From: Methanocalculus natronophilus
GTDB lineage: Archaea > Halobacteriota > Methanomicrobia > Methanomicrobiales > Methanocorpusculaceae
Assembly (NCBI RefSeq): GCF_038751955.1
Contig: NZ_JBCEXH010000002.1
Span: 62,001-126,000, forward strand
Length of the DNA stretch: 64,000 nucleotides
Reading direction: 5' to 3'
The translations under genes were made by a program, and so were the position numbers. The notes below the pieces were generated by a model. It saw nothing but the letters and a program-made list of their open reading frames with translations, had not been told where the DNA came from and searched no databases. Shown here one piece after another: positions 1 to 64,000 of this stretch; position 1 is the first letter of the stretch; every line of letters starts with the position of its first letter.

Positions 1-2363
1 TCTGGGAGGGTGAAGATAGGATCGTCGCCTACACCTACTATGAGCCTCTCGACTGGTACATCGCTGCCGGTGCGGACTGGGCAGACTTCACGGGACCGAT
101 AAATGATATCAGGAATGCGATTTTAATCATCGTCATCGGTGCGGTTATCATCGGGGGTGCAATTGCTGTTCTCTTCGGGAGAGGTATCGCACGGAGGATG
201 GAGGATCTCGTCAATCTCGGCAGGCGTGTCCAGGACGGGGATCTCTCAGGGGAGATTCAGACAGACACAGGCGGCGATGAGATCGGCCAGGTGGCAGAGG
301 CATTCGGCGGCGTTGTTGCGACGATCCAGCAGTTCGGCTCAGAGATGAATATGATCAGTGATTCCGCAAGCGAAGGCAAGCTGGATGTCAGGGGCGACGC
401 CGCAAATTTCAAGGGCGATTATGCGAATATGATCCATGGGGTCAACGACATCCTTGACGCCGTCATCGGGCCACTCAATGTTGCGGCAGAATATATCGAC
501 CGAATCAGTGAGGGGCAGATACCTGATCCGATCACCGATGACTACAAAGGCGACTTCAACGAAATCAAGAATAACTTCAATAAATGTATCAATGCGATAA
601 ACCTCCTCATTGAGGACGCAAATTTGCTTTCCGGATCGGCAATTGAAGGAAGGCTGGATACACGTGCAGATGCATCAAGGCACCAGGGAGACTTCAGGAA
701 GATCATCACCGGTGTCAATGATACGCTTGACGCCGTCATCGGGCCACTCAATGTTGCGGCAGAATATATCGACCGGATCAGTGATGGCCAGATTCCAGAG
801 AAGATCACCGATGATTACAAGGGAGACTTCGCCGAGATCAAGAACAATCTTAACAAGTGCCTGGCTGCCATAACGCTCCTTGTCAAGGATTCAAACATGC
901 TTGCAGATGCAGCAATTGAAGGTCAGCTTGACACCCGTGCAGATGCAGAGGAGCATGAAGGCGACTTCAGGCTGGTTATTGAGGGATTAAATAATGTTCT
1001 TGATGCCGTTGTCAAGCCCATCAAAGGAATGGGCGGAGCGATGAACAAGATCAGCAAAGGCGATATCCCCGAGAAGATCAGCCGTGAGTTCAAAGGCGAG
1101 TATAATGAACTGAAGGATAGTGTGAACCGGTGCATTGATGCAATCAACATGCTTATCGATGATGCAAACCTCCTCGCCGGGGCAGCTGTTGAAGGAAAGC
1201 TCGCCACCCGTGCAGATGCATCCAAGCACCAGGGAGACTACAGGAAAGTCATTGACGGGTTGAACAACACCCTTGACGCGGTCGTCCAGCCGGTGAACGA
1301 GGTCATCAGGATTGCAGATTCCTTTGCCAATACCGACTTCAGCACAAGCTTCTCTGAAGACGTCCCGGCAAAAGGTGACATGGAGCGGCTGAAGAACGCA
1401 CTCAATAACGTCAGTGCCCAGGTGTCTGAGTCGATCGGTGAAGTCAACCGGATGATGGGCGAACTGGCAGCCATATCTGAAGAGGCAAACGCAAGCGTCG
1501 AAGAGGTCTCATCCGGCGCCCAGCAGATTGCACGCAACACCGGTAAAGTCAGCGAGAACTCCGAGAAGGCAAACAACGGCGGCCAGCAGGTGCTCAGGGC
1601 AATGGAAGACCTCTCTGCAGCAGTTGAGGAGGTCACCTCGAATGCCGAGTCGGTTGCCGCACTCGCACGGAATGCAAACGACCAGTCAAAGGAAGGAGCA
1701 AAGCTTGCCTCTGCCGCTGAGAAGGGAATCGGCGAGATCAGCCAGTCCGCAGAAGATGTCGACCAGATCATCAAGGGCATCAACGAGCAGATGGAGCAGA
1801 TCGGAAAAATTGTCGGCCTGATTTCTGACATCTCCAACCAGACCAACCTGCTCGCACTCAATGCCGCAATCGAGGCAGCACGGGCAGGAGATGCTGGACG
1901 CGGATTTGCAGTTGTTGCAGCTGAAGTCAAATCACTTGCACAGGAGTCGGGATCATCGGCTGAGAATATCGCCAACATGATCGGAGAACTCCAGGCACAG
2001 GCGAAGAAAGCAGTCGAGGCGATGGGAACCGCAAATACTGCTGTTGAAGCCGGATCTGAACAGATGGAGAAGACGATTTCAGCATTCAACGATATCGTCG
2101 ACTCGGTCGAGAAGATCTCACGTGCCATTGAGGAAGTCGCCAGTGCAGCAGAAGAGCAGGCGGCAACCGTTGAGGAGATCACAGCAAGCGTTCATGAAGT
2201 CACCGGACTGATCGAGGAGAATGCTAAAGAAGCAGGTGATGCAGCAGCTGCAACCGAAGAGGCTTCCGCAGGCATTGACGAGGTCGCCAATATGATCCAG
2301 AACGTCAGTTCAGTTGCGAACAAGACACTCCAGGCGAACCAGAAGTTCAGGCTGGCAGAGTAG
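1..2363 (+). CDS. Methyl-accepting chemotaxis protein, 5' truncated by the window edge
   Basis: The frame is open from base 3, so the gene starts upstream of the window; the ATG at 198 lies inside it. In order the visible part encodes the end of an extracellular sensor domain (Cache-like, with WYIAAGADW), a transmembrane helix at about 120-185, a HAMP domain, then about four tandem units of ~94 residues with recurring motifs such as [18 protein letters not shown] and TDDYKGDF, which I read as a poly-HAMP relay. The C-terminal coiled-coil signalling domain has the hairpin tip [15 protein letters not shown] (about 1840-1890) followed by [12 protein letters not shown]. It should sense an external signal and control CheA through CheW. 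The next gene is cheW, 11 bases downstream, so the two are probably cotranscribed. The ligand cannot be told. Family call is very secure. Confidence 0.95.
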
Positions 2364-2374
2364 GTGGATACACT

Positions 2375-2878
2375 ATGGTAAGTGAGGCACAACGGGAAGA
2401 CGCGGGCTCAATAGCCGGATCGATCCAGGTTGTTGAGTTCATCCTCGGGGATGAGAAGTTTGCAATCGACCTCTTCGAGGTTCGGGAGGTGGTGGAGTAT
2501 ACCAGGATCTCTGCTCTCCCAAACTCTCCCTCCTATATCAAGGGAATCATTGACTTGCGGGGCGAGATCACAACCATCATCGATCTCAAAACCCGCCTGA
2601 ATATCAGGAGCGCCGACCGGGCAGAGGAAGAGTCCCGGATCATCGTCCTTGATGAGAATATCACAAAGAAGAAGGTCGGGATCATGGTCGATGATGTCCT
2701 CTCGGTCTCGACATTCGAGATGAACCAGGTTGATAAAACAGGATCAGCAGACACTGATGAGGATTCATCAATACTTGGGATCATCAAGAAGAAGATACGG
2801 GTAAAAGACAAGGATACAACAGATCTGATCATCTGGATCGATATCAAAAGCCTCCTTGGAGAGATGCTTCGGGAGTAA
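2375..2878 (+). CDS. cheW: CheW chemotaxis coupling protein
   Basis: A 167-residue protein with the full CheW fold: VEFILGDEKFAIDLFEVREV near the N-terminus, then LPNSPSYIKGIIDLRGEITTIIDL and the later VGIMVDDVLSV strand. CheW bridges chemoreceptors and the CheA kinase in the cytoplasmic receptor array. It begins 11 bases after the chemoreceptor stop and follows it on the same strand, so they form an operon. A GGTGG just before the ATG may serve as ribosome binding site. No cheA, cheY or archaellum genes are in the window, so this looks like a dedicated receptor-CheW pair that feeds a system encoded elsewhere. Confidence 0.95.
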   Translation: MVSEAQREDAGSIAGSIQVVEFILGDEKFAIDLFEVREVVEYTRISALPNSPSYIKGIIDLRGEITTIIDLKTRLNIRSADRAEEESRIIVLDENITKKKVGIMVDDVLSVSTFEMNQVDKTGSADTDEDSSILGIIKKKIRVKDKDTTDLIIWIDIKSLLGEMLRE

Positions 2879-3024
2879 AGGATTCAGGAGTAAAGGAAGA
2901 GCGGATACGACCAGGGGGTTTATCTGTCCGGGATATGAACCTGGCAGATCCCCCTGCCATTTTCTTTCTCTTCCAAAGATTAAAGCCCCCGGCCAATGAT
3001 TGCCAGCGACAAGCAGTACCTGCC

Positions 3025-4188
3025 ATGAACAGACCAGTCAAAGACCTTCTCCCACTCCTCACCGTGGGCATAACAACGGTTTTGTCCCTTGTAATCAGTT
3101 ATCTCGCCCTCTCCTCAGGCATCTATTACATCTTCCAGAACCTCTTTTATATCCCAATCATCCTGGCATGCATCCTGTACCGCAGGAGGGGTCTCGTCTT
3201 CTCGGTTCTCCTTGCCGGATCCTATCTCTTCATGCTCATCACATATGCCGGGGCTGCCTATCTTTCAGATGGATTGATCCGGGTTCTCATCTTTATTGTC
3301 GTTGCCATCATCGTCTCGCTCCTCGCAGAAAAGTCCCGTGATATTGAAGAGTACCTGATGAAGATGAATGATGAGCTCTTCTCTGCAAACAAAAGACTTG
3401 AAGAGATGAACACCCGCCTTGTCAATACCGAGAAGGAGATGATGGAGCAGTACAATGAGCTGCTTGAAACCCAGAAAGCACTCAATGATGAGATCACCCG
3501 GAAGACAGATTTCCTGATGGTTGCATCGCATGAACTCAGGACTCCGCTCCAGCCTGCTCTCGGATACCTCAGCCTTCTCACTGCAAAGCCAGAGAGCTTT
3601 AATCTCTCTCCGGATGTTCTGGAGATGCTCATCCACTGCCAGAGAAATATCAATAAGGAACGAATGATCATCGATCGCGTCCTTGAACTCTCGGTTCTCG
3701 ATTCAGGGAAGATCACTCCCAGGTTCGAACCAATATACCTGCATACCTTTCTCGAGGAGATCATCCGGGCATCCGGCGGGCGAACAGATGCTGAGATACG
3801 CAATCATATACCCGCTGATGTGACAATATCCGGCGATGAGTCACTCCTCTACCAGGTATTTACAAACCTCATAACAAATGCCATCCGGTTTAACAATCCC
3901 CCGCGTGAGGTCACCCTCAAATATTCACGTGATGAACAAGGCCACGCCATCAGTGTGACAGATAATGGAATCGGGATCGATTCGACCTCACAGGAGAGGA
4001 TCTTTGAGCCGTTTCATCTCGTTGATATCGATAATCTCAGCAGACAGTATAACCGTCTCGGGCTTGGCCTCCCCATTGCACACCGGTATACCGACCTTCA
4101 TGGCGGCGAGATCACCATTCGCAGCAGGCCAGGGGAAGGGAGCACCTTTACCGTCCGGCTGCCGGAAGAGCCCCATATTTCCAGATGA
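3025..4188 (+). CDS. Membrane-bound sensor histidine kinase
   Basis: 387 residues from the ATG at 3025; the frame is open from 2935, but the extra N-terminal 30 residues are polar and look non-coding. The N-terminal ~100 residues form about four transmembrane helices with the motif NLFYIPIILA, which recurs in the kinase at 30861 and in the broken gene at 58941. A coiled coil follows, then HisKA with SHELRTP (phosphoacceptor His169, codon at 3529) and an HATPase domain with N-box NLITNAIRFNN, G1 DNGIGI and G2 LGLGLPIAHR. It should autophosphorylate in response to a membrane or intramembrane signal. It has no adjacent stand-alone response regulator; the next gene carries an N-terminal receiver domain and could be its partner (inference). 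Confidence 0.88.
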   Translation: MNRPVKDLLPLLTVGITTVLSLVISYLALSSGIYYIFQNLFYIPIILACILYRRRGLVFSVLLAGSYLFMLITYAGAAYLSDGLIRVLIFIVVAIIVSLLAEKSRDIEEYLMKMNDELFSANKRLEEMNTRLVNTEKEMMEQYNELLETQKALNDEITRKTDFLMVASHELRTPLQPALGYLSLLTAKPESFNLSPDVLEMLIHCQRNINKERMIIDRVLELSVLDSGKITPRFEPIYLHTFLEEIIRASGGRTDAEIRNHIPADVTISGDESLLYQVFTNLITNAIRFNNPPREVTLKYSRDEQGHAISVTDNGIGIDSTSQERIFEPFHLVDIDNLSRQYNRLGLGLPIAHRYTDLHGGEITIRSRPGEGSTFTVRLPEEPHISR

Positions 4189-4238
4189 AACATTTTTTCC
4201 AAGTTGAATCAATAAAATAAAAGCAATTATCTGTTTGT

Positions 4239-7200
4239 ATGTCCATCTTACCCATAATGACCGGCAGCAACCCTTCCGATCCACTGGTCTCAATCCTCTA
4301 TGTGGATGACGAACCCGCTCTTCTTGAGATATTTCGTCTGTTTCTGGAGAGAACCGGCGAATTCTCCGTCACCACTGCAGAGAGTGCAGCGGTGGCACTT
4401 GATCTCCTTGCGAGCCGGTCTTTTGATGCAGTCGTCTCTGACTACCAGATGCCGGGGATGGATGGGATTGCATTTCTGAAACACCTCAGAACAACTGGCG
4501 ATACCACGCCATTCATCATCTTTACCGGGAAAGGGAGGGAGGAGGTCGTCATCCAGGCGCTGAATGAGGGTGCGGACTTCTATCTTCAGAAGGGAGGGGA
4601 TCCGAAGTCCCAGTTTGCCGAATTGACCAACAAGATCCGGTACGCAGTCAGTAGCCGGAGGTTTGAGAGAGGTGTGAGCGAAGCAGGCGAGAGATACAAG
4701 GCTCTCATTGCAGTCTCAAATACCGGTGCCTGGGAATACACCCTTGGTTCCGACTTTCTCTGGTGCAGCCCTGAATACTTCTCCATGCTCGGCCGTGATG
4801 CCGCAGATTTTGATCTCTCTGGAAACCCCAACCTGCAGGAGACCTGGATAAACCTGATCCATCCCGATGATCAGTTGAGGGCAGCAGACACGTTCCGCGA
4901 CTTTCTTGAAAGCAACAGTTCCGGGATGTACGAGAACGATTTCCGGATGGCGCATGCTGATGGACGCATGATCTGGATCTGGTCACGCGGCTGGAGGCTG
5001 CGGGACGAGAGGGGGAACCTGACAGATAAAACCATCGGAACCCATATTGATGTGACCGAACGGAAAGAGGCAGAAGATAAACTCATCAGACAAACCGAAG
5101 AACTCCACGCCGCATATGAACAGCTGACAGCATCAGAGGAGGAGCTGCGGCACCAGCTGGATGAACTGACAGTGGCACACCAGGCACTTGATGAGACAAA
5201 TGAATACCTCGAAAACCTCATCACCCATGCCAATGCCCCGATCATCGTCTGGGATCAGCAATGCAGGATCACAAGATTCAATGACGCCTTTAGTAAGATG
5301 ACAGGCATCCAACCGGATGATGCAATCGGCAGCAGACTTGAGCTCCTCTTTCCTGAAGAATCACGGGACGCATCAATGGATCTGATCCGGCGGGCTATGG
5401 CAGGCGAGATGTGGGATGTTGTTGAGATCCCAATCCTGAACCGGTCAGGTGCTGTCAGAACCGTCCTCTGGAACTCGGCAAATATCCGCGGAACTGACGG
5501 GAAGACGATTATTGCCACCATCGCACAGGGACAGGATATTACTGACCGGAAACGAACAGAAGAGGCCCTTACTGCGAGTGAGGCGCAGAAAGATGCAATT
5601 CTGAACGGAATTGGCATCAATATTGCCTTCGTGAACCATGATCTTGAGATCCTGTGGGCCAATAAAACCGCTGCTGCATCTGTGAACCGCGACCAGGACG
5701 GAATACGGGGTCTGCGGTGTTATGAGTTGTGGGGAGATAACCAGGGTCCCTGTCCGAAATGTCCCACAACAAAGGCGTTCCAGACCCTGAGAAGTGAGCA
5801 GACGGTCATACAGACGCCTGATGGGAGATACTGGGATGAAAGGGCTGAACCGGTCTTTGACGCGGAAGGCAGGCTTACCGGCATCGTAGAGATTGCCCAG
5901 GATATCACCGAACAGAAATTAGCCGAATTGGCACTTCTCCAGAAGACTGAAGAACTGCACCAGAAGAATGAGGAGCTTGCAGCATCTGAAGAGGAGATGC
6001 GGACAGCTCATGAACAGCTTGCGGCATCTGAAGAGGAGATCCGCCAGCAGCTTGACGAGCTCATTGCCACACAACAGCAGCTTGCACTCTCTGAAGGCCG
6101 CTACCAGGCGATCTTTGAATGTACACGTGCTGCGACGGTTATTGTTGAGAAAGACACCACGATATCACTTGCAAACAGTGCTTTTGAGGCACTATCCGGC
6201 TATACTCGCGAGGAGCTGATCGGCAGAAGCTGGACTGAGTTTGTGAGCCAGTCCGATCGCAAGCGGATGATCGCATACCACCAGCAGCGGAGAGCAGGGG
6301 AGAGCGGGGAGGGAGAGCCTCCTGGTCAGTATGAGTTCACATTCATCGACCGGTCCGGCACCCCGCATGCCACCCTTGCAACAGTCGGGTTGATTCCCGG
6401 AACCAGCCAGTCTGTTGGTTCGTTTTATGATATCAGTGATCGGAAGGCAGCAGAAGAGGCACTGCTTGAGAGTGAGGGTGCTGTCAGAAGGAAGCTCCAG
6501 GCAATCCTTGAACCAGAGGGATCGTTTGGTGAACTTGAACTCTCAGATATCCTCAATGTCTCCTCTATCCAGGACCTGATGGATTATTTCCACAAGCTTA
6601 CCGGTATTGGTGTGGCGATACTCGACCGCACTGGCAGGGTGCTGGTTGCCACCGGTTGGCAGGATATCTGTACCCGGTTCCATCGTGAGCATCCGGAAAC
6701 CGCCCGGCACTGTCTCGAGAGCGACACCGAGCTCGCCAGTGGTGTTGCCCAAGGCGAGTTCAAACGTTACCGGTGCAAAAACAACATGTGGGATATCGCA
6801 ACCCCCATCAGTATCGGTGAGGAGCACGTTGGCAACCTCTATCTCGGCCAGTTCTTATTTGAGGGCGAGGAGCCGGATCGTGAGGTCTTCAGGCGTCAGG
6901 CAGAGCGGTATGGGTTTGACGAGGAGCAATACCTGGCTGCACTGGATCGTGTTCCCCGGTGGACAGAGGAGACTGTGGATACGGTGATGCGCTTCTATGC
7001 CGGTTTCACTCAGATCATCTCATCACTCAGCTATGCAAATCTCAGGCTGGCACGGGAACTCAGTGAGAAAGATGACCTGATGAGCCGTCTTGCCGCATCC
7101 GAGGAGCAGTACCGCCGGATCGTTGATACATCAGCGGAAGGGATATGGCAGATGGATGCAGGCTTTCAGATCACCTATGTGAACCGGCAGCTTGCGGATA

Positions 7201-9212
7201 TGCTCGGGTATACACCCGCAGAGATGAGCGGTATGGATATTGCCGCTTTGATCCCACCAGAAGAGCGTGCCGACTCTGAATTGAGGAGGGAGAGACAGCG
7301 GAGAGGTGAGGTTGACCATTTTGAGCGGAAATTAATCCGAAAAGACGGGCAGATTCTCTGGACATCAGTTGCGATCACCCCCATCATCGGTGCTGACGGG
7401 GAATACCAGGGTTCGTTTGCGATGGTGGCAGACATCAGCGGACGAAAGGCTGCTGAAGATGCTTTGCTTTCAGAAGAAGCCAGGTTACGGGCGATCACCG
7501 AGACTGCCAAAGACGCAATCCTGATGATGGATCCAGAGGGGAAGATATCATTCTGGAACCAGACAGCAGAGGATATCTTTGGTTATACAAAGGATGAAGT
7601 AATGGGGACGGATCTGCATACCCTGCTGGCACCGGAACGCTACCTTGATGCATATACAAGAGGCTTTGCATCTTTCCAAAAGACCGGCGAGGGTACAGCA
7701 ATCGGCAGGACTCTTGAGTTAGAGGCTGTCTGCAAAGATGGGAGGGAGATAGTAATTGAGCTTTCACTCTCGGCGCTTGGTCTTCCTGATGGCTGGCACG
7801 CGGTTGGTATTATCCGTGATATCACTGAGAGGAAGTTGGTAGAAGAGAAGAACCGGGCAATTGCCAGCATGCTGGATATCGCCCCCGGCTCAATCACCAT
7901 CCATGATTATGATGGGAACTTCCATTTTGCAAATCAGAAAACCTTTGACATTCATGGCTATTCAAAAGACGAGTTCCTCTCAAAAAAACTCGCAGATATC
8001 GATTTTCCATCAAGTGCAGAACTCATAGGAGAACGGATGCAGCAGATTGCTCAGGATGGCGAGGCATCATTTGAGGTTGCACACAGAAGAAAGGATGGAT
8101 CAGTTGTTTCACTTGAAGTCTTTGTCAAAGAGGTGGAATGGGAGGGAAAGCCCGCCCTGCTGAGTATTGCAACCGACATCACCGGGCGAAAGGCTGCTGA
8201 AGATGTTCTCAGGAAGAGCGAAGCACTCAAGAGCCATATTATTGATGCGATACCGGATATACTCTTTATACTGGATTCTGAAGGGAGATTCATTGACGCC
8301 ATGGCATCAGATGAAGATCTCCTGGTGGCTCCAAAAACTGAACTTCCCGGTAAAACAATCGTTGATCTTATACCCGGCCCTGACGGAAGAAGGATGGCAG
8401 AAGCAATCGCAGAGACACTTCAGCACCAGGATATGGTGACGATTGAATATGCTCTCTCTGTTCCGGCTGGAATATGCCACTTTGAAGCACGTATCGTGCC
8501 ATACCTTGACAACCAGGTGTTAGCTCTCGTACGTGACGTGACTGAGACGAAGGCTGCTGAAGAGGCGCTCCTGGCAGCACATAAGAAACTCCGGATTCTC
8601 TCTTCCATCACCCGTCATGACATAGCAAACAAGGTGTTGGTAATTCGTGGACTGCTGGAGATCGCAGGCGAAGCCGAAGCATCATCCGCACCCCCCATCC
8701 GGCTGGATGAGATCCAAAACGCTACTGAGGCCATAGATCGGCAGATTGCGTTTATGCAGGATTACGAACAAATCGGGGTACAAAATCCCAGCTGGATGGA
8801 GCTCTCCGGGCTCATCCGGATGATAGACGAGACAAAGCTCTCTCTTCACCATACCTGCACGTCAATCCACCTCTATGCCGATCCGATGGTGGAGAAGGTC
8901 TTCTCCAACCTCCATGATAACACCATCAGGCACGCAGATGGTGGAGACCAGATTACTATCTCCTGTGAAGAGCGGGATGGCAGTCTCGTCATCACCTGGG
9001 AGGACAATGGCGTGGGCATCCCGGATGGAGAGAAAGAGAAGATCTTTGAGAAGGGAGTTGGGAAGAACACCGGGTTTGGACTCTTCCTCTCAAAAGAGAT
9101 CCTCGAAATCACCGGCATTGCCATTCGTGAAACAGGAGTGTATGGAGAAGGAGCACGATTTGAGATTATTGTTCCGAAAGGTTCATGGCAGATGGAGGAG
9201 CAGGAGCGATAA
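4239..9212 (+). CDS. Giant receiver/multi-PAS/PocR hybrid histidine kinase
   Basis: 1657 residues. A receiver domain occupies residues 1-130 with the acidic pair D23-D24, phosphoacceptor Asp68 (VVSDYQMPGMDG), Thr96 and Lys118. Four PAS units follow to about residue 750, separated by Glu/Gln-rich coiled coils (residues ~275-330 and ~560-620). Next is a PocR-type ligand-binding domain (about 765-940) with clustered Cys/His (CTRFHREHPETARHC, FKRYRC). Four more PAS units run to about 1445. The C-terminus is a kinase with RHDIANK (His1460), NLHDNTIRHADGG and DNGVGIPDGEKEKIF. No transmembrane segment is seen, so it is probably cytoplasmic. The third PAS unit has a CPKCPTTKAF motif that may bind a metal or heme (speculative). 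Start could also be the second Met, 18 bases on. The Met at 4239 follows an AT-rich stretch that may hold the promoter. Confidence 0.9.
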   Translation: MSILPIMTGSNPSDPLVSILYVDDEPALLEIFRLFLERTGEFSVTTAESAAVALDLLASRSFDAVVSDYQMPGMDGIAFLKHLRTTGDTTPFIIFTGKGREEVVIQALNEGADFYLQKGGDPKSQFAELTNKIRYAVSSRRFERGVSEAGERYKALIAVSNTGAWEYTLGSDFLWCSPEYFSMLGRDAADFDLSGNPNLQETWINLIHPDDQLRAADTFRDFLESNSSGMYENDFRMAHADGRMIWIWSRGWRLRDERGNLTDKTIGTHIDVTERKEAEDKLIRQTEELHAAYEQLTASEEELRHQLDELTVAHQALDETNEYLENLITHANAPIIVWDQQCRITRFNDAFSKMTGIQPDDAIGSRLELLFPEESRDASMDLIRRAMAGEMWDVVEIPILNRSGAVRTVLWNSANIRGTDGKTIIATIAQGQDITDRKRTEEALTASEAQKDAILNGIGINIAFVNHDLEILWANKTAAASVNRDQDGIRGLRCYELWGDNQGPCPKCPTTKAFQTLRSEQTVIQTPDGRYWDERAEPVFDAEGRLTGIVEIAQDITEQKLAELALLQKTEELHQKNEELAASEEEMRTAHEQLAASEEEIRQQLDELIATQQQLALSEGRYQAIFECTRAATVIVEKDTTISLANSAFEALSGYTREELIGRSWTEFVSQSDRKRMIAYHQQRRAGESGEGEPPGQYEFTFIDRSGTPHATLATVGLIPGTSQSVGSFYDISDRKAAEEALLESEGAVRRKLQAILEPEGSFGELELSDILNVSSIQDLMDYFHKLTGIGVAILDRTGRVLVATGWQDICTRFHREHPETARHCLESDTELASGVAQGEFKRYRCKNNMWDIATPISIGEEHVGNLYLGQFLFEGEEPDREVFRRQAERYGFDEEQYLAALDRVPRWTEETVDTVMRFYAGFTQIISSLSYANLRLARELSEKDDLMSRLAASEEQYRRIVDTSAEGIWQMDAGFQITYVNRQLADMLGYTPAEMSGMDIAALIPPEERADSELRRERQRRGEVDHFERKLIRKDGQILWTSVAITPIIGADGEYQGSFAMVADISGRKAAEDALLSEEARLRAITETAKDAILMMDPEGKISFWNQTAEDIFGYTKDEVMGTDLHTLLAPERYLDAYTRGFASFQKTGEGTAIGRTLELEAVCKDGREIVIELSLSALGLPDGWHAVGIIRDITERKLVEEKNRAIASMLDIAPGSITIHDYDGNFHFANQKTFDIHGYSKDEFLSKKLADIDFPSSAELIGERMQQIAQDGEASFEVAHRRKDGSVVSLEVFVKEVEWEGKPALLSIATDITGRKAAEDVLRKSEALKSHIIDAIPDILFILDSEGRFIDAMASDEDLLVAPKTELPGKTIVDLIPGPDGRRMAEAIAETLQHQDMVTIEYALSVPAGICHFEARIVPYLDNQVLALVRDVTETKAAEEALLAAHKKLRILSSITRHDIANKVLVIRGLLEIAGEAEASSAPPIRLDEIQNATEAIDRQIAFMQDYEQIGVQNPSWMELSGLIRMIDETKLSLHHTCTSIHLYADPMVEKVFSNLHDNTIRHADGGDQITISCEERDGSLVITWEDNGVGIPDGEKEKIFEKGVGKNTGFGLFLSKEILEITGIAIRETGVYGEGARFEIIVPKGSWQMEEQER

Positions 9213-9247
9213 ACAAAGAATTGACCAGCAGATGGGGGAAGGATTGA

Positions 9248-9895
9248 ATGGAGTCTCTTGTCACTGAGGAGATCTACCGGAGCTATCTCAATGCACTGAT
9301 CGAAGGCGACAGAACCCGTTGCACCAAGATTGTCCAGGAACTTATCAATAAGGGGATCCAGGTTCCGGATCTCTACCTGAACCTTTTCCAGCGTTCACTG
9401 TACCGGACAGGCGAGCTCTGGGAACAGAACCAGGTATCTGTATCAGTCGAGCACCTGGCAACAGCCATAACAGAACGACTGATGGCCCTTGTTGAGCCGA
9501 AGATCTTTGAAGGAGGTTATCGCAGCCACTCGGTTATCGTCGCCTGTGTGGCAGATGAATATCACCAGCTCGGTGCCCGGATGGTTGCAGATCTCTTTGA
9601 GCTCAACGGATGGCGGGGGTATTTCCTCGGTGCCAGCACCCCGGTTCAGGATCTGCTCAGCATGATCGATGAGAAGAAGCCTGATATCGTCGCTCTCTCA
9701 CTCTCCATCTATTTCAACCTCCATATTCTCATGGAGACACTTGACCGCATCAAAAAGGAGCATCCCGATCTCCCGATACTTGTTGGAGGCCAGGCATTTC
9801 GATGGGGAGGAACCAGTGCACTGGCAGAGTACCCGACAGTCATCTACATCCCCTCGATAGAGGCATTGGAGAGCGTCATGGAGCAGGTACCATGA
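9248..9895 (+). CDS. CarH/methionine-synthase-type cobalamin-binding protein
   Basis: 215 residues with a helical cap (1-90) and a Rossmann B12-binding domain (95-215). The cobalamin lower-ligand motif reads DEYHQLG (His106), close to the E-x-H-x-x-G form of the CarH family; later signatures are ALSLSIY (SxL position) and LVGGQAF. The cap carries W58-x9-E68-H69, the same W-x9-EH spacing that marks the adenosylcobalamin light sensor CarH; a plain methionine-synthase cap is the alternative. No DNA-binding or methyltransferase domain is attached. The gene sits between two kinases and its stop overlaps the start of the next kinase gene (ATGA), which argues for a sensory partner role rather than methyl transfer. 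Whether it senses light, redox state or cobalamin itself is inference. Confidence 0.85.
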   Translation: MESLVTEEIYRSYLNALIEGDRTRCTKIVQELINKGIQVPDLYLNLFQRSLYRTGELWEQNQVSVSVEHLATAITERLMALVEPKIFEGGYRSHSVIVACVADEYHQLGARMVADLFELNGWRGYFLGASTPVQDLLSMIDEKKPDIVALSLSIYFNLHILMETLDRIKKEHPDLPILVGGQAFRWGGTSALAEYPTVIYIPSIEALESVMEQVP

Positions 9896-11073
9896 GAGAT
9901 GACCATCACATCCCTGGAGATCCCGAAATCACCGGACATGCACTGCGGTATCTCACTGAAGATGCGGAATGCATGGTGCTCATTCTCGATCATGAAGAGA
10001 CGATCATGTATGCAAACCGGTATGCAGAGGCTGTCACCGGCATACCACTCTCAGGCAGGCACCTCCAAACACTCCTTCTCTTTGGATCTGCTGGGAATAC
10101 TGATACCAGGAGTGTGCTCGATAAATGGAGGAACGAATCACCCCCGCACCTGATGAATATCAGAACCGCAGATGGAAGGCCGTTATCATTTCAGATTCAC
10201 CTCTACCATACCCGACGTTGTCACCTCATCTTCGGGCAGAAAGATTCAACAGGTCCTGAAGTATTGAACCGGGAGATCCTCGGGCTGAACCAGGAGCTGA
10301 CAACAATCACGCGCGAGCTGAATCAGAAGAACGCTGAGCTGGCCGGGCTGAATGAGATGAAGAACCAGTTCCTGGGGATGGCAGCCCATGACCTCCGCAA
10401 TCCGGTCACGATCATACTGCTCTCAATCGATCTCCTCCTCGATTCTGTCCCCGATGACGATCACTCTGATGAAGCACAGATGCTCAGGGGCATCAGGAGA
10501 GCCGCAGCACAGATGAGCCAGGTGATCAACGACTTCCTTGATGTCAGCATCATAGAATCCGGCCAGCTCAGATTGAACATCCGTGAGGTTGACATCCCCG
10601 ATATGCTCGAACATGTACAGCAGAATCTTCATCCGGCAGCAAAAAAAGGAGATGTCACCATGGATATCGTACTGGATCCGGCTATAGAAAGCCTGAGAAT
10701 CGATGGTGGAAAGATTGAGCAGGTTCTGACCAATCTTGGCAGTAATGCCATTGAACACTCACCTTCAGGAGAAAGAGTGATCATCCGGGGCCTGCATGGA
10801 AAAGAGGAGATACGGTTCCAGGTAGAGGATAGTGGAGCTGGCATATCCCCGGAGATGCAGAGAGAACTCTTCAGCCCGTTCTCAGGCAGCAGGAGATCAA
10901 AACGGGGTGGTGAACGAAGTATCGGGCTTGGCCTGGTCATCTCACGAAAGATTGTTGAAGCACATGGCGGAGCAATGTATGTTGAGAGTGAACCAGACAT
11001 TGGATCAACCATCGGGTTTACCCTGCCATATTCTGTCCTCACAAACAGCCAGGATAACAGCCAGGATACGTGA
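9892..11073 (+). CDS. PAS-containing histidine kinase coupled to the cobalamin protein
   Basis: 393 residues from the ATG at 9892, which overlaps the previous stop in an ATGA arrangement; a longer frame from 9802 would run through the cobalamin gene and is not needed. A PAS domain lies at about 20-115, then a short coiled coil, HisKA with MAAHDLRNPV (His166), and HATPase_c with NLGSNAIEHSPSG, DSGAGISPEM and IGLGLVISRKIVEAHGG. No transmembrane helix is seen. Translational coupling to the B12-binding gene suggests that the cobalamin protein supplies the signal that this kinase reads. No response regulator is next to it. Confidence 0.88.
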   Translation: MRDDHHIPGDPEITGHALRYLTEDAECMVLILDHEETIMYANRYAEAVTGIPLSGRHLQTLLLFGSAGNTDTRSVLDKWRNESPPHLMNIRTADGRPLSFQIHLYHTRRCHLIFGQKDSTGPEVLNREILGLNQELTTITRELNQKNAELAGLNEMKNQFLGMAAHDLRNPVTIILLSIDLLLDSVPDDDHSDEAQMLRGIRRAAAQMSQVINDFLDVSIIESGQLRLNIREVDIPDMLEHVQQNLHPAAKKGDVTMDIVLDPAIESLRIDGGKIEQVLTNLGSNAIEHSPSGERVIIRGLHGKEEIRFQVEDSGAGISPEMQRELFSPFSGSRRSKRGGERSIGLGLVISRKIVEAHGGAMYVESEPDIGSTIGFTLPYSVLTNSQDNSQDT

Positions 11074-11186
11074 TAGTGAAGAAGATCTGCTCTTTGCTGA
11101 TCTGTTGCAAGGGTAGTTGAGCCCGCAAGGTTGAATCGTGGCAGAGGGAGTCAGGATATAGCAAAATCGAATCAGATACGGTGATT

Positions 11187-11669
11187 ATGATGATGAAGAG
11201 AGAGAGGCTGACTGAATCAGCAAAAGAACTGAAACAGCCTGGGAAGCAGGCAGCCAGACAGTTTGGTGATGACCATGCTGCGGTAGCAGCAGCACTGAAT
11301 GCACAGATGAGAGAGCGGCCTGATCTTTTGAGGCTGATCGGCTCCGACAACATAGAGATGATGGAGAACAATTCACGAAACCTCTGTCGTTTTCTCGCAT
11401 CGCTCTTTCAGCACTATGAGCCGGATGTCCTTGTCGAAACTGCTCTCTGGGCAGTCAGGACATATCGGGGCCATGGGTTTACTGTTCCCTACTGGCCGGC
11501 GAATCTGGATACCCTGGCTCTGATCCTCAAGGGACGGTATGATGATCAGGTGTATGAGGAATTATACCCGTTCATCGACTGGCTGATCATTCATATCCCG
11601 CTCTTCGTTGAGATCGACGATGAGCTGAAAGCCGGAGGAGATCAGAATAATCAGGAGGGAGGAAACTGA
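11187..11669 (+). CDS. Conserved-looking hypothetical helical protein
   Basis: About 160 residues; several starts are possible (GTG 11181, ATGs at 11187-11193). I do not recognise the family. The sequence is predicted all-helical, with no signal peptide or membrane segment. Notable are the aromatic-rich segment TVPYWPANLDTLALILKG and the C-terminal ELYPFIDWLIIHIPLF, and an acidic tail. It lies 113 bases after the kinase coupled to the cobalamin protein, in the same direction, and before the duplicated CheR/MBL genes, so a signalling role is plausible. A globin-like sensor fold is one possibility from its length and helical make-up, but no proximal histidine can be assigned with confidence. 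Confidence 0.6.
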   Translation: MMMKRERLTESAKELKQPGKQAARQFGDDHAAVAAALNAQMRERPDLLRLIGSDNIEMMENNSRNLCRFLASLFQHYEPDVLVETALWAVRTYRGHGFTVPYWPANLDTLALILKGRYDDQVYEELYPFIDWLIIHIPLFVEIDDELKAGGDQNNQEGGN

Positions 11670-11754
11670 TTTGGGTGCAGGGCCAGGGGGAGTGGTTTTT
11701 CCCCAAAGTATAAACATTAATTTTCCTGTCGTTATAACTATATACTAACAACAA

Positions 11755-12372
11755 ATGGCATTCACGTACTTCTACCGGGATCTCCAGACACTGGAGGTGA
11801 TGATCGATCATATGCTTCCGTCTCTCAATGGGAAGAGAACCATTGATATCTGGAGTGCCGGGTGTGCAATGGGGCCGGAGCCCTACACAATCGCACTTCT
11901 TCTGAAGGAGAATATGGGGGCAATGGACTTTTCAAGGATTCGGATACTTGCAAGCGATATCGATCGCACAAATAATTATGGAGCAATACTCATACAAGGC
12001 AGGTATCCCTTTGAAGAACTTGAGAGGATACCAAACGAACACTTCACCAGGAATTTTACCCCGGATCCAGATACAAAAGATCACTTCATCATCACTGAGG
12101 AAGTCAGGAACAAAGTCAGCTTCAAGCGGCATGATCTCCTCACCCTACACCCTCCCGGCAGGAATTTCTCACTGATCAGCTGCAAGAATGTCCTCCTCCA
12201 TTTCACCGACGAAGAGAGGATCAATGTTATCAGGATGTTTTATGAAAGCCTCGTTGACGGCGGGTTCTTCCTCACCGAACAGACGCAGAAGATGCCCGCA
12301 GAGGTTGCAGATCTCTTCGAGCAGGTGGTTCCGCATGCCCAGGTCTATAGAAAACTGCCTGCCAGGTACTGA
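11755..12372 (+). CDS. CheR-like SAM-dependent methyltransferase, copy 1
   Basis: 205 residues matching the catalytic domain of CheR methyltransferases without the usual N-terminal helical receptor-binding domain. It begins MAFTYFYRDLQTLE, like the FFRD motif of CheR; SAM motif I is IWSAGCAMGPEPYT, then RILASDIDR, the FKRHDLL segment and KNVLLHFTDEERI. The shortened form and the altered MGPEP (CheR usually TGEEP) suggest that the target is not necessarily a chemoreceptor. The gene is followed by a metallo-beta-lactamase gene, and the two-gene unit is repeated directly downstream (13197-14561). Confidence 0.82.
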   Translation: MAFTYFYRDLQTLEVMIDHMLPSLNGKRTIDIWSAGCAMGPEPYTIALLLKENMGAMDFSRIRILASDIDRTNNYGAILIQGRYPFEELERIPNEHFTRNFTPDPDTKDHFIITEEVRNKVSFKRHDLLTLHPPGRNFSLISCKNVLLHFTDEERINVIRMFYESLVDGGFFLTEQTQKMPAEVADLFEQVVPHAQVYRKLPARY

Positions 12373-12474
12373 TCCTGAGATGGAGTCGATTGCAATTGAT
12401 TCACGAGAGCGCTACAATCATGAAGAGACCAGGATATGAAGCAGGTCTACCCTGATGAATAGCAGGACGGTGCC

Positions 12475-13095
12475 ATGAAGATCATCAACCTGACCGAAGA
12501 GAGCGAGCTCTACACCTCGAATGTCTATCTTGTCACCGGCGACTGGAAGACGCTTGATGATCAGAATACGCTGATTGACACCGGGCGTGACCAGAAAATT
12601 ATCGGGATGCTTGCCAGCAGGTGTGCCGGTGTCGGGAAGCGGAAGCTCGACCAGGTGATACTCACACACTCCCACTATGATCATGCATCCCTGACCCATG
12701 AGATCAGGGAGATCTTTGCACCAACGGTCTATGCCCACGCTGATTCCAGGACACCTGTTGATATCAGGCTCAGGGGCAAAGAGACGTTGCGGATTGGTGA
12801 TCGCCTCTTTGAAGTCATTCACACGCCCGGACACACAGAGGATTCAATATGCCTCTTCTGCGAGGAGGAGGGAGTCCTCTTTGTCGGCGACACCATTCCG
12901 GTTATTGGAGGGCCGGGGTGCACCTATGATGAGAGATTTCTTGAGGCCCTGCAGTATATTGCCTCAAAAGATGTGAGGGCGATCTATTATGGACATGGCA
13001 GGCCGATGCTTGGAAACTGCAATGCCATAATTGCGAAATCAATCATGAATATCAGGCAAAGCAGGAGTCATTCCGGGAGCAGCCCCAAGGAATAG
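12475..13095 (+). CDS. Metallo-beta-lactamase-fold hydrolase, copy 1
   Basis: 206 residues of the MBL superfamily. The zinc-binding motif is THSHYDHA, with later ligands in VIHTPGHTEDS, FVGDT and YYGHGRP. The N-terminus (NLTEESELYTSNVYLVTGDW) is the usual MBL strand pair. It lacks an added flavodoxin, rhodanese or RNA-processing domain, so a small-molecule hydrolase such as a glyoxalase II-like thioesterase or lactonase is possible; the substrate cannot be told. It follows the CheR-like gene by 102 bases, and the duplicated copy keeps the same order, suggesting a shared task. Confidence 0.85.
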   Translation: MKIINLTEESELYTSNVYLVTGDWKTLDDQNTLIDTGRDQKIIGMLASRCAGVGKRKLDQVILTHSHYDHASLTHEIREIFAPTVYAHADSRTPVDIRLRGKETLRIGDRLFEVIHTPGHTEDSICLFCEEEGVLFVGDTIPVIGGPGCTYDERFLEALQYIASKDVRAIYYGHGRPMLGNCNAIIAKSIMNIRQSRSHSGSSPKE

Positions 13096-13196
13096 GATGA
13101 GTGGGAGAGCTGCAGGCACCCATGACAAATCACCAGGTACTGCATGGTGCAAACCCCGGTTTTATCATCCTTCCAAACAAAACAGATGATGGATAT

Positions 13197-13820
13197 ATGG
13201 CATTCACCTACTTCTTTCGGGATCTCCAGACACTCCGGATGATCATTGATCACATGCTCCCCTCTATCCGGGGGAGGACGCACATTAATGTCTGGAGTGC
13301 CGGGTGTGCAATGGGCCAGGAACCCTACACAATCGCACTTCTCCTGAAGGAGCATATGGGACAGATGATATTCCGCAATGTCAGGATACTTGCAAGCGAT
13401 ATCGATCACTCCAACCTCTTTGGCGATATAATTGGAAAAGGCAGCTATCCGTATGTCGAGTTAAAACGGATACCGGAAGAGTACTTTGCCAGAAATTTTA
13501 CCCCGGATCCTGATAAAAACGGACATTACATCATAGCTGAGGATGTCAGGAACCGGGTTGCCTTTCAACGGCATGATCTCCTCACCTTAATCCCGCCCGG
13601 CAAAAATTTCTCGCTGATCACCTGCAAGAATGTGCTCCTCCATTTTACAGAGGAACAGAGAATCAAGATTATCAGGATGTTTTATGAGAGCCTGATTGAC
13701 GGCGGGTTCTTCCTCACCGAACAGACGCAGAAGATGCCAACTGAACTTGCAGATCTCTTCGAGCAGGTTACCCCGAATGCCCAGGTCTTCAGAAAACTGC
13801 CTGCCAGTTCCCGTTCCTGA
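13197..13820 (+). CDS. CheR-like SAM-dependent methyltransferase, copy 2
   Basis: 207 residues from the ATG at 13197, chosen because the protein then begins MAFTYFFRDLQTL exactly like copy 1; an in-frame start at 13101 would add 32 residues without similarity to copy 1. It shares motif I VWSAGCAMGQEPYT, RILASDIDH, FQRHDLL and KNVLLHFTEEQRI with copy 1 and differs at many positions, so the duplication is not recent. Like copy 1, it lacks the N-terminal CheR helical domain. It is followed by the second metallo-beta-lactamase gene. Confidence 0.82.
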   Translation: MAFTYFFRDLQTLRMIIDHMLPSIRGRTHINVWSAGCAMGQEPYTIALLLKEHMGQMIFRNVRILASDIDHSNLFGDIIGKGSYPYVELKRIPEEYFARNFTPDPDKNGHYIIAEDVRNRVAFQRHDLLTLIPPGKNFSLITCKNVLLHFTEEQRIKIIRMFYESLIDGGFFLTEQTQKMPTELADLFEQVTPNAQVFRKLPASSRS

Positions 13821-13949
13821 TTATGGAGTCGATTGCATTGATGCAAATAAATTGCCGCCATGAAAATTGCCGCCATGATGAGGAGACCAGACTATGAAGA
13901 GAGCAGATAATGAGGCTCCGCAACCCTGAGTGAGGAGATAGGTGTTTCC

Positions 13950-14561
13950 ATGAAGATCATCAACCTGACTGAAGACAGCGAGGTTTACACCTCGAATGTC
14001 TATCTTGTCACCGGCACCTGGAATGCCCTCTCGGATCAGAATACCCTGATAGATGTCGGGCGGGATCCGTTGATCTTCGAAAAGATACAGAATGCACGTA
14101 CTGGTGTCGGGAAGCGGAAGCTTGACCAGGTGATCCTGACACACTCCCACTATGATCATGCAATGCTTACTCCGGAGATCAGGGAGCTTTTTTCACCCCG
14201 CATCTATGCCTTCTCCAATTCCCTGAAATACATCGACATCATCCTCAAGGGGGATGAGATCATTCGTATCGGAGATCGGGAATTTGAAGTGATCCACACA
14301 CCCGGCCACACACATGATTCGATCTGCCTCTACTGCGAGGAGGACGGAGTGCTCTTTGCAGGAGATACACCCGTGATCATCCGTGTCCCCGGTAGTACCT
14401 ATGATGAGGCATTTCTCGAGGCCATGCTCTATATTGCTACAAAAGATGTGAGGGAGATTTATTTTGGGCATGGCAGGCCGATGCTTGAGAACTGCAATGT
14501 TGCAATACGGAACTCAATCATGAACATGAAGAAGAGCAGGGTTGTCTCCATTCATCTATGA
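13950..14561 (+). CDS. Metallo-beta-lactamase-fold hydrolase, copy 2
   Basis: 203 residues, closely similar along its length to the protein at 12475: NLTEDSEVYTSNVYLVTG, THSHYDHA, VIHTPGHTHDS, FAGDT and YFGHGRP are conserved. All predicted zinc ligands are kept, so both copies should be active. The region before the gene contains a 15-base tandem duplication (13849-13878, unit with TTGCCGCCATG). The gene closes the duplicated module; after it lies about 500 bases without a convincing gene. Confidence 0.85.
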   Translation: MKIINLTEDSEVYTSNVYLVTGTWNALSDQNTLIDVGRDPLIFEKIQNARTGVGKRKLDQVILTHSHYDHAMLTPEIRELFSPRIYAFSNSLKYIDIILKGDEIIRIGDREFEVIHTPGHTHDSICLYCEEDGVLFAGDTPVIIRVPGSTYDEAFLEAMLYIATKDVREIYFGHGRPMLENCNVAIRNSIMNMKKSRVVSIHL

Positions 14562-15064
14562 GAGGGGAGAGGGAGTGAGAAATATGACAATTCGGTTCTT
14601 TTTTATACTCTCTACTGGCAGCAGCTCAGTGATGATGCGAGATCAGTAGCACCATATCGTTAGAGAGTCTCGCCACCGATATCTCAATCGAAGGTGTCAG
14701 AATCTGGATGGGGCAGGAATATGATCCCGGATCGTTCGCAATCCTCCATAGAGCATGTAAGAGGTAATTCATCATATCATAGTATCTCTAGAATGCCACA
14801 TTAACCCGGCATACCCCTATCCCCACCCCTTGAAATCACCCTATGAATCAGAGACAGGCGATTTGATTGGTTGAATGAGCGTTCCCATCTTCACAGAATG
14901 GTCATACCCCCTCAATGCCGCTTTCTCGAAAAGACTACCCGCTTTAAAATCTACAATAGATCGGAGCCAGGAGCTAACAATATACGGTAACACACACAAT
15001 CCTGGCTTCCACGCCTTTCTCACGTTACCCCCGTTTTTTACTCTTCATTTTACATTTACGCGAA
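14562..15064. other. Intergenic stretch, no gene recognised
   Basis: About 500 bases between the second MBL gene and the transposase remnant. Short open frames exist on both strands (60 and 70 codons) but have no recognisable motif or ribosome binding site. The stretch just before 15064 is the probable former end of the insertion sequence whose 3' part lies next to it; I could not identify a terminal inverted repeat. Confidence 0.5.
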
Positions 15065-15415
15065 TTAATCCTTTTTTTCGTTCATGACGATTGTTCTGGC
15101 AACACTCATTACATCCTGAACTTTCGGCGGAATAAGATACTTGATGATCCTCACGATATCGTGCAGAGTGAGCTTCTTTCTCACCGAAAGAGCCTGCATC
15201 AGTTCCTGCGTGATCCAGAACATCGCCAGAAGAACCAGTGCCATGTGATGATGCCACGCATTCCAGTTCCTCACCTGATAGTTATTCATCCCGGCGAGTT
15301 TGTTTGCATCCTGAAACGCACGCTCGATCCAGTACCGTTGGCTCTGCATGCGTGCAAGGCGTGACAATGAGGTGTTCTCGAGCGCATTGCTGAACGAGTA
15401 TTTGACATCTGACTC
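15065..15415 (-). mobile_element. IS701/IS4-type transposase remnant (C-terminal part)
   Basis: Reading the minus strand from about 15415 to the stop at 15065 gives the C-terminal third of a DDE transposase: the segments SNALENTSLSRLA, QRYWIERAFQDA and NWNAWHHHMALVLLAMF match the Y-x2-ER...-HHHMAL end of IS701-type transposases. The frame stays open upstream of the first possible start codon (TTG at 15367) until it meets foreign sequence at 15415, so the gene is cut, not just short. The N-terminal two thirds, with two of the catalytic acidic residues, are missing. It cannot be active. Confidence 0.85.
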
Positions 15416-15473
15416 ATCCGGCTGTAATCCCGATGTAGGAGAGCATTATTAACCGCTTCACGGAATCCAACTG
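15415..15473 (-). pseudogene. 59-base exact fragment of the AlbA_2/ATPase gene
   Basis: These 59 bases are identical to 18406-18464, inside the AlbA_2 protein gene, and lie in the same orientation. They encode the conserved segment VGFREAVNNALLHRDYSR of that family. On one side is the IS701-type remnant, on the other the IS630-type remnant, so the piece looks like all that is left of a second AlbA_2 gene after two insertion sequences and deletions, or the product of a recombination with the intact gene. Confidence 0.8.
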
Positions 15474-15637
15474 CTAAAGGTTCAGGAGAAGGCAGACAAG
15501 GAACCGGACACCTTCATTCTCTCGTTTGATGAGAAGAGCGGCATTCAGGTTCTCGATTCGAAACATCGCGATCTGATGCCGGTACCCGGGTGGCACCCCT
15601 ATATTCATCGGGATTATGAATATCTCTATTCCAGCGA
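15474..15637 (+). mobile_element. IS630-type transposase remnant (internal part)
   Basis: In the plus frame starting at 15474 the sequence encodes LSFDEKSGIQVLDSKHRDLM and then PGWHPYIHRDYEY, which matches the second catalytic Asp region (FxDE) and following R/Y segment of IS630-family transposases. Both ends are missing. The similarity fades at about 15637, where the toxin gene on the other strand ends (15626). Inactive. Confidence 0.7.
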
Positions 15638-15961
15638 CAACAGACCCTTTAAAAGAACGCTTATCGCTTCCATATCCTCAACCGAGCATCGCCCGATCTT
15701 CCGGACGAAGCGATCTTCAGAGAGAGTAACAATCTGGAAGACCAGCGCCGCACTTGTGGAAGTAAGTCCATTCTGTGAACTTTTCTCTATGCCATGAGTG
15801 TGCGGGAATGAAAAAGCCGCCGGAGTGGTTGTCAGTGGAACCACGATGGCCATATTCCCGAAGGCGACGGCGAGCACAACGGCAGGACGGAGCCCACTCT
15901 GCTCGTGACCCCGTGCATCCGAAAGATCGACGAACCAGATATCGCCCCTGTTCCGCCGCAT
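15626..15961 (-). CDS. PemK/MazF-family toxin (endoribonuclease)
   Basis: 111 residues beginning MRRNRGDIWFVDL, followed by GLRPAVVLAV, VVPLTTTP and VFQIVTLSEDRFV, the standard pattern of PemK/MazF mRNA interferases (GDI.W.vdl, G.eq.G.RPavv, pltt). It starts one base after the stop of the gene at 15963-16493 and so is translationally coupled to it. No typical AbrB- or RHH-type antitoxin precedes it; the upstream operon genes (15963-16493 and a winged-helix regulator at 16483-16833) are the candidates for antitoxin. Its stop lies in the IS630-type remnant. Confidence 0.85.
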   Translation of the reverse strand: MRRNRGDIWFVDLSDARGHEQSGLRPAVVLAVAFGNMAIVVPLTTTPAAFSFPHTHGIEKSSQNGLTSTSAALVFQIVTLSEDRFVRKIGRCSVEDMEAISVLLKGLLSLE

Positions 15962-15962
15962 C

Positions 15963-16493
15963 CTAATGCCTCATCGATCTGATTCCTGCCCGCTGCCACT
16001 CCTGTAGCTCAGCGTCAAGTGCCGCCGCCTCTTCGGCTGCCTGGTCAAAGAGGAACTGTTTTGCCCGGTTGACCCCTTTGACGATCTGCTCGTTTGAGTA
16101 GAAGGATTTCATCCTCCGGACAGTTCTGTATGCCTGCTCGGGCGGCTCGTGCATCTCATAGACCAGATACCCATAGGTCGCTCCGATCTCAAGCAGGGAT
16201 GGGCTTTTATTAAAGAGGCGGATGAGCTCACCAACACAGTCAGCCTCGGCAGGCGAAAGGTTGCTCCCTGTCTCGCACCGGAAGAACTCATCGGCATGCT
16301 GGTAGTACTCCTGCGCAAAGGCCGACGAATACGGGCCCCGAACATAGAGGCGATATGGATATGCAAGTTCGATATCCTTCAGCTTCAGCAGGAAGACAAG
16401 CTTCTGGGCGATGAGCCGGTGCTCGAACCTCCCTGTCTTCATCCGGAAACCGGCTTCCCGGAAACAGGCAATGACTTTGTTTCTATCGTTCAC
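15963..16493 (-). CDS. YwgA/Panacea-like protein, possible antitoxin
   Basis: 176 residues from a GTG at 16493 that overlaps the stop of the upstream regulator by 11 bases; the longer open frame (to 16601) would be buried in that gene. The sequence HRLIAQKLVFLLKLKDI followed by YPYRLYVRGPYSSAFAQEYY resembles the YwgA-like family, related in pattern to Panacea/DUF4065 proteins that often act as antitoxins. The C-terminus is Ala/Glu-rich and helical. The PemK-type toxin begins one base after its stop. Together with the winged-helix gene this makes a compact three-gene operon; that this protein neutralises the toxin is inference from position. Confidence 0.7.
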   Translation of the reverse strand: MNDRNKVIACFREAGFRMKTGRFEHRLIAQKLVFLLKLKDIELAYPYRLYVRGPYSSAFAQEYYQHADEFFRCETGSNLSPAEADCVGELIRLFNKSPSLLEIGATYGYLVYEMHEPPEQAYRTVRRMKSFYSNEQIVKGVNRAKQFLFDQAAEEAAALDAELQEWQRAGIRSMRH

Positions 16494-16833
16494 AGCTATC
16501 ACCAACACAGCCCAGGAGCTTGCAGAGCCAGCCCCGGATACGTTCCCACTCAAGAAGCCCTTCCGGGGTGATTGAATAGAGTTCAAGCTCCTTCCCCTCA
16601 AGCATCACCTTCTCGCAATGGAGGTATCCCATCTCAACAAGTTTCCTGAGGTTTGCATAGAGCACGCCATCGCTCAGGTTCAACCCGCCCTTCAGCTGCC
16701 GTGCGGTGGCCCCGTCCTCACCCAGCTCGGAGAGCGCCCAGAGTATCTCAAGGCGCACCCGTGAGATGAGGGTGCCGTTCATCACCTCGGATTCTTCCAC
16801 AATTGCTATCAGATCATCTGGCATAGGCGGCAT
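16483..16833 (-). CDS. Winged-helix transcriptional regulator
   Basis: 116 residues with a winged-helix fold: SRVRLEILWALSELGEDGATARQLKGGLNLSDGVLYANLRKLVEMGYL is a MarR/ArsR/PadR-like helix-turn-helix, and LYSITPEGLLEWER is the wing and following helix. Start at the first Met (16833) or the fourth residue (16824). It is the first gene of a three-gene operon with a YwgA-like protein and a PemK-type toxin, so it may autoregulate the module. Its promoter should lie in the ~80 bases before the dispersed repeat copy that starts near 16915. Confidence 0.78.
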   Translation of the reverse strand: MPPMPDDLIAIVEESEVMNGTLISRVRLEILWALSELGEDGATARQLKGGLNLSDGVLYANLRKLVEMGYLHCEKVMLEGKELELYSITPEGLLEWERIRGWLCKLLGCVGDSCER

Positions 16834-16914
16834 TCCTGCGACTTTAAACTTTGAGTAGATATTGGAGTGAAACGTGATAAAGGATTTGGGTGAGAGGTGT
16901 TTTCGCTCATGTAT

Positions 16915-17504
16915 TTTGACTCTTCTCCAAAATTCTGATCACAGGCTGGGACTCGTGTTTTTCCTGAATTCCTTGGAACGTGGGAAAAGATCCCGGGTAG
17001 AGATTCCGATGCAGCAACCGGGAACATTTGGGAGTTGAGTGAAGCAGGTGCGGCGCGGGTATCGGGGGGCGGGGTCAGGCGAAGGGATCAGGCGGACAGA
17101 GGTGATAAGCCCTTGCTCGAAAGAGCAATCCGTCAGGACGATTCGTAGAATCGGGGTATTATCTCCTCTGGCAGCCCCCGGAGCATCCCCGCCCCTCCCG
17201 CGCCAGCATCTGCGTTCAGCCAGTACAACCTCCCTTGCGAAGCATGTGCGGACGGGGGTAGGGGCGGTTGGGGGCTTCTGACAAGCGAGTACTAGAGCCC
17301 CTACCCTGGCGTCACTCCATGCCTGTATCTGACTCTTCTACCACCAATAAGCTTAAAGACAGAAGATGAAGTAAATTGTATGAATGCCAAAATATATTAA
17401 GAAATTTTATTATCTGCATTGGTCAGACAATAGCGAATTGAGACTATTCATGTATTATGATGACCTTTGGATAGCAATGACCTTTAGAAATATGGAGAAG
17501 AACC
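16915..17504 (+). repeat. Dispersed structured repeat, copy A (long form)
   Basis: About 590 bases that align along their whole length with 21213-21790 (copy B); parts also occur at 35528, 36299 and 49163, always in this orientation. It contains the stem-loop TTGCTC-GAAA-GAGCAA (17113-17128), a second stem CGATTC-GTA-GAATCG (17139-17153), and a long imperfect GC-rich hairpin between the C-rich run at 17173 and the G-rich run ending at 17276. GC content is well above the flanking sequence. The 3' part carries a small open frame (17384). No transposase is encoded. It could be a structured RNA gene, a non-autonomous mobile element or a recombination site. Confidence 0.85.
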
Positions 17505-17608
17505 GATTTTTCCATCACGGAGAATATGTGCGGGTTTATGTGTGCGCACAAAAAAGAGAACGCGATAGTTATGGGCATGTCCATAACATGTCCATAACAT
17601 GTCCATAA
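17384..17608 (+). CDS. Small ORF in repeat copy A
   Basis: 74 codons beginning MPKYIKKFYYLHWSDNSEL. The first 40 residues recur at 21670 in copy B with two substitutions (P2S, K6M) and one synonymous change, after which the two frames diverge where the repeat ends. Here the C-terminus runs into the 11-base tandem repeat and looks unnatural (GHVHNMSITCP). I do not recognise the protein. An AGATGAAG stretch upstream is a weak ribosome binding site. It may be the 5' end of a gene truncated twice, or a small conserved protein. Confidence 0.4.
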   Translation: MPKYIKKFYYLHWSDNSELRLFMYYDDLWIAMTFRNMEKNRFFHHGEYVRVYVCAQKRERDSYGHVHNMSITCP

Positions 17609-17619
17609 CATGTCCATAA
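17576..17619 (+). repeat. Four tandem 11-base repeats
   Basis: The unit CATGTCCATAA is repeated four times without a mismatch. It lies between the end of repeat copy A and the stop of the AlbA_2 gene on the opposite strand. There are no spacers, so it is not a CRISPR array. It probably arose by slippage. Confidence 0.9.
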
Positions 17620-17643
17620 ATATCAGAGACCTAACTGAAACGA

Positions 17644-19326
17644 TTAATCAACCCAGATATAATATGTGCCTCGTTTAGTTCCCATCTGTTGAAACTGAGG
17701 ATATTTCTCCTTTATCCTTTTTAAAAGATGCTTTGCCTGATTCGGATTGATTTTACAAAGATCAGCCACATCTGCCCTCCTGATGCTGCCAGCCTTTTTC
17801 ACATAATCAATAACCATATGTTCATGCTGAAGAGGCTCGAAACCCTTTGCCCGGACATATTCCGCTTCCATATGAAAGCGTTTATAGAGCCATGCTGGCA
17901 GATGATATACCCGACCCCTTCTCTCACCCCGACCTTCTACGAGACCACGTTCATGCAAGTGCTCAAGTAATCTTTGGCCTTCATTAAGCCCTTTCTGAAT
18001 GATCTTTCCGGCAGTAGCTGCATCAATTCGACGATCATAGTATAATGCATTCATGACCATCAGATCATCGAGAGTAAAGACCTTTCCATTCCTCTCCTGT
18101 TCGAAGATGAACGCAGCAAATTCAAGGGATGACTCACCTCCGGGAATTGCTATCCTAACAGCAGAGTTGTCGCTTCTGGAATAATCAGGAGGCGGTCTTC
18201 CATACCGAACCTGCCCCATGTAAATCTTGTCAACCCCACGTCCGGTCTGCTCAATTATCCCGATTCTCTTGAATGCCTCTGCAAGCCGGACATTCCTGGG
18301 TTTTGGTTCATGAACAAGGATATTCTCCAAGGTTATCCCCTCAGGAAAACCGCCGGGATTTGTTATCAGGATATGATCGTGGTGCCACTGGATATATACA
18401 CTCTCCATCCGGCTGTAATCCCGATGTAGGAGAGCATTATTAACCGCTTCACGGAATCCAACTGGTGAATAATCGGGTATCGGATAGCGAAGGAGTCCGA
18501 CAATCTTTTCCCTCTCTTCGTTCCGTGCCTTGAACCGGGACTCGATCTCCTCGATAATTTTTACAATCGGTTCATAAAATGCATCATTCACCCTGACATC
18601 CCCCTGAATGTCAAGAACCTGAAAGTGCACTGTATGTGTTGGCAAAAACCGCTGGATAGAGGAAAGGTGTCCAAGAAGAAGGATTCCGGCAACATTTGGT
18701 ACAAGCGTTCCATTAAGGGTTTCAACAAGGCGAAGGGCTTTTGCAAGCTCTTCGTTTGGGAGTTCAAGGAGTGTTCTGTCACCCCTGAGATTGGTAATGG
18801 CCTGACGAACCCGTTCAAACTCAAGGGGATCGAGATCATCAATAGTTGCACCATCTACGGGAAGTGATGAGAAATCCAGATGTCCAAGATCAACCCGTCT
18901 GGAAACCTGATCCCGTGCATAATAGGGAACTGTTGCAGGTTTTCCATCCGAACCAATCACTCGTCTCAGCGTTTTTCCAGATGCGGTTGAACAGATCTCC
19001 GGATATTGATCCACCTGGATCACGAGAACATCTCCTTTGGGATCAGAAACAATAGAGACTCTCGTATTGATATTGGGGACAGTATTATTGAATATTGCAG
19101 ATTTCAGCCTATTGACATCAGTTACTATACCATTGCGTGGACGGCAGCCAGAAATGACTCCCTCATCTTCAACACCTATGAGGAGGATTCCTCCATTTGT
19201 GTTCGCCATGGCAACAATCTCATCGTAAATCTCCTTATCTGAAAAATTACGTCGTGAATCCGACTTGAATTCCAACTCCAAGGATTCCCCCATTGCAATT
19301 AAAGATGCCAATTCTTTGTCATCCAT
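17644..19326 (-). CDS. AlbA_2 (Schlafen-like) plus HATPase_c_4 regulator
   Basis: 560 residues. The N-terminal AlbA_2 domain shows LELEFKSDSRRN, EIVAMANTNGGILLIGVED and later PYYAR; the centre has the ATPase-like segment VGFREAVNNALLHRDY, PGGFPEG and GRGVDKI typical of the HATPase_c_4 part of COG2865 proteins; the C-terminus has winged-helix segments (YVKKAGSIRRADVADLC). Members are called transcriptional regulators or RecG-like helicases, but no helicase motifs are present here. The family is common in accessory and defence islands, and this copy lies between two long repeat copies (16915 and 21213). A 59-base exact piece of it sits at 15415, and the 3' remnant of a relative sits just upstream at 19552. 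Function is not proven. Confidence 0.88.
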   Translation of the reverse strand: MDDKELASLIAMGESLELEFKSDSRRNFSDKEIYDEIVAMANTNGGILLIGVEDEGVISGCRPRNGIVTDVNRLKSAIFNNTVPNINTRVSIVSDPKGDVLVIQVDQYPEICSTASGKTLRRVIGSDGKPATVPYYARDQVSRRVDLGHLDFSSLPVDGATIDDLDPLEFERVRQAITNLRGDRTLLELPNEELAKALRLVETLNGTLVPNVAGILLLGHLSSIQRFLPTHTVHFQVLDIQGDVRVNDAFYEPIVKIIEEIESRFKARNEEREKIVGLLRYPIPDYSPVGFREAVNNALLHRDYSRMESVYIQWHHDHILITNPGGFPEGITLENILVHEPKPRNVRLAEAFKRIGIIEQTGRGVDKIYMGQVRYGRPPPDYSRSDNSAVRIAIPGGESSLEFAAFIFEQERNGKVFTLDDLMVMNALYYDRRIDAATAGKIIQKGLNEGQRLLEHLHERGLVEGRGERRGRVYHLPAWLYKRFHMEAEYVRAKGFEPLQHEHMVIDYVKKAGSIRRADVADLCKINPNQAKHLLKRIKEKYPQFQQMGTKRGTYYIWVD

Positions 19327-19551
19327 TCATAATTCCTCTGGATTGCTGCCTACGTATATTCACTACCATGCAAAGTATCTCCGTTATCGATCCTCTGTGT
19401 CCATCACGGCAAAGTCCTCCATCGAACACCCACACATAGGGGATTAGTCCCCCAATAATTGAAAACGCTCATGCCTGAACACAATTAAGTATCAAATGAT
19501 TGACTCAACCCCTATTAAAACCCATACGAAACAGAGAAGAGGCCCTTTGTT

Positions 19552-19971
19552 GTGAAGGTCACGGATCATAAAGAATCCCTCATTTGCGATCATCATTGCT
19601 GCTCCCCCTCTGTTGGTATAGATGAGCCAAAGATTGAGGCATCTGAAAACTGGTTTACCATTACTTTCCCGAGAACAGATGTTGAACACACCAAAGAACC
19701 AGAGTCACAGCCAGAGTCACAGCCAGAGTCACAGCCAGAGTCGCTGTCAATGCGCATTTTACATCACCTTGATAAAGGACCAATGGGTAAATCTGAACTT
19801 TCCAGAGCCCTGGGCCAGGCAGAAATCTCTGGCCAGCTGAACCATATCATACGCGTATTGATCAGAAAAGAGTTGATTGCATATACCCTTCCAGAGAAGC
19901 CAGGAAGCAGATTACAAAAGTATCGCCTTACAGAGAAAGGCCGGGTTTCCCTGAAGAAGGGAGCCGGGTAG
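19552..19971 (+). pseudogene. 3' remnant of a second AlbA_2/HATPase_c_4 regulator
   Basis: 139 codons from a GTG. The segment GIDEPKIEASENWFTITFPR is the end of the HATPase_c_4 domain, then comes the repeated ESQP linker (12-base tandem repeat, about 19699-19743) and a C-terminal winged helix (LSMRILHHLDKGPMGKSELS ... SRLQKYRLTEKG), as seen at the C-terminus of longer COG2865 proteins. The AlbA_2 and most of the ATPase part are missing, and the bases before the frame do not continue the family. So this is a truncated gene, opposite in strand to the intact relative at 17644; a start here by chance is possible, and the winged helix could still fold. Confidence 0.7.
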
Positions 19972-20081
19972 TAGATAGCCTGGCAAGAGCCTGGCAGAGC
20001 CATCAAGGTATTCTCCTCGCATGAGCAACCCTGTCAGAAAAGGGATACTGGTATTATGCTTCAGCTGCAATACACGTGCAG

Positions 20082-20591
20082 ATGATAATCGGCATCCTCT
20101 CAGACACCCATGATAACCACCCTGCCATCAGGGAGGCGATCCGGGTCTTTGCCCAACTGGATACCAGACTCGTCCTCCACGCAGGTGATCTCACTTCACC
20201 CCGGTCACTCTGGCTCTTTGAAGCACTCCACTGCGAGATGATCGGGGTCTTTGGCAACTGTGACCGGCAGGAGCAACAGCTCAGGGATGCTGCCAGGCAA
20301 TGCGGCACTATGCAGGTAGAGAGTCATGCTGCTGACCTCTCCATCAGCGGGCTCAGGATCGGGATGGTGCATGGGGATGATCCAATGTCGGTGATCCAGC
20401 TCGCCGAGGCGGATGTCTATGACGTCATCATCTCCGGCCATACCCACCGCCCTTCGATCAAGAGATCAGATGATACGCTTTTGATCAATCCCGGCGAGGC
20501 GTGCGGGGAGCGGTATGGCAATCCAACAGTTGCCATCCTGGATACAGAAAGAGACGAGGCCGGGATACTCCCACTCCCACACCGGTGTTAA
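20082..20591 (+). CDS. YfcE/MJ0936-type metallophosphoesterase
   Basis: 169 residues from the ATG at 20082 (a GTG two codons earlier is also possible). It shows all the calcineurin-like motifs: GILSDTHDN, LHAGDL, GVFGNCD, MVHGDD and ISGHTHRP. This is the compact single-domain form that needs two divalent metals, usually with phosphodiesterase activity on small substrates. It stands alone between accessory genes and is convergent with the lipoprotein gene at 20653. Confidence 0.92.
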   Translation: MIIGILSDTHDNHPAIREAIRVFAQLDTRLVLHAGDLTSPRSLWLFEALHCEMIGVFGNCDRQEQQLRDAARQCGTMQVESHAADLSISGLRIGMVHGDDPMSVIQLAEADVYDVIISGHTHRPSIKRSDDTLLINPGEACGERYGNPTVAILDTERDEAGILPLPHRC

Positions 20592-20652
20592 ACAACCCAC
20601 GCAGAAACCCAGGGATGTGCAGCCGCTCCAACCCCACTTCCGGCTCCTCCTA

Positions 20653-21093
20653 TCAGGTGACCCGTCCAAAGGCCAGGATCTCACGATCCCCGGGCCCGTA
20701 CATGGTGAGGATATCACCTTCAATCTCAAACGACTGCACCCGCGTGAGAAGGTAGAGATACCGCATCTCCTGCTCCATCACGCGCTCGTCATCGCAGGAG
20801 AGACCGGTTGCCACTGGAGAGCTCATCACTATCGCACCTCTGCCTTCCCGGTACTCTGCAGAATAGCTGTTGCATCCGGCATGTCCGCTCAGAGTCCCGT
20901 CATCTGAGAAGGATATGGTCGCCTGCACTGCAGCCCTGGTCAGCTGACCATCACGATCCTCATATGCTGCCAGCACCCATGAGGTGCCAGAGAGTCCTGA
21001 GGAATCAAGAAGGCACCCCGCTGTCAGGAACAGGGCTGCCACCAGGCACAGGGCTGCCACGAGGAACGGGGTTGCAGGCAGACGCCGGTTCAT
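20653..21093 (-). CDS. META-domain lipoprotein
   Basis: 146 residues from the Met at 21093 (MNRRLPATPF), chosen because it begins a lipoprotein signal peptide with hydrophobic core and lipobox LTAGC; an upstream in-frame start at 21183 would put 30 polar residues before it. The mature part is a META (HslJ-like) domain: GLSGTSWVLAAYED, ISFSDDGTLSGHAGCNSYSA, and MEQEMRYLYLLTRVQSFEI. It should be anchored at the outer face of the membrane. The role of such proteins is not well known; in bacteria HslJ is linked to novobiocin resistance and heat. Confidence 0.88.
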   Translation of the reverse strand: MNRRLPATPFLVAALCLVAALFLTAGCLLDSSGLSGTSWVLAAYEDRDGQLTRAAVQATISFSDDGTLSGHAGCNSYSAEYREGRGAIVMSSPVATGLSCDDERVMEQEMRYLYLLTRVQSFEIEGDILTMYGPGDREILAFGRVT

Positions 21094-21212
21094 CCGGATA
21101 CAGGAGCGTTTCGATTCGGCCAGGTTGTCAGTTGTTTGATGCATCTGTACAATTGTCTGATGCATCGTGGCACATAAATGCATAGCAGAGGCTTTTCACT
21201 GAGCGAGTGAAA

Positions 21213-21790
21213 TTTGACTCTTCTCCAAAATTCTGATCACTCGTGTTTTTCCTGAGTTCTTCGGAACGTGGAAAAAGATCCCGGGTAAGAGATCCTGATG
21301 CAGCAACCGGATAATTGGGAGTTGAGTGAAGCAGTTGCGGCGCGGGTATCGGGGGGCGGGGTCAGCGAAAGAGACAGGCTTGCAGAGGTGATACGCCCTT
21401 GCTCAAAAGAGCAATCCGTCAGGACGATTCGTAGAATCGGGGCATATCTCCTCTGAAAGCCAGATGGAGCATTCCCGCCCCTCCCGCGCCAGCATCTGCG
21501 TTCAGCCAGTACAACCTCCCTTGCGAAGCATGTGCGGACGGGGGTAGGGGCGGTTGGGGGCTTCTGACACGCGAGTACCAGAGCCCCTATCCTGGCGTCA
21601 CTCCATGCCTGTCTCTGACTCTTCTACCACCAATAAGCTTAAAGACAGAAGATGAAGTAAATTGTATGAATGTCAAAATATATTATGAAATTTTATTATC
21701 TACATTGGTCAGACAATAGCGAATTGAGACTATTCATGTATTATGATGACCTTTGGATAGCAATGACCTTTAGAAATATGGAGAAGAACC
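21213..21790 (+). repeat. Dispersed structured repeat, copy B (long form)
   Basis: About 578 bases, very similar to 16915-17504 and in the same orientation. The first stem-loop is kept with another loop (TTGCTC-AAAA-GAGCAA, 21399-21414), as are the second stem and the long GC-rich hairpin. Small insertions and deletions between A and B lie mostly in the first 280 bases, whereas the last ~300 bases are nearly identical. Copies A and B bracket a 3.7-kb segment with the AlbA_2 gene, its relative's remnant, the phosphoesterase and the META lipoprotein. A recombination between them would delete that segment. Confidence 0.85.
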
Positions 21791-21816
21791 CAAAATTGTT
21801 TTTCAAAGGTTCGTGA
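21670..21816 (+). CDS. Small ORF in repeat copy B
   Basis: 48 codons, MSKYIMKFYYLHWSDNSEL to a TGA at 21814. It is homologous to the first 40 residues of the small ORF in copy A; after MEKN the sequence changes to PKLFFKGS and stops. Thus the conserved part ends where the repeat ends. Family unknown. Low confidence that it is translated, but the frame is preserved in both copies. Confidence 0.4.
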   Translation: MSKYIMKFYYLHWSDNSELRLFMYYDDLWIAMTFRNMEKNPKLFFKGS

Positions 21817-21833
21817 AACCAATACCGGGTACA

Positions 21834-22022
21834 TCACAGTGCATCCAGAGGAATGAACTCTTCAGTTTCTAAAATCGTATTCCAGCGTTCATTCAGGTTC
21901 TTCCAGTTCACTTCACGAAGCAGCTTCTGGATGATGGCATCATAACTCTCACCTTCTTTGCCAGCGCTCCGGAGCATCTCTTTTGTCTCGGCAGATACTG
22001 GTATGGTCGTTATGGATCCCAT
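21834..22022 (-). CDS. VapB-like antitoxin without a visible toxin
   Basis: 62 residues from the ATG at 22022 (three codons after a possible earlier start). The sequence SITTIPVSAETKEMLRSAGK, then GESYDAIIQKLL, is typical of small archaeal RHH/VapB-like antitoxins (DUF7557 type). In such modules a RelE/ParE or VapC toxin usually follows directly. Here the sequence downstream on the same strand is repeat copy B, 44 bases away, and no toxin is seen. It therefore looks like an orphan, possibly left after the repeat arrived. Confidence 0.7.
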   Translation of the reverse strand: MGSITTIPVSAETKEMLRSAGKEGESYDAIIQKLLREVNWKNLNERWNTILETEEFIPLDAL

Positions 22023-22142
22023 AACCACCATATTATCTTCTCAAGCATAAGAGGTTTTCTTCACCACCGGCCTGAACCGGGGGGAGCAGTCGCATGCCCT
22101 CGCATACAGGCATCCTGGCAGGGGGTATGGATGACATGACCA

Positions 22143-23918
22143 TCAGGCAGACTTTTCTCCGTCAAGAAGGCGATCAAGCATCGATCTGCACCGCCTCAGC
22201 TCATCCTCATACTCAACCTGGCGGGTCACGTCCAGCCCGGTGCTGACGATATGGGTAACAGATCCAGACTCATCGCAGATGACCGAGTTTGACCACTCAA
22301 TCGTTCTTCCCCGCCCATCTTTTCCAGGCCAGACTGCCCGGATCGTGGTGCTTCTCTTCGCCTCAAGGAGCGTATCAATATGGGCCTGCACCTCATTGAT
22401 CTCCTCCTGCTTCTGGAGAAGCTCTGAGATATGCCTCCCGACCACCTCCTCTGCAAGAAAACCTGTCAGTTCCTCGGTTCTCCGGTTGATCCGGAGAATG
22501 GTCCCTTTTGGATCCAGGACAAAGATCGCCGCATCCACGGTCGAGAGAAGCGTATGGAGCAGATCGCGTTCCCTCCGTGCAACCTGCTCGGCCTCCATCC
22601 ATTCCAGTGACCAGCCTATCCTCGCTGCAAATTTGGCAAGCAGGCTCTCCTTGCTCTCATAGTACTCAGGATCCTCCTCTCTCCCCCCAAAACCAGCCTC
22701 AAGCTGGCCGGCAGGCGTTCCATGCACCGTAATCGGCATGGAGAAGATAAAAGGAAGGCCATCAGGCAGGCCACTCTCACAGACCATCTCCCCGTACGTG
22801 ATCCTGATGGCAGCCGTACCCTGTTCGGACCAGCACTTCCCGATGACCCTGACCAGCTCTGAGAGGATCTCACCGATTGTGCTCTTTGAATCAAGTGTAC
22901 TGACAAAGCGGTGGATACATTCGATCTCCCTGACCCTCCGTTCAAGCTGTTCTTTCCGGGAGAGAAGCTCAAGCTCCATCTCTTTTCTGTCGGTAATATC
23001 ATTGCCAACCGAGAGAACACCAACTACCTCACCATCCTCATTCAGGATAGCCCGGTTCGACCACCGGAACCAGACAAGGCGGCCGTCTTTGGTGATATTG
23101 GCATTCTCGTTCAGCCTGTACCGATCGGTATCGGTGCATATCTTCTGTATCAGATCCCGCAGATCACGGCCCGTCATCTCATTTGGCGGAACTATCGTCC
23201 CGATAACGCTTTTGCCAAGCACCTCTTCCTTCGAATAACCGAAAAAGCTCTCTGCAAACTCATTAAAGAAGAGGATACGGCCCTCCACATCAAGCTTCAG
23301 GATGATCGCATGCGCCATCTCGACAAGTTCGCGGTACTGCTGTTCACTCTCCCTGAGCGCCTCGAGCGCAGTTACAGAGTCAGTGATATCGACCATGACA
23401 ATGACATAGACATCACGGTGCCCGTCATCAAACGACGGGATGATCCTGGTGTGAAGATACGTGATCTCCCCGGACACGTTCTCAACTGCATGCTCGATCA
23501 CCTGCTCGGTATCACTCACTTGATCTGCAAGAAGCAGGCAGAGATCATGGATTGCGGGATCTGAAACCGGCAGGTACCGGATGTCCTGTCCTGTCACCCT
23601 GTCACCGGAGACACCAAGAAAATCAGTAGATGCCTGGTTGATGAAGAGCACCCTGAGATCCGTATCAAGAATAATGATCCTCTCACTCATCGTCTGGATA
23701 AGCGAGGGGAGGGGGACACGATATGCGAGTGAATAGATCTTCGCCTTCCCAAAGGTGCGCATCTCCACCTGCCCTGCTGCATACATGCTTGCAAGATACC
23801 GTCCGGTGGAGTGCTTGTTCCTCCCAAGCGCCTCTGCAACCTCTGTGACACTCAGCCCGTTTGGGTGTCTCTTCAGCAGATCGTGGATCGCACGCTCTTC
23901 ATCCTGCTGGTTCTCCAT
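22143..23918 (-). CDS. HTH-PAS-PAS-GAF-PAS sensor regulator without kinase domain
   Basis: 591 residues. The N-terminal ~65 residues form a winged helix (LSVTEVAEALGRNKHSTGRYLASMYAAGQVEM). Then come PAS domains at about 70-190 and 200-320, a GAF-like region (about 335-455) and a third PAS (about 460-580), ending in a short helix. There is no HisKA or ATPase, so it is most likely a one-component regulator that changes DNA binding in response to small ligands or redox state. The N-terminal HTH is related to that of the HTH-kinase at 29484. It is divergent from the exporter genes at 24068-27631, and the AT-rich spacer holds promoters for both, so it may control them (inference). Confidence 0.85.
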   Translation of the reverse strand: MENQQDEERAIHDLLKRHPNGLSVTEVAEALGRNKHSTGRYLASMYAAGQVEMRTFGKAKIYSLAYRVPLPSLIQTMSERIIILDTDLRVLFINQASTDFLGVSGDRVTGQDIRYLPVSDPAIHDLCLLLADQVSDTEQVIEHAVENVSGEITYLHTRIIPSFDDGHRDVYVIVMVDITDSVTALEALRESEQQYRELVEMAHAIILKLDVEGRILFFNEFAESFFGYSKEEVLGKSVIGTIVPPNEMTGRDLRDLIQKICTDTDRYRLNENANITKDGRLVWFRWSNRAILNEDGEVVGVLSVGNDITDRKEMELELLSRKEQLERRVREIECIHRFVSTLDSKSTIGEILSELVRVIGKCWSEQGTAAIRITYGEMVCESGLPDGLPFIFSMPITVHGTPAGQLEAGFGGREEDPEYYESKESLLAKFAARIGWSLEWMEAEQVARRERDLLHTLLSTVDAAIFVLDPKGTILRINRRTEELTGFLAEEVVGRHISELLQKQEEINEVQAHIDTLLEAKRSTTIRAVWPGKDGRGRTIEWSNSVICDESGSVTHIVSTGLDVTRQVEYEDELRRCRSMLDRLLDGEKSA

Positions 23919-23934
23919 TGTGAATAGTTGCTAT

Positions 23935-24030
23935 TTTTAAATATTTAAATATATCTACATAAGGTAACAACCGATACTTCCAACACCACCCACATAAGTA
24001 ACACATAGCAATTAAACTTAAATATAATAA
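23935..24030. promoter_or_regulatory. Divergent promoter region with TATA-like boxes and a short repeat
   Basis: The spacer between the HTH-PAS gene and the surface-protein gene is very AT-rich. TTTTTAAATATTTAAATATAT (about 23934-23954) can serve as TATA box for the minus gene and CTTAAATATAATAA (about 24017-24030) for the plus gene. Between them ACATAAGGTAACA (from 23957) and ACATAAGTAACACA (from 23992) form an imperfect direct repeat that could be an operator. Confidence 0.55.
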
Positions 24031-24067
24031 AAATCCACCACTATACTCATACCAAAAGGAGATGTAC

Positions 24068-25369
24068 ATGACGAGACAGTCAACCCTGCCAGAGAGCTGC
24101 ATCCGGGTCTTCCTCCTGATAACACTCGCAGCAGCCCTTATCATTACACCGGCAGTTGCCGGCGAGAAATTCCTGTACGGATCACCCGACCTCCGGGTTG
24201 CCATCACCGGGACAAACGAGTTCACACCCGGCGAGGAGGCAACAGTCAATCTTCGTGTTGAGAACACGGGACTGACCACCATCAAGATAGTCAGAAGCGA
24301 CATTGTAGCTCGTGACGATCGGCCCGATACCGCAAAAATGGCGGTCGTGAAGCTCAAATCCGGTGATGCACCACTCTCAATAAAAACTGATCCCCAGATG
24401 ATCGGCGATATCACAGGGGGGAGCAGCGCCACTGCGTCATTTACGATCCAGCTTGATGAAGACGCAAAAGCAGGAACCTATACCATACCAGTCAGTATTG
24501 AATACACCTATCTTTCAAGTGCCGATCAGCATGGAGACGACTTTATCAGGTACTTCTATAACACAAAAGTTATCGAGAAAGACCTCAGGATCGTCATCAA
24601 ACCCGATGTGAGGCTTGCAGTCACAGATATCGAAACTGAAGCAGTCAATGTCGGCACAGAAGGATATGTCACCCTTACAGTCCATAATACCGGAAAAGAG
24701 GATGCACGATCAGCAACCCTCAGGATCGAGCGGAGCGGTGCAAGCCCGCTTATCCCAACAGATGCAAGCTCCTATATCGGCGATTTCCCCTCAGGCGCAG
24801 TCGTGACCAGCACCTTCAAAGTCTCAACCTCCAAAAATGCTGAGCCGGGCCAGTACCCATTGAATGTACTGGTTGAATATAAAGACAGAAACGGCCAGGT
24901 GAAGCATTCAGACCCGAGGACAATCGGTGTCACAACCGGCGGTAAGATCGAATTTACTGCCGTTTCCCCTCCGGTAGCCGTAAGCCCTGGCCAGAACACA
25001 GTCATTGATGTGGAATACAAAAATATCGGTGATGCACCTGTGTATCGGGCAACCGCCAGGATATCGGCAGTTGATCCCTTCACCTCAAATGATGATACCG
25101 CATATCTTGGCGACATGGCTCCGGGAGAGACAAAAACCGCTCGATATATCCTGAATGTCGATTCAACCGCTACTGAGAAGATTTACGGGCTCGACTCCGA
25201 GATCCGGTACAGAGACGCACTTGACAACACCCAGATCTCAAAGACGATGAAGGTCGAGGTGGAGGTTGTCCCGCGTGAAGCTGCACTTCCAGTAGTAGCA
25301 ATCGGCGCAATCCTGATTGTTGCAGCCGGACTTGGATACTGGTACTACCGCAAGCAGCAGCAGCAGTAA
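24068..25369 (+). CDS. COG1361-type surface protein with CARDB-like repeats
   Basis: 433 residues. The start at 24068 is preferred over the ATG at 24062 because the GGAG at 24058 has proper spacing to it. A signal peptide (VFLLITLAAALIITPAVAG) is followed by three immunoglobulin-like domains of about 120 residues, each with the pattern 'nvgtegyvtLtVhNtG' (e.g. EATVNLRVENTGL, GYVTLTVHNTGKED, TVIDVEYKNIGD), and a C-terminal transmembrane helix with a short basic tail (VVAIGAILIVAAGLGYWYYRK). It should sit outside the membrane. The RND exporter gene starts 30 bases downstream, so this protein probably acts as a periplasm-like adaptor or partner of the pump, taking the place of a membrane fusion protein. 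Confidence 0.87.
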   Translation: MTRQSTLPESCIRVFLLITLAAALIITPAVAGEKFLYGSPDLRVAITGTNEFTPGEEATVNLRVENTGLTTIKIVRSDIVARDDRPDTAKMAVVKLKSGDAPLSIKTDPQMIGDITGGSSATASFTIQLDEDAKAGTYTIPVSIEYTYLSSADQHGDDFIRYFYNTKVIEKDLRIVIKPDVRLAVTDIETEAVNVGTEGYVTLTVHNTGKEDARSATLRIERSGASPLIPTDASSYIGDFPSGAVVTSTFKVSTSKNAEPGQYPLNVLVEYKDRNGQVKHSDPRTIGVTTGGKIEFTAVSPPVAVSPGQNTVIDVEYKNIGDAPVYRATARISAVDPFTSNDDTAYLGDMAPGETKTARYILNVDSTATEKIYGLDSEIRYRDALDNTQISKTMKVEVEVVPREAALPVVAIGAILIVAAGLGYWYYRKQQQQ

Positions 25370-25399
25370 ATCCGGATCTGCGAGGAGTGAACCCCCAGT

Positions 25400-27631
25400 A
25401 TGCGCATCTATGAAAAACTGTCAGAGGTCATAAACAGCTCCCCTGCACTTGTGGCAGCAGTCGTGGTCCTGCTCCTCATCACCGGCCTCTACGGGATGAC
25501 ACTGACCGAGATGGAGACCGGATTTGAGACCTATATGGATCCGGACACCCCCCGGTACATCCTCCTCGATAAATACATGAGCACCTTCTCAACAGACAGC
25601 ATCATGCTGCTTGTTGAGACCGAGGATGTACTGAACCCGGTTATCCTCGAGTATACCGGCCGACTGCAGGATGATATTGCAGAGGAGCGGTATGTCACCG
25701 GTGTCATCGGTATCACCGACCAGTTCAGGGCCGCAAACGGTGGAGAGTTACCTGAATCGATTGCAGAAGTGGAGGCAGCAAAGGAGCATATTCCAGCGGA
25801 TCTGCTGGAGCGGCTTGTTCCAACCACTTCGATGACCATCATCCAGGTGAACCTTGAGCCGGGAGTCAGCCTCGACACCCAGTTTTCTGTCGTTGATGCC
25901 ATCGAATCACGGATCAGTGTCTCAGATCCCCCACCCGGTGTATCTGTTGTCCAGACCGGGAATCCCGCATTTGCCAAACAGATGATGGATGAGATGGGCG
26001 TCTCCATGAGCAGCCTGATCCTGATTGCAATGCTCCTGATGGTGGCTGCAATCGGCATCCTCTTTAGTGCCGTCAGGTACCGCCTCCTCTCTGTCGGGAT
26101 TGTCGCAACCGGCCTCATCATGACATTCGGGTTCATGGGCATCACCGGGATGAAGATCAGCATGGTGACGGTGGCAGCGTTTCCGGTTCTGATAGGGCTT
26201 GGAATCGATTATGCAATCCAGTTCCATTCCCGGCTTGATGAGGAGGTCAGGGATAAAACACTCCCTGAAGCTGTGAAGGAGACGATGACCAGGTCAGGTC
26301 CTTCGATCCTCTATGCGATGCTCGCAACCTCAATGGGCTTCATTGCGATGTGGACATCTCCGCTGCCGATGATCCGGAGTTTTGGTGCCGTCTGCGTGGT
26401 CGGCGTCATCTGCTGCTATATCGCAGCCCTGATCATCGTTCCCACCTTTGCCACCCTGATGAAGTATGAGCCCAAACCAAAGGTAAAAAAGAGTGGGCCT
26501 GGATTTGGAGAAAGCTATAACAATGGCCTTGGAAAAACCGTTGGCGTCATATCCAGGTATCCGCTGCTGATCCTGGCTGCCTGTATCCTCCTTGCGGCAG
26601 GCGGCTTCTCAGTTGACGACCGGATCATCGTCAATACCGACGAGAATACCTTCGTTCCCCCGGACATGCCCGCACGCGTTCAGATGGAGAAAGTGACCCG
26701 TGCGATGGGGCCATCAGACAATATCCCGATCTTTGTCAGGGGCGACCGGGTCTCCGGTCTTGACTCAATCATGTGGATGCATAGTTTCCAGCAGTACCAG
26801 GAAGAGAATAATGACAGGATCACAAGCACCCGGAGCATTGCTGATCTCGTCCTCCAGTATAATGGAGGTGTCTTCCCTGAGACGGATGCAGAACTTGCCA
26901 ACGTTCTGGACACCATCCCTGCTGCAAGCCGTGACCGGTACTTAAGCGGCCATTCGATGGCACTGATCGAGATCTCGACTGTTGATATGGAAGTCGATGT
27001 CGGGATGTCCTTCATCAACCAGATGTATACCGAGCTCGAATGGCACCAGCCGCCACCTGGTATCACCACAACCCTGACCGGAGGATGGGAGTTCTTCACC
27101 ACACTTGTCGAAGAGATCCGGGAGACCAAGACCACTATGACGGTTCTTGGTTTCGTGCTGATATTTGGGTTCCTCTTCATGGTTTACAGAAAAGGGAGGA
27201 AGGCAGCAACCCCGATCATCCCCATCGTCCTGATTGTGGGGTGGAACAGCCTGATCATGTACAGCACCGGTATCGACTACACAGTCATGACGGCAACGCT
27301 TGGATCGATGACAATCGGGATTGCATCGGAGTATACGATCCTGATCTCCGAGCGGTACTATGAAGAGCGGGAGAAAGGAGTTCCAAAACTTGAAGCAATC
27401 AGGTCAAGTGTCCAGAAGATCGGAACCGCAATAACCATCTCCGGACTGACAACGGTCTTTGGGTTCTCAGCATTGATCACCTCAAGCTTTGGGATCATCA
27501 GCAACTTCGGTGTTCTGACAGTCATTGCTGTTGGATTTGCCCTGATGGGCGCGATCATCGTGATGCCAGCAGTACTCTCCCTGATCGGAAACGGCATCGA
27601 GGAGAAGACAGAAGAGAAGACGACCGCATAA
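25400..27631 (+). CDS. RND-superfamily exporter (HAE3/MMPL type)
   Basis: 743 residues with the duplicated RND topology: TM1 near the N-terminus (ALVAAVVVLLLITGLYGM), a large extracytoplasmic loop with FETYMDPDTPR, a bundle of five helices (LILIAMLLMVAAIGILF ... FPVLIGLGIDYAIQF ... AMLATSMGFIAMW), then TM7 (PLLILAACILLAAGG), the second loop with NTDENTFVPPDMP and the second bundle (GSMTIGIASEYTILI). The pattern GIGIDYAIQ in helix 4 is the proton-relay region of the HAE3/MmpL-like group. It is a proton-driven exporter of hydrophobic or amphiphilic compounds, substrate unknown. It forms an operon with the COG1361 protein. Confidence 0.92.
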   Translation: MRIYEKLSEVINSSPALVAAVVVLLLITGLYGMTLTEMETGFETYMDPDTPRYILLDKYMSTFSTDSIMLLVETEDVLNPVILEYTGRLQDDIAEERYVTGVIGITDQFRAANGGELPESIAEVEAAKEHIPADLLERLVPTTSMTIIQVNLEPGVSLDTQFSVVDAIESRISVSDPPPGVSVVQTGNPAFAKQMMDEMGVSMSSLILIAMLLMVAAIGILFSAVRYRLLSVGIVATGLIMTFGFMGITGMKISMVTVAAFPVLIGLGIDYAIQFHSRLDEEVRDKTLPEAVKETMTRSGPSILYAMLATSMGFIAMWTSPLPMIRSFGAVCVVGVICCYIAALIIVPTFATLMKYEPKPKVKKSGPGFGESYNNGLGKTVGVISRYPLLILAACILLAAGGFSVDDRIIVNTDENTFVPPDMPARVQMEKVTRAMGPSDNIPIFVRGDRVSGLDSIMWMHSFQQYQEENNDRITSTRSIADLVLQYNGGVFPETDAELANVLDTIPAASRDRYLSGHSMALIEISTVDMEVDVGMSFINQMYTELEWHQPPPGITTTLTGGWEFFTTLVEEIRETKTTMTVLGFVLIFGFLFMVYRKGRKAATPIIPIVLIVGWNSLIMYSTGIDYTVMTATLGSMTIGIASEYTILISERYYEEREKGVPKLEAIRSSVQKIGTAITISGLTTVFGFSALITSSFGIISNFGVLTVIAVGFALMGAIIVMPAVLSLIGNGIEEKTEEKTTA

Positions 27632-27682
27632 TCCCCCACAACCCTCCTCTTTTTCAGATCTCCCGCACAACCGGTATACTTG

Positions 27683-28144
27683 ATGAGAACCCCACACGCC
27701 GGTGACACAGTCTCTGTCCATTTCACTGCCCGCCTTGCTGACGGAACAGTAATCGAGGCAAGTGAACCTGAGGCGCCTGTTGAAGCGGTGCTTGGTGCAG
27801 GTACCATAAACCCGGCCTTTGACGAGGCGCTGCGTGAGATGAGCGAGGGTGAGAAGAGAGAGATCATCCTCCCCCCGGACCAGGCATACGGAAAGTACAA
27901 CAAGCGGCTCGTCTTCAGGCTCAAGCGGAAGAAGCTGAACCTGAAAGGGGATCCCGTGGAAGGCAGCCTTGTCAAAATGAAACTCCCGGATGGAAAAGAG
28001 CGTTATGTCACGATCCTCGCACTTGATGAAAAGAAGGTGACGATCGATGCAAACCACCCCCACGCCGGGGAGACGATCCACTATACGCTGGTGCTTGAGC
28101 AGATCATGCCGGGCCCCGCATCACGGGAGACAACAGACGCATGA
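27683..28144 (+). CDS. FKBP-type peptidyl-prolyl isomerase
   Basis: 153 residues from the ATG at 27683. It has the archaeal short-FKBP layout: [21 protein letters not shown], then [25 protein letters not shown] and AYGKYN, an inserted chaperone flap ([15 protein letters not shown]), and the returning strands [20 protein letters not shown]. This is the SlyD-like type that speeds proline isomerisation and acts as a folding helper in the cytosol; it has no His-rich metal tail. Its stop overlaps the start of the DNA methyltransferase gene (ATGATG at 28141), so both are cotranscribed. Confidence 0.93.
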
Positions 28145-29040
28145 TGCCAAATGCCATCCACCAGCTGGACTGCCTTGAAGGGATGAGCAGCCTGGAAGCC
28201 TGCTCAGTTGATGTCATTGTCACCTCACCCCCATACAATATCGGGAAATCCTATACCAGCTATGACGACACCCTCAGCAGGCCTGACTATCTCGCCTGGA
28301 TGGGGGATGTTGCGGGAGCCTCGCACCGTGTACTCTCCGAACGGGGATCGTTCTTCTTAAATATCGGCGGCACCCCGAAAGATCCCTGGATACCAGTCGA
28401 TGTCGCAATGGAGTTCCGGAAGAGGGGCTACATCCTCCAGAACATGATCCACTGGATCAAGTCGATTGCAATTCCTCAGTCAGACATGGGAACATACGGC
28501 AGCAACACCTGCGATATTGCTGTTGGCCACTATAAGCCTGTCAACAGCAGGCGGTTCCACCACGACTGCCATGAGTTCATCTTTCATTTCACCAAAACCG
28601 GCGATGTGCCGCTTGACAAGCTGGCAATCGGGGTGCCGTACCAGGACAAGAGCAATATCGGCAGATGGAAACAGGCCAGGGAGGATCGGCGGGACCGGGG
28701 CAACACCTGGTTCATCCCCTACGAGACGATCAATGAGAAGCGGCCGCACCCGGCAGTCTTCCCGGTGGGGCTGCCCACCCTCTGTATCAGGGACCATGGA
28801 CTTGAACGCTGCTCTCTTGTCCTTGACCCCTTCATGGGGATCGGATCCACCGCAGTCGCCTGCATCAGGCTTGGAATCGACTATATCGGCTTTGAGATCG
28901 ATCCATCATACCTTGAGATCGCAAGCGACCGTATCCGTGAGGAGACGGAGCGGGGCAGGGCAGGCCTGGACAGGGCAGAACACGAGAGGACAGGGAATGC
29001 TGAAGGAGAGCGGCAGGCACGGCTTGTTGAAGAGGAGTGA
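28141..29040 (+). CDS. Orphan DNA methyltransferase (N4-C or N6-A type)
   Basis: 299 residues. The catalytic motif IV reads VTSPPYNIG and the SAM motif I, which follows it in sequence, reads [15 protein letters not shown], giving the beta-type order; [12 protein letters not shown] is the next SAM-binding strand. SPPY is typical of N4-cytosine enzymes, but some N6-adenine enzymes share it. The target-recognition part between 100 and 200 has no recognised motif. The Glu/Arg-rich C-terminus is probably disordered. No restriction endonuclease gene is next to it, so it seems to be a solitary methylase. It overlaps the FKBP stop by four bases. Confidence 0.9.
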
Positions 29041-29076
29041 AGAGTGAAGCCGGATGAAGAAACAGTTTACAGATGA

Positions 29077-29487
29077 TTATTGATCAGAGCCCGGCCCCTC
29101 GCCAGTTGCCTCCCTCACCAGCTTGATCACCCTGAGGAGATCATAATCCTTGACAGGCTTGACAAGATATGCTATCGGGTTGGTTTTCCCGGCTCTCTCA
29201 ACGATACCCGCTTCAGAGTATGCCGTCAGGAAGGCAAACGGCCTGGGTGAGCGCCGGGTAATCTCTTCAGCCACATGGATGCCATCACTGTCACCCCTGA
29301 GCATGATATCTATCAGGACGCAGTCGGGGAGGGTGTCGAGAATGCCCGGGATCGCCTCATCGGCAGATTCAGCCACACCCACAACGGTATGGCCGAGGTG
29401 TTCGATCCTCCACGAGAGATCAAGGGCGATAACCGCGTTATCCTCAACAATATAGAAGCGGAGTGGAGAAGACCCATCCTGGTTCAG
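29077..29487 (-). CDS. Stand-alone response regulator with a non-ATG start
   Basis: About 136 residues. The receiver fold is complete only if translation begins near 29487: RFYIVEDNAVIALDL supplies the first strand and acidic residue, CVLIDIMLRGDSDG the phosphoacceptor Asp, FLTAYSE the Thr and YLVKPV the Lys. The first ATG/GTG in the frame (about 29382) would remove strand 1 and the acidic pocket. Possible starts are CTG at 29487 or ATT at 29490, both at the stop of the HTH-kinase gene (TGA at 29486-29484), so translation is probably coupled or reached by a -1 frameshift. It is the evident partner of that kinase. No output domain is present. Confidence 0.8.
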   Translation of the reverse strand: MNQDGSSPLRFYIVEDNAVIALDLSWRIEHLGHTVVGVAESADEAIPGILDTLPDCVLIDIMLRGDSDGIHVAEEITRRSPRPFAFLTAYSEAGIVERAGKTNPIAYLVKPVKDYDLLRVIKLVREATGEGPGSDQ

Positions 29488-30650
29488 AATCTCACCTCCC
29501 AGCCGTCAGGCAGGATGCTCAGAGTCCCGTTCAGTTCCCGGTTGACAAGCGTCCGGACAAGCGCCATTCCCAGGCCATCGGTTCTTTCCACTGCTTCATC
29601 CGCGATGACTTTCAGGCAGCAGGTACCATCGTCTGGAGAGATGCTCCCTGATACATGCAGATTGCACGTTCCATCAGTACCTGCTGCCAGCGCCACCAGT
29701 TCATTGACAATAAGGCCGACAGCTATTGCCGAGTCAGCATCAAGCAGGCATTCATGAGCTGGGAGTTCGCAGGCGATACCGGAATCCATCAGATCATATG
29801 ATCGCCTGAGCTCCCCGATGAGAAGCTCAAGATATGCTTTCATATCCACCTCTGCGATCATCGCTTCTGCATAGAGGAGTTCATGGGCAAGCGAGAGGGA
29901 GAGAACCCGGTTCTCTGTCTCCCGGAGTGCCGCTGCCACCTCATCCGATCCGCTCTCCATCTTCTGGAGATTGATTAAGCTTGCAATCATCTGGAGGTTG
30001 TTCTTCACCCGCAGGTGGAGTTCACGGAGGAGAGCCTCCTTCTCACGGAGGGCAGACGCGATCCTCTCTTCTGACTGCCGCCTTTCGGTTGTCTCCTCGA
30101 TAATTACCGCATACCCGGCATCACCCCCTTCGAAAGCAGCAGGAAGGATCTTCACCCGGAAGTGCCGCTCTCCAGCTCCGGTATCAGGGACAACTGCTTC
30201 CAGCACCTGTTCACCCTCACCATACCGGGGTATTCTGGAGAGAAACGCGTCTGTTGAGAGTATTGGATAATCAAAATCCTGGATCCGGGTACCTGTCAGA
30301 TCTTCCTTTGCCACTCCGGCAAGCAAAAGATAGTGATCATTTGCGGTGACTACCTTGAGTTTCTCATCCAGGAGAACGATTGCATCTGTTGAAAAATCGA
30401 TGAGTGCCGAGACAGGCACACGTTCAGAGAGGAAATATACCTTGGACGGGCCAACCATCTTCATCTCGACCCTGCCGGAGATCGAGAGCATATTGACATA
30501 TTTTGAGACAGAGTTCCGGTTCAGTCCGATCTCCCGGGAGATATCGCTAATGCTCAAACCACGTGGCTCCTCACTGAAGAGAGCAAGTATCGTCTTCAGG
30601 TATTCGTCATGATTATCTTCTTTTGGCATAGCATTCTCAAAACTAAACAT
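29484..30650 (-). CDS. HTH-PAS-HisKA_2 histidine kinase
   Basis: 388 residues (start at 30650, or at the eighth residue, Met, 30629). Residues ~15-80 are a winged helix (LSISDISREIGLNRNSVSKYVNML), ~85-205 a PAS domain, and the rest a HisKA_2-type kinase with LLRELHLRVKNNLQMIASLINLQ, where the second His aligns with the HRVKNN phosphoacceptor region (here LHLRVKNN). The ATPase part is weak: N-box GLIVNELVALAAG and GLGMALVRTLV are present, but the usual DNG of the G1 box is not seen (ADEAVERTDGLG). A DNA-binding head on a kinase is unusual. The receiver gene follows at once. It may sense a ligand and act directly on DNA, with phosphotransfer reduced or lost. Confidence 0.83.
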   Translation of the reverse strand: MFSFENAMPKEDNHDEYLKTILALFSEEPRGLSISDISREIGLNRNSVSKYVNMLSISGRVEMKMVGPSKVYFLSERVPVSALIDFSTDAIVLLDEKLKVVTANDHYLLLAGVAKEDLTGTRIQDFDYPILSTDAFLSRIPRYGEGEQVLEAVVPDTGAGERHFRVKILPAAFEGGDAGYAVIIEETTERRQSEERIASALREKEALLRELHLRVKNNLQMIASLINLQKMESGSDEVAAALRETENRVLSLSLAHELLYAEAMIAEVDMKAYLELLIGELRRSYDLMDSGIACELPAHECLLDADSAIAVGLIVNELVALAAGTDGTCNLHVSGSISPDDGTCCLKVIADEAVERTDGLGMALVRTLVNRELNGTLSILPDGWEVRF

Positions 30651-30684
30651 CTATACCTTGATCCTAACTATCATTAATCTATGT

Positions 30685-30710
30685 GCATACCCGATATGCA
30701 TACCTGATAC
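30685..30710. promoter_or_regulatory. Tandem 13-base direct repeat, possible operator
   Basis: GCATACCCGATAT at 30685-30697 is followed directly by GCATACCTGATAC at 30698-30710 (two differences). It lies 35 bases upstream of the HTH-kinase start and in the spacer to the divergent membrane kinase. The position fits an autoregulatory site for the HTH protein; there is no direct evidence. Confidence 0.4.
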
Positions 30711-30860
30711 ATAGTCCCGCAATGCAGGAGGAAGAGGTGCTGCAACTGGTTTAATCATCCGGGCCTGTTGTGAACCCCGCCTCACGTATTGTATCAGGCC
30801 AGACGACGGGAATGTCACAAGAGAGGAGAGGATGCAATTGAAAGAGAGAGCGCATTAGCC

Positions 30861-33353
30861 ATGAAGAGAGCGATCCGGAAGCCTGATCCCTGGCTCCCTG
30901 CCATCACCGGAACTGCACTCATAGCGATCGTGATTGAAATCATCCTTCTCCAGGAAGGAGTAACCCAGGTCTATCCACACCTCTTCTACATCCCGATTAT
31001 TCTAGCCGGCTACCGGTTTCAGCGATCCGGAATCCTCATTGGGTGCGGACTTGCAGCCGTATACCTGCTGCTGCACATCATCATCTTCCCTGATACAATT
31101 GCACTTGCCGAAGCCTTCCTGCGGTTTCTTGTGATGGCAGGTGTTGGGATCATCAGCGGCACCTTCTCCTGGAAACTCACCGAGAGCAAACAAATATACC
31201 AGACCCTCTTTGATGATGCATTGAACCCCGTCCTGATCGCAGATGAAGATGGAACCTATCTTGAGGCAAACAAGGCCGCACTTGATTTTCTGAACCGTTC
31301 CCGGGATGAGGTGATCGGGAAGTCGGTCTGGGATTTTGTCCCCCCAGAATGCCTTGGGCAGGAGAGAGAGGCCCAAAACCCTTTTACCAGTCAACGGACA
31401 CGCGAAACACCGTTTCTGGTGGATGGTGAGGTGAAGACACTCCTCCTGAATGTTGTTCCTGTCAGAGCCGGCGGGAAGACAACGCTCTATGGCATTGGCC
31501 TTGATATCACCGGGCAAAAAAAAGCCGAGAAGATCCAAAAAAGGCTCGCTTCCATTGTGGAATCATCGGGTGACGCGATTACGAGCCTTGATCTCAATGC
31601 CAGGGTGATCACCTGGAACAGGGGAGCAGAGGAGATCCTTGGATGGAAAGCCAGGGAGATCATCGGCAGGCAGTATTCACTTGTGATCCCTTTGGAGGAT
31701 CAGCCGATCTTTATAGATTACTTCAATGAGATGATTGCAACAAAAACCCCGCAGGTGCGGGAGGTGAACCGGCAGCACCGATCTGGCAGAAAGCTCCGGA
31801 TGTCAGCTACAATATCTCCTATCCTGGATCAGAATGGCACAATCATTGCCATCTCGGGTATCCTCAGGGACATTACCCGTGAGAAGGAGATGGAGGAGAG
31901 GCTCCGGAAAAATGAGGCAATACTCAGGATTGCAGGTAAGACCGTACAGTTTGGCGGCTATAGTGTCAGTTTAGCCGATTCGAGGATCACATGGTCAGAT
32001 GAAGTGGCACATATCCATGATGAAGAACCCGGATACTCCCCCACAATTGATGAGGGGATCAGTTACTATGCCCCAAAGTGGCAGGAGAGAATCCGGGATG
32101 TCTTTTCAGCCTGCGCCAAAGACGGCATTCCCTATGATGAGGAGATGGAGATCATCACTGGCAGAGAAACCAGAAAATGGGTACGAACCACCGGCGAGGC
32201 GATCCGGGATGAATCAGGAGAAATTATCGGAGTGCAGGGAGCCTGCCAGGACATCACCGAACAGAAGGTGGCTGATGACAGGCTGCAGAGAACATTTTTC
32301 TACACCCGCGGGCTCATCGAAGCAAGCCTTGACCCCCTCGTCACCATAAGTCCGGATGGCCTGATCACGGATGTGAATAAGGCAACCGAGACGGTGACCG
32401 GCATCTCCCGTGAAGACCTGATCGGAAGCGATTTTGCCACGTATTTCACCGATCCAAAGAAGGCACAGGAAGGGTACAGGGAAGCCTTCAGATCAGGATT
32501 TGTCAGGGATTATGCCCTGACGATCAAGAACATATCTGGCGAGACACGGGATGTGCTCTATAATGCAAGCATCTATTGTGACCAGTCAGAAACAGTACAG
32601 GGAGTCTTTGCTGCTGCCCGTGACATCACCAGGGAGAAAGAGATGATGCAGAAGATCCAGGAGAACCTGTATGAGAAGGAGACCCTGCTGCGGGAGATCC
32701 ACCATCGTGTCAAGAACAATATGCAGGTTGTCTCATCCCTCCTGCATCTCCAGGCACTCACAATAGGAGATGAACGCTTTATGGGTGCATTCCAGGACAG
32801 CGAGAACCGGATCGCCTCAATGGCACTTGTCCATGAACACCTCTACCAATCCGGAAACCTTGCACGAATCAACGCGGCAGAGTATGTGAGGAAACTCTCT
32901 CTTGAAATCGCCCACTCCTATTCATCATCTGGGAAGATCACCATGACCCACCGGCTTGACGATCTCACGCTCGATATCGACACTGCCACCTATTGCGGGC
33001 TTATTGTAAACGAGCTCCTCTCAAATGCCATGAAACACGCATTCAAGGGCAGAGGAGAGGGAAGAATCGGGATCTCACTGGAAAAGGACGAGGAGGGTTC
33101 GATCATCCTCACCTTCGAGGATGACGGAATAGGCATGCCTGAAACAATCGATCTACAGACCGGATCCACCCTTGGTGTCGAGCTGATCAGGACATTTGTC
33201 CGGCAGATCAAGGGCTCGTACTCCTGCTCCCCGCGTCCCGGGGGCGGTACCCGCTGGCAGATATGGTTCAGAAACAGGGGTGATACCGGTCCTGTAGGGC
33301 TGCGATCACTGACGGAAGATGATACGAATCCACTGCCGCCATCCTCTGCCTGA
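30861..33353 (+). CDS. Membrane multi-PAS HisKA_2 histidine kinase
   Basis: 830 residues from the ATG at 30861; the frame is open from a TTG at 30789, but those 24 residues are polar and Arg-rich. The N-terminus has three to four membrane helices with PHLFYIPIILA, as in the kinases at 3025 and 58941. Four PAS units follow (about residues 115-235, 240-365, 370-490 and 495-620). The kinase core is HisKA_2 with LLREIHHRVKNNMQVVSSLLHLQ and HATPase with GLIVNELLSNAMKHAF, EDDGIGMPE and GGGTRW. The first and third PAS units are closely related to two in the protein at 54874. Its 3' end overlaps the convergent helicase gene by 86 bases. Confidence 0.88.
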   Translation: MKRAIRKPDPWLPAITGTALIAIVIEIILLQEGVTQVYPHLFYIPIILAGYRFQRSGILIGCGLAAVYLLLHIIIFPDTIALAEAFLRFLVMAGVGIISGTFSWKLTESKQIYQTLFDDALNPVLIADEDGTYLEANKAALDFLNRSRDEVIGKSVWDFVPPECLGQEREAQNPFTSQRTRETPFLVDGEVKTLLLNVVPVRAGGKTTLYGIGLDITGQKKAEKIQKRLASIVESSGDAITSLDLNARVITWNRGAEEILGWKAREIIGRQYSLVIPLEDQPIFIDYFNEMIATKTPQVREVNRQHRSGRKLRMSATISPILDQNGTIIAISGILRDITREKEMEERLRKNEAILRIAGKTVQFGGYSVSLADSRITWSDEVAHIHDEEPGYSPTIDEGISYYAPKWQERIRDVFSACAKDGIPYDEEMEIITGRETRKWVRTTGEAIRDESGEIIGVQGACQDITEQKVADDRLQRTFFYTRGLIEASLDPLVTISPDGLITDVNKATETVTGISREDLIGSDFATYFTDPKKAQEGYREAFRSGFVRDYALTIKNISGETRDVLYNASIYCDQSETVQGVFAAARDITREKEMMQKIQENLYEKETLLREIHHRVKNNMQVVSSLLHLQALTIGDERFMGAFQDSENRIASMALVHEHLYQSGNLARINAAEYVRKLSLEIAHSYSSSGKITMTHRLDDLTLDIDTATYCGLIVNELLSNAMKHAFKGRGEGRIGISLEKDEEGSIILTFEDDGIGMPETIDLQTGSTLGVELIRTFVRQIKGSYSCSPRPGGGTRWQIWFRNRGDTGPVGLRSLTEDDTNPLPPSSA

Positions 33354-35394
33354 TAGCCCGGGGAAGATAGCTCCCAAGCCGCCAGGTGTCAGGAGGGAGC
33401 TCTGGCAGCATCGCCGCCAGCTCGTCTATTGAGAGATCCCGGATCTGCAGAAGCGCAACAGAGACCGCCTCCTCCCCGGCTGCTGGTTCGACAAAGCCGG
33501 GAACTGCCACGGTAACTGAAGAGAACGAGGATTCAACTGCCCAGTTTGATGGGAGCAGATACCGGAGCAGGCAGGCAAGGGTTGCATTCAGGTGATCACC
33601 AAGAAACGTCCAGGCTGAAACCCATGATCCCTCAGCCATCGGTTCAGCCAGAATCACGATCTCATCGCACTCGCACCCGGCAGGCCAGGTTGAGACCGCA
33701 TCCCGGATCGCGTCCTGCACCTCCTCTGCCAACGGGAGATCTGGTTCCCTCTGCCGGGCGATCCTGCCCGCAGCACCTGCAAGAAGATGAGATATCCCAT
33801 GCCTGCCTCCACCTGTCCAGAACGGCCGGGACGCCTCCCTCTGCATGGGAACCACAAGAAGGCTCCTGCGTTCATCATCTCGTGCAAGAACCCGCCAGCT
33901 CCGCCCGGCAAGCGTAAAACCATGGGCAGCAGACCCGGCAAAGAGAGGATCAAGCGTGCCCACGAACTCGCCCTCAGGTGTGGTTGCCCGATACCCACGG
34001 ATATCCGGGATGACAGAACAGAGAGGAAGCCCGTGGTACCGGAACAGTTCACGTTCTGCAGAAGAACCGAGTGTCACGAGATCCCCATCCATTGCCAGGT
34101 ATCCCTCGCTGAAGAGATGATCCAGTATCCGGTCTGCATCTTCTTTGCTGATCCCATTAAACGGCGGCAGGGCAAGAAGGCCTGAGATGAGGGGCCGCCT
34201 CCCCAGGCCGCGGCGGGAGATCGCAAGCTGTACAAAGAGCTGCTGGAGAAAGACGTGGCAGGGAATAGCTGGAGGAGCTTCCGGCTCAACCAGCTTCTCC
34301 CGTGCCGCCCGGACAGCGGCAGCCGCAAGCAGCGCCTCTTCCCCGTTTGCGAGCAGAAAAACCATCTCAGGCGGCCGCTTTCTCCGGCCGGACCTCCCGA
34401 GCCGCTGGAGAAATGAGGCAACCGAGTCGGGAGGCCCATACTGGACAACGAGATCAAGTGCGCCGATATCAATTCCAAGTTCAAGCGTGCTGGTGCAGAC
34501 AATGCAGGCAGGCCCACTCCCTGCCATCTCCTCCTCAGCAGCCCTCCTGGCATCCGGCGAGACTGCCGAGTGGTGAACCAGGGCGGATGCCACATACTGC
34601 GAGAGGGCTGCATGAACCCGCTCTGCCTCACTCCTGCTCCCGGTGAAGAGGAGCGTCTTCTTGTTAGCCACAACCCCCGCAAGCAGCCTGATCCGTTCAT
34701 CTTCAGACGCCTCTATGAGAAACGAGAACCGCCTCGCTGACGGAGGCGATTCAGCCCGGATACAGGCACCGGTGCGATCGTGTCCTGAGAACCATGCAAG
34801 GAGCGCTTCAGGGTTTCCAACAGTTGCAGAGAGGGCGATTCGCTGGATCCGCCTGGTGCAAAGATGATCAAGCCGTTCGATGAGACAACGGAGCTGCACA
34901 CCGCGTGCTGATCCAGCGAAGGTATGCACCTCATCAACAATCACTGACCGGAGCTGCAGAAATGCCCGCCGCCGTTTTGGATCCATTAACAGCAGTTCAA
35001 GCGACTCCGGGGTGGTGAGAAGAATATGCGGCGGTTCATCCTCATGCCAGATCCGATCCGATCGCTGTACATCCCCATGCCATGCAGAGACCTCAAGGCC
35101 CAGTGGTGCGGTTATATGGGTGATCCTGAGATATTGATCATTGATTAAGGCTTTTGCAGGAGAGAGATAGAGTATCCCGATTCCAGGCGTCCGGGCCGTC
35201 AGGAGATCATGAAGAGCGGGCAGAAATGCAGATTCAGTCTTGCCACCCGCCGTCGGCGCGAGGATGAGGAGATCCATTTCTCTGCCATACGCCAGGAGCG
35301 CTTCTTCCTGAACAGAACGGAACTCGTCCCACCGGAGGGTTGAGACCAGCACCTCGCGCAGGGCGGGATGGAGACGGGAGAGCGTATCTGTCAC
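33268..35394 (-). CDS. Lhr-like DEAD/H-box helicase
   Basis: 708 residues of superfamily 2. Motif I is APTAGGKTES, Ia LYLSPAKALINDQ, II DEVH, III SAT, IV LLFTGSRSEAERV, V STLELGIDIGALD and VI QRLGRSGRRKRP. After the two RecA domains come a winged helix and a shortened C-terminal part similar in layout to Lhr family proteins (ATTPEGEFVGTLD, YLPSNW). It is shorter than bacterial Lhr (about 1500) and close to archaeal Lhr-type helicases, which act in DNA repair or recombination. Start at 35394 (MTDTLSRLHPALREVL) fits the family. The 3' end overlaps that of the convergent kinase gene. Confidence 0.88.
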   Translation of the reverse strand: MTDTLSRLHPALREVLVSTLRWDEFRSVQEEALLAYGREMDLLILAPTAGGKTESAFLPALHDLLTARTPGIGILYLSPAKALINDQYLRITHITAPLGLEVSAWHGDVQRSDRIWHEDEPPHILLTTPESLELLLMDPKRRRAFLQLRSVIVDEVHTFAGSARGVQLRCLIERLDHLCTRRIQRIALSATVGNPEALLAWFSGHDRTGACIRAESPPSARRFSFLIEASEDERIRLLAGVVANKKTLLFTGSRSEAERVHAALSQYVASALVHHSAVSPDARRAAEEEMAGSGPACIVCTSTLELGIDIGALDLVVQYGPPDSVASFLQRLGRSGRRKRPPEMVFLLANGEEALLAAAAVRAAREKLVEPEAPPAIPCHVFLQQLFVQLAISRRGLGRRPLISGLLALPPFNGISKEDADRILDHLFSEGYLAMDGDLVTLGSSAERELFRYHGLPLCSVIPDIRGYRATTPEGEFVGTLDPLFAGSAAHGFTLAGRSWRVLARDDERRSLLVVPMQREASRPFWTGGGRHGISHLLAGAAGRIARQREPDLPLAEEVQDAIRDAVSTWPAGCECDEIVILAEPMAEGSWVSAWTFLGDHLNATLACLLRYLLPSNWAVESSFSSVTVAVPGFVEPAAGEEAVSVALLQIRDLSIDELAAMLPELPPDTWRLGSYLPRAIRQRMAAVDSYHLPSVIAALQDRYHPCF

Positions 35395-35527
35395 AATGAA
35401 GGTGTATGTCTGCTGTGGGTTAGATACCTGCCGGAAAAACGCTCATGATGCCAATACAGGCACCAGATATACAAGAAAAACATGATGGGTTTGCACATGC
35501 ATTTTCTGGCACTTCTCCAAAAAAACC

Positions 35528-35685
35528 GACTCTTCGCCAAAATTCTGATCGCGAGGGTTTTTCCCTGGATTCTCAGGAACACGCGATTGAACCCGATAGA
35601 GAGCCCTCATCTCTCTCATCCCCGATTGCACCAGCCGGATCATCAGGAGTGACCGAAGCTGGTGCGGTGCGGGGAGAGGGGCAGA
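35528..35685 (+). repeat. Dispersed structured repeat, copy C (short form)
   Basis: About 160 bases beginning GACTCTTCGCCAAAATTCTGATC and ending in GGTGCGGTGCGGGG, aligned with the first ~150 bases of copies A and B and almost identical to copy D. It contains ATCGCG (35548-35553) paired with CGCGAT (35582-35587) around an inner TTCC/GGAA stem, and GCACCAGC (35628-35635) paired with GCTGGTGC (35658-35665). It lies directly downstream of the RelE-type toxin gene. Confidence 0.82.
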
Positions 35686-35702
35686 GGGACGCTTTCTGGT
35701 AC

Positions 35703-35969
35703 TCAATACCTGAGATTCTTCTTCTTCCCCACTGCAACCACACATATGATGAGCTTATCAGCAATTATCTGAAAGAGTATCCGGTAATCACCCACTCTCA
35801 ACCGATACCGTGGCTTTTCAGGAGGATACCCCCTCAGCTTTCTCACATCATGGCGGGCATATGGATCGGCAGCGTACTTTTCAAGGGCTATAGCCAGACG
35901 TATTCGCATAACCCGTGGCAATGCACCATATGCTTTCTCAGCAGTGGGTGTGAAGAGTACGGTATACAC
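35703..35969 (-). CDS. RelE/ParE-family toxin
   Basis: 88 residues from a GTG that overlaps the antitoxin stop by one base. MYTVLFTPTAEKAYGALP, then DVRKLRGYPPEKPRYRLRVGDYRILFQI and VVAVGKKKN are the standard RelE motifs, with the conserved K-L-x-G, R-x-G-x-Y-R-I and the C-terminal V-G-x-R/K-x-x-x-Y region. It should cleave mRNA at the ribosome or act on gyrase like ParE. It is the second gene of a toxin-antitoxin operon, flanked on both sides by repeat copies C and D. Confidence 0.92.
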   Translation of the reverse strand: MYTVLFTPTAEKAYGALPRVMRIRLAIALEKYAADPYARHDVRKLRGYPPEKPRYRLRVGDYRILFQIIADKLIICVVAVGKKKNLRY

Positions 35970-36229
35970 TATTTCTCACCCAGTTGCCAGATTACCTGAT
36001 CATCTCCGAGATCACGCATAATATCCCTGAGATTACGATAACGGCCTGCCTGAATCTCCTCCTCACTCTCGCATAGGGCTTGTATCTCCTCCTGGGAGAG
36101 GGGCTCATCATCGTACGCAGCGTCGGCAAGACGATTGATGAGTTCATCGTATGTCTCCCTTGGATGGATCTTCAGATCATTGAGCTTCGCTTTTGTCTCA
36201 GTTCGGATCTGAACAGATGTCATTGGCAT
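35969..36229 (-). CDS. Antitoxin of the RelE module
   Basis: 86 residues (start at 36229 or, two codons later, 36223). The N-terminus TSVQIRTETKAKLNDLKIHPRETYDELINRL is a ribbon-helix-helix-like dimerisation and DNA-binding part; the acidic C-terminus (DDEPLSQEEIQALCESEEE) should wrap the toxin. One-base overlap with the toxin gene (TAGTG). It probably represses its own operon. Confidence 0.88.
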   Translation of the reverse strand: MPMTSVQIRTETKAKLNDLKIHPRETYDELINRLADAAYDDEPLSQEEIQALCESEEEIQAGRYRNLRDIMRDLGDDQVIWQLGEK

Positions 36230-36298
36230 ACGAGTACAGATACACTATAGCCAATTATAGATTTTGGCTGTGTACAATAGAGAGATATTTTTTACTAT

Positions 36299-36458
36299 AA
36301 CTCTTCGCCAAAAATTTGATCGCAAGGGTTTTTTCCTGAATTCTCAGGAACGAGTGATTGAACCCGATAGAGAGCCCTCATCTCTCTCATCCCCGATTGC
36401 ACCAGCCGGATCATCAGGAGTGACTGAAACTGGTGCGGTGCGGGTATCGGGAGTGTCG
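36299..36458 (+). repeat. Dispersed structured repeat, copy D (short form)
   Basis: About 160 bases, nearly identical to copy C (35528) and in the same orientation; copies C and D bracket the RelE toxin-antitoxin pair. Paired segments are ATCGC (36319-36323) with GTGAT (36354-36358, one G-U), TTCCTG (36333-36338) with CAGGAA (36345-36350), and GCACCAG with CTGGTGC further on. It ends in GCGGGTATCGGGAG, as in copies A, B and E. Confidence 0.82.
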
Positions 36459-36487
36459 AAAAAGTATCAGGTGGTACCGGCACCCGG

Positions 36488-36898
36488 TTATTGAAGCCCG
36501 AATGCCCGGTTGACAACAGATCGGAGCGTCTCTTTTGGAACCGCTCCCGTGACCCGGTCAATCATCCTGCCATTGGCAAAGAGGATGATTGTCGGGATTG
36601 CGGAGATGCCAAACTGCCGGGCGATACGCGGGGCTTCATCTGTATTGCATTTGGCATAGGAGACAAGCCCGTCCATCTCATGGGAGAGCGCCTCGATAAC
36701 AGGCGCTACCCTCTGGCAGGGCCCGCACCATTCCGCCCAGAAATCCACAACCACAAACCGGTTCTGCTGGATAAAGTCATTGAAGGTAATCTCTGAGAGC
36801 GGCACAACACCCTGAACAGGCGGTTTTTTCTCAAGTTCTGCCAGTCTTTCCCGGGCGCGTTTCTGCCTGAGATACTCCAGTTCATCATCCATACTCAT
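36488..36898 (-). CDS. Thioredoxin-domain protein
   Basis: 136 residues from the Met at 36898 (or 36892). A charged helix (MDDELEYLRQKRARERLAEL) precedes a thioredoxin domain with VVVDFWAEWCGPCQRVAP, KCNTDEAPRIARQFGISAIPTIILF and the cis-Pro (IPT). The active site is WCGPC. The open frame runs up to 37117, but that would overlap the tRNA at 37080 and gives an unlikely N-terminus, so the shorter start is chosen. It is a cytosolic disulfide reductase; the reductase fused to glutaredoxin at 60936 is a possible electron donor. Confidence 0.92.
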   Translation of the reverse strand: MSMDDELEYLRQKRARERLAELEKKPPVQGVVPLSEITFNDFIQQNRFVVVDFWAEWCGPCQRVAPVIEALSHEMDGLVSYAKCNTDEAPRIARQFGISAIPTIILFANGRMIDRVTGAVPKETLRSVVNRAFGLQ

Positions 36899-37044
36899 AC
36901 ATCTCAACCGCCTCAGATAAGGGTTCGCATCAGTTGTTTCCCCATCCCAGAGGGGAATGAGAGAACAGAGGATATTCATGGTTTTTTCCCTGATCAGCAA
37001 AAACACCGGAAAATTTGCCGGAAGCTCCCCGCCTTTCGGTAAGC

Positions 37045-37052
37045 TATATAAA
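37045..37052 (+). promoter_or_regulatory. TATA box of the initiator tRNA gene
   Basis: TATATAAA, centred about 31 bases before the tRNA 5' end at 37080. Spacing and sequence fit an archaeal TBP site. The local purine-rich bases before it could be a BRE. Confidence 0.75.
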
Positions 37053-37079
37053 GCTGGAACTGGAATATTATTACTCCGA

Positions 37080-37154
37080 AGCGAGGTGGGGTAGTCAGGA
37101 GATCCCGACGGGCTCATAACCCGTAGATCGATGGTTCAAATCCATCCCTCGCTA
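37080..37154 (+). tRNA. Initiator tRNA-Met (CAT)
   Basis: A full cloverleaf: acceptor AGCGAGG pairs with CCTCGCT, discriminator A at 37154; the anticodon stem ACGGG/CCCGT encloses loop CTCATAA with anticodon CAT; the T loop is GGTTCAAATCC. The A1-U72 first pair and the three stacked G-C pairs (GGG/CCC) next to the anticodon loop are marks of the archaeal initiator tRNA. No intron. CCA is not encoded (TCA follows). Confidence 0.96.
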
Positions 37155-37190
37155 TCACTGTTTCTGCATATTCTTTCTCTTCCAAAGGGG

Positions 37191-37198
37191 TTTTTTTT
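37191..37198 (+). terminator. Oligo-T terminator after the tRNA
   Basis: Eight T in a row, 37 bases after the tRNA 3' end and preceded by GGGG, fit an archaeal intrinsic termination signal. The same bases lie just beyond the end of purF on the other strand. Confidence 0.6.
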
Positions 37199-37205
37199 AA
37201 AAAAG

Positions 37206-38618
37206 TCAGAACTGAAGCTCTGTCTGGTACGAACCATGCACAAAATCGATATGCCGGCAGGCAGCGTGCTCCCCGGGGATAGAGACCGGATAGCATCCCG
37301 AGAGGCACCCGTAGCAGAGATCCTCAGGCCTGTGGCCGGTTGCCGCAATCAGGGCTTCAAGCGAGACGTAATGGAGTGAGTCCGCAGCTATAGCCGAACA
37401 GATATCATCGTGTTCACGGTTATGGGCGATCAGCTCCTGCCGTGTCGGGAGATCGACACCCAGATAGCAGGGTGCCCGGATAGGAGGTGAGCCGACCCTG
37501 AAGTGCACCTCACGTGCACCAAACTCACGCATCAGGTCAATTATCCTGCGGGATGTGGTGCCCCGGACAATTGAATCATCGATAAGGACAACGGACTTAT
37601 CCTGGATATGACCCCTGATCGGGTTGAGTTTCATCCGCACAGCATTCTCCCGCAGTGTCTGGGTCGGCATGATGAAGGTTCGCCCGATGTAGCGGTTCTT
37701 GATCAGCCCTTCCTTGAAGGGTATGCCTGAAGCCTCCGAGTACCCGACTGCAATCGACATGCCTGAGTCCGGAACAGGCGATATCATCTCCGCATCAACC
37801 GGAGCCTCCCTCTGGAGCTGCTCACCGATCCGCCTCCTGACATCATAGACCAGCACCCCGTCGATGACCGAGTCGGAACGCGCGAAATAGATATACTCAA
37901 AGAGGCAGAGTGCGGTATGGTTTGCCTTCATAATCTGGCGGCAGGAGATGCCATGCTCATCAATTTTGATCAGCTCACCCGGCTTCACATCCCGCATGAA
38001 TGTTGCCCCGAGCGTATCCATTGCAACACTCTCTGAGGCAACCATGTAGCCGTGTTCGGTTCTTCCAAGAGTAAGCGGCTTGATACCGAGGGGATCACGG
38101 AAGGCATAGATGGTATCATCCAGCATCGCAATAACCGAATATGAACCCTGCAGTATCCGCATGCAGAGGACAACCGCATCCTCCATTGAGCCGGAGAGAG
38201 TCAGCTCACGCGCGATGATGGCGGCTATCACCTCAGAGTCGGTGGTCGTTGCAAAAATATGGCCATGCTCTTCATAATCAGCGACAAGGACATCATTATT
38301 CACGAGGTTTCCGTTGTGAACGATAGAAAAGTAATGCCCTTTTAAGGTGAAGTTCAGTGGCTGGGTATTTTCCGGACGGTTTTCGCCGGTTGTCGGATAC
38401 CGGATATGGCCGATCCCCGTTCTGCCGGTGAGTTTTTTCAGAATCTCCTGGTCAAAGACCTCGGAGAGCAGCCCCTGTGCCTTATGTTTATGAATTTTAC
38501 CGGCATCATACGTCGTGATGCCGGCACTCTCCTGACCACGGTGCTGGAGGGCATAGAGGGCATAATAGATAGGTAGCGACACTCCGCCGCTATCAACGAT
38601 GCCCACGATGCCGCACAT
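37206..38618 (-). CDS. purF: Amidophosphoribosyltransferase
   Basis: 470 residues. The mature N-terminus MCGIVGIVDSGG begins with the catalytic Cys2 of the Ntn glutaminase without a propeptide; LQHRGQESAGI, GIGHIRYPTTG and VHNGNLVN follow. The phosphoribosyltransferase domain has the PRPP loop VVLIDDSIVRGTTS. Cysteines near the C-terminus (LCYGCLSGCYP) match the Fe-S cluster site of the Bacillus-type enzyme, so it is probably oxygen-sensitive. It makes phosphoribosylamine, the first step of purine synthesis. It is the last gene of an operon after LSm and L37e. purM lies at 43578, outside this operon. Confidence 0.97.
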   Translation of the reverse strand: MCGIVGIVDSGGVSLPIYYALYALQHRGQESAGITTYDAGKIHKHKAQGLLSEVFDQEILKKLTGRTGIGHIRYPTTGENRPENTQPLNFTLKGHYFSIVHNGNLVNNDVLVADYEEHGHIFATTTDSEVIAAIIARELTLSGSMEDAVVLCMRILQGSYSVIAMLDDTIYAFRDPLGIKPLTLGRTEHGYMVASESVAMDTLGATFMRDVKPGELIKIDEHGISCRQIMKANHTALCLFEYIYFARSDSVIDGVLVYDVRRRIGEQLQREAPVDAEMISPVPDSGMSIAVGYSEASGIPFKEGLIKNRYIGRTFIMPTQTLRENAVRMKLNPIRGHIQDKSVVLIDDSIVRGTTSRRIIDLMREFGAREVHFRVGSPPIRAPCYLGVDLPTRQELIAHNREHDDICSAIAADSLHYVSLEALIAATGHRPEDLCYGCLSGCYPVSIPGEHAACRHIDFVHGSYQTELQF

Positions 38619-38645
38619 GATCCAGCTCTTATAGTGTTGGTCGGT

Positions 38646-38828
38646 TTAATGTGTTGGCCTGAGTGGTTTCTTACTTGTCCAGGCATTGGAGCGCAGACGG
38701 GCGCTCCGTCCGAATCCACATGCTGAACAGACTTTATGGCGGGCATGGTATGACCTTCTGCCACACCGCCTGCATACGATATGAGAGCGCTTATTGCGCA
38801 GACCCATTGATGGAGTACCTTTCGACAT
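38646..38828 (-). CDS. rpl37e: Ribosomal protein eL37
   Basis: 60 residues, with the C-x2-C ... C-x2-C zinc ribbon ([19 protein letters not shown]) and the basic N- and C-terminal tails of eL37. [13 protein letters not shown] is the usual start. GGTGAT ten bases before the ATG is a good ribosome binding site. It follows the LSm gene by 15 bases, a pairing common across archaea. Confidence 0.97.
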
Positions 38829-38843
38829 GAAAAATCACCTATC

Positions 38844-39071
38844 TTATTCGACTGAAGGGGATATATAGATCACATTGTCCCCACGGACGATCAGTGTACC
38901 GAGTTTCTCAACACCATTCTCTGTCTCTTCTTCTGCACCGTCAAGAACAAGGTTCATATGAACATCGTATCCCTGAAGAATCCCCCGGATCTCACGCCCG
39001 CCTTTCAGCGAGATTAAGACCGGTTGCCGGTTTAAGACCTGTTCCAAAATATCAAGCGGTCGCCTGGTCAT
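38844..39071 (-). CDS. Sm-like archaeal protein (LSm)
   Basis: 75 residues from the Met at 39071 ([13 protein letters not shown]); the open frame runs further upstream but adds a non-conserved tail. Sm1 is [27 protein letters not shown] and Sm2 is [13 protein letters not shown]. It forms a heptameric ring that binds U-rich RNA. First gene of the operon with L37e and purF. Confidence 0.95.
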
Positions 39072-39183
39072 AAAAATCCCTTTGCATAACCCTGAGAGAG
39101 TACTATACATGCGCCTGCGACTCACTTAAAGATAGCCCCGGATCCACGCCATTAAGTATTCAGAAAGGGATATGTGCATAACC

Positions 39184-39681
39184 ATGGCTGAGATCACCAT
39201 CCGAAGACGGCATGCGATCCGGAAAGGACAGGCAGCAGACATTACAAAGATGCTTGAGAAGGCACTTGGCAAAGACGCAGCGCTCTTCCCAACCGCCTCA
39301 ATAGAGCGTGCTGAAACTGACGCAGATATTGCAATCTATCTCATCGATAAGAAACCGCTCCTCATATCAGGGAAGGACTGGGCATTTCCGACACTCAGGG
39401 GAGCGCATATCCGACCCTTCACTGCCCGCCGGATAACAGTTGATTCCGGAGCGGTATCCTTTATGGTCAATGGTGCAGATGTGATGCGCCCGGGTGTTGT
39501 CGCTGTGACAGGTGACATTCAGAAGAACCAGCCTGCCCTTGTTGTCGATGAGAAGCACGGGAAGCCGTTAGCAGTGGTGATTGCACTCTTCGACGCCGAT
39601 GAAATCCGTTCCATGGAGAAAGGAAAGGTTGCAAAGAACATTCACTATGTCGGCGATCCAATCTGGAATCTCGAGATATAA
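39184..39681 (+). CDS. PUA-domain RNA-binding protein (COG2016)
   Basis: 165 residues from the ATG at 39184; GGGA at 39167 is too close to the ATG at 39172. An N-terminal pre-PUA part (ITIRRRHAIRKGQAADI) is followed by a PUA domain (ARRITVDSGAVSFMVNGADVMRPGVVAVTGDIQKNQPALVVDEKHGKPLAV). This arrangement matches the archaeal relatives of MCT-1/DENR-type factors, which act on ribosome recycling or tRNA binding. It is divergent from the LSm operon. Confidence 0.9.
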   Translation: MAEITIRRRHAIRKGQAADITKMLEKALGKDAALFPTASIERAETDADIAIYLIDKKPLLISGKDWAFPTLRGAHIRPFTARRITVDSGAVSFMVNGADVMRPGVVAVTGDIQKNQPALVVDEKHGKPLAVVIALFDADEIRSMEKGKVAKNIHYVGDPIWNLEI

Positions 39682-39718
39682 GGATACAATTAATAACTAC
39701 CAATAGAAAGGAATCTAC

Positions 39719-40096
39719 ATGGGATTTCTTGAATCCATCATTGGCGGAAAGGGTGCCACCCCCAAGGAGGAGGAGTATATGGACCTCGATCTGGCTGCGT
39801 ATGAGACAGCAGCAACAGGCGAGGAGCCTGCCCTGATGTATGTCAGGATTGCAACAATCAGTGATCTCAAGGATACACCCCGGATCAAGGACGAGGTGTA
39901 CAACAACAACATTGTAATCATTGACATTCAGAAACTCAAGCTCGACAAAATCACCTTTGAGCGGGTGATGAAAGACCTAAAGGATGTCGCACGCGATGTG
40001 AACGGCGACATCATCGGGATCGGCGACCAGCGGTATGTCGTTGTCACCCCGACATCAGTGAAGATCTCACGGGAGAAGATCGGTGGGGGCACGTAG
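39719..40096 (+). CDS. sepF: Archaeal SepF cell-division protein
   Basis: 125 residues. The N-terminal MGFLESIIGG is the short amphipathic helix that binds the membrane, followed by a linker and the SepF core (ALMYVRIATISDLKDTPRIKDEVYNNNIVIIDI ... GDIIGIGDQRYVVVTP). SepF anchors FtsZ in archaea with no FtsA. An AAAGGA lies before the start. It begins a run of four genes with the ZPR1-like protein, the GntP permease and the Rsm22-like protein. Confidence 0.94.
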   Translation: MGFLESIIGGKGATPKEEEYMDLDLAAYETAATGEEPALMYVRIATISDLKDTPRIKDEVYNNNIVIIDIQKLKLDKITFERVMKDLKDVARDVNGDIIGIGDQRYVVVTPTSVKISREKIGGGT

Positions 40097-40621
40097 GTGA
40101 AACAGGCCCTCTCCGGCCCATGCCCACTCTGCCAAAACGAGATTGACTATATCTACCAGACAGAGAATATCCCATTCTTTTCGGATATTCTCATTATGTG
40201 CGGTCTCTGCGAGTCCTGTGGCTTCCGACTGACCGACACGATTATCCTCGCAGATCATGGACCGATACGTTTTGAGTTTCAGGTGCAGCGTGCTGATGAC
40301 CTCTACACCCGTGTTATCCGGTCCACCTCTGGCAGGATCGAGATCCCCGAGCTTGGCGTAACTGTCGATCCCGGTCCGGCATGCAGTGGATTCATCTCCA
40401 ATGTCGAAGGTGTGCTTGCACGGGTAGAGGATGCGATTAAAACTGTCCTTTTGTCAGCAGAAGCCGAAGAGCGACAAAAGGCCATCGAAGGTCTTGAAAC
40501 ACTTGCCAGTGCACGGAAAGGAGAAATACCATTTACCCTGATCATCGAAGATCCAAGTGGAAACAGCGCAATCATCAGCGATACTGCAACCCAGGCCCCG
40601 TTTGAACCGGAACCGGAGTGA
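40097..40621 (+). CDS. ZPR1-type zinc-finger protein
   Basis: 174 residues from a GTG directly after the sepF stop. The zinc finger is CPLCQNEIDYIYQTENIPFFSDILIMCGLCESCG (two C-x2-C pairs), and the beta-barrel part reads TRVIRSTSGRIEIPELGVTVDPGPACSGFISNVEG, the archaeal ZPR1 pattern. Eukaryal ZPR1 binds eEF1A; the archaeal role is not established. Directly adjacent to sepF, so likely cotranscribed. Confidence 0.93.
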   Translation: MKQALSGPCPLCQNEIDYIYQTENIPFFSDILIMCGLCESCGFRLTDTIILADHGPIRFEFQVQRADDLYTRVIRSTSGRIEIPELGVTVDPGPACSGFISNVEGVLARVEDAIKTVLLSAEAEERQKAIEGLETLASARKGEIPFTLIIEDPSGNSAIISDTATQAPFEPEPE

Positions 40622-40628
40622 GTGAACG

Positions 40629-41843
40629 GTGGAGACACTCTCCGCTTTTCTCATCTGCCTGCTTGCAATCACACTTGCCACAGCTTATTTCAGGATACCC
40701 CCGTTTCCGGCTCTTTTTGGCTCAGCTCTTCTCTTCGGATGGCTCGCCGGGCTGCCTTCCGATATCATTGTTGATGCTGCAGGCGCGGGAGCAGGCAGGA
40801 TCTTCGCAATCCTCGGTGTCGCTGTCTTTGGCGGATCCGTCATTGCAGCATCTCTATCAGCTGGAAACAGCATTCCACGAATTCTCGCCGATATTAACGC
40901 TCTCTCACGGAGACCTGCGTTGCATGCCGGGCTCTCCGGGTGGCTGCTTGCTGTTCCCTTCATGTGCGCGATCACGCCGTTCCTTGTCCTTGCACCCCTC
41001 TTCAAAAGCTATACAGACAATTCCGCAGCAGTCGGCCGCCTCTTCTCCCTGGTTGCCGCAGGATCCGTTCTCTCCTTTGTCCTGATTGCTCCAGCACCCG
41101 TTATGGCAGCACTCATGCAGACCTTTGGGGCAGAACCTGCCCTGAACCTCATCACCATACCCCTCTCCCTCCTCCTCCTTGCAGGAATCATCGCTCTTCT
41201 CAGCCCGGCTACCAGGATGGATACGGAAGATACAGAGGTTTTGATGAGTTCCCGTTGGGCTGCATGGGCCCCGATAGCCATCCCGGTTCTGATCATCACT
41301 GCCGGGTTTCTCATTCCGGGAATCGGACTCCTCGGAACGCTCCCGGTGGCGCTTCTTGCCGGGGCACTGGTTGCAGTCCTTGGAATACCTGCAACGGCCC
41401 GGAGAAAAACAGTGACTGAAGGAACAAAGCATGCCGGCGTCATCATCTTTGACCTCTGCGGAGCCGGTGCTTTTGGAGCGGTCATCGCAGCAAGCACGTT
41501 TCCAGCCGATGTCTCAGGGATCCTCCTTTCAGCTGTTCCGGTTGTCTGTATCCCCTTCATCCTGGCAGCACTCATCCAGACCGCACAAGGGTCCCGCGTT
41601 GTCACTGCCGTTATTGCAGCCGACATCATTGCTGAGACGGCCATTCCAGACCTCATCCCCGCAGCTCCGCTTCTCCTGATGATCGCAGGGGGGACGATGG
41701 TGATCAGCTATGTCAGTGATCCCTTCTTCTGGCTCGTGAACAGAACATCAGGCGGGAGTATCAGGGAGACGGTGCTCACCTTCACCCTGCCACTGGCTGC
41801 TGCCGGATGCCTTGTCTTCGGGGTGGCGCTCCTTTTGATCTGA
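40629..41843 (+). CDS. GntP-family permease
   Basis: 404 residues from a GTG, with about twelve hydrophobic helices. AALIQTAQGSRVVTAVIAADI and MVISYVSDPFFWLVNRTSGGSIRETVLTFTLP match the C-terminal signature of gluconate:proton symporters. A methanogen would not use gluconate as a main substrate, so the physiological substrate may be another organic acid (family knowledge plus inference). Eight bases downstream of the ZPR1-like gene. Confidence 0.85.
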   Translation: METLSAFLICLLAITLATAYFRIPPFPALFGSALLFGWLAGLPSDIIVDAAGAGAGRIFAILGVAVFGGSVIAASLSAGNSIPRILADINALSRRPALHAGLSGWLLAVPFMCAITPFLVLAPLFKSYTDNSAAVGRLFSLVAAGSVLSFVLIAPAPVMAALMQTFGAEPALNLITIPLSLLLLAGIIALLSPATRMDTEDTEVLMSSRWAAWAPIAIPVLIITAGFLIPGIGLLGTLPVALLAGALVAVLGIPATARRKTVTEGTKHAGVIIFDLCGAGAFGAVIAASTFPADVSGILLSAVPVVCIPFILAALIQTAQGSRVVTAVIAADIIAETAIPDLIPAAPLLLMIAGGTMVISYVSDPFFWLVNRTSGGSIRETVLTFTLPLAAAGCLVFGVALLLI

Positions 41844-41917
41844 AGAGGAGAGGTGTATCAGGAGTAATCTGCTCATATGCCTGCACCGCCACTTTTTTGC
41901 GATCCCGGATTAAGAGG

Positions 41918-43546
41918 ATGGTTTCATCACCTTCTCTCTCCGATAGATACTGGGGAAGTTATGTGAGAGACGAAGCCTTGAAGGAGCTGTTTGCCCGCTG
42001 GACACGGGAGAGGCCATCTTTTGATCTCTCAGCATTTTTAAAAGAGTTACACGACCCCCGGGGCCACCAGCAGATGCTCAGTGTGATCCTCCCCCTCCTC
42101 TCTGAATACAGGTGCGAGATAGGAAAGAAAGATGGAGGCTTCATCGTCCGGTGGAGGCAGGAGGAGGAGGAGCCATGCAGGCCGGATGAACTGCCTCCCG
42201 GCCGGATGGTCGACGCTGCGATCCAGGACCAGATAGAGAGCTACATCACCGCCACAACCCGGAAACCATGGGATGATTCGGAGACACTCAAAAAGATCCA
42301 GGACGCAGTCATCGCCCAGAAGGAGAACTACTGGAAGGAGGGGGATAAACGGCAGATCCGGTACACAGACGAGTACAGCATCTTTGCCTACCTTGCCTAC
42401 CATTTTCCGGTCTACTACATCCAGATGCGCCACCTCCTCTCAGAGCTGATGCAGGACGGACTCCTCCCGAAGAGAATGGCGGTACTTGATGTCGGATCCG
42501 GGCCCGGGACGGTGACGCTTGCCCTCAGATCGATTCTGGCAGAGACACCCGGATGCCATGCGGCAGTCCATGCAATCGAACACTCAGATGCCTGGAGAGA
42601 GGCATACCAGGCACTCGTCCCTGCAATCTGCGAGGGTAGCAACAACTGTGCCACCCTGCCACCCATCCCACTCGATATCACCGATCCCGATGCACCACTT
42701 CCAGAAGGACCCTATGACCTGATCGTCTGTGCAAATATCCTCAACGAGATACCAGAGAAGACGGTCCGGGAGGCTGTGGTGATGCGGCTTGCAGGAACGC
42801 TCAGGGAGACCGGAGCCCTCCTCATCTCCGAGCCTGCCGATCTCGTCAATGCAACTGAGCTGCGGAACCTCTCACGGCGACTGCATGATCGTGGACTCTC
42901 AATCTTTGCCCCCTGCCTGGACATACGCGGCGTCCCCTGCAGTGTGCAGAGATGCTGGAGCTTTATCCAGCTGCCTGAGGTGAAACCCACCCGCCTGATG
43001 ACGGCGGTTGCCGCAACAGATGAGCCGTATCGGTTTTACAATACTGATATCAAGGCGGCATTTGCCATCCACAATAAAGACGGCAGAAAACGGATTGACT
43101 ATACCGTCCCCAGAACCGCAAAAGCTGATCGCATCTCCCGCCTGCATCTCCACGTTGGGAAAAAGATCAATGTGATTGCACAGAAGATATCAGAAAACAT
43201 CGGAGATTCAGGGACATACCTCTACCGGATCTGTGATGGAACCGGGAAACGGGAAGCCTATGCAGCACTCCCCGCATACCATATCGCAGATAAAAACAGC
43301 CATCTCCGGCGAGCCGCGTATGGATCTGTTCTCAGGTTTGACCGCGTACTGGTCAGGCACCACAAAAAGTACGATGCATACCACCTCCTCCTGACAAAAG
43401 AATCAGGTGTGGAGCTGGTTGCAGGAAAAATAACCAAAGAAGAGCCAGAGCCCCCGCGGGAAGCACGAAAAGAGACGAAACAGGGATTCAGACGGAGAGC
43501 TAAGCAGCAGGGACCATCCAAGACAAAGAAAAGCAAAAAGAAATGA
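41918..43546 (+). CDS. Rsm22-like small-subunit methyltransferase
   Basis: 542 residues from the ATG at 41918; the frame is open from 41807, but that part overlaps the end of the permease gene. The centre is a Rossmann SAM domain: MAVLDVGSGPGTVTLAL (motif I), AIEHSD, and YDLIVCANILNEIPE. The N-terminal helices and the C-terminal basic tail (KQGFRRRAKQQGPSKTKKSKKK) match the Rsm22 family, related to mitochondrial ribosome assembly factors. It probably methylates rRNA or assists the small subunit. The Rsm22 family usually has Cys-rich Fe-S ligands; I see only scattered Cys (e.g. PCLDIRGVPCSVQRC) that could fill that role. Confidence 0.85.
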   Translation: MVSSPSLSDRYWGSYVRDEALKELFARWTRERPSFDLSAFLKELHDPRGHQQMLSVILPLLSEYRCEIGKKDGGFIVRWRQEEEEPCRPDELPPGRMVDAAIQDQIESYITATTRKPWDDSETLKKIQDAVIAQKENYWKEGDKRQIRYTDEYSIFAYLAYHFPVYYIQMRHLLSELMQDGLLPKRMAVLDVGSGPGTVTLALRSILAETPGCHAAVHAIEHSDAWREAYQALVPAICEGSNNCATLPPIPLDITDPDAPLPEGPYDLIVCANILNEIPEKTVREAVVMRLAGTLRETGALLISEPADLVNATELRNLSRRLHDRGLSIFAPCLDIRGVPCSVQRCWSFIQLPEVKPTRLMTAVAATDEPYRFYNTDIKAAFAIHNKDGRKRIDYTVPRTAKADRISRLHLHVGKKINVIAQKISENIGDSGTYLYRICDGTGKREAYAALPAYHIADKNSHLRRAAYGSVLRFDRVLVRHHKKYDAYHLLLTKESGVELVAGKITKEEPEPPREARKETKQGFRRRAKQQGPSKTKKSKKK

Positions 43547-43577
43547 GTGTCTGAAGGGCAGGTGCCGGGCTATACCC

Positions 43578-44573
43578 TTACCGGAGCTCCCTGCCGTGAA
43601 GCCAGACACCACGCTCCTCAATCACCCGCCCGACAACACGGGCGCCGGGCACCATGGAGAGGACTGTCTCCACACTCGTTTCCGGGACAATGACGGCATA
43701 CCCCATCCCCATGTTGAATGTCCGGTACATCTCTTCCTCTGTGACATTTCCCTTCTCTGCAAGCCAGGTGAAGATCTCAGGAACCGGCAATGGATCATCA
43801 AAGGCATAGCCAAAAGAGCCTATCCGGTTGAAGTTCAGGAGGCCGCCACCGGTGATATGGCACATCCCGTGGATATCGCAGGCATCACAGACTGCAAGGA
43901 CTTCAGCATAGATCCGGGTTGGTGTAAGGAGAGCCTCGCCGACGGTTGTGCCACTTGGAAGGACTGCATCATACCCGCCATGGCCAGCTGCAATCTTTCG
44001 GGCAAGTGAGAGCCCGTTTGAATGGATACCACTTGAGGGAAACCCGATGATCAGGTCACCCGGACGAACCGATGAGCCATCAATCACCCGGTTGCGTTTC
44101 TGAATACCAAGACAGGTTCCGGCAAGATCAAGGCCGTTGACAAGCCCTTTTAATGTCGCGGTCTCACCGCCGACGATATTGATATTCGCCTGGCGTGCCC
44201 CCTCATTCAGTCCACGGCCGATCTCCCTCATCTTCTCAGGATCAAGCGATTCCGTGGCGATATAATCGACAAACGCAACAGGCTCAAGATTCATCACATA
44301 GAGATCATTGACATTCATCGCGATACAGTCGACCCCGACTGTTGACCAGTTGCAGAGCGCATCGGCAACAAGCATCTTTGTACCGACACCGTCTGTTGCC
44401 ATGGCAAGAACATAGGCACCACAGTCGATGAGCCCGGCAAAATGACCCGTGCCACCGACCTTCCCAAAGACGCCTTCACGCGTAAACGTCAGGGCGCTCA
44501 CAAGCGCCTGCACCGCTTCTGCTTCAAGATCAATATCAACACCGGCATCACGGTAGGTGGTGTTACTCATCAT
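43578..44573 (-). CDS. purM: Phosphoribosylformylglycinamidine cyclo-ligase
   Basis: 331 residues from the Met at 44573 (or 44570); the open frame extends further, but that would lie inside the aspartate kinase gene. It has TYRDAGVDID at the start, LAMATDGVGTKMLVAD, CIAMNVNDL, GETATLKG, GFPSSGIHSNGLSLARK and HITGGGLL. It closes the imidazole ring to give AIR in purine synthesis. The start overlaps the end of the aspartate kinase gene by 8-11 bases, so the two are translationally coupled. Confidence 0.97.
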   Translation of the reverse strand: MMSNTTYRDAGVDIDLEAEAVQALVSALTFTREGVFGKVGGTGHFAGLIDCGAYVLAMATDGVGTKMLVADALCNWSTVGVDCIAMNVNDLYVMNLEPVAFVDYIATESLDPEKMREIGRGLNEGARQANINIVGGETATLKGLVNGLDLAGTCLGIQKRNRVIDGSSVRPGDLIIGFPSSGIHSNGLSLARKIAAGHGGYDAVLPSGTTVGEALLTPTRIYAEVLAVCDACDIHGMCHITGGGLLNFNRIGSFGYAFDDPLPVPEIFTWLAEKGNVTEEEMYRTFNMGMGYAVIVPETSVETVLSMVPGARVVGRVIEERGVWLHGRELR

Positions 44574-45966
44574 CACACCTCTCAGAGAGCCTGTACTCAT
44601 CATGCAGAACCTGTATAGCTCGGGCACCGTCCTCTTCCCTGACAACAAACGAGATATTCACTTCGCTGGACCCTTGCGTGATCATCATCACGTTCACCCC
44701 GGCATTCCCAAGTGCCGAGAAGATCCTGCCGCTTGTTCCGGGGGTTCCTGCCATCCCGGCGCCGACAATGGCAAGAACGACAATATCCCTGTCATACGTA
44801 ACCTCCCTGATATAGCCGCGTTTCTGGATCCCGGACAGGGCTTCCAGTGCAGGGGTGAGATGATCCTCATCTATGACCAGGGTGATGTTTGCCTCAGATG
44901 ACCCCTGGGAGATGAGCATCACGTTCACCTCCCTGCTCGCAAGTGCAGAAAAGATCTCCCGTGCAACACCGGGCCTTCCAGCCATCTGTGCACCACCGAT
45001 CGTGAGGAGGGCAACCTTCCTGATAATCGAGATCGCCTTGACGACCCGCTGCTCCCGCTGTGCCGTCCTGACAACAGTTGTGCCTGGTGCTGACGGGTTG
45101 AAGGTATTCTTCACCCGGACAGGGATATCTTTCATCATTGCCGGTTCAATTGCTTTTGGATGGAGCACTTTTGTACCAAAGTACGAGAGTTCCATCATCT
45201 CAAGAAACGAGATGGATGGGAGAACGCGGGCATCCCGGATCATCCGTGGATCGGTTGTCATCACACCATCGACATCGGTCCAGATCCAGATCTCCTCAGC
45301 TTCGATCCCGGCACCGATGAGAGAACCGGTATAATCAGATCCGCTCCTGCCAAGCGTGGTGATAAACCCCTCTTCACTGCACCCCATGTACCCCATGATC
45401 ACCGGAACAGTATCCGGGAGAAGGGGCAACACCCTTGTCCTGATACGGTCATAGCTCTCGGGAAGCGCAACTGCTCCACCATGACAGGAGTTTGTGACTA
45501 TACCGGCTTCACAACCATCCAGCACAATTGAGGCAACACCCGCCTGGTTGAGGGCTGCAGAAACAACCGGGGCAGAAAGCCGCTCCCCAAAGGATATGAT
45601 AAAATCTCTCGACCGCGGGGTCAGTTCCCTCAGCGTATAGATAGCAGTGAGTATATGCTTCAGTTTCAGAAGCCTGTCATCGATAGAGGCGATAACCTCC
45701 TCCGGAGCATCCGGGGCAACCACATCAAGAACATGCAGGTGCCTGGAACGGAGCGCAGCTATCAGCGCATCGATCGGGGGGTTTTCTGATGATCGTACAA
45801 TCTCCTCAGCGGTTTCAATAAGCTGATCGGTGACACCGGTCATCGCCGATACAACAACTGCAAGCTCATCTCCCCTGCTCCTGTGGCTCTTCAGGATACC
45901 GGCCACGCGGCCGATAGCATGCTCATCACCAACAGATGTGCCGCCAAATTTCATTACAAGCCTCAT
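44563..45966 (-). CDS. Aspartate kinase
   Basis: 467 residues from the Met at 45966 (MRLVMKFGGTSVGD). The kinase core has KFGGTSVGD, FGERLSAPVVSAAL, GRSGSDYTGSLI and WTDVDGVMTTDPR. Two ACT domains follow (LLTIGGAQMAGRPGVAREIF and VLAIVGAGMAGTPGTSGRIF), each with the S-Q-G-S-S-E motif for effector binding; so it should be feedback-regulated. It makes aspartyl phosphate for Lys/Thr/Met synthesis. It is the upstream gene of purM and divergent from tfrA. Confidence 0.96.
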   Translation of the reverse strand: MRLVMKFGGTSVGDEHAIGRVAGILKSHRSRGDELAVVVSAMTGVTDQLIETAEEIVRSSENPPIDALIAALRSRHLHVLDVVAPDAPEEVIASIDDRLLKLKHILTAIYTLRELTPRSRDFIISFGERLSAPVVSAALNQAGVASIVLDGCEAGIVTNSCHGGAVALPESYDRIRTRVLPLLPDTVPVIMGYMGCSEEGFITTLGRSGSDYTGSLIGAGIEAEEIWIWTDVDGVMTTDPRMIRDARVLPSISFLEMMELSYFGTKVLHPKAIEPAMMKDIPVRVKNTFNPSAPGTTVVRTAQREQRVVKAISIIRKVALLTIGGAQMAGRPGVAREIFSALASREVNVMLISQGSSEANITLVIDEDHLTPALEALSGIQKRGYIREVTYDRDIVVLAIVGAGMAGTPGTSGRIFSALGNAGVNVMMITQGSSEVNISFVVREEDGARAIQVLHDEYRLSERCDDE

Positions 45967-46028
45967 TCCTGGCTCACCAAACCCCACGATGTATTTTAAG
46001 ATATTGCACGGCAGATGAATATAATACG

Positions 46029-47657
46029 ATGGGTGCGATTACAACGGAGGAATGCCATGTTCTCGTTATCGGGAGCGGCGGTGCAGGAATCAGGGCGGCG
46101 CTTGAGGCTGCACGGTACGGGGAGACGATCCTGGTTGGAAAGAGTGTTGCCGGAAAAGGCGGCTGCACCGTGATGGCGGAAGGAGGATATAACGCTGTTC
46201 TCCGTGAGACAGACACAATTTCAAGCCATCTCAACGATACACTCAAAGGAGGTGCATTTCTCAATGATCGGGCGCTTGCAGAGGTGCTTGTCAATGAAGC
46301 GCCCAACCGGATAGATGATCTCCTCAGGTTTGGAGCGGTATTCGATGCAGAAGACAGCTGCACCATTGCCCAGCGCCCATTTGGAGGACAGGCATTCGCA
46401 CGAACCTGTTATGCCGGAGACAGGACAGGCCATGAGATCGTGATGACCCTCCTTGAACGCCTCCGCGCATCTGACATCCGGCTCAGAAACGAGATCACCG
46501 CCCTTGAACTCGCAACAGACCAGGGCCGCGTCTGCGGCGCCTTTACCGCAACCCGTGATGGCGATATAGGGGCAATTGCAGCCGATGCGGTGGTGCTGGC
46601 AACCGGCGGGTGCGGCCAGATCTATGATATCACCACCAACTCAACGACCGGCACGGGCGACGGGTATGCACTCGGCTACCGGGCGGGAGCAGAACTCATC
46701 GACATGGAGATGGTCCAGTTTCATCCAACAGGTGCAGTCCACCCCTACGACGCACGCGGCAGGCTGATCACCGAGGCTGTCCGTGGAGAGGGGGGCATCC
46801 TGAAGAACAGTGAGGGAGAGCGGTTCATGGCCCGGTACGATCCTGAGCGGATGGAGCTCTCAACCAGGGATGTTGTTGCCCGATCAATTGCCACCGAGGT
46901 GCTTGAGGGGAGAGGAACACCCCGGGGCGGCGTCTGGCTTGATGTCACCCACCTCTCCAGCCAGCAGATAGAAGAGCGGCTGCCCCTGATGCTTGAGCAG
47001 TTCCTGAAGTTCGGTGTTGATATCCGCACGGAGCCGATGGAGGTTGCGCCAACTGCCCACCACATGATGGGCGGCCTCAGGATCACGCCTGAATGCAGAA
47101 CAACTGTCCCCGGACTCTTTGCCTGTGGAGAGGTGGCAGGCGGCGTCCATGGCGCAAACCGCCTCGGCGGGAACGCCCTTGCCGAGACACAGGTCTTTGG
47201 GCGGCGTGCAGGTGAGGCGGCAGGAAAAGAGAAGACCGGGAGACGGCGGATCGATCCAGAACAGGCGGCCCGTCTTGAGGAGCAGCTTGCATCATTTGAG
47301 CAGGGAGATACACGACCATCTGATCTTGCAGGCAGGCTGAAGAGAGTCATGTGGGATGGTGCAGGCATCTACAGGGACGCTGCCCGGCTCACGGAGACAC
47401 GGGAAGCAGTCCTTGCCATGAGCAGCATCACCCCCTCGGCATCATCGGGCGCCGGGATCATGGATGCCTGGACGATCCGGAATATGCTGCTTGTTGCAGG
47501 CATGATCCTTGATGGTGCGCTTCTCCGGCAGGAGTCACGCGGAGCACATGTCAGGGTCGATTGTGCGGCACGATGGGATCCAGTGGATTCTCCCTATGGC
47601 CATACCCGGATCGCACAAGCATGCCGCTGCATAGAAGTCACCGGGAGGATCGCATGA
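46029..47657 (+). CDS. tfrA: Thiol:fumarate reductase subunit A
   Basis: 542 residues from the ATG at 46029; the frame is open from 45936, but overlaps the aspartate kinase gene. It is a flavoprotein of the succinate dehydrogenase/fumarate reductase family: VLVIGSGGAGIRAALEAARYG (FAD), GKGGCTVMAEGGYNA, NSTTGTGDGYALGYRAGAELIDMEMVQFHPTG, HHMMGGLRI and the active-site region GVHGANRLGGNALAE. In methanogens TfrA reduces fumarate with electrons from coenzymes M and B. The stop overlaps the tfrB start (ATGA). Confidence 0.95.
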   Translation: MGAITTEECHVLVIGSGGAGIRAALEAARYGETILVGKSVAGKGGCTVMAEGGYNAVLRETDTISSHLNDTLKGGAFLNDRALAEVLVNEAPNRIDDLLRFGAVFDAEDSCTIAQRPFGGQAFARTCYAGDRTGHEIVMTLLERLRASDIRLRNEITALELATDQGRVCGAFTATRDGDIGAIAADAVVLATGGCGQIYDITTNSTTGTGDGYALGYRAGAELIDMEMVQFHPTGAVHPYDARGRLITEAVRGEGGILKNSEGERFMARYDPERMELSTRDVVARSIATEVLEGRGTPRGGVWLDVTHLSSQQIEERLPLMLEQFLKFGVDIRTEPMEVAPTAHHMMGGLRITPECRTTVPGLFACGEVAGGVHGANRLGGNALAETQVFGRRAGEAAGKEKTGRRRIDPEQAARLEEQLASFEQGDTRPSDLAGRLKRVMWDGAGIYRDAARLTETREAVLAMSSITPSASSGAGIMDAWTIRNMLLVAGMILDGALLRQESRGAHVRVDCAARWDPVDSPYGHTRIAQACRCIEVTGRIA

Positions 47658-49114
47658 AAGAGATTACCCTCACAATAGAGAGATCAGATCCGGCACAGGA
47701 GAGGAAACCGCACCGTGAGACCTACACCATCACGGTCAATGAGGGTGCCCGTGTGCTTGATGCACTTGAAGAAGTGAAACGCACCCATGACCCGTCACTC
47801 CTCTTCCGTGCATGCTGCCGTGCCGGCCAGTGCGGATCATGTGCCGTCAGGGTCAACAAAAACCCGGTTCTTGCCTGTATGGAAGAGGCATCCGACCAGA
47901 TGCTGGTTGAGCCCCTTGAGCTGCCGGTGATCCGGGATCTCGCAACCGAGATTGCGCCTGTTCTTGAGAAACTGGCCCGGATAACAGAATCAGGTGAGCC
48001 CCGGCCCCTCTCAAAAGAGGAGGTGGAGGCGATAAAGCCCCTCCGTGAATGTATCGAGTGCCTCAGTTGTGTCTCGGTATGCCCTGCACTGAAGGTTGTT
48101 GATTTTGCCGGGCCGACTGCCATGCGGCAGGAGATGCGGTGTGCACTTGATCCGCGTGACACAACAGACAGGATACCTGAGGCAATAGAACGGGGGCTGT
48201 TTGCCTGCACCACCTGCCACCGGTGTGTCGAGGTCTGTCCAAAAGAGATCGAGATCCCCGGCAAGGCAATCGAGAAGCTCCGGGAGCGGGCAAACCAGGC
48301 AGGACTCACCCTTCCCCGCCACCAGGAGGTGGCACAGCTCATCGAAGAGACAGGCAGGAGTGTTGAACAGACAAAAACCACCTTCCTCGAAGAGGTGCCT
48401 GAGGTGATCGAGCCGGACGGAGCGGTGAAGATGACGGTCGGTTTCTTCACCGGCTGCATGTTCAATGGGCGGGTGCCGAAGCCTGCGCTTGACGCAATGG
48501 ACGTGCTGAAGCGAAACGGCATCCGGGTGATCATCCCCCACGAGCAGGTCTGCTGCGGATCCCCGCTCATCCGGACAGGACAGACAAAGATACTTCCTGA
48601 CCTGAAGCAGAAGAATATCGGGGCGTTTGCCTCAAGGGGCATTGAGATCGTCATGACGATGTGTGCCGGGTGCGGCTCCACCCTGAAGAATGATTATGAC
48701 ACTCCCTTCACCGTGATGGATATCACCGAGGTGCTGGTGAAAGCAGGAATTGAGGCTCCTGCAAAACTCCCCGTGAAAGCAACCTACCATGACCCCTGCC
48801 ACCTGCTCCGCGGCCAGGGTTTACGCGAACCCCCACGGATCATCCTTGAACAGGTTGTGGAAGAGTATATCCCGATGCCGGCACAGTGCTGCGGGGCAGG
48901 CGGGGGTGTACGATCCGGCCAGCCCGAAGAGGCAGCAGCCCTTGGAAAACTCCGTGGCGAGGCGATTGCAGAGACCGGAGCAGATATCGTCGTCACTATC
49001 TGCCCCTTCTGCGAGTTCCATATCCAGGAGCAGACCGATAAGCCGGTGAAGAACCTGGCAACCCTTCTGCTGGAAGGATACCGGAAGAAGGATCAGGAGA
49101 AATCCGGGGATTGA
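47654..49114 (+). CDS. tfrB: Thiol:fumarate reductase subunit B
   Basis: 486 residues from the ATG at 47654, which overlaps the tfrA stop. The N-terminal third holds a [2Fe-2S] domain (CCRAGQCGSC) and two cluster-binding motifs (CIECLSCVSVCP and CTTCHRCVEVCPK). The C-terminal half is HdrB-like with the CCG motifs CCGSPLIRTG and CCGAGGGVRSG, the site that oxidises CoM-SH and CoB-SH to the heterodisulfide. Thus the subunit links thiol oxidation to the flavin of TfrA. Cytosolic complex, supplies succinate for biosynthesis. Confidence 0.96.
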   Translation: MKEITLTIERSDPAQERKPHRETYTITVNEGARVLDALEEVKRTHDPSLLFRACCRAGQCGSCAVRVNKNPVLACMEEASDQMLVEPLELPVIRDLATEIAPVLEKLARITESGEPRPLSKEEVEAIKPLRECIECLSCVSVCPALKVVDFAGPTAMRQEMRCALDPRDTTDRIPEAIERGLFACTTCHRCVEVCPKEIEIPGKAIEKLRERANQAGLTLPRHQEVAQLIEETGRSVEQTKTTFLEEVPEVIEPDGAVKMTVGFFTGCMFNGRVPKPALDAMDVLKRNGIRVIIPHEQVCCGSPLIRTGQTKILPDLKQKNIGAFASRGIEIVMTMCAGCGSTLKNDYDTPFTVMDITEVLVKAGIEAPAKLPVKATYHDPCHLLRGQGLREPPRIILEQVVEEYIPMPAQCCGAGGGVRSGQPEEAAALGKLRGEAIAETGADIVVTICPFCEFHIQEQTDKPVKNLATLLLEGYRKKDQEKSGD

Positions 49115-49162
49115 TTGCCCGGCTTACATCAATACTTTTGCCTCCTCGTTATTTTATGTGGG

Positions 49163-49405
49163 TAGTTTGAAGCAGGTGCGGCGCGGGTATCGGGGGGGCG
49201 GGGTAATCGAGGGAGCAGGATGACAGAGCTGATACACCCTTGCTCATCAGAGCAACCTGAAAGGCGATTCCGAAGGAAGCGGGGTGTTATCTGCTTCTGG
49301 CAGCCCCCGAAGCATTCCCGCCCCCTCCCGCGCCTGCATCTGCAGATACCCGGTTCAACATCCCTTGCGGAGCATGTGTGGACGGGGACGGGGGGGTGGG
49401 GAAAA
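49163..49405 (+). repeat. Dispersed structured repeat, copy E (middle part)
   Basis: About 240 bases that align with the GC-rich middle of copies A and B, in the same orientation, but clearly more diverged. It starts with TTTGAAGCAGGTGCGGCGCG. The stem TTGCTC/GAGCAA is kept with loop ATCA (49240-49255), and the second stem is kept in changed form (CGATTCC-GAA-GGAAGCG). The C-rich and G-rich arms of the long hairpin are present. It lies between tfrB and the DUF234 ATPase gene. From 49406 to 49539 I see nothing further. Confidence 0.75.
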
Positions 49406-49539
49406 ACGCCTCAGCGAACAGATCCTAATGATGATGGAAACACCTGATAACCTGATGATGACTCGCCCCCTTGTAAAACCCATACAAATCAGCGAATTGC
49501 CATACTTTTGAGAGCCGTCAGGTGATCCGGAGAAGCCAG

Positions 49540-50940
49540 TCAATTCTCCAGAAGCCGGGAGGCCAGGCCTTCAAGATCCATGAGATCATAGCAGATAACC
49601 TGTTCATCTGCTTCTGGCCTGCGTGAGAAGGTCCGTGCAACAATGCAATAATACTCCCGCCGCTTCTCATTCTGCCAGGATACCCTGCCTGCCTTTTTTA
49701 CAAGCTCTGCATAGAGCTTCTTTCCATCAACATTATCCTGCCATTTGCATTCACAGAAGAGGATTGATGGAGGATCATCACTGATAGAGACGATATCTAT
49801 CTCTTCTCCCCTGTACCACCAGCTGCCAATCCGGGTATAGACAAAAGGAAGGAGATGATTTTCATTAAAGAGATCAAAGAGATCCATCACCATCGCCTCA
49901 AAATGCCTGCCTGCATACCTTGAGAAACGTGGCCTGACGAACTGATCAACAATCAGCCGGGTGTTACCACGCTCAAGGGTTTCAATATTGGGATGAACGA
50001 ATGAGAACCAGAAGTCGAAGAGATTATCTGAGAGAAAATAAAGACCACGCCTGCTATTGGTCCCCTCTGTTACCGGAATACGGCGGTATACCAGGTGGAG
50101 ATCGATCAGTATCGAGAGATACTTATTGACAATACTCTTTGATAAGCCACAATCATTGCATATCAATCCGATTGTATGATTTCCCTGTGCTATTGAGAAG
50201 AGGATGGAAAAATAATAGCGGGGTTCGACCAGTTCTGATCTGAGAACAAAATCAACATCCCGAAAGAGGAATGCATCCTCACGCAGTATTTTGTCTTCAA
50301 TATTGGCAAAGATGTCCGCATTCGTATCGGCACCCATAATATACGCAGGAGTTCCGCCAAAAACCGAATAGAACTCAACTGCTTTCTGCACAGACTTCAG
50401 GTAATCAAGGATATGGATGAAGCGGAGGGGCTGAAGGAGGATCTGACCGGTCCTTCTCCCAAAGAGAGGGCTGGCATGAACCATCGTTGACTCTTCCATC
50501 ATTGCAATGCTGGAGCCAGAGAGTATCAGAAATATCCTGCTATCCTTCAGATGAGTATCCCAGTAATCCTGAAGAATAGAGGGGAGGGAGGGATCCTCCT
50601 TGACAAGATACGGGAACTCATCGATGGAAAGGACAAAACGCTCATCTGAATGCTTCAGAAGGTACTCAAAGAAACTATCCCAATCGGCAAAGGAGGTTTT
50701 TTTCAGAAAATTATCATTAAAATATTCCCCAAGCTTTAATGAGAAGCGCCGGAGCTGGAGGGTTCTTGACTCCTCACGTGCAAGGAGGCGAATGCCTTTC
50801 TCTCTGGCGATGAACCTATCGATCAGTTCACTCTTTCCAACCCTCCGGCGTCCATATATAATCAGCAGTTCGGCTTTTCCCCCCAGGTAACGGCTCTGTA
50901 GCATTGAGGTCTCCCGGTGCCGATCAAGGAATATACTCAT
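49540..50940 (-). CDS. Archaeal ATPase with DUF234 nuclease-like domain
   Basis: 466 residues from the Met at 50940 (MSIFLDRHRETSML); an upstream in-frame start at 50973 is weaker. P-loop IYGRRRVGKSELI, Walker B FVLSIDEFPYL and LILSGSSIAMM belong to the archaeal ATPase (PF01637) family, followed by a winged helix (CNDCGLSKSIVNKYLSIL) and a DUF234 domain with RIGSWWYRGEEIDIVSI and ILFCECKWQ, which resembles the PD-(D/E)xK nuclease core. Such genes are widespread in archaea, often in mobile regions; function unknown. It lies next to repeat copy E. Confidence 0.9.
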   Translation of the reverse strand: MSIFLDRHRETSMLQSRYLGGKAELLIIYGRRRVGKSELIDRFIAREKGIRLLAREESRTLQLRRFSLKLGEYFNDNFLKKTSFADWDSFFEYLLKHSDERFVLSIDEFPYLVKEDPSLPSILQDYWDTHLKDSRIFLILSGSSIAMMEESTMVHASPLFGRRTGQILLQPLRFIHILDYLKSVQKAVEFYSVFGGTPAYIMGADTNADIFANIEDKILREDAFLFRDVDFVLRSELVEPRYYFSILFSIAQGNHTIGLICNDCGLSKSIVNKYLSILIDLHLVYRRIPVTEGTNSRRGLYFLSDNLFDFWFSFVHPNIETLERGNTRLIVDQFVRPRFSRYAGRHFEAMVMDLFDLFNENHLLPFVYTRIGSWWYRGEEIDIVSISDDPPSILFCECKWQDNVDGKKLYAELVKKAGRVSWQNEKRREYYCIVARTFSRRPEADEQVICYDLMDLEGLASRLLEN

Positions 50941-51028
50941 AAGTATTATACTACAAAGTGTACTATTTAGCATTTGTGGTGAGGGAAATCAAAGAAGGAG
51001 ATAAAGCTGAATGGGGAGAGCCTAGAGG

Positions 51029-51037
51029 TTTATATAG
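51029..51037 (+). promoter_or_regulatory. TATA box of the stressosome operon
   Basis: TTTATATAG, about 65 bases before the ATG at 51100. A start about 25 bases downstream would give a leader of ~40 bases with the ribosome binding site GGTGAT near 51090. It is the only good promoter seen before the six-gene run. Confidence 0.6.
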
Positions 51038-51099
51038 CTTCAGTTCCAATCGGCATATCAGAGAGAAACGTATCTCATTTGAGAGAAGGGTGATGGTCT

Positions 51100-51939
51100 A
51101 TGGTGTCATTGAAGGAGCAGGTTGAGAATTTAAAAGCTGATCTGGACGAACGAACTAAAGAACTTACATTCATGTACAGCATCTCGGATATCGTTGAAGC
51201 CCATGGGGATAACCTTGAGACGCTGCTTGAAGAGATCATCATGCCACTGCCAGAGGCACTCAGGTATCCTGAGATCGCTGTTGCTGTGCTGGATGTTTCC
51301 GGAGACACATACAGAACGTCAGATGCGCCCGTCACCGAGTGGAGCATGTCAGGCGATATCATCATCAACGGCAGATTAGCCGGAAAACTGACAGTATTCT
51401 ACACAGAGAAGCGGGATGTCTTTGATGAGAGAGTCTTCCTCCAGGAAGAGGAGGGTATGATCAGGGCATTCTCTGAACGGCTTGGCAAGATCATCGGCAG
51501 GGTCTGGTCTGATCAGGCATTGGTTGAGAAGACCCGGGAGATATTGAAACTCTCAACGCCTATAACAAAAATCTGGGATGAGATACTCATTCTCCCGCTG
51601 ATCGGCACCCTCGATTCCGAAAGAACCCTCTACATGATGGAGGAGCTGCTGAATACGATCAGGGATACAGGGTCACGGTATATCATTATGGATGCCACCG
51701 GAGTCGGCACCATCGACTCGGCGGTTGCCGCAAATATCCTGAAGACTTCCCGGGCTGTGAAGATGCTCGGCTCACAGATGATCTTCACCGGGATAAAACC
51801 TGAGGTTGCGATGACGATGGTGCATCTCGGCATAGATCTGGGAGAGATTATCACCAGGGCAACCCTCCAGGAAGGGGTTGAATACGCACTGAGCGAAAAA
51901 GGTCTTGAGATCGTCAGGGCAGAGCAGATGTCTGAATAG
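51100..51939 (+). CDS. RsbR-like stressosome protein (GAF-like plus STAS)
   Basis: 279 residues. A short coiled coil (1-25) is followed by a GAF-like domain (30-135, with EALRYPEIAVAVLDVSG, GRLAGKLTVFYTEKR) and a STAS domain (150-265: PLIGTLDSERT, IIMDATGVGTIDSAVA, TGIKPEVAMTMVHLGID). The order matches RsbR, where a variable sensor domain precedes STAS; here the sensor is GAF-like rather than globin. The site equal to the VDT threonine of Bacillus RsbR is a serine (Ser207, in TIDS). It should form the shell of a stressosome with the RsbS-like protein and pass on a signal sensed by the GAF-like domain. First gene of the operon. Confidence 0.88.
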   Translation: MVSLKEQVENLKADLDERTKELTFMYSISDIVEAHGDNLETLLEEIIMPLPEALRYPEIAVAVLDVSGDTYRTSDAPVTEWSMSGDIIINGRLAGKLTVFYTEKRDVFDERVFLQEEEGMIRAFSERLGKIIGRVWSDQALVEKTREILKLSTPITKIWDEILILPLIGTLDSERTLYMMEELLNTIRDTGSRYIIMDATGVGTIDSAVAANILKTSRAVKMLGSQMIFTGIKPEVAMTMVHLGIDLGEIITRATLQEGVEYALSEKGLEIVRAEQMSE

Positions 51940-51954
51940 AAGGAGATCCAACTG

Positions 51955-52344
51955 ATGGACAGAATACCAATCCTCAAACTGAAGAACTGCCTCCTTATCT
52001 CGATACAGACAGATCTCCATGATCTGATAATAACTGCACTTCAGGAGGATATTTTAACCGAGATAGCAAGGACCGGTGCACGGGGAGTCCTTATTGACAT
52101 ATCGGCTCTTGATATCGTCGATTCATTCATGGCACGGACATTGCGGGACTGCAGTGTTATGGCTACGCTCCTTGGAGCGAAGGTGATCATAACCGGCATC
52201 CAGCCGGCAGTTGCGATCACGCTCGTCGATCTTGGCCTTGATCTCTCCGGGATCACCACTGCATGCGATATCGACAGCGGGTTTGATATGCTGGAGAGCA
52301 TGCCCGGAGTCTTCAACTCAGGCAGGATAGTGAGAAGGTACTGA
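51955..52344 (+). CDS. RsbS-like STAS protein
   Basis: 129 residues made of one STAS domain. VLIDISALDIVDSFMARTL carries Ser57 at the place of the Ser59 phosphosite of Bacillus RsbS (VDSF motif), and TGIQPAVAITLVDLGLDL is the usual end. With RsbR it should build the stressosome core and hold the RsbT kinase until it is phosphorylated. Fifteen bases after the RsbR-like gene. Confidence 0.92.
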   Translation: MDRIPILKLKNCLLISIQTDLHDLIITALQEDILTEIARTGARGVLIDISALDIVDSFMARTLRDCSVMATLLGAKVIITGIQPAVAITLVDLGLDLSGITTACDIDSGFDMLESMPGVFNSGRIVRRY

Positions 52345-52346
52345 TC

Positions 52347-52742
52347 ATGCTGGCTCAATCGGTGAAGATAGAGGATGAAAGCGACATTCTCACATCAAGA
52401 CGGATGGTGCGGGAGATTGCCATCAAAATCGGGTTTGGGATCGTGGATCAGACAAAGCTTGCAACTGCCACATCAGAACTCGCACGTAACATCTACAGGT
52501 ATGCAGACAATGGTGTTGTGTATATCGAGCAGATTGTACGGCCGCCCGGCATCAAAGTAATCTTTCAGGACAATGGCCCCGGAATTGACGATCCAGAGGA
52601 GGCGATGAAAGAGGGGTTTTCAACAACACCCGGCAGCCTTGGGCTTGGCCTCTCCGGGGCAAAGCGCCTGGTTGATGATATGACAATTGAATCTGAGGCT
52701 GGAAAAGGAACCAAAATTGAGATCTTCAAATATCTGCCATGA
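52347..52742 (+). CDS. RsbT-like serine/threonine kinase
   Basis: 131 residues of the GHKL kinase type used by RsbT and RsbW: SELARNIYRYADNG (N-box), QDNGPGIDDPEEAM (G1), GSLGLGLSGAKRLVDDM (G2) and GKGTKIEIFKY. Two bases after the RsbS-like gene; its stop overlaps the start of the next gene (ATGA at 52739). It should phosphorylate the STAS proteins and then be freed to act on an output partner. Confidence 0.93.
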   Translation: MLAQSVKIEDESDILTSRRMVREIAIKIGFGIVDQTKLATATSELARNIYRYADNGVVYIEQIVRPPGIKVIFQDNGPGIDDPEEAMKEGFSTTPGSLGLGLSGAKRLVDDMTIESEAGKGTKIEIFKYLP

Positions 52743-53740
52743 ATCCGGAATATAAAACCAGGGCCGTTCTTCTGGATTCGCACAAGTCAGTTGCGGTCAG
52801 TGAGATTCATCAGCTGGCAGCAGAGAGCGGTTTTCCGAAAAAGACACTGGGAGAGATAGACCTCATCGTCTCTGAACTGGCATCAAACCACATCAGGCAT
52901 AATACCGTGCAGGGGCGGATACGCTACCGGGTGGGAGAGGGTGAGAACGGGAGATATATCGAGATCATCTCTCTGGATAATGGTCCGGGGATACCCGATT
53001 CCGAGATCGCCTTTGAAGACGGGTTCACAACAGCAGAGAAGAGCATGGGTGTCGGGCTTGGCGCCATCAAGAGGTTGGCTGATGAGTTTGATATCAGTTC
53101 AAGCCTCTCCGGGACATGCATACGGGTGATAAAGTATGCTGAAACAAGGAGAGAGGCAGGTGGAACCAGCCTCAGGATCAGTGTCCTCACCCGCCCCCAC
53201 CCGTTTGAGAGCGTCTGCGGCGATGGTTACTATGTCGAGAGATTCAGGGACGGGGCACTGGTTGCTGTGATAGACGGCCTTGGCCATGGTATCCACGCCC
53301 GCGAAGCTGCATCATGTGCTGAACGGTACCTGAGGAGCAATGCCAGGCATGCCAGGATAGATGACCTCCTCTCTGGCCTTGGAACCGTTCTCAGAAAGAC
53401 CCGCGGTGCTGTGGCTGGGATTATCAGGATCGATGAAGCGCTTGGGAAGATATATTATTGCGGTATCGGGGATACGTCGGTCCGTCTCTACCAGGGGGAG
53501 TCATACACCAGTTTTCAGTCCATGCCAGGCATCCTTGGAGTGAATTATAAGCCGGTTCAGATTCAGTCAGGAGACTGGACAGGCGGGAAGAGCATGGCCG
53601 TTCTTCATTCAGATGGGATCAGTTCCAGGTTCAGCCTTGATTATGCCCTGAGCAGGGAGACGCCAGATGTCATTGCACACTATATCATGGACGAATACTG
53701 GCGGGAGAATGATGATGGAACCGTGATCGTTGTTAAATAG
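52739..53740 (+). CDS. RsbT-like ATPase fused to SpoIIE/RsbX-type phosphatase
   Basis: 333 residues. The N-terminal ~130 residues are a second RsbT-like GHKL domain (SELASNHIRHNTVQG, DNGPGIPDSEIAFEDG, MGVGLGAIKRLADEFD). The remainder is a PP2C/SpoIIE phosphatase like RsbX (ESVCGDGYYV, AVIDGLGHGIHAREAA, YYCGIGDTSVRLY, MAVLHSDGISSRF, NDDGTVIVVK), with metal-binding Asp residues kept. It should dephosphorylate the RsbR/RsbS proteins and reset the system. Four-base overlap with the RsbT-like gene. Confidence 0.92.
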   Translation: MNPEYKTRAVLLDSHKSVAVSEIHQLAAESGFPKKTLGEIDLIVSELASNHIRHNTVQGRIRYRVGEGENGRYIEIISLDNGPGIPDSEIAFEDGFTTAEKSMGVGLGAIKRLADEFDISSSLSGTCIRVIKYAETRREAGGTSLRISVLTRPHPFESVCGDGYYVERFRDGALVAVIDGLGHGIHAREAASCAERYLRSNARHARIDDLLSGLGTVLRKTRGAVAGIIRIDEALGKIYYCGIGDTSVRLYQGESYTSFQSMPGILGVNYKPVQIQSGDWTGGKSMAVLHSDGISSRFSLDYALSRETPDVIAHYIMDEYWRENDDGTVIVVK

Positions 53741-54233
53741 AGATGAGAGCAAGAAGTCAAAAAGAGAGATATATCAACAGGCAGTGAAGGTGAATGATGT
53801 GAGCGATACCCCGGCTATTGAGAGCATCCAGGAGAAGCTGGATAAGAAGACGAAGGAAGTCCAGGAACTTTCAATTGAACTTGAAAAGACAAATGAAGGG
53901 CTTATTGCACTGTATACCGAGCTTGATGATGCCAACAGAAAGCTCGAGGAGAGCAACAGGAAACTCCAGGAAGAGGAGAAGAAGCTGCTTGCGTATCTCT
54001 TTGAAACGGTGAATAAGACCAAAAATCCGGTATTGAATATCTACAGAAACCTTTCCCTCCTCGAAGAGATGGCAGTGATGGAGGACTGCAGTCCGGATGA
54101 TGTACAGGCGATCATTGATGTGATCAAAACAAATGCCAGGATGATCAGTGACAACATCACCGAGCTGAACAAGGTTGCACTCGAAGGATCAGACACGGTG
54201 CTCGGCCATTATAGGGAGTTTTTGACCGAATAG
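53730..54233 (+). CDS. Coiled-coil protein with HisKA-like helices, no phosphoacceptor
   Basis: 167 residues from a TTG that overlaps the phosphatase gene by 11 bases (GTG at 53784 is an alternative). A long coiled coil (residues ~25-95) leads into a two-helix bundle with FETVNKTKNPVLNIYRNL ... IIDVIKTNARMISDNITEL, which has the layout of HisKA dimerisation helices, but the place of the phosphoacceptor His (H-E-x-x-N/T-P-L) is N-K-T-K-N-P-V. No ATPase domain follows. It may be a scaffold or output partner of the RsbT-like kinase. Confidence 0.65.
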   Translation: MLNRDESKKSKREIYQQAVKVNDVSDTPAIESIQEKLDKKTKEVQELSIELEKTNEGLIALYTELDDANRKLEESNRKLQEEEKKLLAYLFETVNKTKNPVLNIYRNLSLLEEMAVMEDCSPDDVQAIIDVIKTNARMISDNITELNKVALEGSDTVLGHYREFLTE

Positions 54234-54280
54234 CACTCTTTTGAGGAGAGTAGTGTTTCCAAAGGATACCGGGTTCTGAA

Positions 54281-54844
54281 ATGCCGCCAATACATGAGAT
54301 ACTATCAGATGCTGAAATTGTGATTGCTCTGTCAACATCCTCGGGGATGCGAAAGGATGTCATTCACCGGATAGGAGAACTGCAATCTGCCGGATACAGC
54401 GGTATCATCATATCGATCAATGAACCAAGCTCCATTATGAAGAAGAGCCTGGAGAAGCAATCAATTGAGAGCCAAAATCTCTTCTTTATTGACTGTATAA
54501 CCGGGATGGCGACAGGGCAGAAGAAGGACGAGGGTACGACCATCTACGTAGCAAGTCCCGGGCAACTGACAAATATCGGGATAGCACTCACAAAAGCGAT
54601 GAGTTCGATGAAAGGCAGGGATAATCTCTTCCTCCTGATCGACTCCGTCAACACCATGTTCGTCTATAATGAACCAGATCATATCATCCGCTTTCTGCAT
54701 ATGCTCATCAACAAGGTACGGCTGAATTCGGCAAAAGGAATACTATTCTCTGTTAAAAACGCAATTGATCCGATAGTGTCAACCCAGATTGAGACTTTTT
54801 CTGACACGGTCATACATGTTGGAGATGAAGAGGCAGCAGCATAA
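54281..54844 (+). CDS. Degenerate KaiC/RecA-like protein
   Basis: 187 residues. The central strand FLLIDSVNTMFVYNEPDHIIRFLHMLINKVR and the following GILFSVKNAIDP resemble the Walker B and next strand of KaiC/RecA-like or DUF835-type archaeal proteins. The segment at the place of the P-loop (IVIALSTSSGMRKDVIHRIG) has no GxxxxGK[ST], so ATP binding is doubtful. I do not recognise a named family. It is the last gene of the stressosome run, and convergent with the PAS protein at 54874. Confidence 0.6.
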   Translation: MPPIHEILSDAEIVIALSTSSGMRKDVIHRIGELQSAGYSGIIISINEPSSIMKKSLEKQSIESQNLFFIDCITGMATGQKKDEGTTIYVASPGQLTNIGIALTKAMSSMKGRDNLFLLIDSVNTMFVYNEPDHIIRFLHMLINKVRLNSAKGILFSVKNAIDPIVSTQIETFSDTVIHVGDEEAAA

Positions 54845-54873
54845 AGCGTACCAGGAGCCAGCCGGAAGAATCC

Positions 54874-57800
54874 TCATCCGTCAATCTGGCCATACCGTTT
54901 CATAAATGCCCGTGTCGCATCTGATTCAAGCATCCCCTGGTCAAGAAGGGTGATGATCCGATCAATTTTTTGTATCTCCTTGATGATCTGGTCAGTATAC
55001 TCCCCCTGCTCAAGATCCACAAGCCCCATGATCACGGCAAGGGGGTTGCGGATCTCGTCATTCAACAGAGAGAACCGGTACATATTGTCTTCGAGCCGGG
55101 CATAGGCCTTCTTCCATGCCTCTTCAGCCTCCTTCTTCGTGGTGATATCCTGAATAGCTCCCCGGATCCAGCGATTCTCTCCGGATGCATCTCTTACAGC
55201 TTCACCAATAGTCCTCACCCACTTTCTTCTCCCTGATTTGGTGATGATCTCCATCTCTTCATCAAAGGGCGTTCCATCTGTAATACAGGCAGAAAAGACC
55301 TCCCTGACACGCTCCCTCCACTCCGGTGCATAGTAGCTGATCGCTTCTTCAGTTGAAGGGGAGTATCCGGGCTCTTCGTCATGGATCCGTGCCACCTCAT
55401 CTGACCAGATCACCCGGTTCTCATCAGGGAGCACCTCCCATCCTCCAAAAAGGGCCACCTCCCCTGCCGTTCTGAGGAGTTCCTCGTTCTTCCTGAGTTC
55501 CTCCTCGGCCTGTTTGCGTTTTGTGATATCTATTGCAACTGCTTGGATACGTTCCACCCCCCCTATGACCACCTTCATCAGCCGGACATACTCCCAGAAG
55601 ATGTCTCCACCCACAGAGCGGTTGACCCATTCGAACTCCTGCGGCCCCTCTGTTGCAGCCTTCCGGATATAGTTCAGCGCATCCTCGAACGAGTGCGGTG
55701 ATTCCACCCAGAAATCATGTGCTTTCAGCTCTTCAACCGAAGAGAGGCCATAACTGGAACAGGCTTTTGTATTCGCGTCAATGATCTCACCAGAGTCACG
55801 ATCATGGATAATAATTGAGACCGGAGATTCCATAAAGAGGGTTTTGAACCGTTCTTCGCTCTCTCTGAGTGCCTTCTCAGCCATTTTCCGATCAGTGATA
55901 TCCTGGCCGATACCATAGAGAACAGTCTTTCCCTGAACCTCAAGCGGCACCACATTTAAAAGCAGCGTCTTGATGGTCCCATGCACAAGATACTCCGTCT
56001 CAACCGTCCGGGTGGCAATAAAGGGACTATGCTCCTGTTTCTGTCTTGCAAGCTGGTCAGGCGGCGTGGTATCCCATACGCTCTTTGTAATCAGTTCGTC
56101 GCGGCTACATTCAAGAAACGCAAGTGCCGCCTCGTTTGCATCAGTGTAGTACCCGTCCTCACTGACGACCAGAATCGGATTCAGTGCATCTTCAAAGAGG
56201 GTGCGGTACAGCTCCTCGCTCTCCCTGAGCTGAGCTTCATCATGTTTCCTGCGGGTGATATTGGCAACAAGGCCAACCACTTTCAGGGGAGTGCCATCCG
56301 GATTACGCTCCGGAATGCCGCCGACATCCCTGAACCAGAGATAGTCTCCATCTGCTGTCCTGATCCTGTACTCGACATCATAACGGGGTTTTCTTCCCTC
56401 AAGATGATCCCGCATCGCCTGCATTGCAGATTCATAGTCATCGGGGTGGAGCAGCGTGGTAAAGTCCGTGTAATGTGTAAAATCCTCTGGCTTATATCCA
56501 AGCATGAGAGCTTTCCGCTCGCTGAAAGAGACCGCACCCGATTCACAGTCCATCTCCCACCAGGCAAGCTCCCCCATCTCCATTGCGCCTTCCAGACGGT
56601 AATGGTTTATCTCAAGTTCCAGGCGGGCAGTCTTCTCCTCGGTTATGTCGATAAACGAGCCCATCATCGCAACAGGGGATCCGGTGACATCGCGGACAAG
56701 ACTTGAAGAGAGCTGGATATACACCATAGTCCCATCCTTCCGAATACCCTCCATCTCCCCTGTAAAGTGCCCATGCCTTTTGAGATCATCTACCACCCCT
56801 GCTGCCTCTTCCTCTGATCTCCAGAACATGACGACATGCTGGCCAATCACTTCATCAGGATCCTCATAACCCCAGAGTGTAAGGAAGGCTGGGTTGACAT
56901 AGGTGATAATACCGGAGAGACTGGCTATGGCAATACCATTGATCGAGGACTCAATGGTAGCATGCTTCAGAAGGAGAGCCTCTTCTGCCTCCTTCTGCCC
57001 GGTAATGTCACGGCCAGCACCGACAAGAGCAATGACAACTCCATCACTGTCACGGATTGCTTTTGCCGTCCATGCGATCCAACGCCAGCCATAACGGGTT
57101 TCTGCCCGTTCTTCGAACGACGTCTCATAAGGTGGTTTAAAGAGCCGGGCAAGCGCAGCATTGACTCGCTTGCGATCATCCGGATGAATGAACGGGGCAT
57201 AGGAAGACCCAAGCAGCTCATCTTCAGTCTTACCAAAGAGCCTGGCGTATGCGGGATTAACATAGAGGAAGCGACCTTCAGTGTCGGTCTTCACGATCAG
57301 ATCCTGCTGGTTCTCAACAAGCAGTCGGTACCTCTCCCTGCTCTCACGGAGGGAATCTTCAGATCTCATCCGGTGGATCAGCTCGCTCATCATGATCCCA
57401 AGGGTCGTCAGTGCAGAGAGATCATCATCCAGATAATCCTCTCTTTTATTGGCAACTGCAAGAACCGCAAAGATCTCTTCTCCAAGAAGAATCGGGACAC
57501 TCATATACCGGGAGATCGGGACATGCCCCTCAGGCAGCCCGTGCTTTGCAGGGTGTGGGGCAGCGTAGTCATTGATGAGTACCGGGAGTCGTGTCCTGAC
57601 AGGCTCGCCCCAGATACCGGCTGATTCTACCGGGAACCGGACTGGCTGGTCTTCAACAGCGCACTCATCCTTCACCTCTTCTGACCATGCATGAATGATC
57701 AAATCCGAGCCATCGGCTGACAACATACCGATGAAGCCATACGAACTCTCTGTTGTGGCAAGGGCGGCATCAAGCGTGGCATCCATCAGGTCCTGTTCTG

Positions 57801-58692
57801 TTACATCTGTCATCCTGTGGAGACTGAGGAGCGCTTCTGCACGCCTCAGATGGAGACGGAGGCGTGCTTCCGCTTCTTTTCGATCGGTTATATCCCTGAT
57901 AAGCGCAATCACCTCATCATCTGCATACGGGGCGATACGAGCCTCAAAATGCAGGCGTCCCGCCGGGACAGGGAGCATATATTCGATTGTCACCAGTTCT
58001 TTCGTCGCAAGGGAGGTCAGAATCGCCTCAACAAGCCTGCTGCCAACCTCATCAGTTGTCACCTCGGTGACCGTCTTTCCGATCAGATCTGCCTTCGGAT
58101 AAGCAAGCCGCTCGTCATCTGGTGTCAGGATATCAAGGTATCTTCCCTCTGCATCACAGCGGATCAGGATATCCGGTACAGCAGCCAGGATGAGCGTCTG
58201 GAGATGCTCGCTTCTTTCCAACGCCTCTTCACGCTGCCTGCGTTCTGTGACATCCCGGATCGTCTCTATGGCACCGGTGTATTCACCTTCTTTATTATAA
58301 AGAGGGGAAACCCGTACCCAGAGGATACGCTCCTCTCCGTTCAGCCGGGCATACCTAGTTTCTGCCTCGATAATATCCGGCATCTCTTTCAGGATGGTAT
58401 ACCGGGATCTGAGTTCGTTTGCATCTGTAAAGGCGAGATCAATTAAGATCGGCCGCCGCTCGCCATAGAAGGGAAGAGCATACGCATAATCTCCCTGCCC
58501 GACCATCTCATCAGCAGGAACGCCGGTCAGCTCCTCGATTGCATGGTTCCAGGCAAGAACAACCCCATGCTCGTCAATGGCAAAGGTTGGATCGGGGAGG
58601 AAACTGATGATATCAGAAAGCATCTGCTCACGCTCCGGGAGAGTTCGCTTCTCCCGGTTGTTTTCTCCCAGAGCATCATCCATTCCGGTCAT
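54874..58692 (-). CDS. Multi-PAS/GAF protein with HisKA-like end, no kinase domain
   Basis: 1272 residues from the ATG at 58692, preceded by a good GGTGA; a TTG at 58710 is less likely. About eight PAS units and one GAF domain (about residues 290-455) follow one another. The C-terminal ~60 residues form HisKA-like helices: LLNDEIRNPLAVIMGLVDL ... IIKEIQKIDRIITLLDQ; the canonical His is replaced by Asp (NDEIRNP for NHEIRNP) and the protein ends with no ATPase domain. So it cannot autophosphorylate; it more likely acts as a ligand-sensing scaffold or is phosphorylated on other residues. The gene at 58941 has the same ending. Both lie next to the stressosome operon. Confidence 0.85.
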   Translation of the reverse strand: MTGMDDALGENNREKRTLPEREQMLSDIISFLPDPTFAIDEHGVVLAWNHAIEELTGVPADEMVGQGDYAYALPFYGERRPILIDLAFTDANELRSRYTILKEMPDIIEAETRYARLNGEERILWVRVSPLYNKEGEYTGAIETIRDVTERRQREEALERSEHLQTLILAAVPDILIRCDAEGRYLDILTPDDERLAYPKADLIGKTVTEVTTDEVGSRLVEAILTSLATKELVTIEYMLPVPAGRLHFEARIAPYADDEVIALIRDITDRKEAEARLRLHLRRAEALLSLHRMTDVTEQDLMDATLDAALATTESSYGFIGMLSADGSDLIIHAWSEEVKDECAVEDQPVRFPVESAGIWGEPVRTRLPVLINDYAAPHPAKHGLPEGHVPISRYMSVPILLGEEIFAVLAVANKREDYLDDDLSALTTLGIMMSELIHRMRSEDSLRESRERYRLLVENQQDLIVKTDTEGRFLYVNPAYARLFGKTEDELLGSSYAPFIHPDDRKRVNAALARLFKPPYETSFEERAETRYGWRWIAWTAKAIRDSDGVVIALVGAGRDITGQKEAEEALLLKHATIESSINGIAIASLSGIITYVNPAFLTLWGYEDPDEVIGQHVVMFWRSEEEAAGVVDDLKRHGHFTGEMEGIRKDGTMVYIQLSSSLVRDVTGSPVAMMGSFIDITEEKTARLELEINHYRLEGAMEMGELAWWEMDCESGAVSFSERKALMLGYKPEDFTHYTDFTTLLHPDDYESAMQAMRDHLEGRKPRYDVEYRIRTADGDYLWFRDVGGIPERNPDGTPLKVVGLVANITRRKHDEAQLRESEELYRTLFEDALNPILVVSEDGYYTDANEAALAFLECSRDELITKSVWDTTPPDQLARQKQEHSPFIATRTVETEYLVHGTIKTLLLNVVPLEVQGKTVLYGIGQDITDRKMAEKALRESEERFKTLFMESPVSIIIHDRDSGEIIDANTKACSSYGLSSVEELKAHDFWVESPHSFEDALNYIRKAATEGPQEFEWVNRSVGGDIFWEYVRLMKVVIGGVERIQAVAIDITKRKQAEEELRKNEELLRTAGEVALFGGWEVLPDENRVIWSDEVARIHDEEPGYSPSTEEAISYYAPEWRERVREVFSACITDGTPFDEEMEIITKSGRRKWVRTIGEAVRDASGENRWIRGAIQDITTKKEAEEAWKKAYARLEDNMYRFSLLNDEIRNPLAVIMGLVDLEQGEYTDQIIKEIQKIDRIITLLDQGMLESDATRAFMKRYGQIDG

Positions 58693-58940
58693 AACCTCAC
58701 CCCGGCACAAGCAGGAACAAAGGCGTGTGGATCGCCTGCTTTCATCAGGATAAGACGCCTGGCGGGAGGTGTACCTGGCTCCTTGTGGCAGGATGTGGCA
58801 CCTGTATGTCCATCTGCAGGAGATATACCCCTCTCATTCCGTGTATTCCGGCTCATCTCGTCCTGTGCCATACAACAGATAGAGAGATATTGAGGATTGG
58901 TATTAAGCCTTTTGATCAGGAAGGGAGACAATATGAACCA

Positions 58941-60632
58941 TCAGCCCCAGTCACTCACCAGTCTGTGCTTCCTCATATACGCCCTGATAGCTTCTGAGTC
59001 AAGGAGTCCCTGGTCAAGGAGGGTAACGATCCGATTAATCTCCTGGACTTCCCGGAGGATCGTTTCGGCATGCTCATCACCATGCAGATCAACAATCCCG
59101 GTTATGATCGCAAGGGGGTTGCGCACCTGGTCATTCAGAATAGATAACCTGTACATATTCTCCTCGATCTGATCAAACGCCATCTTCCAGATCTCTTCAG
59201 CCTTCTTCTTCTCTGTGATATCTGTAAAAATGCAGGCAACCTGATCCTTTCCAGGAGAGAATGCCCTGACAAGGAAGTATTTATCCAGATTTGAAGAGTA
59301 TTTTTCAAACAGTGCCGGCATTTTTCCAGCAGCACCTTTTGTATATGCTTCAATCCAGCTCTCTCCGGCTGCAGAATGAAGAGACAACACGGTATTTCCG
59401 AGAACCTCATCTGATCTCAGCCCCATCATCTCCTCATATGCATGATTGACAGCCAGATACCGGTAATCCACCTCCCTGCCCCCGTCATCAGAGACTATAC
59501 AAAAGAGAGCAAAGCCATCCGTCATCTCCGAAAAAAGCGTCCTGTAACTCTCTTCTGCAATCTTCCTCCCGGTGATGTCCTGTCCATGGGCAACTGTTGC
59601 AACCACTGTTTTGCCATCATCACCCATGATACTGGCAGAGTTCCAGAGAACAGATCTGGGATCACCCATCCGGGAAATAACCTGAAGCTCAACTCCCTCC
59701 ATTCTCTCTCCTCTCATTGCACCAGAGATGATCTCCATTGCAGACTCCCGGCTACATTCAGGAAACAGGATGGATACGTGGGAACAGAGCGCTTCTGCTT
59801 CAGGGATGCCTGTCAGGACAGAAAAGGCATGGTTGAACCGGGTGATGACAAGATCGGGATTCCAGACAACAATCGGAGCACCGGCATGATCAAAGAGCTT
59901 CTGCAGATATTCTTTCGTTCTCCTGAGCTTTGCCTCAGCCTCCTTCTGCAGGGTGGCATCACGTCCGACAGACTGGTATTCACAAAGAACCCCATCTTCA
60001 TCAAAGATCGCCCGGGTATTCCATCGTTGCCAGAATATGGTGCCATCCGGATTGAGAGTTCGCTGCACAACTGCTCCTGTTGGACATTCCGGAGTCAGTG
60101 ACATGATAAGATTCGTTACCTTATCAATATCCTCAGGATGAATTTCTGGCTTAAACCGGCTCCCGATAACCTCGTCTCTGTTCAGGCCAAAATACCGGCA
60201 GTACGCCTCATTGACAAAAACATGTGTTCCATCCGGGAGAAACCGGCAGATAAATTCGCTCTGATCCCGGACAACAGTTCTGTACTGTTCCTCAGCCGCC
60301 GCTCTTTCAGCATCGCTCTTCTCTTTCTTCGCTTATAGTAACGTAACCACGAGCGCAATTCCAATAAAGATGAGCACCCGGACTGCCGCCTCCCGGACGA
60401 GACCCTGATCAGGGATAAATACAATAAACAAGAAGAGATAGATGACTGAAAGAAGAACAGAAAAGCCAAAACCACGCCAGAGAAAGTAGATACAGGCGAT
60501 GATGATCGGGACATAGAAGAGATTCTGGAATATGATGGTGACACCTGCAGAAAGAGCAATCACACTCGCCACAATACAAAAGAGCGAGCTGAGCAATAGT
60601 GTCGGGAATACCCAGTCAGGTGTCTCATTCAT
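58941..60632 (-). pseudogene. Membrane multi-PAS protein interrupted by an in-frame TAA
   Basis: Read from the ATG at 60632 the gene encodes a four-helix membrane domain (with NLFYVPIIIA, like those at 3025 and 30861), then at 60335-60333 an in-frame TAA. In the same frame, without a break, AKKEKSDAERAAAEEQYRTVV and a full PAS domain continue, then two more PAS units and a HisKA-like end (LNDQVRNPLAIITGIVDL) without His or ATPase, to the stop at 58941. The first ATG after the TAA (60104) lies in the middle of the first PAS domain, and no good start is near the TAA. So the gene seems to have been broken by one base change; the rest is intact, indicating a recent event, or readthrough. TAG (pyrrolysine) is not involved. 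Confidence 0.85.
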
Positions 60633-60635
60633 CAC

Positions 60636-60935
60636 AACGTACCTGCAGATGCCTGTATCTGCCGGTAGTATGAATTATGAAATGAAATAGTTTTTTATCA
60701 CAATCGGAGGGATCATCCGTACAAATACCGGATCCGATCAGGCACAGTCACGTGCGGAGCTGGTCCCGGTATGGGAGAATCAGATCCCCCTGTTTGGATA
60801 ATACCCCTCCTTTGTATCCAGGCAGGCCCGGCTCCCCCGGTTTTCACCCCTTATTCAGATCGTTCTCATCCTCCCCCATACAGATCACACGCCTCCACAA
60901 CAGGCTATCCCATATGACGCCCAAAACCCCTTGCA
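60636..60935. other. Intergenic stretch, no gene recognised
   Basis: 300 bases between the broken PAS gene and the reductase gene. The part nearest 60690 is AT-rich (GTTTTTTATCA) and may hold the promoter of the broken gene. I see no coding sequence, RNA or repeat-family copy. Confidence 0.5.
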
Positions 60936-62111
60936 TCAGGAGGCCCGCACGCCCTTCTTCATCAGGTATTCGTGTGCCTCAAGTGCGGCTTTTGCACCTT
61001 CACCCGCAGCAATAATGATCTGTTTTCCCTTAATGGAGGTAACATCTCCTGCAGCAAAGACACCGGGAACGCTGGTATGGCAGTTTGGATCGACAACGAT
61101 CTCACCTGAATCGTTCTTCTCAAGAAGACCATCCAGAAACCCGGTATTTGGAGTTAAACCTATCTCAACAAAGACCCCCTCCACCATGATCCGCTCCTCG
61201 GCTCCGGAGTCCCGGTTTCTGATGGTGATTGAGCGGAGAAACTTATCCCCGCCGATCCGGGCAACCTCATACCCCTGATGAATCGTCACATTCGATAGTT
61301 CGTCCAGCTGGGATGTGAAGACCTCGTCTGCCTTGATTGTGCTCCTCACAACCAGGTGCACCTCGCGTGCGATAGTTGCCATCTCAAGTGCGGTCTGGAC
61401 AGCAGAGTTTCCGCCACCCACGATGGCAACGGACTTGTCGCGGTAGAGCGGGCCGTCACAGGTCGAACAGATGGAGAGCCCCTTGCCAAGAAACGTGCTC
61501 TCCCCTTCAACCCCGAGCATCCGGGGGTGTTTCCCTGATCCGATTATCACCGTATGGGTGGTATACAGAAAACCCGATTCGGTCGAGAGATCAAAGAGGC
61601 CATCGTCCCTCTGAGAGATCCCAATGACCCGATCAAGTTCAAGATTGACACTCTGGGATTTGACCTGCTCCTCGAACTTTGTCATCAGGTCGCTGCCGGT
61701 GATCATCAGGTATCCCATGTAGTTCTCTATCGCCCAGCTCTCATTAGACTGACCTCCGATATTCTCAGAGATAACAAGTGTCCTCATCATCTTCCGGGCT
61801 GCATAGACCGCTGCCGTCAGCCCGGCAGGCCCTGCCCCGATGATGATAAGATCATATGATCCAGCTGCCTGTTCGGCTCCGAAGATCTCATTGAACCGGG
61901 TTGTATCAAACCCGATGATCACGTCACCGTCGATGACCGTCACTGGCACGCCCCGCTGCCCGGAGATCCGGATCATCTCACGTGCCGCCTCAATATTCTC
62001 CTCTTTGCCGACATCAATTGCGGTGAAGCTGATCCCTTTCTTTGAGAGGTAAGCCTTGACCATCGCACAGTACGGACACCGCTCGGTTGTGTAGACGGTG
62101 ATTGTCTCCAT
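60936..62111 (-). CDS. Glutaredoxin-thioredoxin reductase fusion
   Basis: 391 residues. Residues 1-80 are a glutaredoxin/NrdH-like domain with the active site CPYC (Cys12, Cys15) and RGVPVTVIDG (cis-Pro). The rest is a thioredoxin reductase: IIIGAGPAGLTAAVYAARK (FAD), the redox pair CSTC in place of the usual CATC, VAIVGGGNSAVQTALEMA (NAD(P)H) and GVFAAGDVTS (FAD). The fusion lets one chain move electrons from a pyridine or deazaflavin cofactor to a thiol-disulfide carrier; the thioredoxin at 36488 may be a partner. Which cofactor donates electrons cannot be told. Confidence 0.94.
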   Translation of the reverse strand: METITVYTTERCPYCAMVKAYLSKKGISFTAIDVGKEENIEAAREMIRISGQRGVPVTVIDGDVIIGFDTTRFNEIFGAEQAAGSYDLIIIGAGPAGLTAAVYAARKMMRTLVISENIGGQSNESWAIENYMGYLMITGSDLMTKFEEQVKSQSVNLELDRVIGISQRDDGLFDLSTESGFLYTTHTVIIGSGKHPRMLGVEGESTFLGKGLSICSTCDGPLYRDKSVAIVGGGNSAVQTALEMATIAREVHLVVRSTIKADEVFTSQLDELSNVTIHQGYEVARIGGDKFLRSITIRNRDSGAEERIMVEGVFVEIGLTPNTGFLDGLLEKNDSGEIVVDPNCHTSVPGVFAAGDVTSIKGKQIIIAAGEGAKAALEAHEYLMKKGVRAS

Positions 62112-62160
62112 ACCTTCTGGATTGAATTCCCACTACATTATGCTTTGGCTTCCGGGAACC

Positions 62161-63180
62161 TCAGTCATCCGCACCTGATGCCCTGCCGATCTCCTGGACC
62201 GCGATCTGATACCCCCCTATCATGAGAGAGAGGAGGAGCGGGCCAAGGATGAACCCGACAATACCCATCACAGCCATACCTCCAAAGAACCCGATGAAGA
62301 TGATAACAGGGTGGATCTCAACCCTCTTCCCCATGAGAACCGGGCGGAGGTAGATGTCGGTGAAGACACAGAGGACCGGATAGCCGACAAAGATGATCAG
62401 GAGAAGTGCACGGAAATCACCAATCGAGAGTGCATAGACTGCAAGGAATCCCAGGATAAAGACCGGGCCAAGGAATGGAATAAGGGCAAAAAGTCCGCAG
62501 AGAACCGAGTAGAAAAAGATATGCTCAAACCCGAGTATCCAGAAGAAGGGGATCGCAAGGATGAAGGTAAGAATCGCAATAGAGACGTGAACAACATAGA
62601 TCGAGTAGAGCGTATCATACACCCGCTGCCAGATAACCAGGATATTGTCGCGGGAGGCGGCCGGGATCATCCTGTTGACATCCGCTTTGATGCCCGGGCC
62701 TGAATAGATAAGGATGGAGAGCGAGAGGATAAAGAGGAGGAGCTGGACTGCCGCTCCCGGGATCATCGAGAGATACACATAGATTGCATCCTGAATGGAG
62801 AGGAGGAGGTTATTTATCATATCATCCAGACCGAGGGTGTCTATCTCAACGGGGAGTTCGGCCATCAGGCTCGGCTGCAGACCTTCAAGAATACTTGAAA
62901 TAATGCCAATCAGGTAATCCATATTATCATATAATACAGAAAATGTGAACACAACAGCAGAAAAGCCGAGCAGCACGACACCACTGGTAAGGAAAAAAGC
63001 CGACAGTGCAGGCGTGATCCGCCTGGAGAGATATTCCTGAGCGGGGATGAGGACAACGGCAAGCGAGAGTGCAAAAACAACAACCTTAACAAGCGGGAAG
63101 AACGCCAGAAACGTAATCAGCGCTATAAGGGCAACAACAAAGAGAGAGACGCGATCAATAGATCCCCACTGAAACCCCAT
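62161..63180 (-). CDS. AI-2E family (PerM-like) membrane protein
   Basis: 339 residues with about eight helices. The pattern ALITFLAFFPLVKVVVFALSLAVVLIPAQEYLSRR, GFEHIFFYSVLCGLFALIPFLGPVFI and HPVIIFIGFFGGMAVMGIVGFILGPLL is typical of the family (GxxALIPFLGP, FxGFxGxxxxGxxGxxxGP). Some members export the signal AI-2, others sodium/proton antiport; the function in archaea is open. Transcribed alone, its promoter is at about 63190-63215 (ATAAAA on the minus strand). Confidence 0.92.
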   Translation of the reverse strand: MGFQWGSIDRVSLFVVALIALITFLAFFPLVKVVVFALSLAVVLIPAQEYLSRRITPALSAFFLTSGVVLLGFSAVVFTFSVLYDNMDYLIGIISSILEGLQPSLMAELPVEIDTLGLDDMINNLLLSIQDAIYVYLSMIPGAAVQLLLFILSLSILIYSGPGIKADVNRMIPAASRDNILVIWQRVYDTLYSIYVVHVSIAILTFILAIPFFWILGFEHIFFYSVLCGLFALIPFLGPVFILGFLAVYALSIGDFRALLLIIFVGYPVLCVFTDIYLRPVLMGKRVEIHPVIIFIGFFGGMAVMGIVGFILGPLLLSLMIGGYQIAVQEIGRASGADD

Positions 63181-63266
63181 TGTTATGCATAGTACCGGGA
63201 ATTTATAAAAAGGCTTTGTATTCCAGCCACGCTGGACGTGGAAAAAGAGAGGGGTTGGTGTGTACG

Positions 63267-63767
63267 CTATTCAACCGGCAGGAAGCTTATCCCCGGAACC
63301 CCGCAGATCGGACATTTCTCCGGAACCGTGCCAAGTGCAACATTTCCACAGACCGGGCAGAGCCTGACATCGCCTGCAGGAAGATCGCTTCCTTTTGAGA
63401 CAGCGTCAACCGCCTCTTTGTAGAGGCCGGCATGCACCTCTTCTGCCTTCATCGCATGGGTGAAGGTGATCTCTGCATCTTTTCTTCCTTCTTCCTGCGC
63501 ACGCCTGATAAATTCAGGGTACATCTCCATGAACTCGTGGGTCTCACCCTCGATTCCGCCTTTGAGGTTCTCCTCGGTTGTACGGATCAGTCCTGCAACC
63601 CTGAGGAGCCTGCGGGCATGAATCTCTTCAGCCAGCGAAGCGGCACGGAAGAGCCGGGCGACCTGTGCATACCCCTCTTCCTTTGCTTTCTCAGCAAATA
63701 TCGCATATTTTCTGTTTGCCTGCGACTCGCCTGCAAAGGCTTCCATGATATCCTGTTCTGTTGCCAT
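63267..63767 (-). CDS. Rubrerythrin
   Basis: 166 residues. The ferritin-like domain has FAGESQANRKYAIFAEKAKEEG, FRAASLAEEIHARR, and the second pair FTHAMKAEEVHAGLY, giving the E-x-x-H diiron ligands; the C-terminal rubredoxin domain has CPVCGN and CPICGVPG. It reduces hydrogen peroxide in anaerobes. An upstream spacer separates it from radC on the other strand. Confidence 0.96.
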   Translation of the reverse strand: MATEQDIMEAFAGESQANRKYAIFAEKAKEEGYAQVARLFRAASLAEEIHARRLLRVAGLIRTTEENLKGGIEGETHEFMEMYPEFIRRAQEEGRKDAEITFTHAMKAEEVHAGLYKEAVDAVSKGSDLPAGDVRLCPVCGNVALGTVPEKCPICGVPGISFLPVE

Positions 63768-63857
63768 ACCTCTTCAATAGCCCCGGATGGTAAAAAATGT
63801 TTTGGAGATTCCGAACGACATCCTTAATCCCGGATACAAAGATACAGATATCTCACT

Positions 63858-64000
63858 ATGAACATGCAGCCGGTTGCACGCCTGATACGCGAGACGCCTG
63901 TGATCGACAGGCCGCGGGAGCGGATAAAAGCACGTGGTGCAGAAACGCTCTCCAATAACGAGCTCATCGCCGCGATCATCGGCAGAGGTGTGCGTGGCCG
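63858..64000 (+). CDS. radC: RadC/JAB-domain protein, 3' cut by window end
   Basis: The 47 visible residues (MNMQPVARLIRETPVIDRP ... RGAETLSNNELIAAIIGRGVRG) match the N-terminal helix-hairpin-helix part of RadC: RPRERIKARGAETLSNNELIAAII. The JAB metalloprotease-like part lies beyond the window. Despite the name, a role in DNA repair is not established for the family. Divergent from rubrerythrin. Confidence 0.85.
   Translation, partial: MNMQPVARLIRETPVIDRPRERIKARGAETLSNNELIAAIIGRGVRG

Follow-up and report, generated by a model that had tools for sequence, protein, structure and literature searches.

Genes at the locus

The window, a stretch of 64,000 nucleotides from the methanogen Methanocalculus natronophilus, contains a module of three genes on the forward strand. 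The first gene (positions 9248-9895) encodes a stand-alone, predicted cobalamin-binding sensor protein of 215 amino acids and is preceded on the same strand by a strong SD-like sequence, GGGGGAAGGA. The protein is composed of a helical cap (PF02607, 8.5e-15) and a Rossmann B12 domain (PF02310, 2.5e-18), both scoring above the curated Pfam cut-offs. Pfam yielded these two domains only, in agreement with the preliminary description of the locus, which had stated that a DNA-binding domain is absent. The AlphaFold model of the B12 protein has a pLDDT of 94.6.

The second gene (9892-11073, forward strand) encodes a sensor histidine kinase of 393 amino acids. Its ATG at 9892 runs into the stop codon of the B12 gene at 9893-9895, giving the four-base ATGA overlap already noted. 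The protein had been called a PAS kinase, and the kinase half of this name is clear. Both the HisKA domain (10357-10563; PF00512, 1.8e-15), with the phospho-acceptor His in the sequence AAHDLRNP, and the HATPase_c catalytic domain (10708-11031; PF02518, 1.2e-23) score above cut-off, as expected of a two-component sensor kinase. The PAS half is weak, the N-terminal PAS-like domain (9943-10212) being matched below the cut-offs by PAS_8 (8e-4) and PAS_9 (1.4e-3).

The third gene (11187-11669, forward strand) was overlooked in the preliminary description. It encodes a stand-alone photoglobin-like globin of about 158 codons, the start being at 11187, 11190 or 11193, where there are three ATGs.

Upstream of the module, a forward-strand gene for a protein of 1657 amino acids (4239-9212) ends 35 bases before the B12 gene. 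This possible output partner has an N-terminal receiver domain (PF00072, 5.5e-24, residues 19-123), about seven PAS domains, a PocR domain and a C-terminal HATPase domain. Its receiver is the nearest to the module, and the protein is perhaps the phosphotransfer partner of the kinase. On the other side, at 11755-14561, a pair of genes for a CheR-methyltransferase and a metallo-beta-lactamase is present in two tandem copies with 76-84% DNA identity and a spacing of around 1.44-1.48 kb; this duplication adjoins the sensor module. A PemK/MazF-like toxin gene (PF02452, 3.7e-22) is found further along on the reverse strand (15629-15961).

Relationships of the B12 protein

The motifs of the B12 protein read GELW-EQNQVSVSV-EH, DEYHQLG and LGASTP. 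The first of these contains the upper-ligand (adenosyl) pocket motif W58-x9-E68-H69 (9419-9454), and a W-x9-EH upper-ligand pocket is a signature motif (PMC11796333). The second contains the E-x-H-x-x-G site, E104-Y-H106-Q-L-G109, where His106 (9563-9565) is the predicted lower axial cobalt ligand and aligns with His108 of the photocobilin SasPcob. The third provides a GxxxP element, GASTP (residues 128-132, 9629-9643). The cap spacing and the B12 site that had been read from the open reading frame at 9248-9895 were thus both found. In an alignment of 42 homologues (A3), residues G55, W58, E68, H69, H106, G109, G128 and P132 are invariant. The full GxxW-x9-EH motif is present in all 70 full-length homologues closer than an E-value of about 1e-20, and the more distant corrinoid proteins from the same searches all lack it, showing that its occurrence in the window protein is more than chance. 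Most distant corrinoid proteins without it have DxHDxG, which is the methyl-carrier form.

The published SignatureFinder light signature consists of GxxW, EH, GxxH and GxxxP (PMC11796333). Three of these four elements are found in the window protein (GELW, EH and GASTP), and the place of GxxH is taken by DEYH. Since the Gly of GxxH meets the corrin by its main chain, the change to DxxH may be tolerated. Strict mining with the signature would miss the clade to which the window protein belongs.

By both sequence and fold, the nearest solved relatives of the B12 protein are the photocobilins (SasPcob and AbDPcob; PDB 8J2W, 8J2X and 8J2Y), ahead of CarH. SasPcob took first rank in the phmmer search, the profile search and the fold comparison. 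Photocobilin 8j2w was matched at 1.7e-25 by sequence (phmmer) and at 1.1e-43 by profile (hmmsearch), and was also the best Foldseek match of the model (TMq 0.88), with photocobilins occupying ranks 1-2. The photocobilins share with the window system the W-x9-EH motif and E/DxH B12 domain, a photoglobin partner with a conserved Trp, and action on an effector, also in trans. They differ in carrying globin and B12 domain in one chain, where the window has separate genes at 9248-9895 and 11187-11669, and in having Asp270 at a position that is Asn in the window globin. The window system further differs in its histidine kinase output and in its archaeal host, which has no recognizable heme oxygenase.

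The similarity to CarH/LitR (TtCarH, PDB 5C8D) comprises the W-x9-EH cap, the His lower ligand and the B12 fold (TM around 0.75). However, CarH/LitR proteins have a MerR-type N-terminal DNA-binding domain, lacking in the window protein, and a DNA-binding output in place of a histidine kinase. The NCBIfam CarH model scored the B12 protein at 53 bits against a cut-off of 400. The earlier label "CarH-like" does not name the nearest relative, although a protein of the B12-photosensor type coupled to a histidine kinase, as then proposed, is well supported. The residue next to Trp58 is Glu59, as reported, and not the His132 that forms the bis-His light state of CarH. This had been entered as a caveat. 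SasPcob has Gln at the position in our alignment and is nevertheless photoactive (PMC10979010), so the Glu59 caveat carries little weight.

The stand-alone globin and its pocket

No Pfam or NCBIfam family matched the globin at 11187-11669. Its AlphaFold model is all-helical, with a pLDDT of 96. A Foldseek search with the model gave weak E-values (best 0.02), the matches listed being phycobiliproteins and globins. The best fold matches were smURFP, phycobiliproteins and globin sensors; VIA-align superposed the globin on smURFP with a Z of 14.2 and an rmsd of 2.3 over 126 residues, and on the globin half of SasPcob with a Z of 11.8 and an rmsd of 2.8 over 118. Profile comparison of the globin family with the globin halves of photoglobin-B12 fusions by hhalign gave an E-value of 6e-8 with no sequences shared between the alignments (shuffled controls were at or above 0.16); with shared proteins the value was an inflated 6e-28. 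A direct hhalign comparison of the globin family with the globins linked to heme oxygenase was not significant, so the link between these two groups passes through the fused photoglobins. The alignment of stand-alone globins by itself (A4) found nothing among PDB sequences, and hence the assignment as a globin comes from the fold, the hhalign comparison and the fused sequences that serve as intermediates. Once the fused forms were added to it, the profile detected allophycocyanin at 7e-6 and SasPcob at 0.0015. Six bacterial fusions unite a B12 domain with a member of the globin subfamily found in the window, linking the B12 and globin genes of the module.

Fold and profile homology, together with the lack of an invariant His, characterize the protein as a non-heme, phycobiliprotein-like globin. 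We considered a heme globin sensor, and heme sensors do match the fold equally well, yet with no His invariant in the family heme binding appears unlikely. The possibility of an unrelated downstream gene was ruled out, as the globin gene is a conserved member of the module and in some cases precedes the other two genes or separates them.

In SasPcob, biliverdin is held by Asp270, and Trp296 touches both bilin and corrin (PMC10979010). The equivalent residues in the window globin, taken from an alignment with the SasPcob chain at a 6-residue numbering offset (Trp61 in the paper corresponds to residue 55 of the chain), are Asn60 (11370-11372) and Trp86 (11448-11450). Trp86 is invariant in 34 aligned rows and is conserved in all four heme oxygenase fusions described below. 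At the Asn60 position, Asn is found in 23 of 23 subfamily members, Asp in four of four photoglobins fused to heme oxygenase, and Asp or Tyr in other fused globins. Heme oxygenase (PF01126) was detected neither in the window genome (G000) nor in the tested genomes with a stand-alone globin; among 31 genomes tested, it was found only in the four with heme oxygenase fusions and in one Paenibacillus. Given the Asn substitution and the absence of PF01126 from the genome, the window globin is unlikely to hold biliverdin as SasPcob does. AbDPcob has His in place of the Asp, and its B12 still responds to light as a switch (PMC10979010).

Neither of the B12 adenosyltransferase families PF02572 and PF01923 was found in the window genome, and so methyl- or hydroxo-cobalamin may be the input of the B12 protein. 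PF02572 is absent also from 18 other genomes of the same family. Of 100 genomes from the order, 21 have it, one of them a carrier of the module (G145), and the absence of these families need not mean a lack of adenosylcobalamin.

Conservation of the module and its possible signal

In a maximum-likelihood tree, the window protein falls in a clade of 25 stand-alone B12 proteins (support 100/99) from four methanogens and several bacterial phyla. A kinase gene is adjacent or one gene away in 21 of the 25, and a photoglobin lies beside the B12 gene in 19, of which 15 are stand-alone and four are heme oxygenase-globin fusions. This association of the globin gene with the other two is conserved in both archaea and bacteria. 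The partner kinases mostly scored 92-565 bits against the window kinase, compared with at most 62 bits for other kinases on the same contigs; two partner kinases (L127 and L128) are weak or truncated. A response regulator follows the module in several bacteria (L033, L034, L035, L121, L122 and L129). At L035 a globin remnant with an internal deletion (5842-5997) immediately precedes a B12 gene and a kinase gene that are both intact.

The four heme oxygenase-photoglobin fusions (L036, 7744-9036; L037, 6579-7961; L123, 4363-5667; L129, 6548-8047, reverse strand) have a further C-terminal part and occur in Verrucomicrobia, Victivallales and a Desulfobacterota-type genome. The heme oxygenase domain of the L036 fusion was matched by PF01126 at 1e-20. 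Heme oxygenase is the enzyme that makes biliverdin.

The B12 proteins of the four methanogens and one from Sumerlaeota nest within the bacterial clade, these five being grouped at 100/99, and just 6 of the 232 genomes from the order carry the globin gene. The simplest reading of this distribution is that the methanogens probably acquired the module from bacteria by horizontal transfer. At two loci, L064 and L065 (genomes G366 and G373), the flanks are as in L063 and the globin is intact, and the B12 and kinase genes have been lost. In Methanosarcina-type genomes, fused photoglobin-B12 proteins with small kinases nearby were also seen (L006-L008 and L050-L052); the three fusions inspected keep the Asp, and PF01126 was not found in those three genomes.

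With moderate confidence, we interpret the observed genes, their domains and predicted folds, the conservation of the pocket and the co-inheritance as a split photocobilin, that is, a three-gene B12-globin-kinase two-component system. In the mechanism that we infer, the 215-residue protein would bind cobalamin in the base-off form, with His106 as the lower ligand of the cobalt and an adenosyl or methyl group as upper ligand in the pocket of Trp58 and Glu68-His69. The resting state would probably be a head-to-tail dimer of the kind formed by photocobilins and CarH, with the separate globin docking on the corrin edge via Trp86 like the fused globin of SasPcob. Breakage of the Co-C bond, for which green light is the most likely trigger, would then change the dimer and the way it contacts the kinase translated together with it. 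This kinase would in turn alter phosphotransfer to a receiver, which in bacteria would be the adjacent response regulator and here perhaps that of the upstream 1657-residue protein. The light state of a photocobilin activates an enzyme in trans, which is a precedent for the control of a separate protein (PMC10979010).

Several features count against a split photocobilin: DxxH in place of GxxH, Asn60 in place of the biliverdin Asp, the lack of PF01126 and of PF02572 and PF01923, and the two methanogens that keep the globin alone. Several relatives come, by their sample names, from deep or dark water, so habitat provides no argument for light as the input. The module may instead be a light sensor that uses B12 only, or a sensor of redox or alkyl state. 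A possible but less favored explanation is that the same module senses the redox or alkylation state, or the amount, of corrinoid, with a kinase that reports the status of methyl-corrinoid or of oxidants and a globin that serves as an adaptor or binds a different ligand. Methanogens handle large corrinoid methyl pools, and such a role would suit a genome with no known adenosyltransferase family and no heme oxygenase, and a globin subfamily with Asn for Asp throughout. On the other hand, the W58/E68/H69 pocket, which holds adenosyl in the solved structures, is strictly invariant, and the bacterial members beside heme oxygenase point to a role for a pigment in the module.

It is highly improbable that the B12 protein is the corrinoid methyl carrier of some methyltransferase and merely out of place next to a kinase gene. 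It does share two Pfam domains with MtgC, MttC and MtaC, has a DxHxxG-like motif and gives weak NCBIfam matches, far under the cut-offs. Nevertheless, in a tree of 89 proteins the 68 rows with the signature separate from the 21 without it at 100/96, and the window protein does not group with the carriers of the MtgC/MttC/MtaC/MetH type, which fall outside the signature branch. The photosensor cap is present in all signature homologues and in no carriers, and the gene adjoining the B12 gene is a conserved kinase rather than a methyltransferase. The second B12 protein of the genome (L056, 3463-4104, reverse strand) makes a useful contrast, as it does adjoin a gene resembling a corrinoid methyltransferase and, judged by this neighbor, looks like an ordinary methyl carrier. 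Motif, tree and neighborhood together argue firmly against such a carrier at the present locus, and the possibility raised earlier that close homologues would prove to be methyl carriers was not borne out. It is also quite improbable that the module is a recent bacterial acquisition that is decaying or silent and now does nothing for the methanogen. The patchy distribution of the globin gene (6 of 232 genomes) and the loss of the B12 and kinase genes in two relatives would agree with this. Yet the window, G042, G145 and G362 all have intact frames, and among these four genomes protein identity is roughly 50-87% with all pocket residues kept.

Two arrangements related to a split photocobilin are already known: stand-alone globins beside B12 proteins (BBAG-2) and photoglobin-B12 fusions (photocobilins). 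In BBAG-2, as in the window, the gene for a stand-alone globin of the photoglobin lineage adjoins that for a stand-alone B12-binding protein, and these globins bind biliverdin (PMC10151467). BBAG-2 is tied to heme oxygenase and a bilin reductase, in Myxococcales among others, whereas the window encodes a kinase dedicated to the module and heme oxygenase was not found in the genome. Schneider et al. in 2022 reportedly described photoglobin-B12 signalling proteins as a predicted light sensor hub in signal transduction; in the cited cases these are fused in one chain, unlike the split form in the window. Schneider et al. aside, a three-part system with a kinase of its own, the occurrence of such a system in a methanogen, and the subfamily with Asn and without heme oxygenase were not found in the literature examined. 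The suggestion that such a system would be new for a methanogen thus holds for the split combination of B12 protein, kinase and globin, unreported in the literature examined, but not for B12-photoglobin fusions as such, which occur at the Methanosarcina-type loci L006-L008.

B12 photosensors are known in the form of DNA-binding repressors and of globin-fused regulators of enzymes. A system with sensor, globin and kinase as separate parts would show how B12 sensors plug into two-component signalling. Light as the input of the window sensor is inferred. More speculatively, a strictly anaerobic methanogen could be sensing light or cobalamin state by a B12-globin-kinase complex in which the globin, having abandoned biliverdin, is an adaptor or binds a tetrapyrrole; as a tentative suggestion, this could be another tetrapyrrole such as a biosynthetic intermediate of corrinoids or F430. 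With the bacterial heme oxygenase-globin fusions at the same position, a form that probably uses a pigment can naturally be compared with one that is free of it. A system of this kind would raise the question of why a methanogen should sense light, or watch its corrinoid pool with the architecture of a light sensor.
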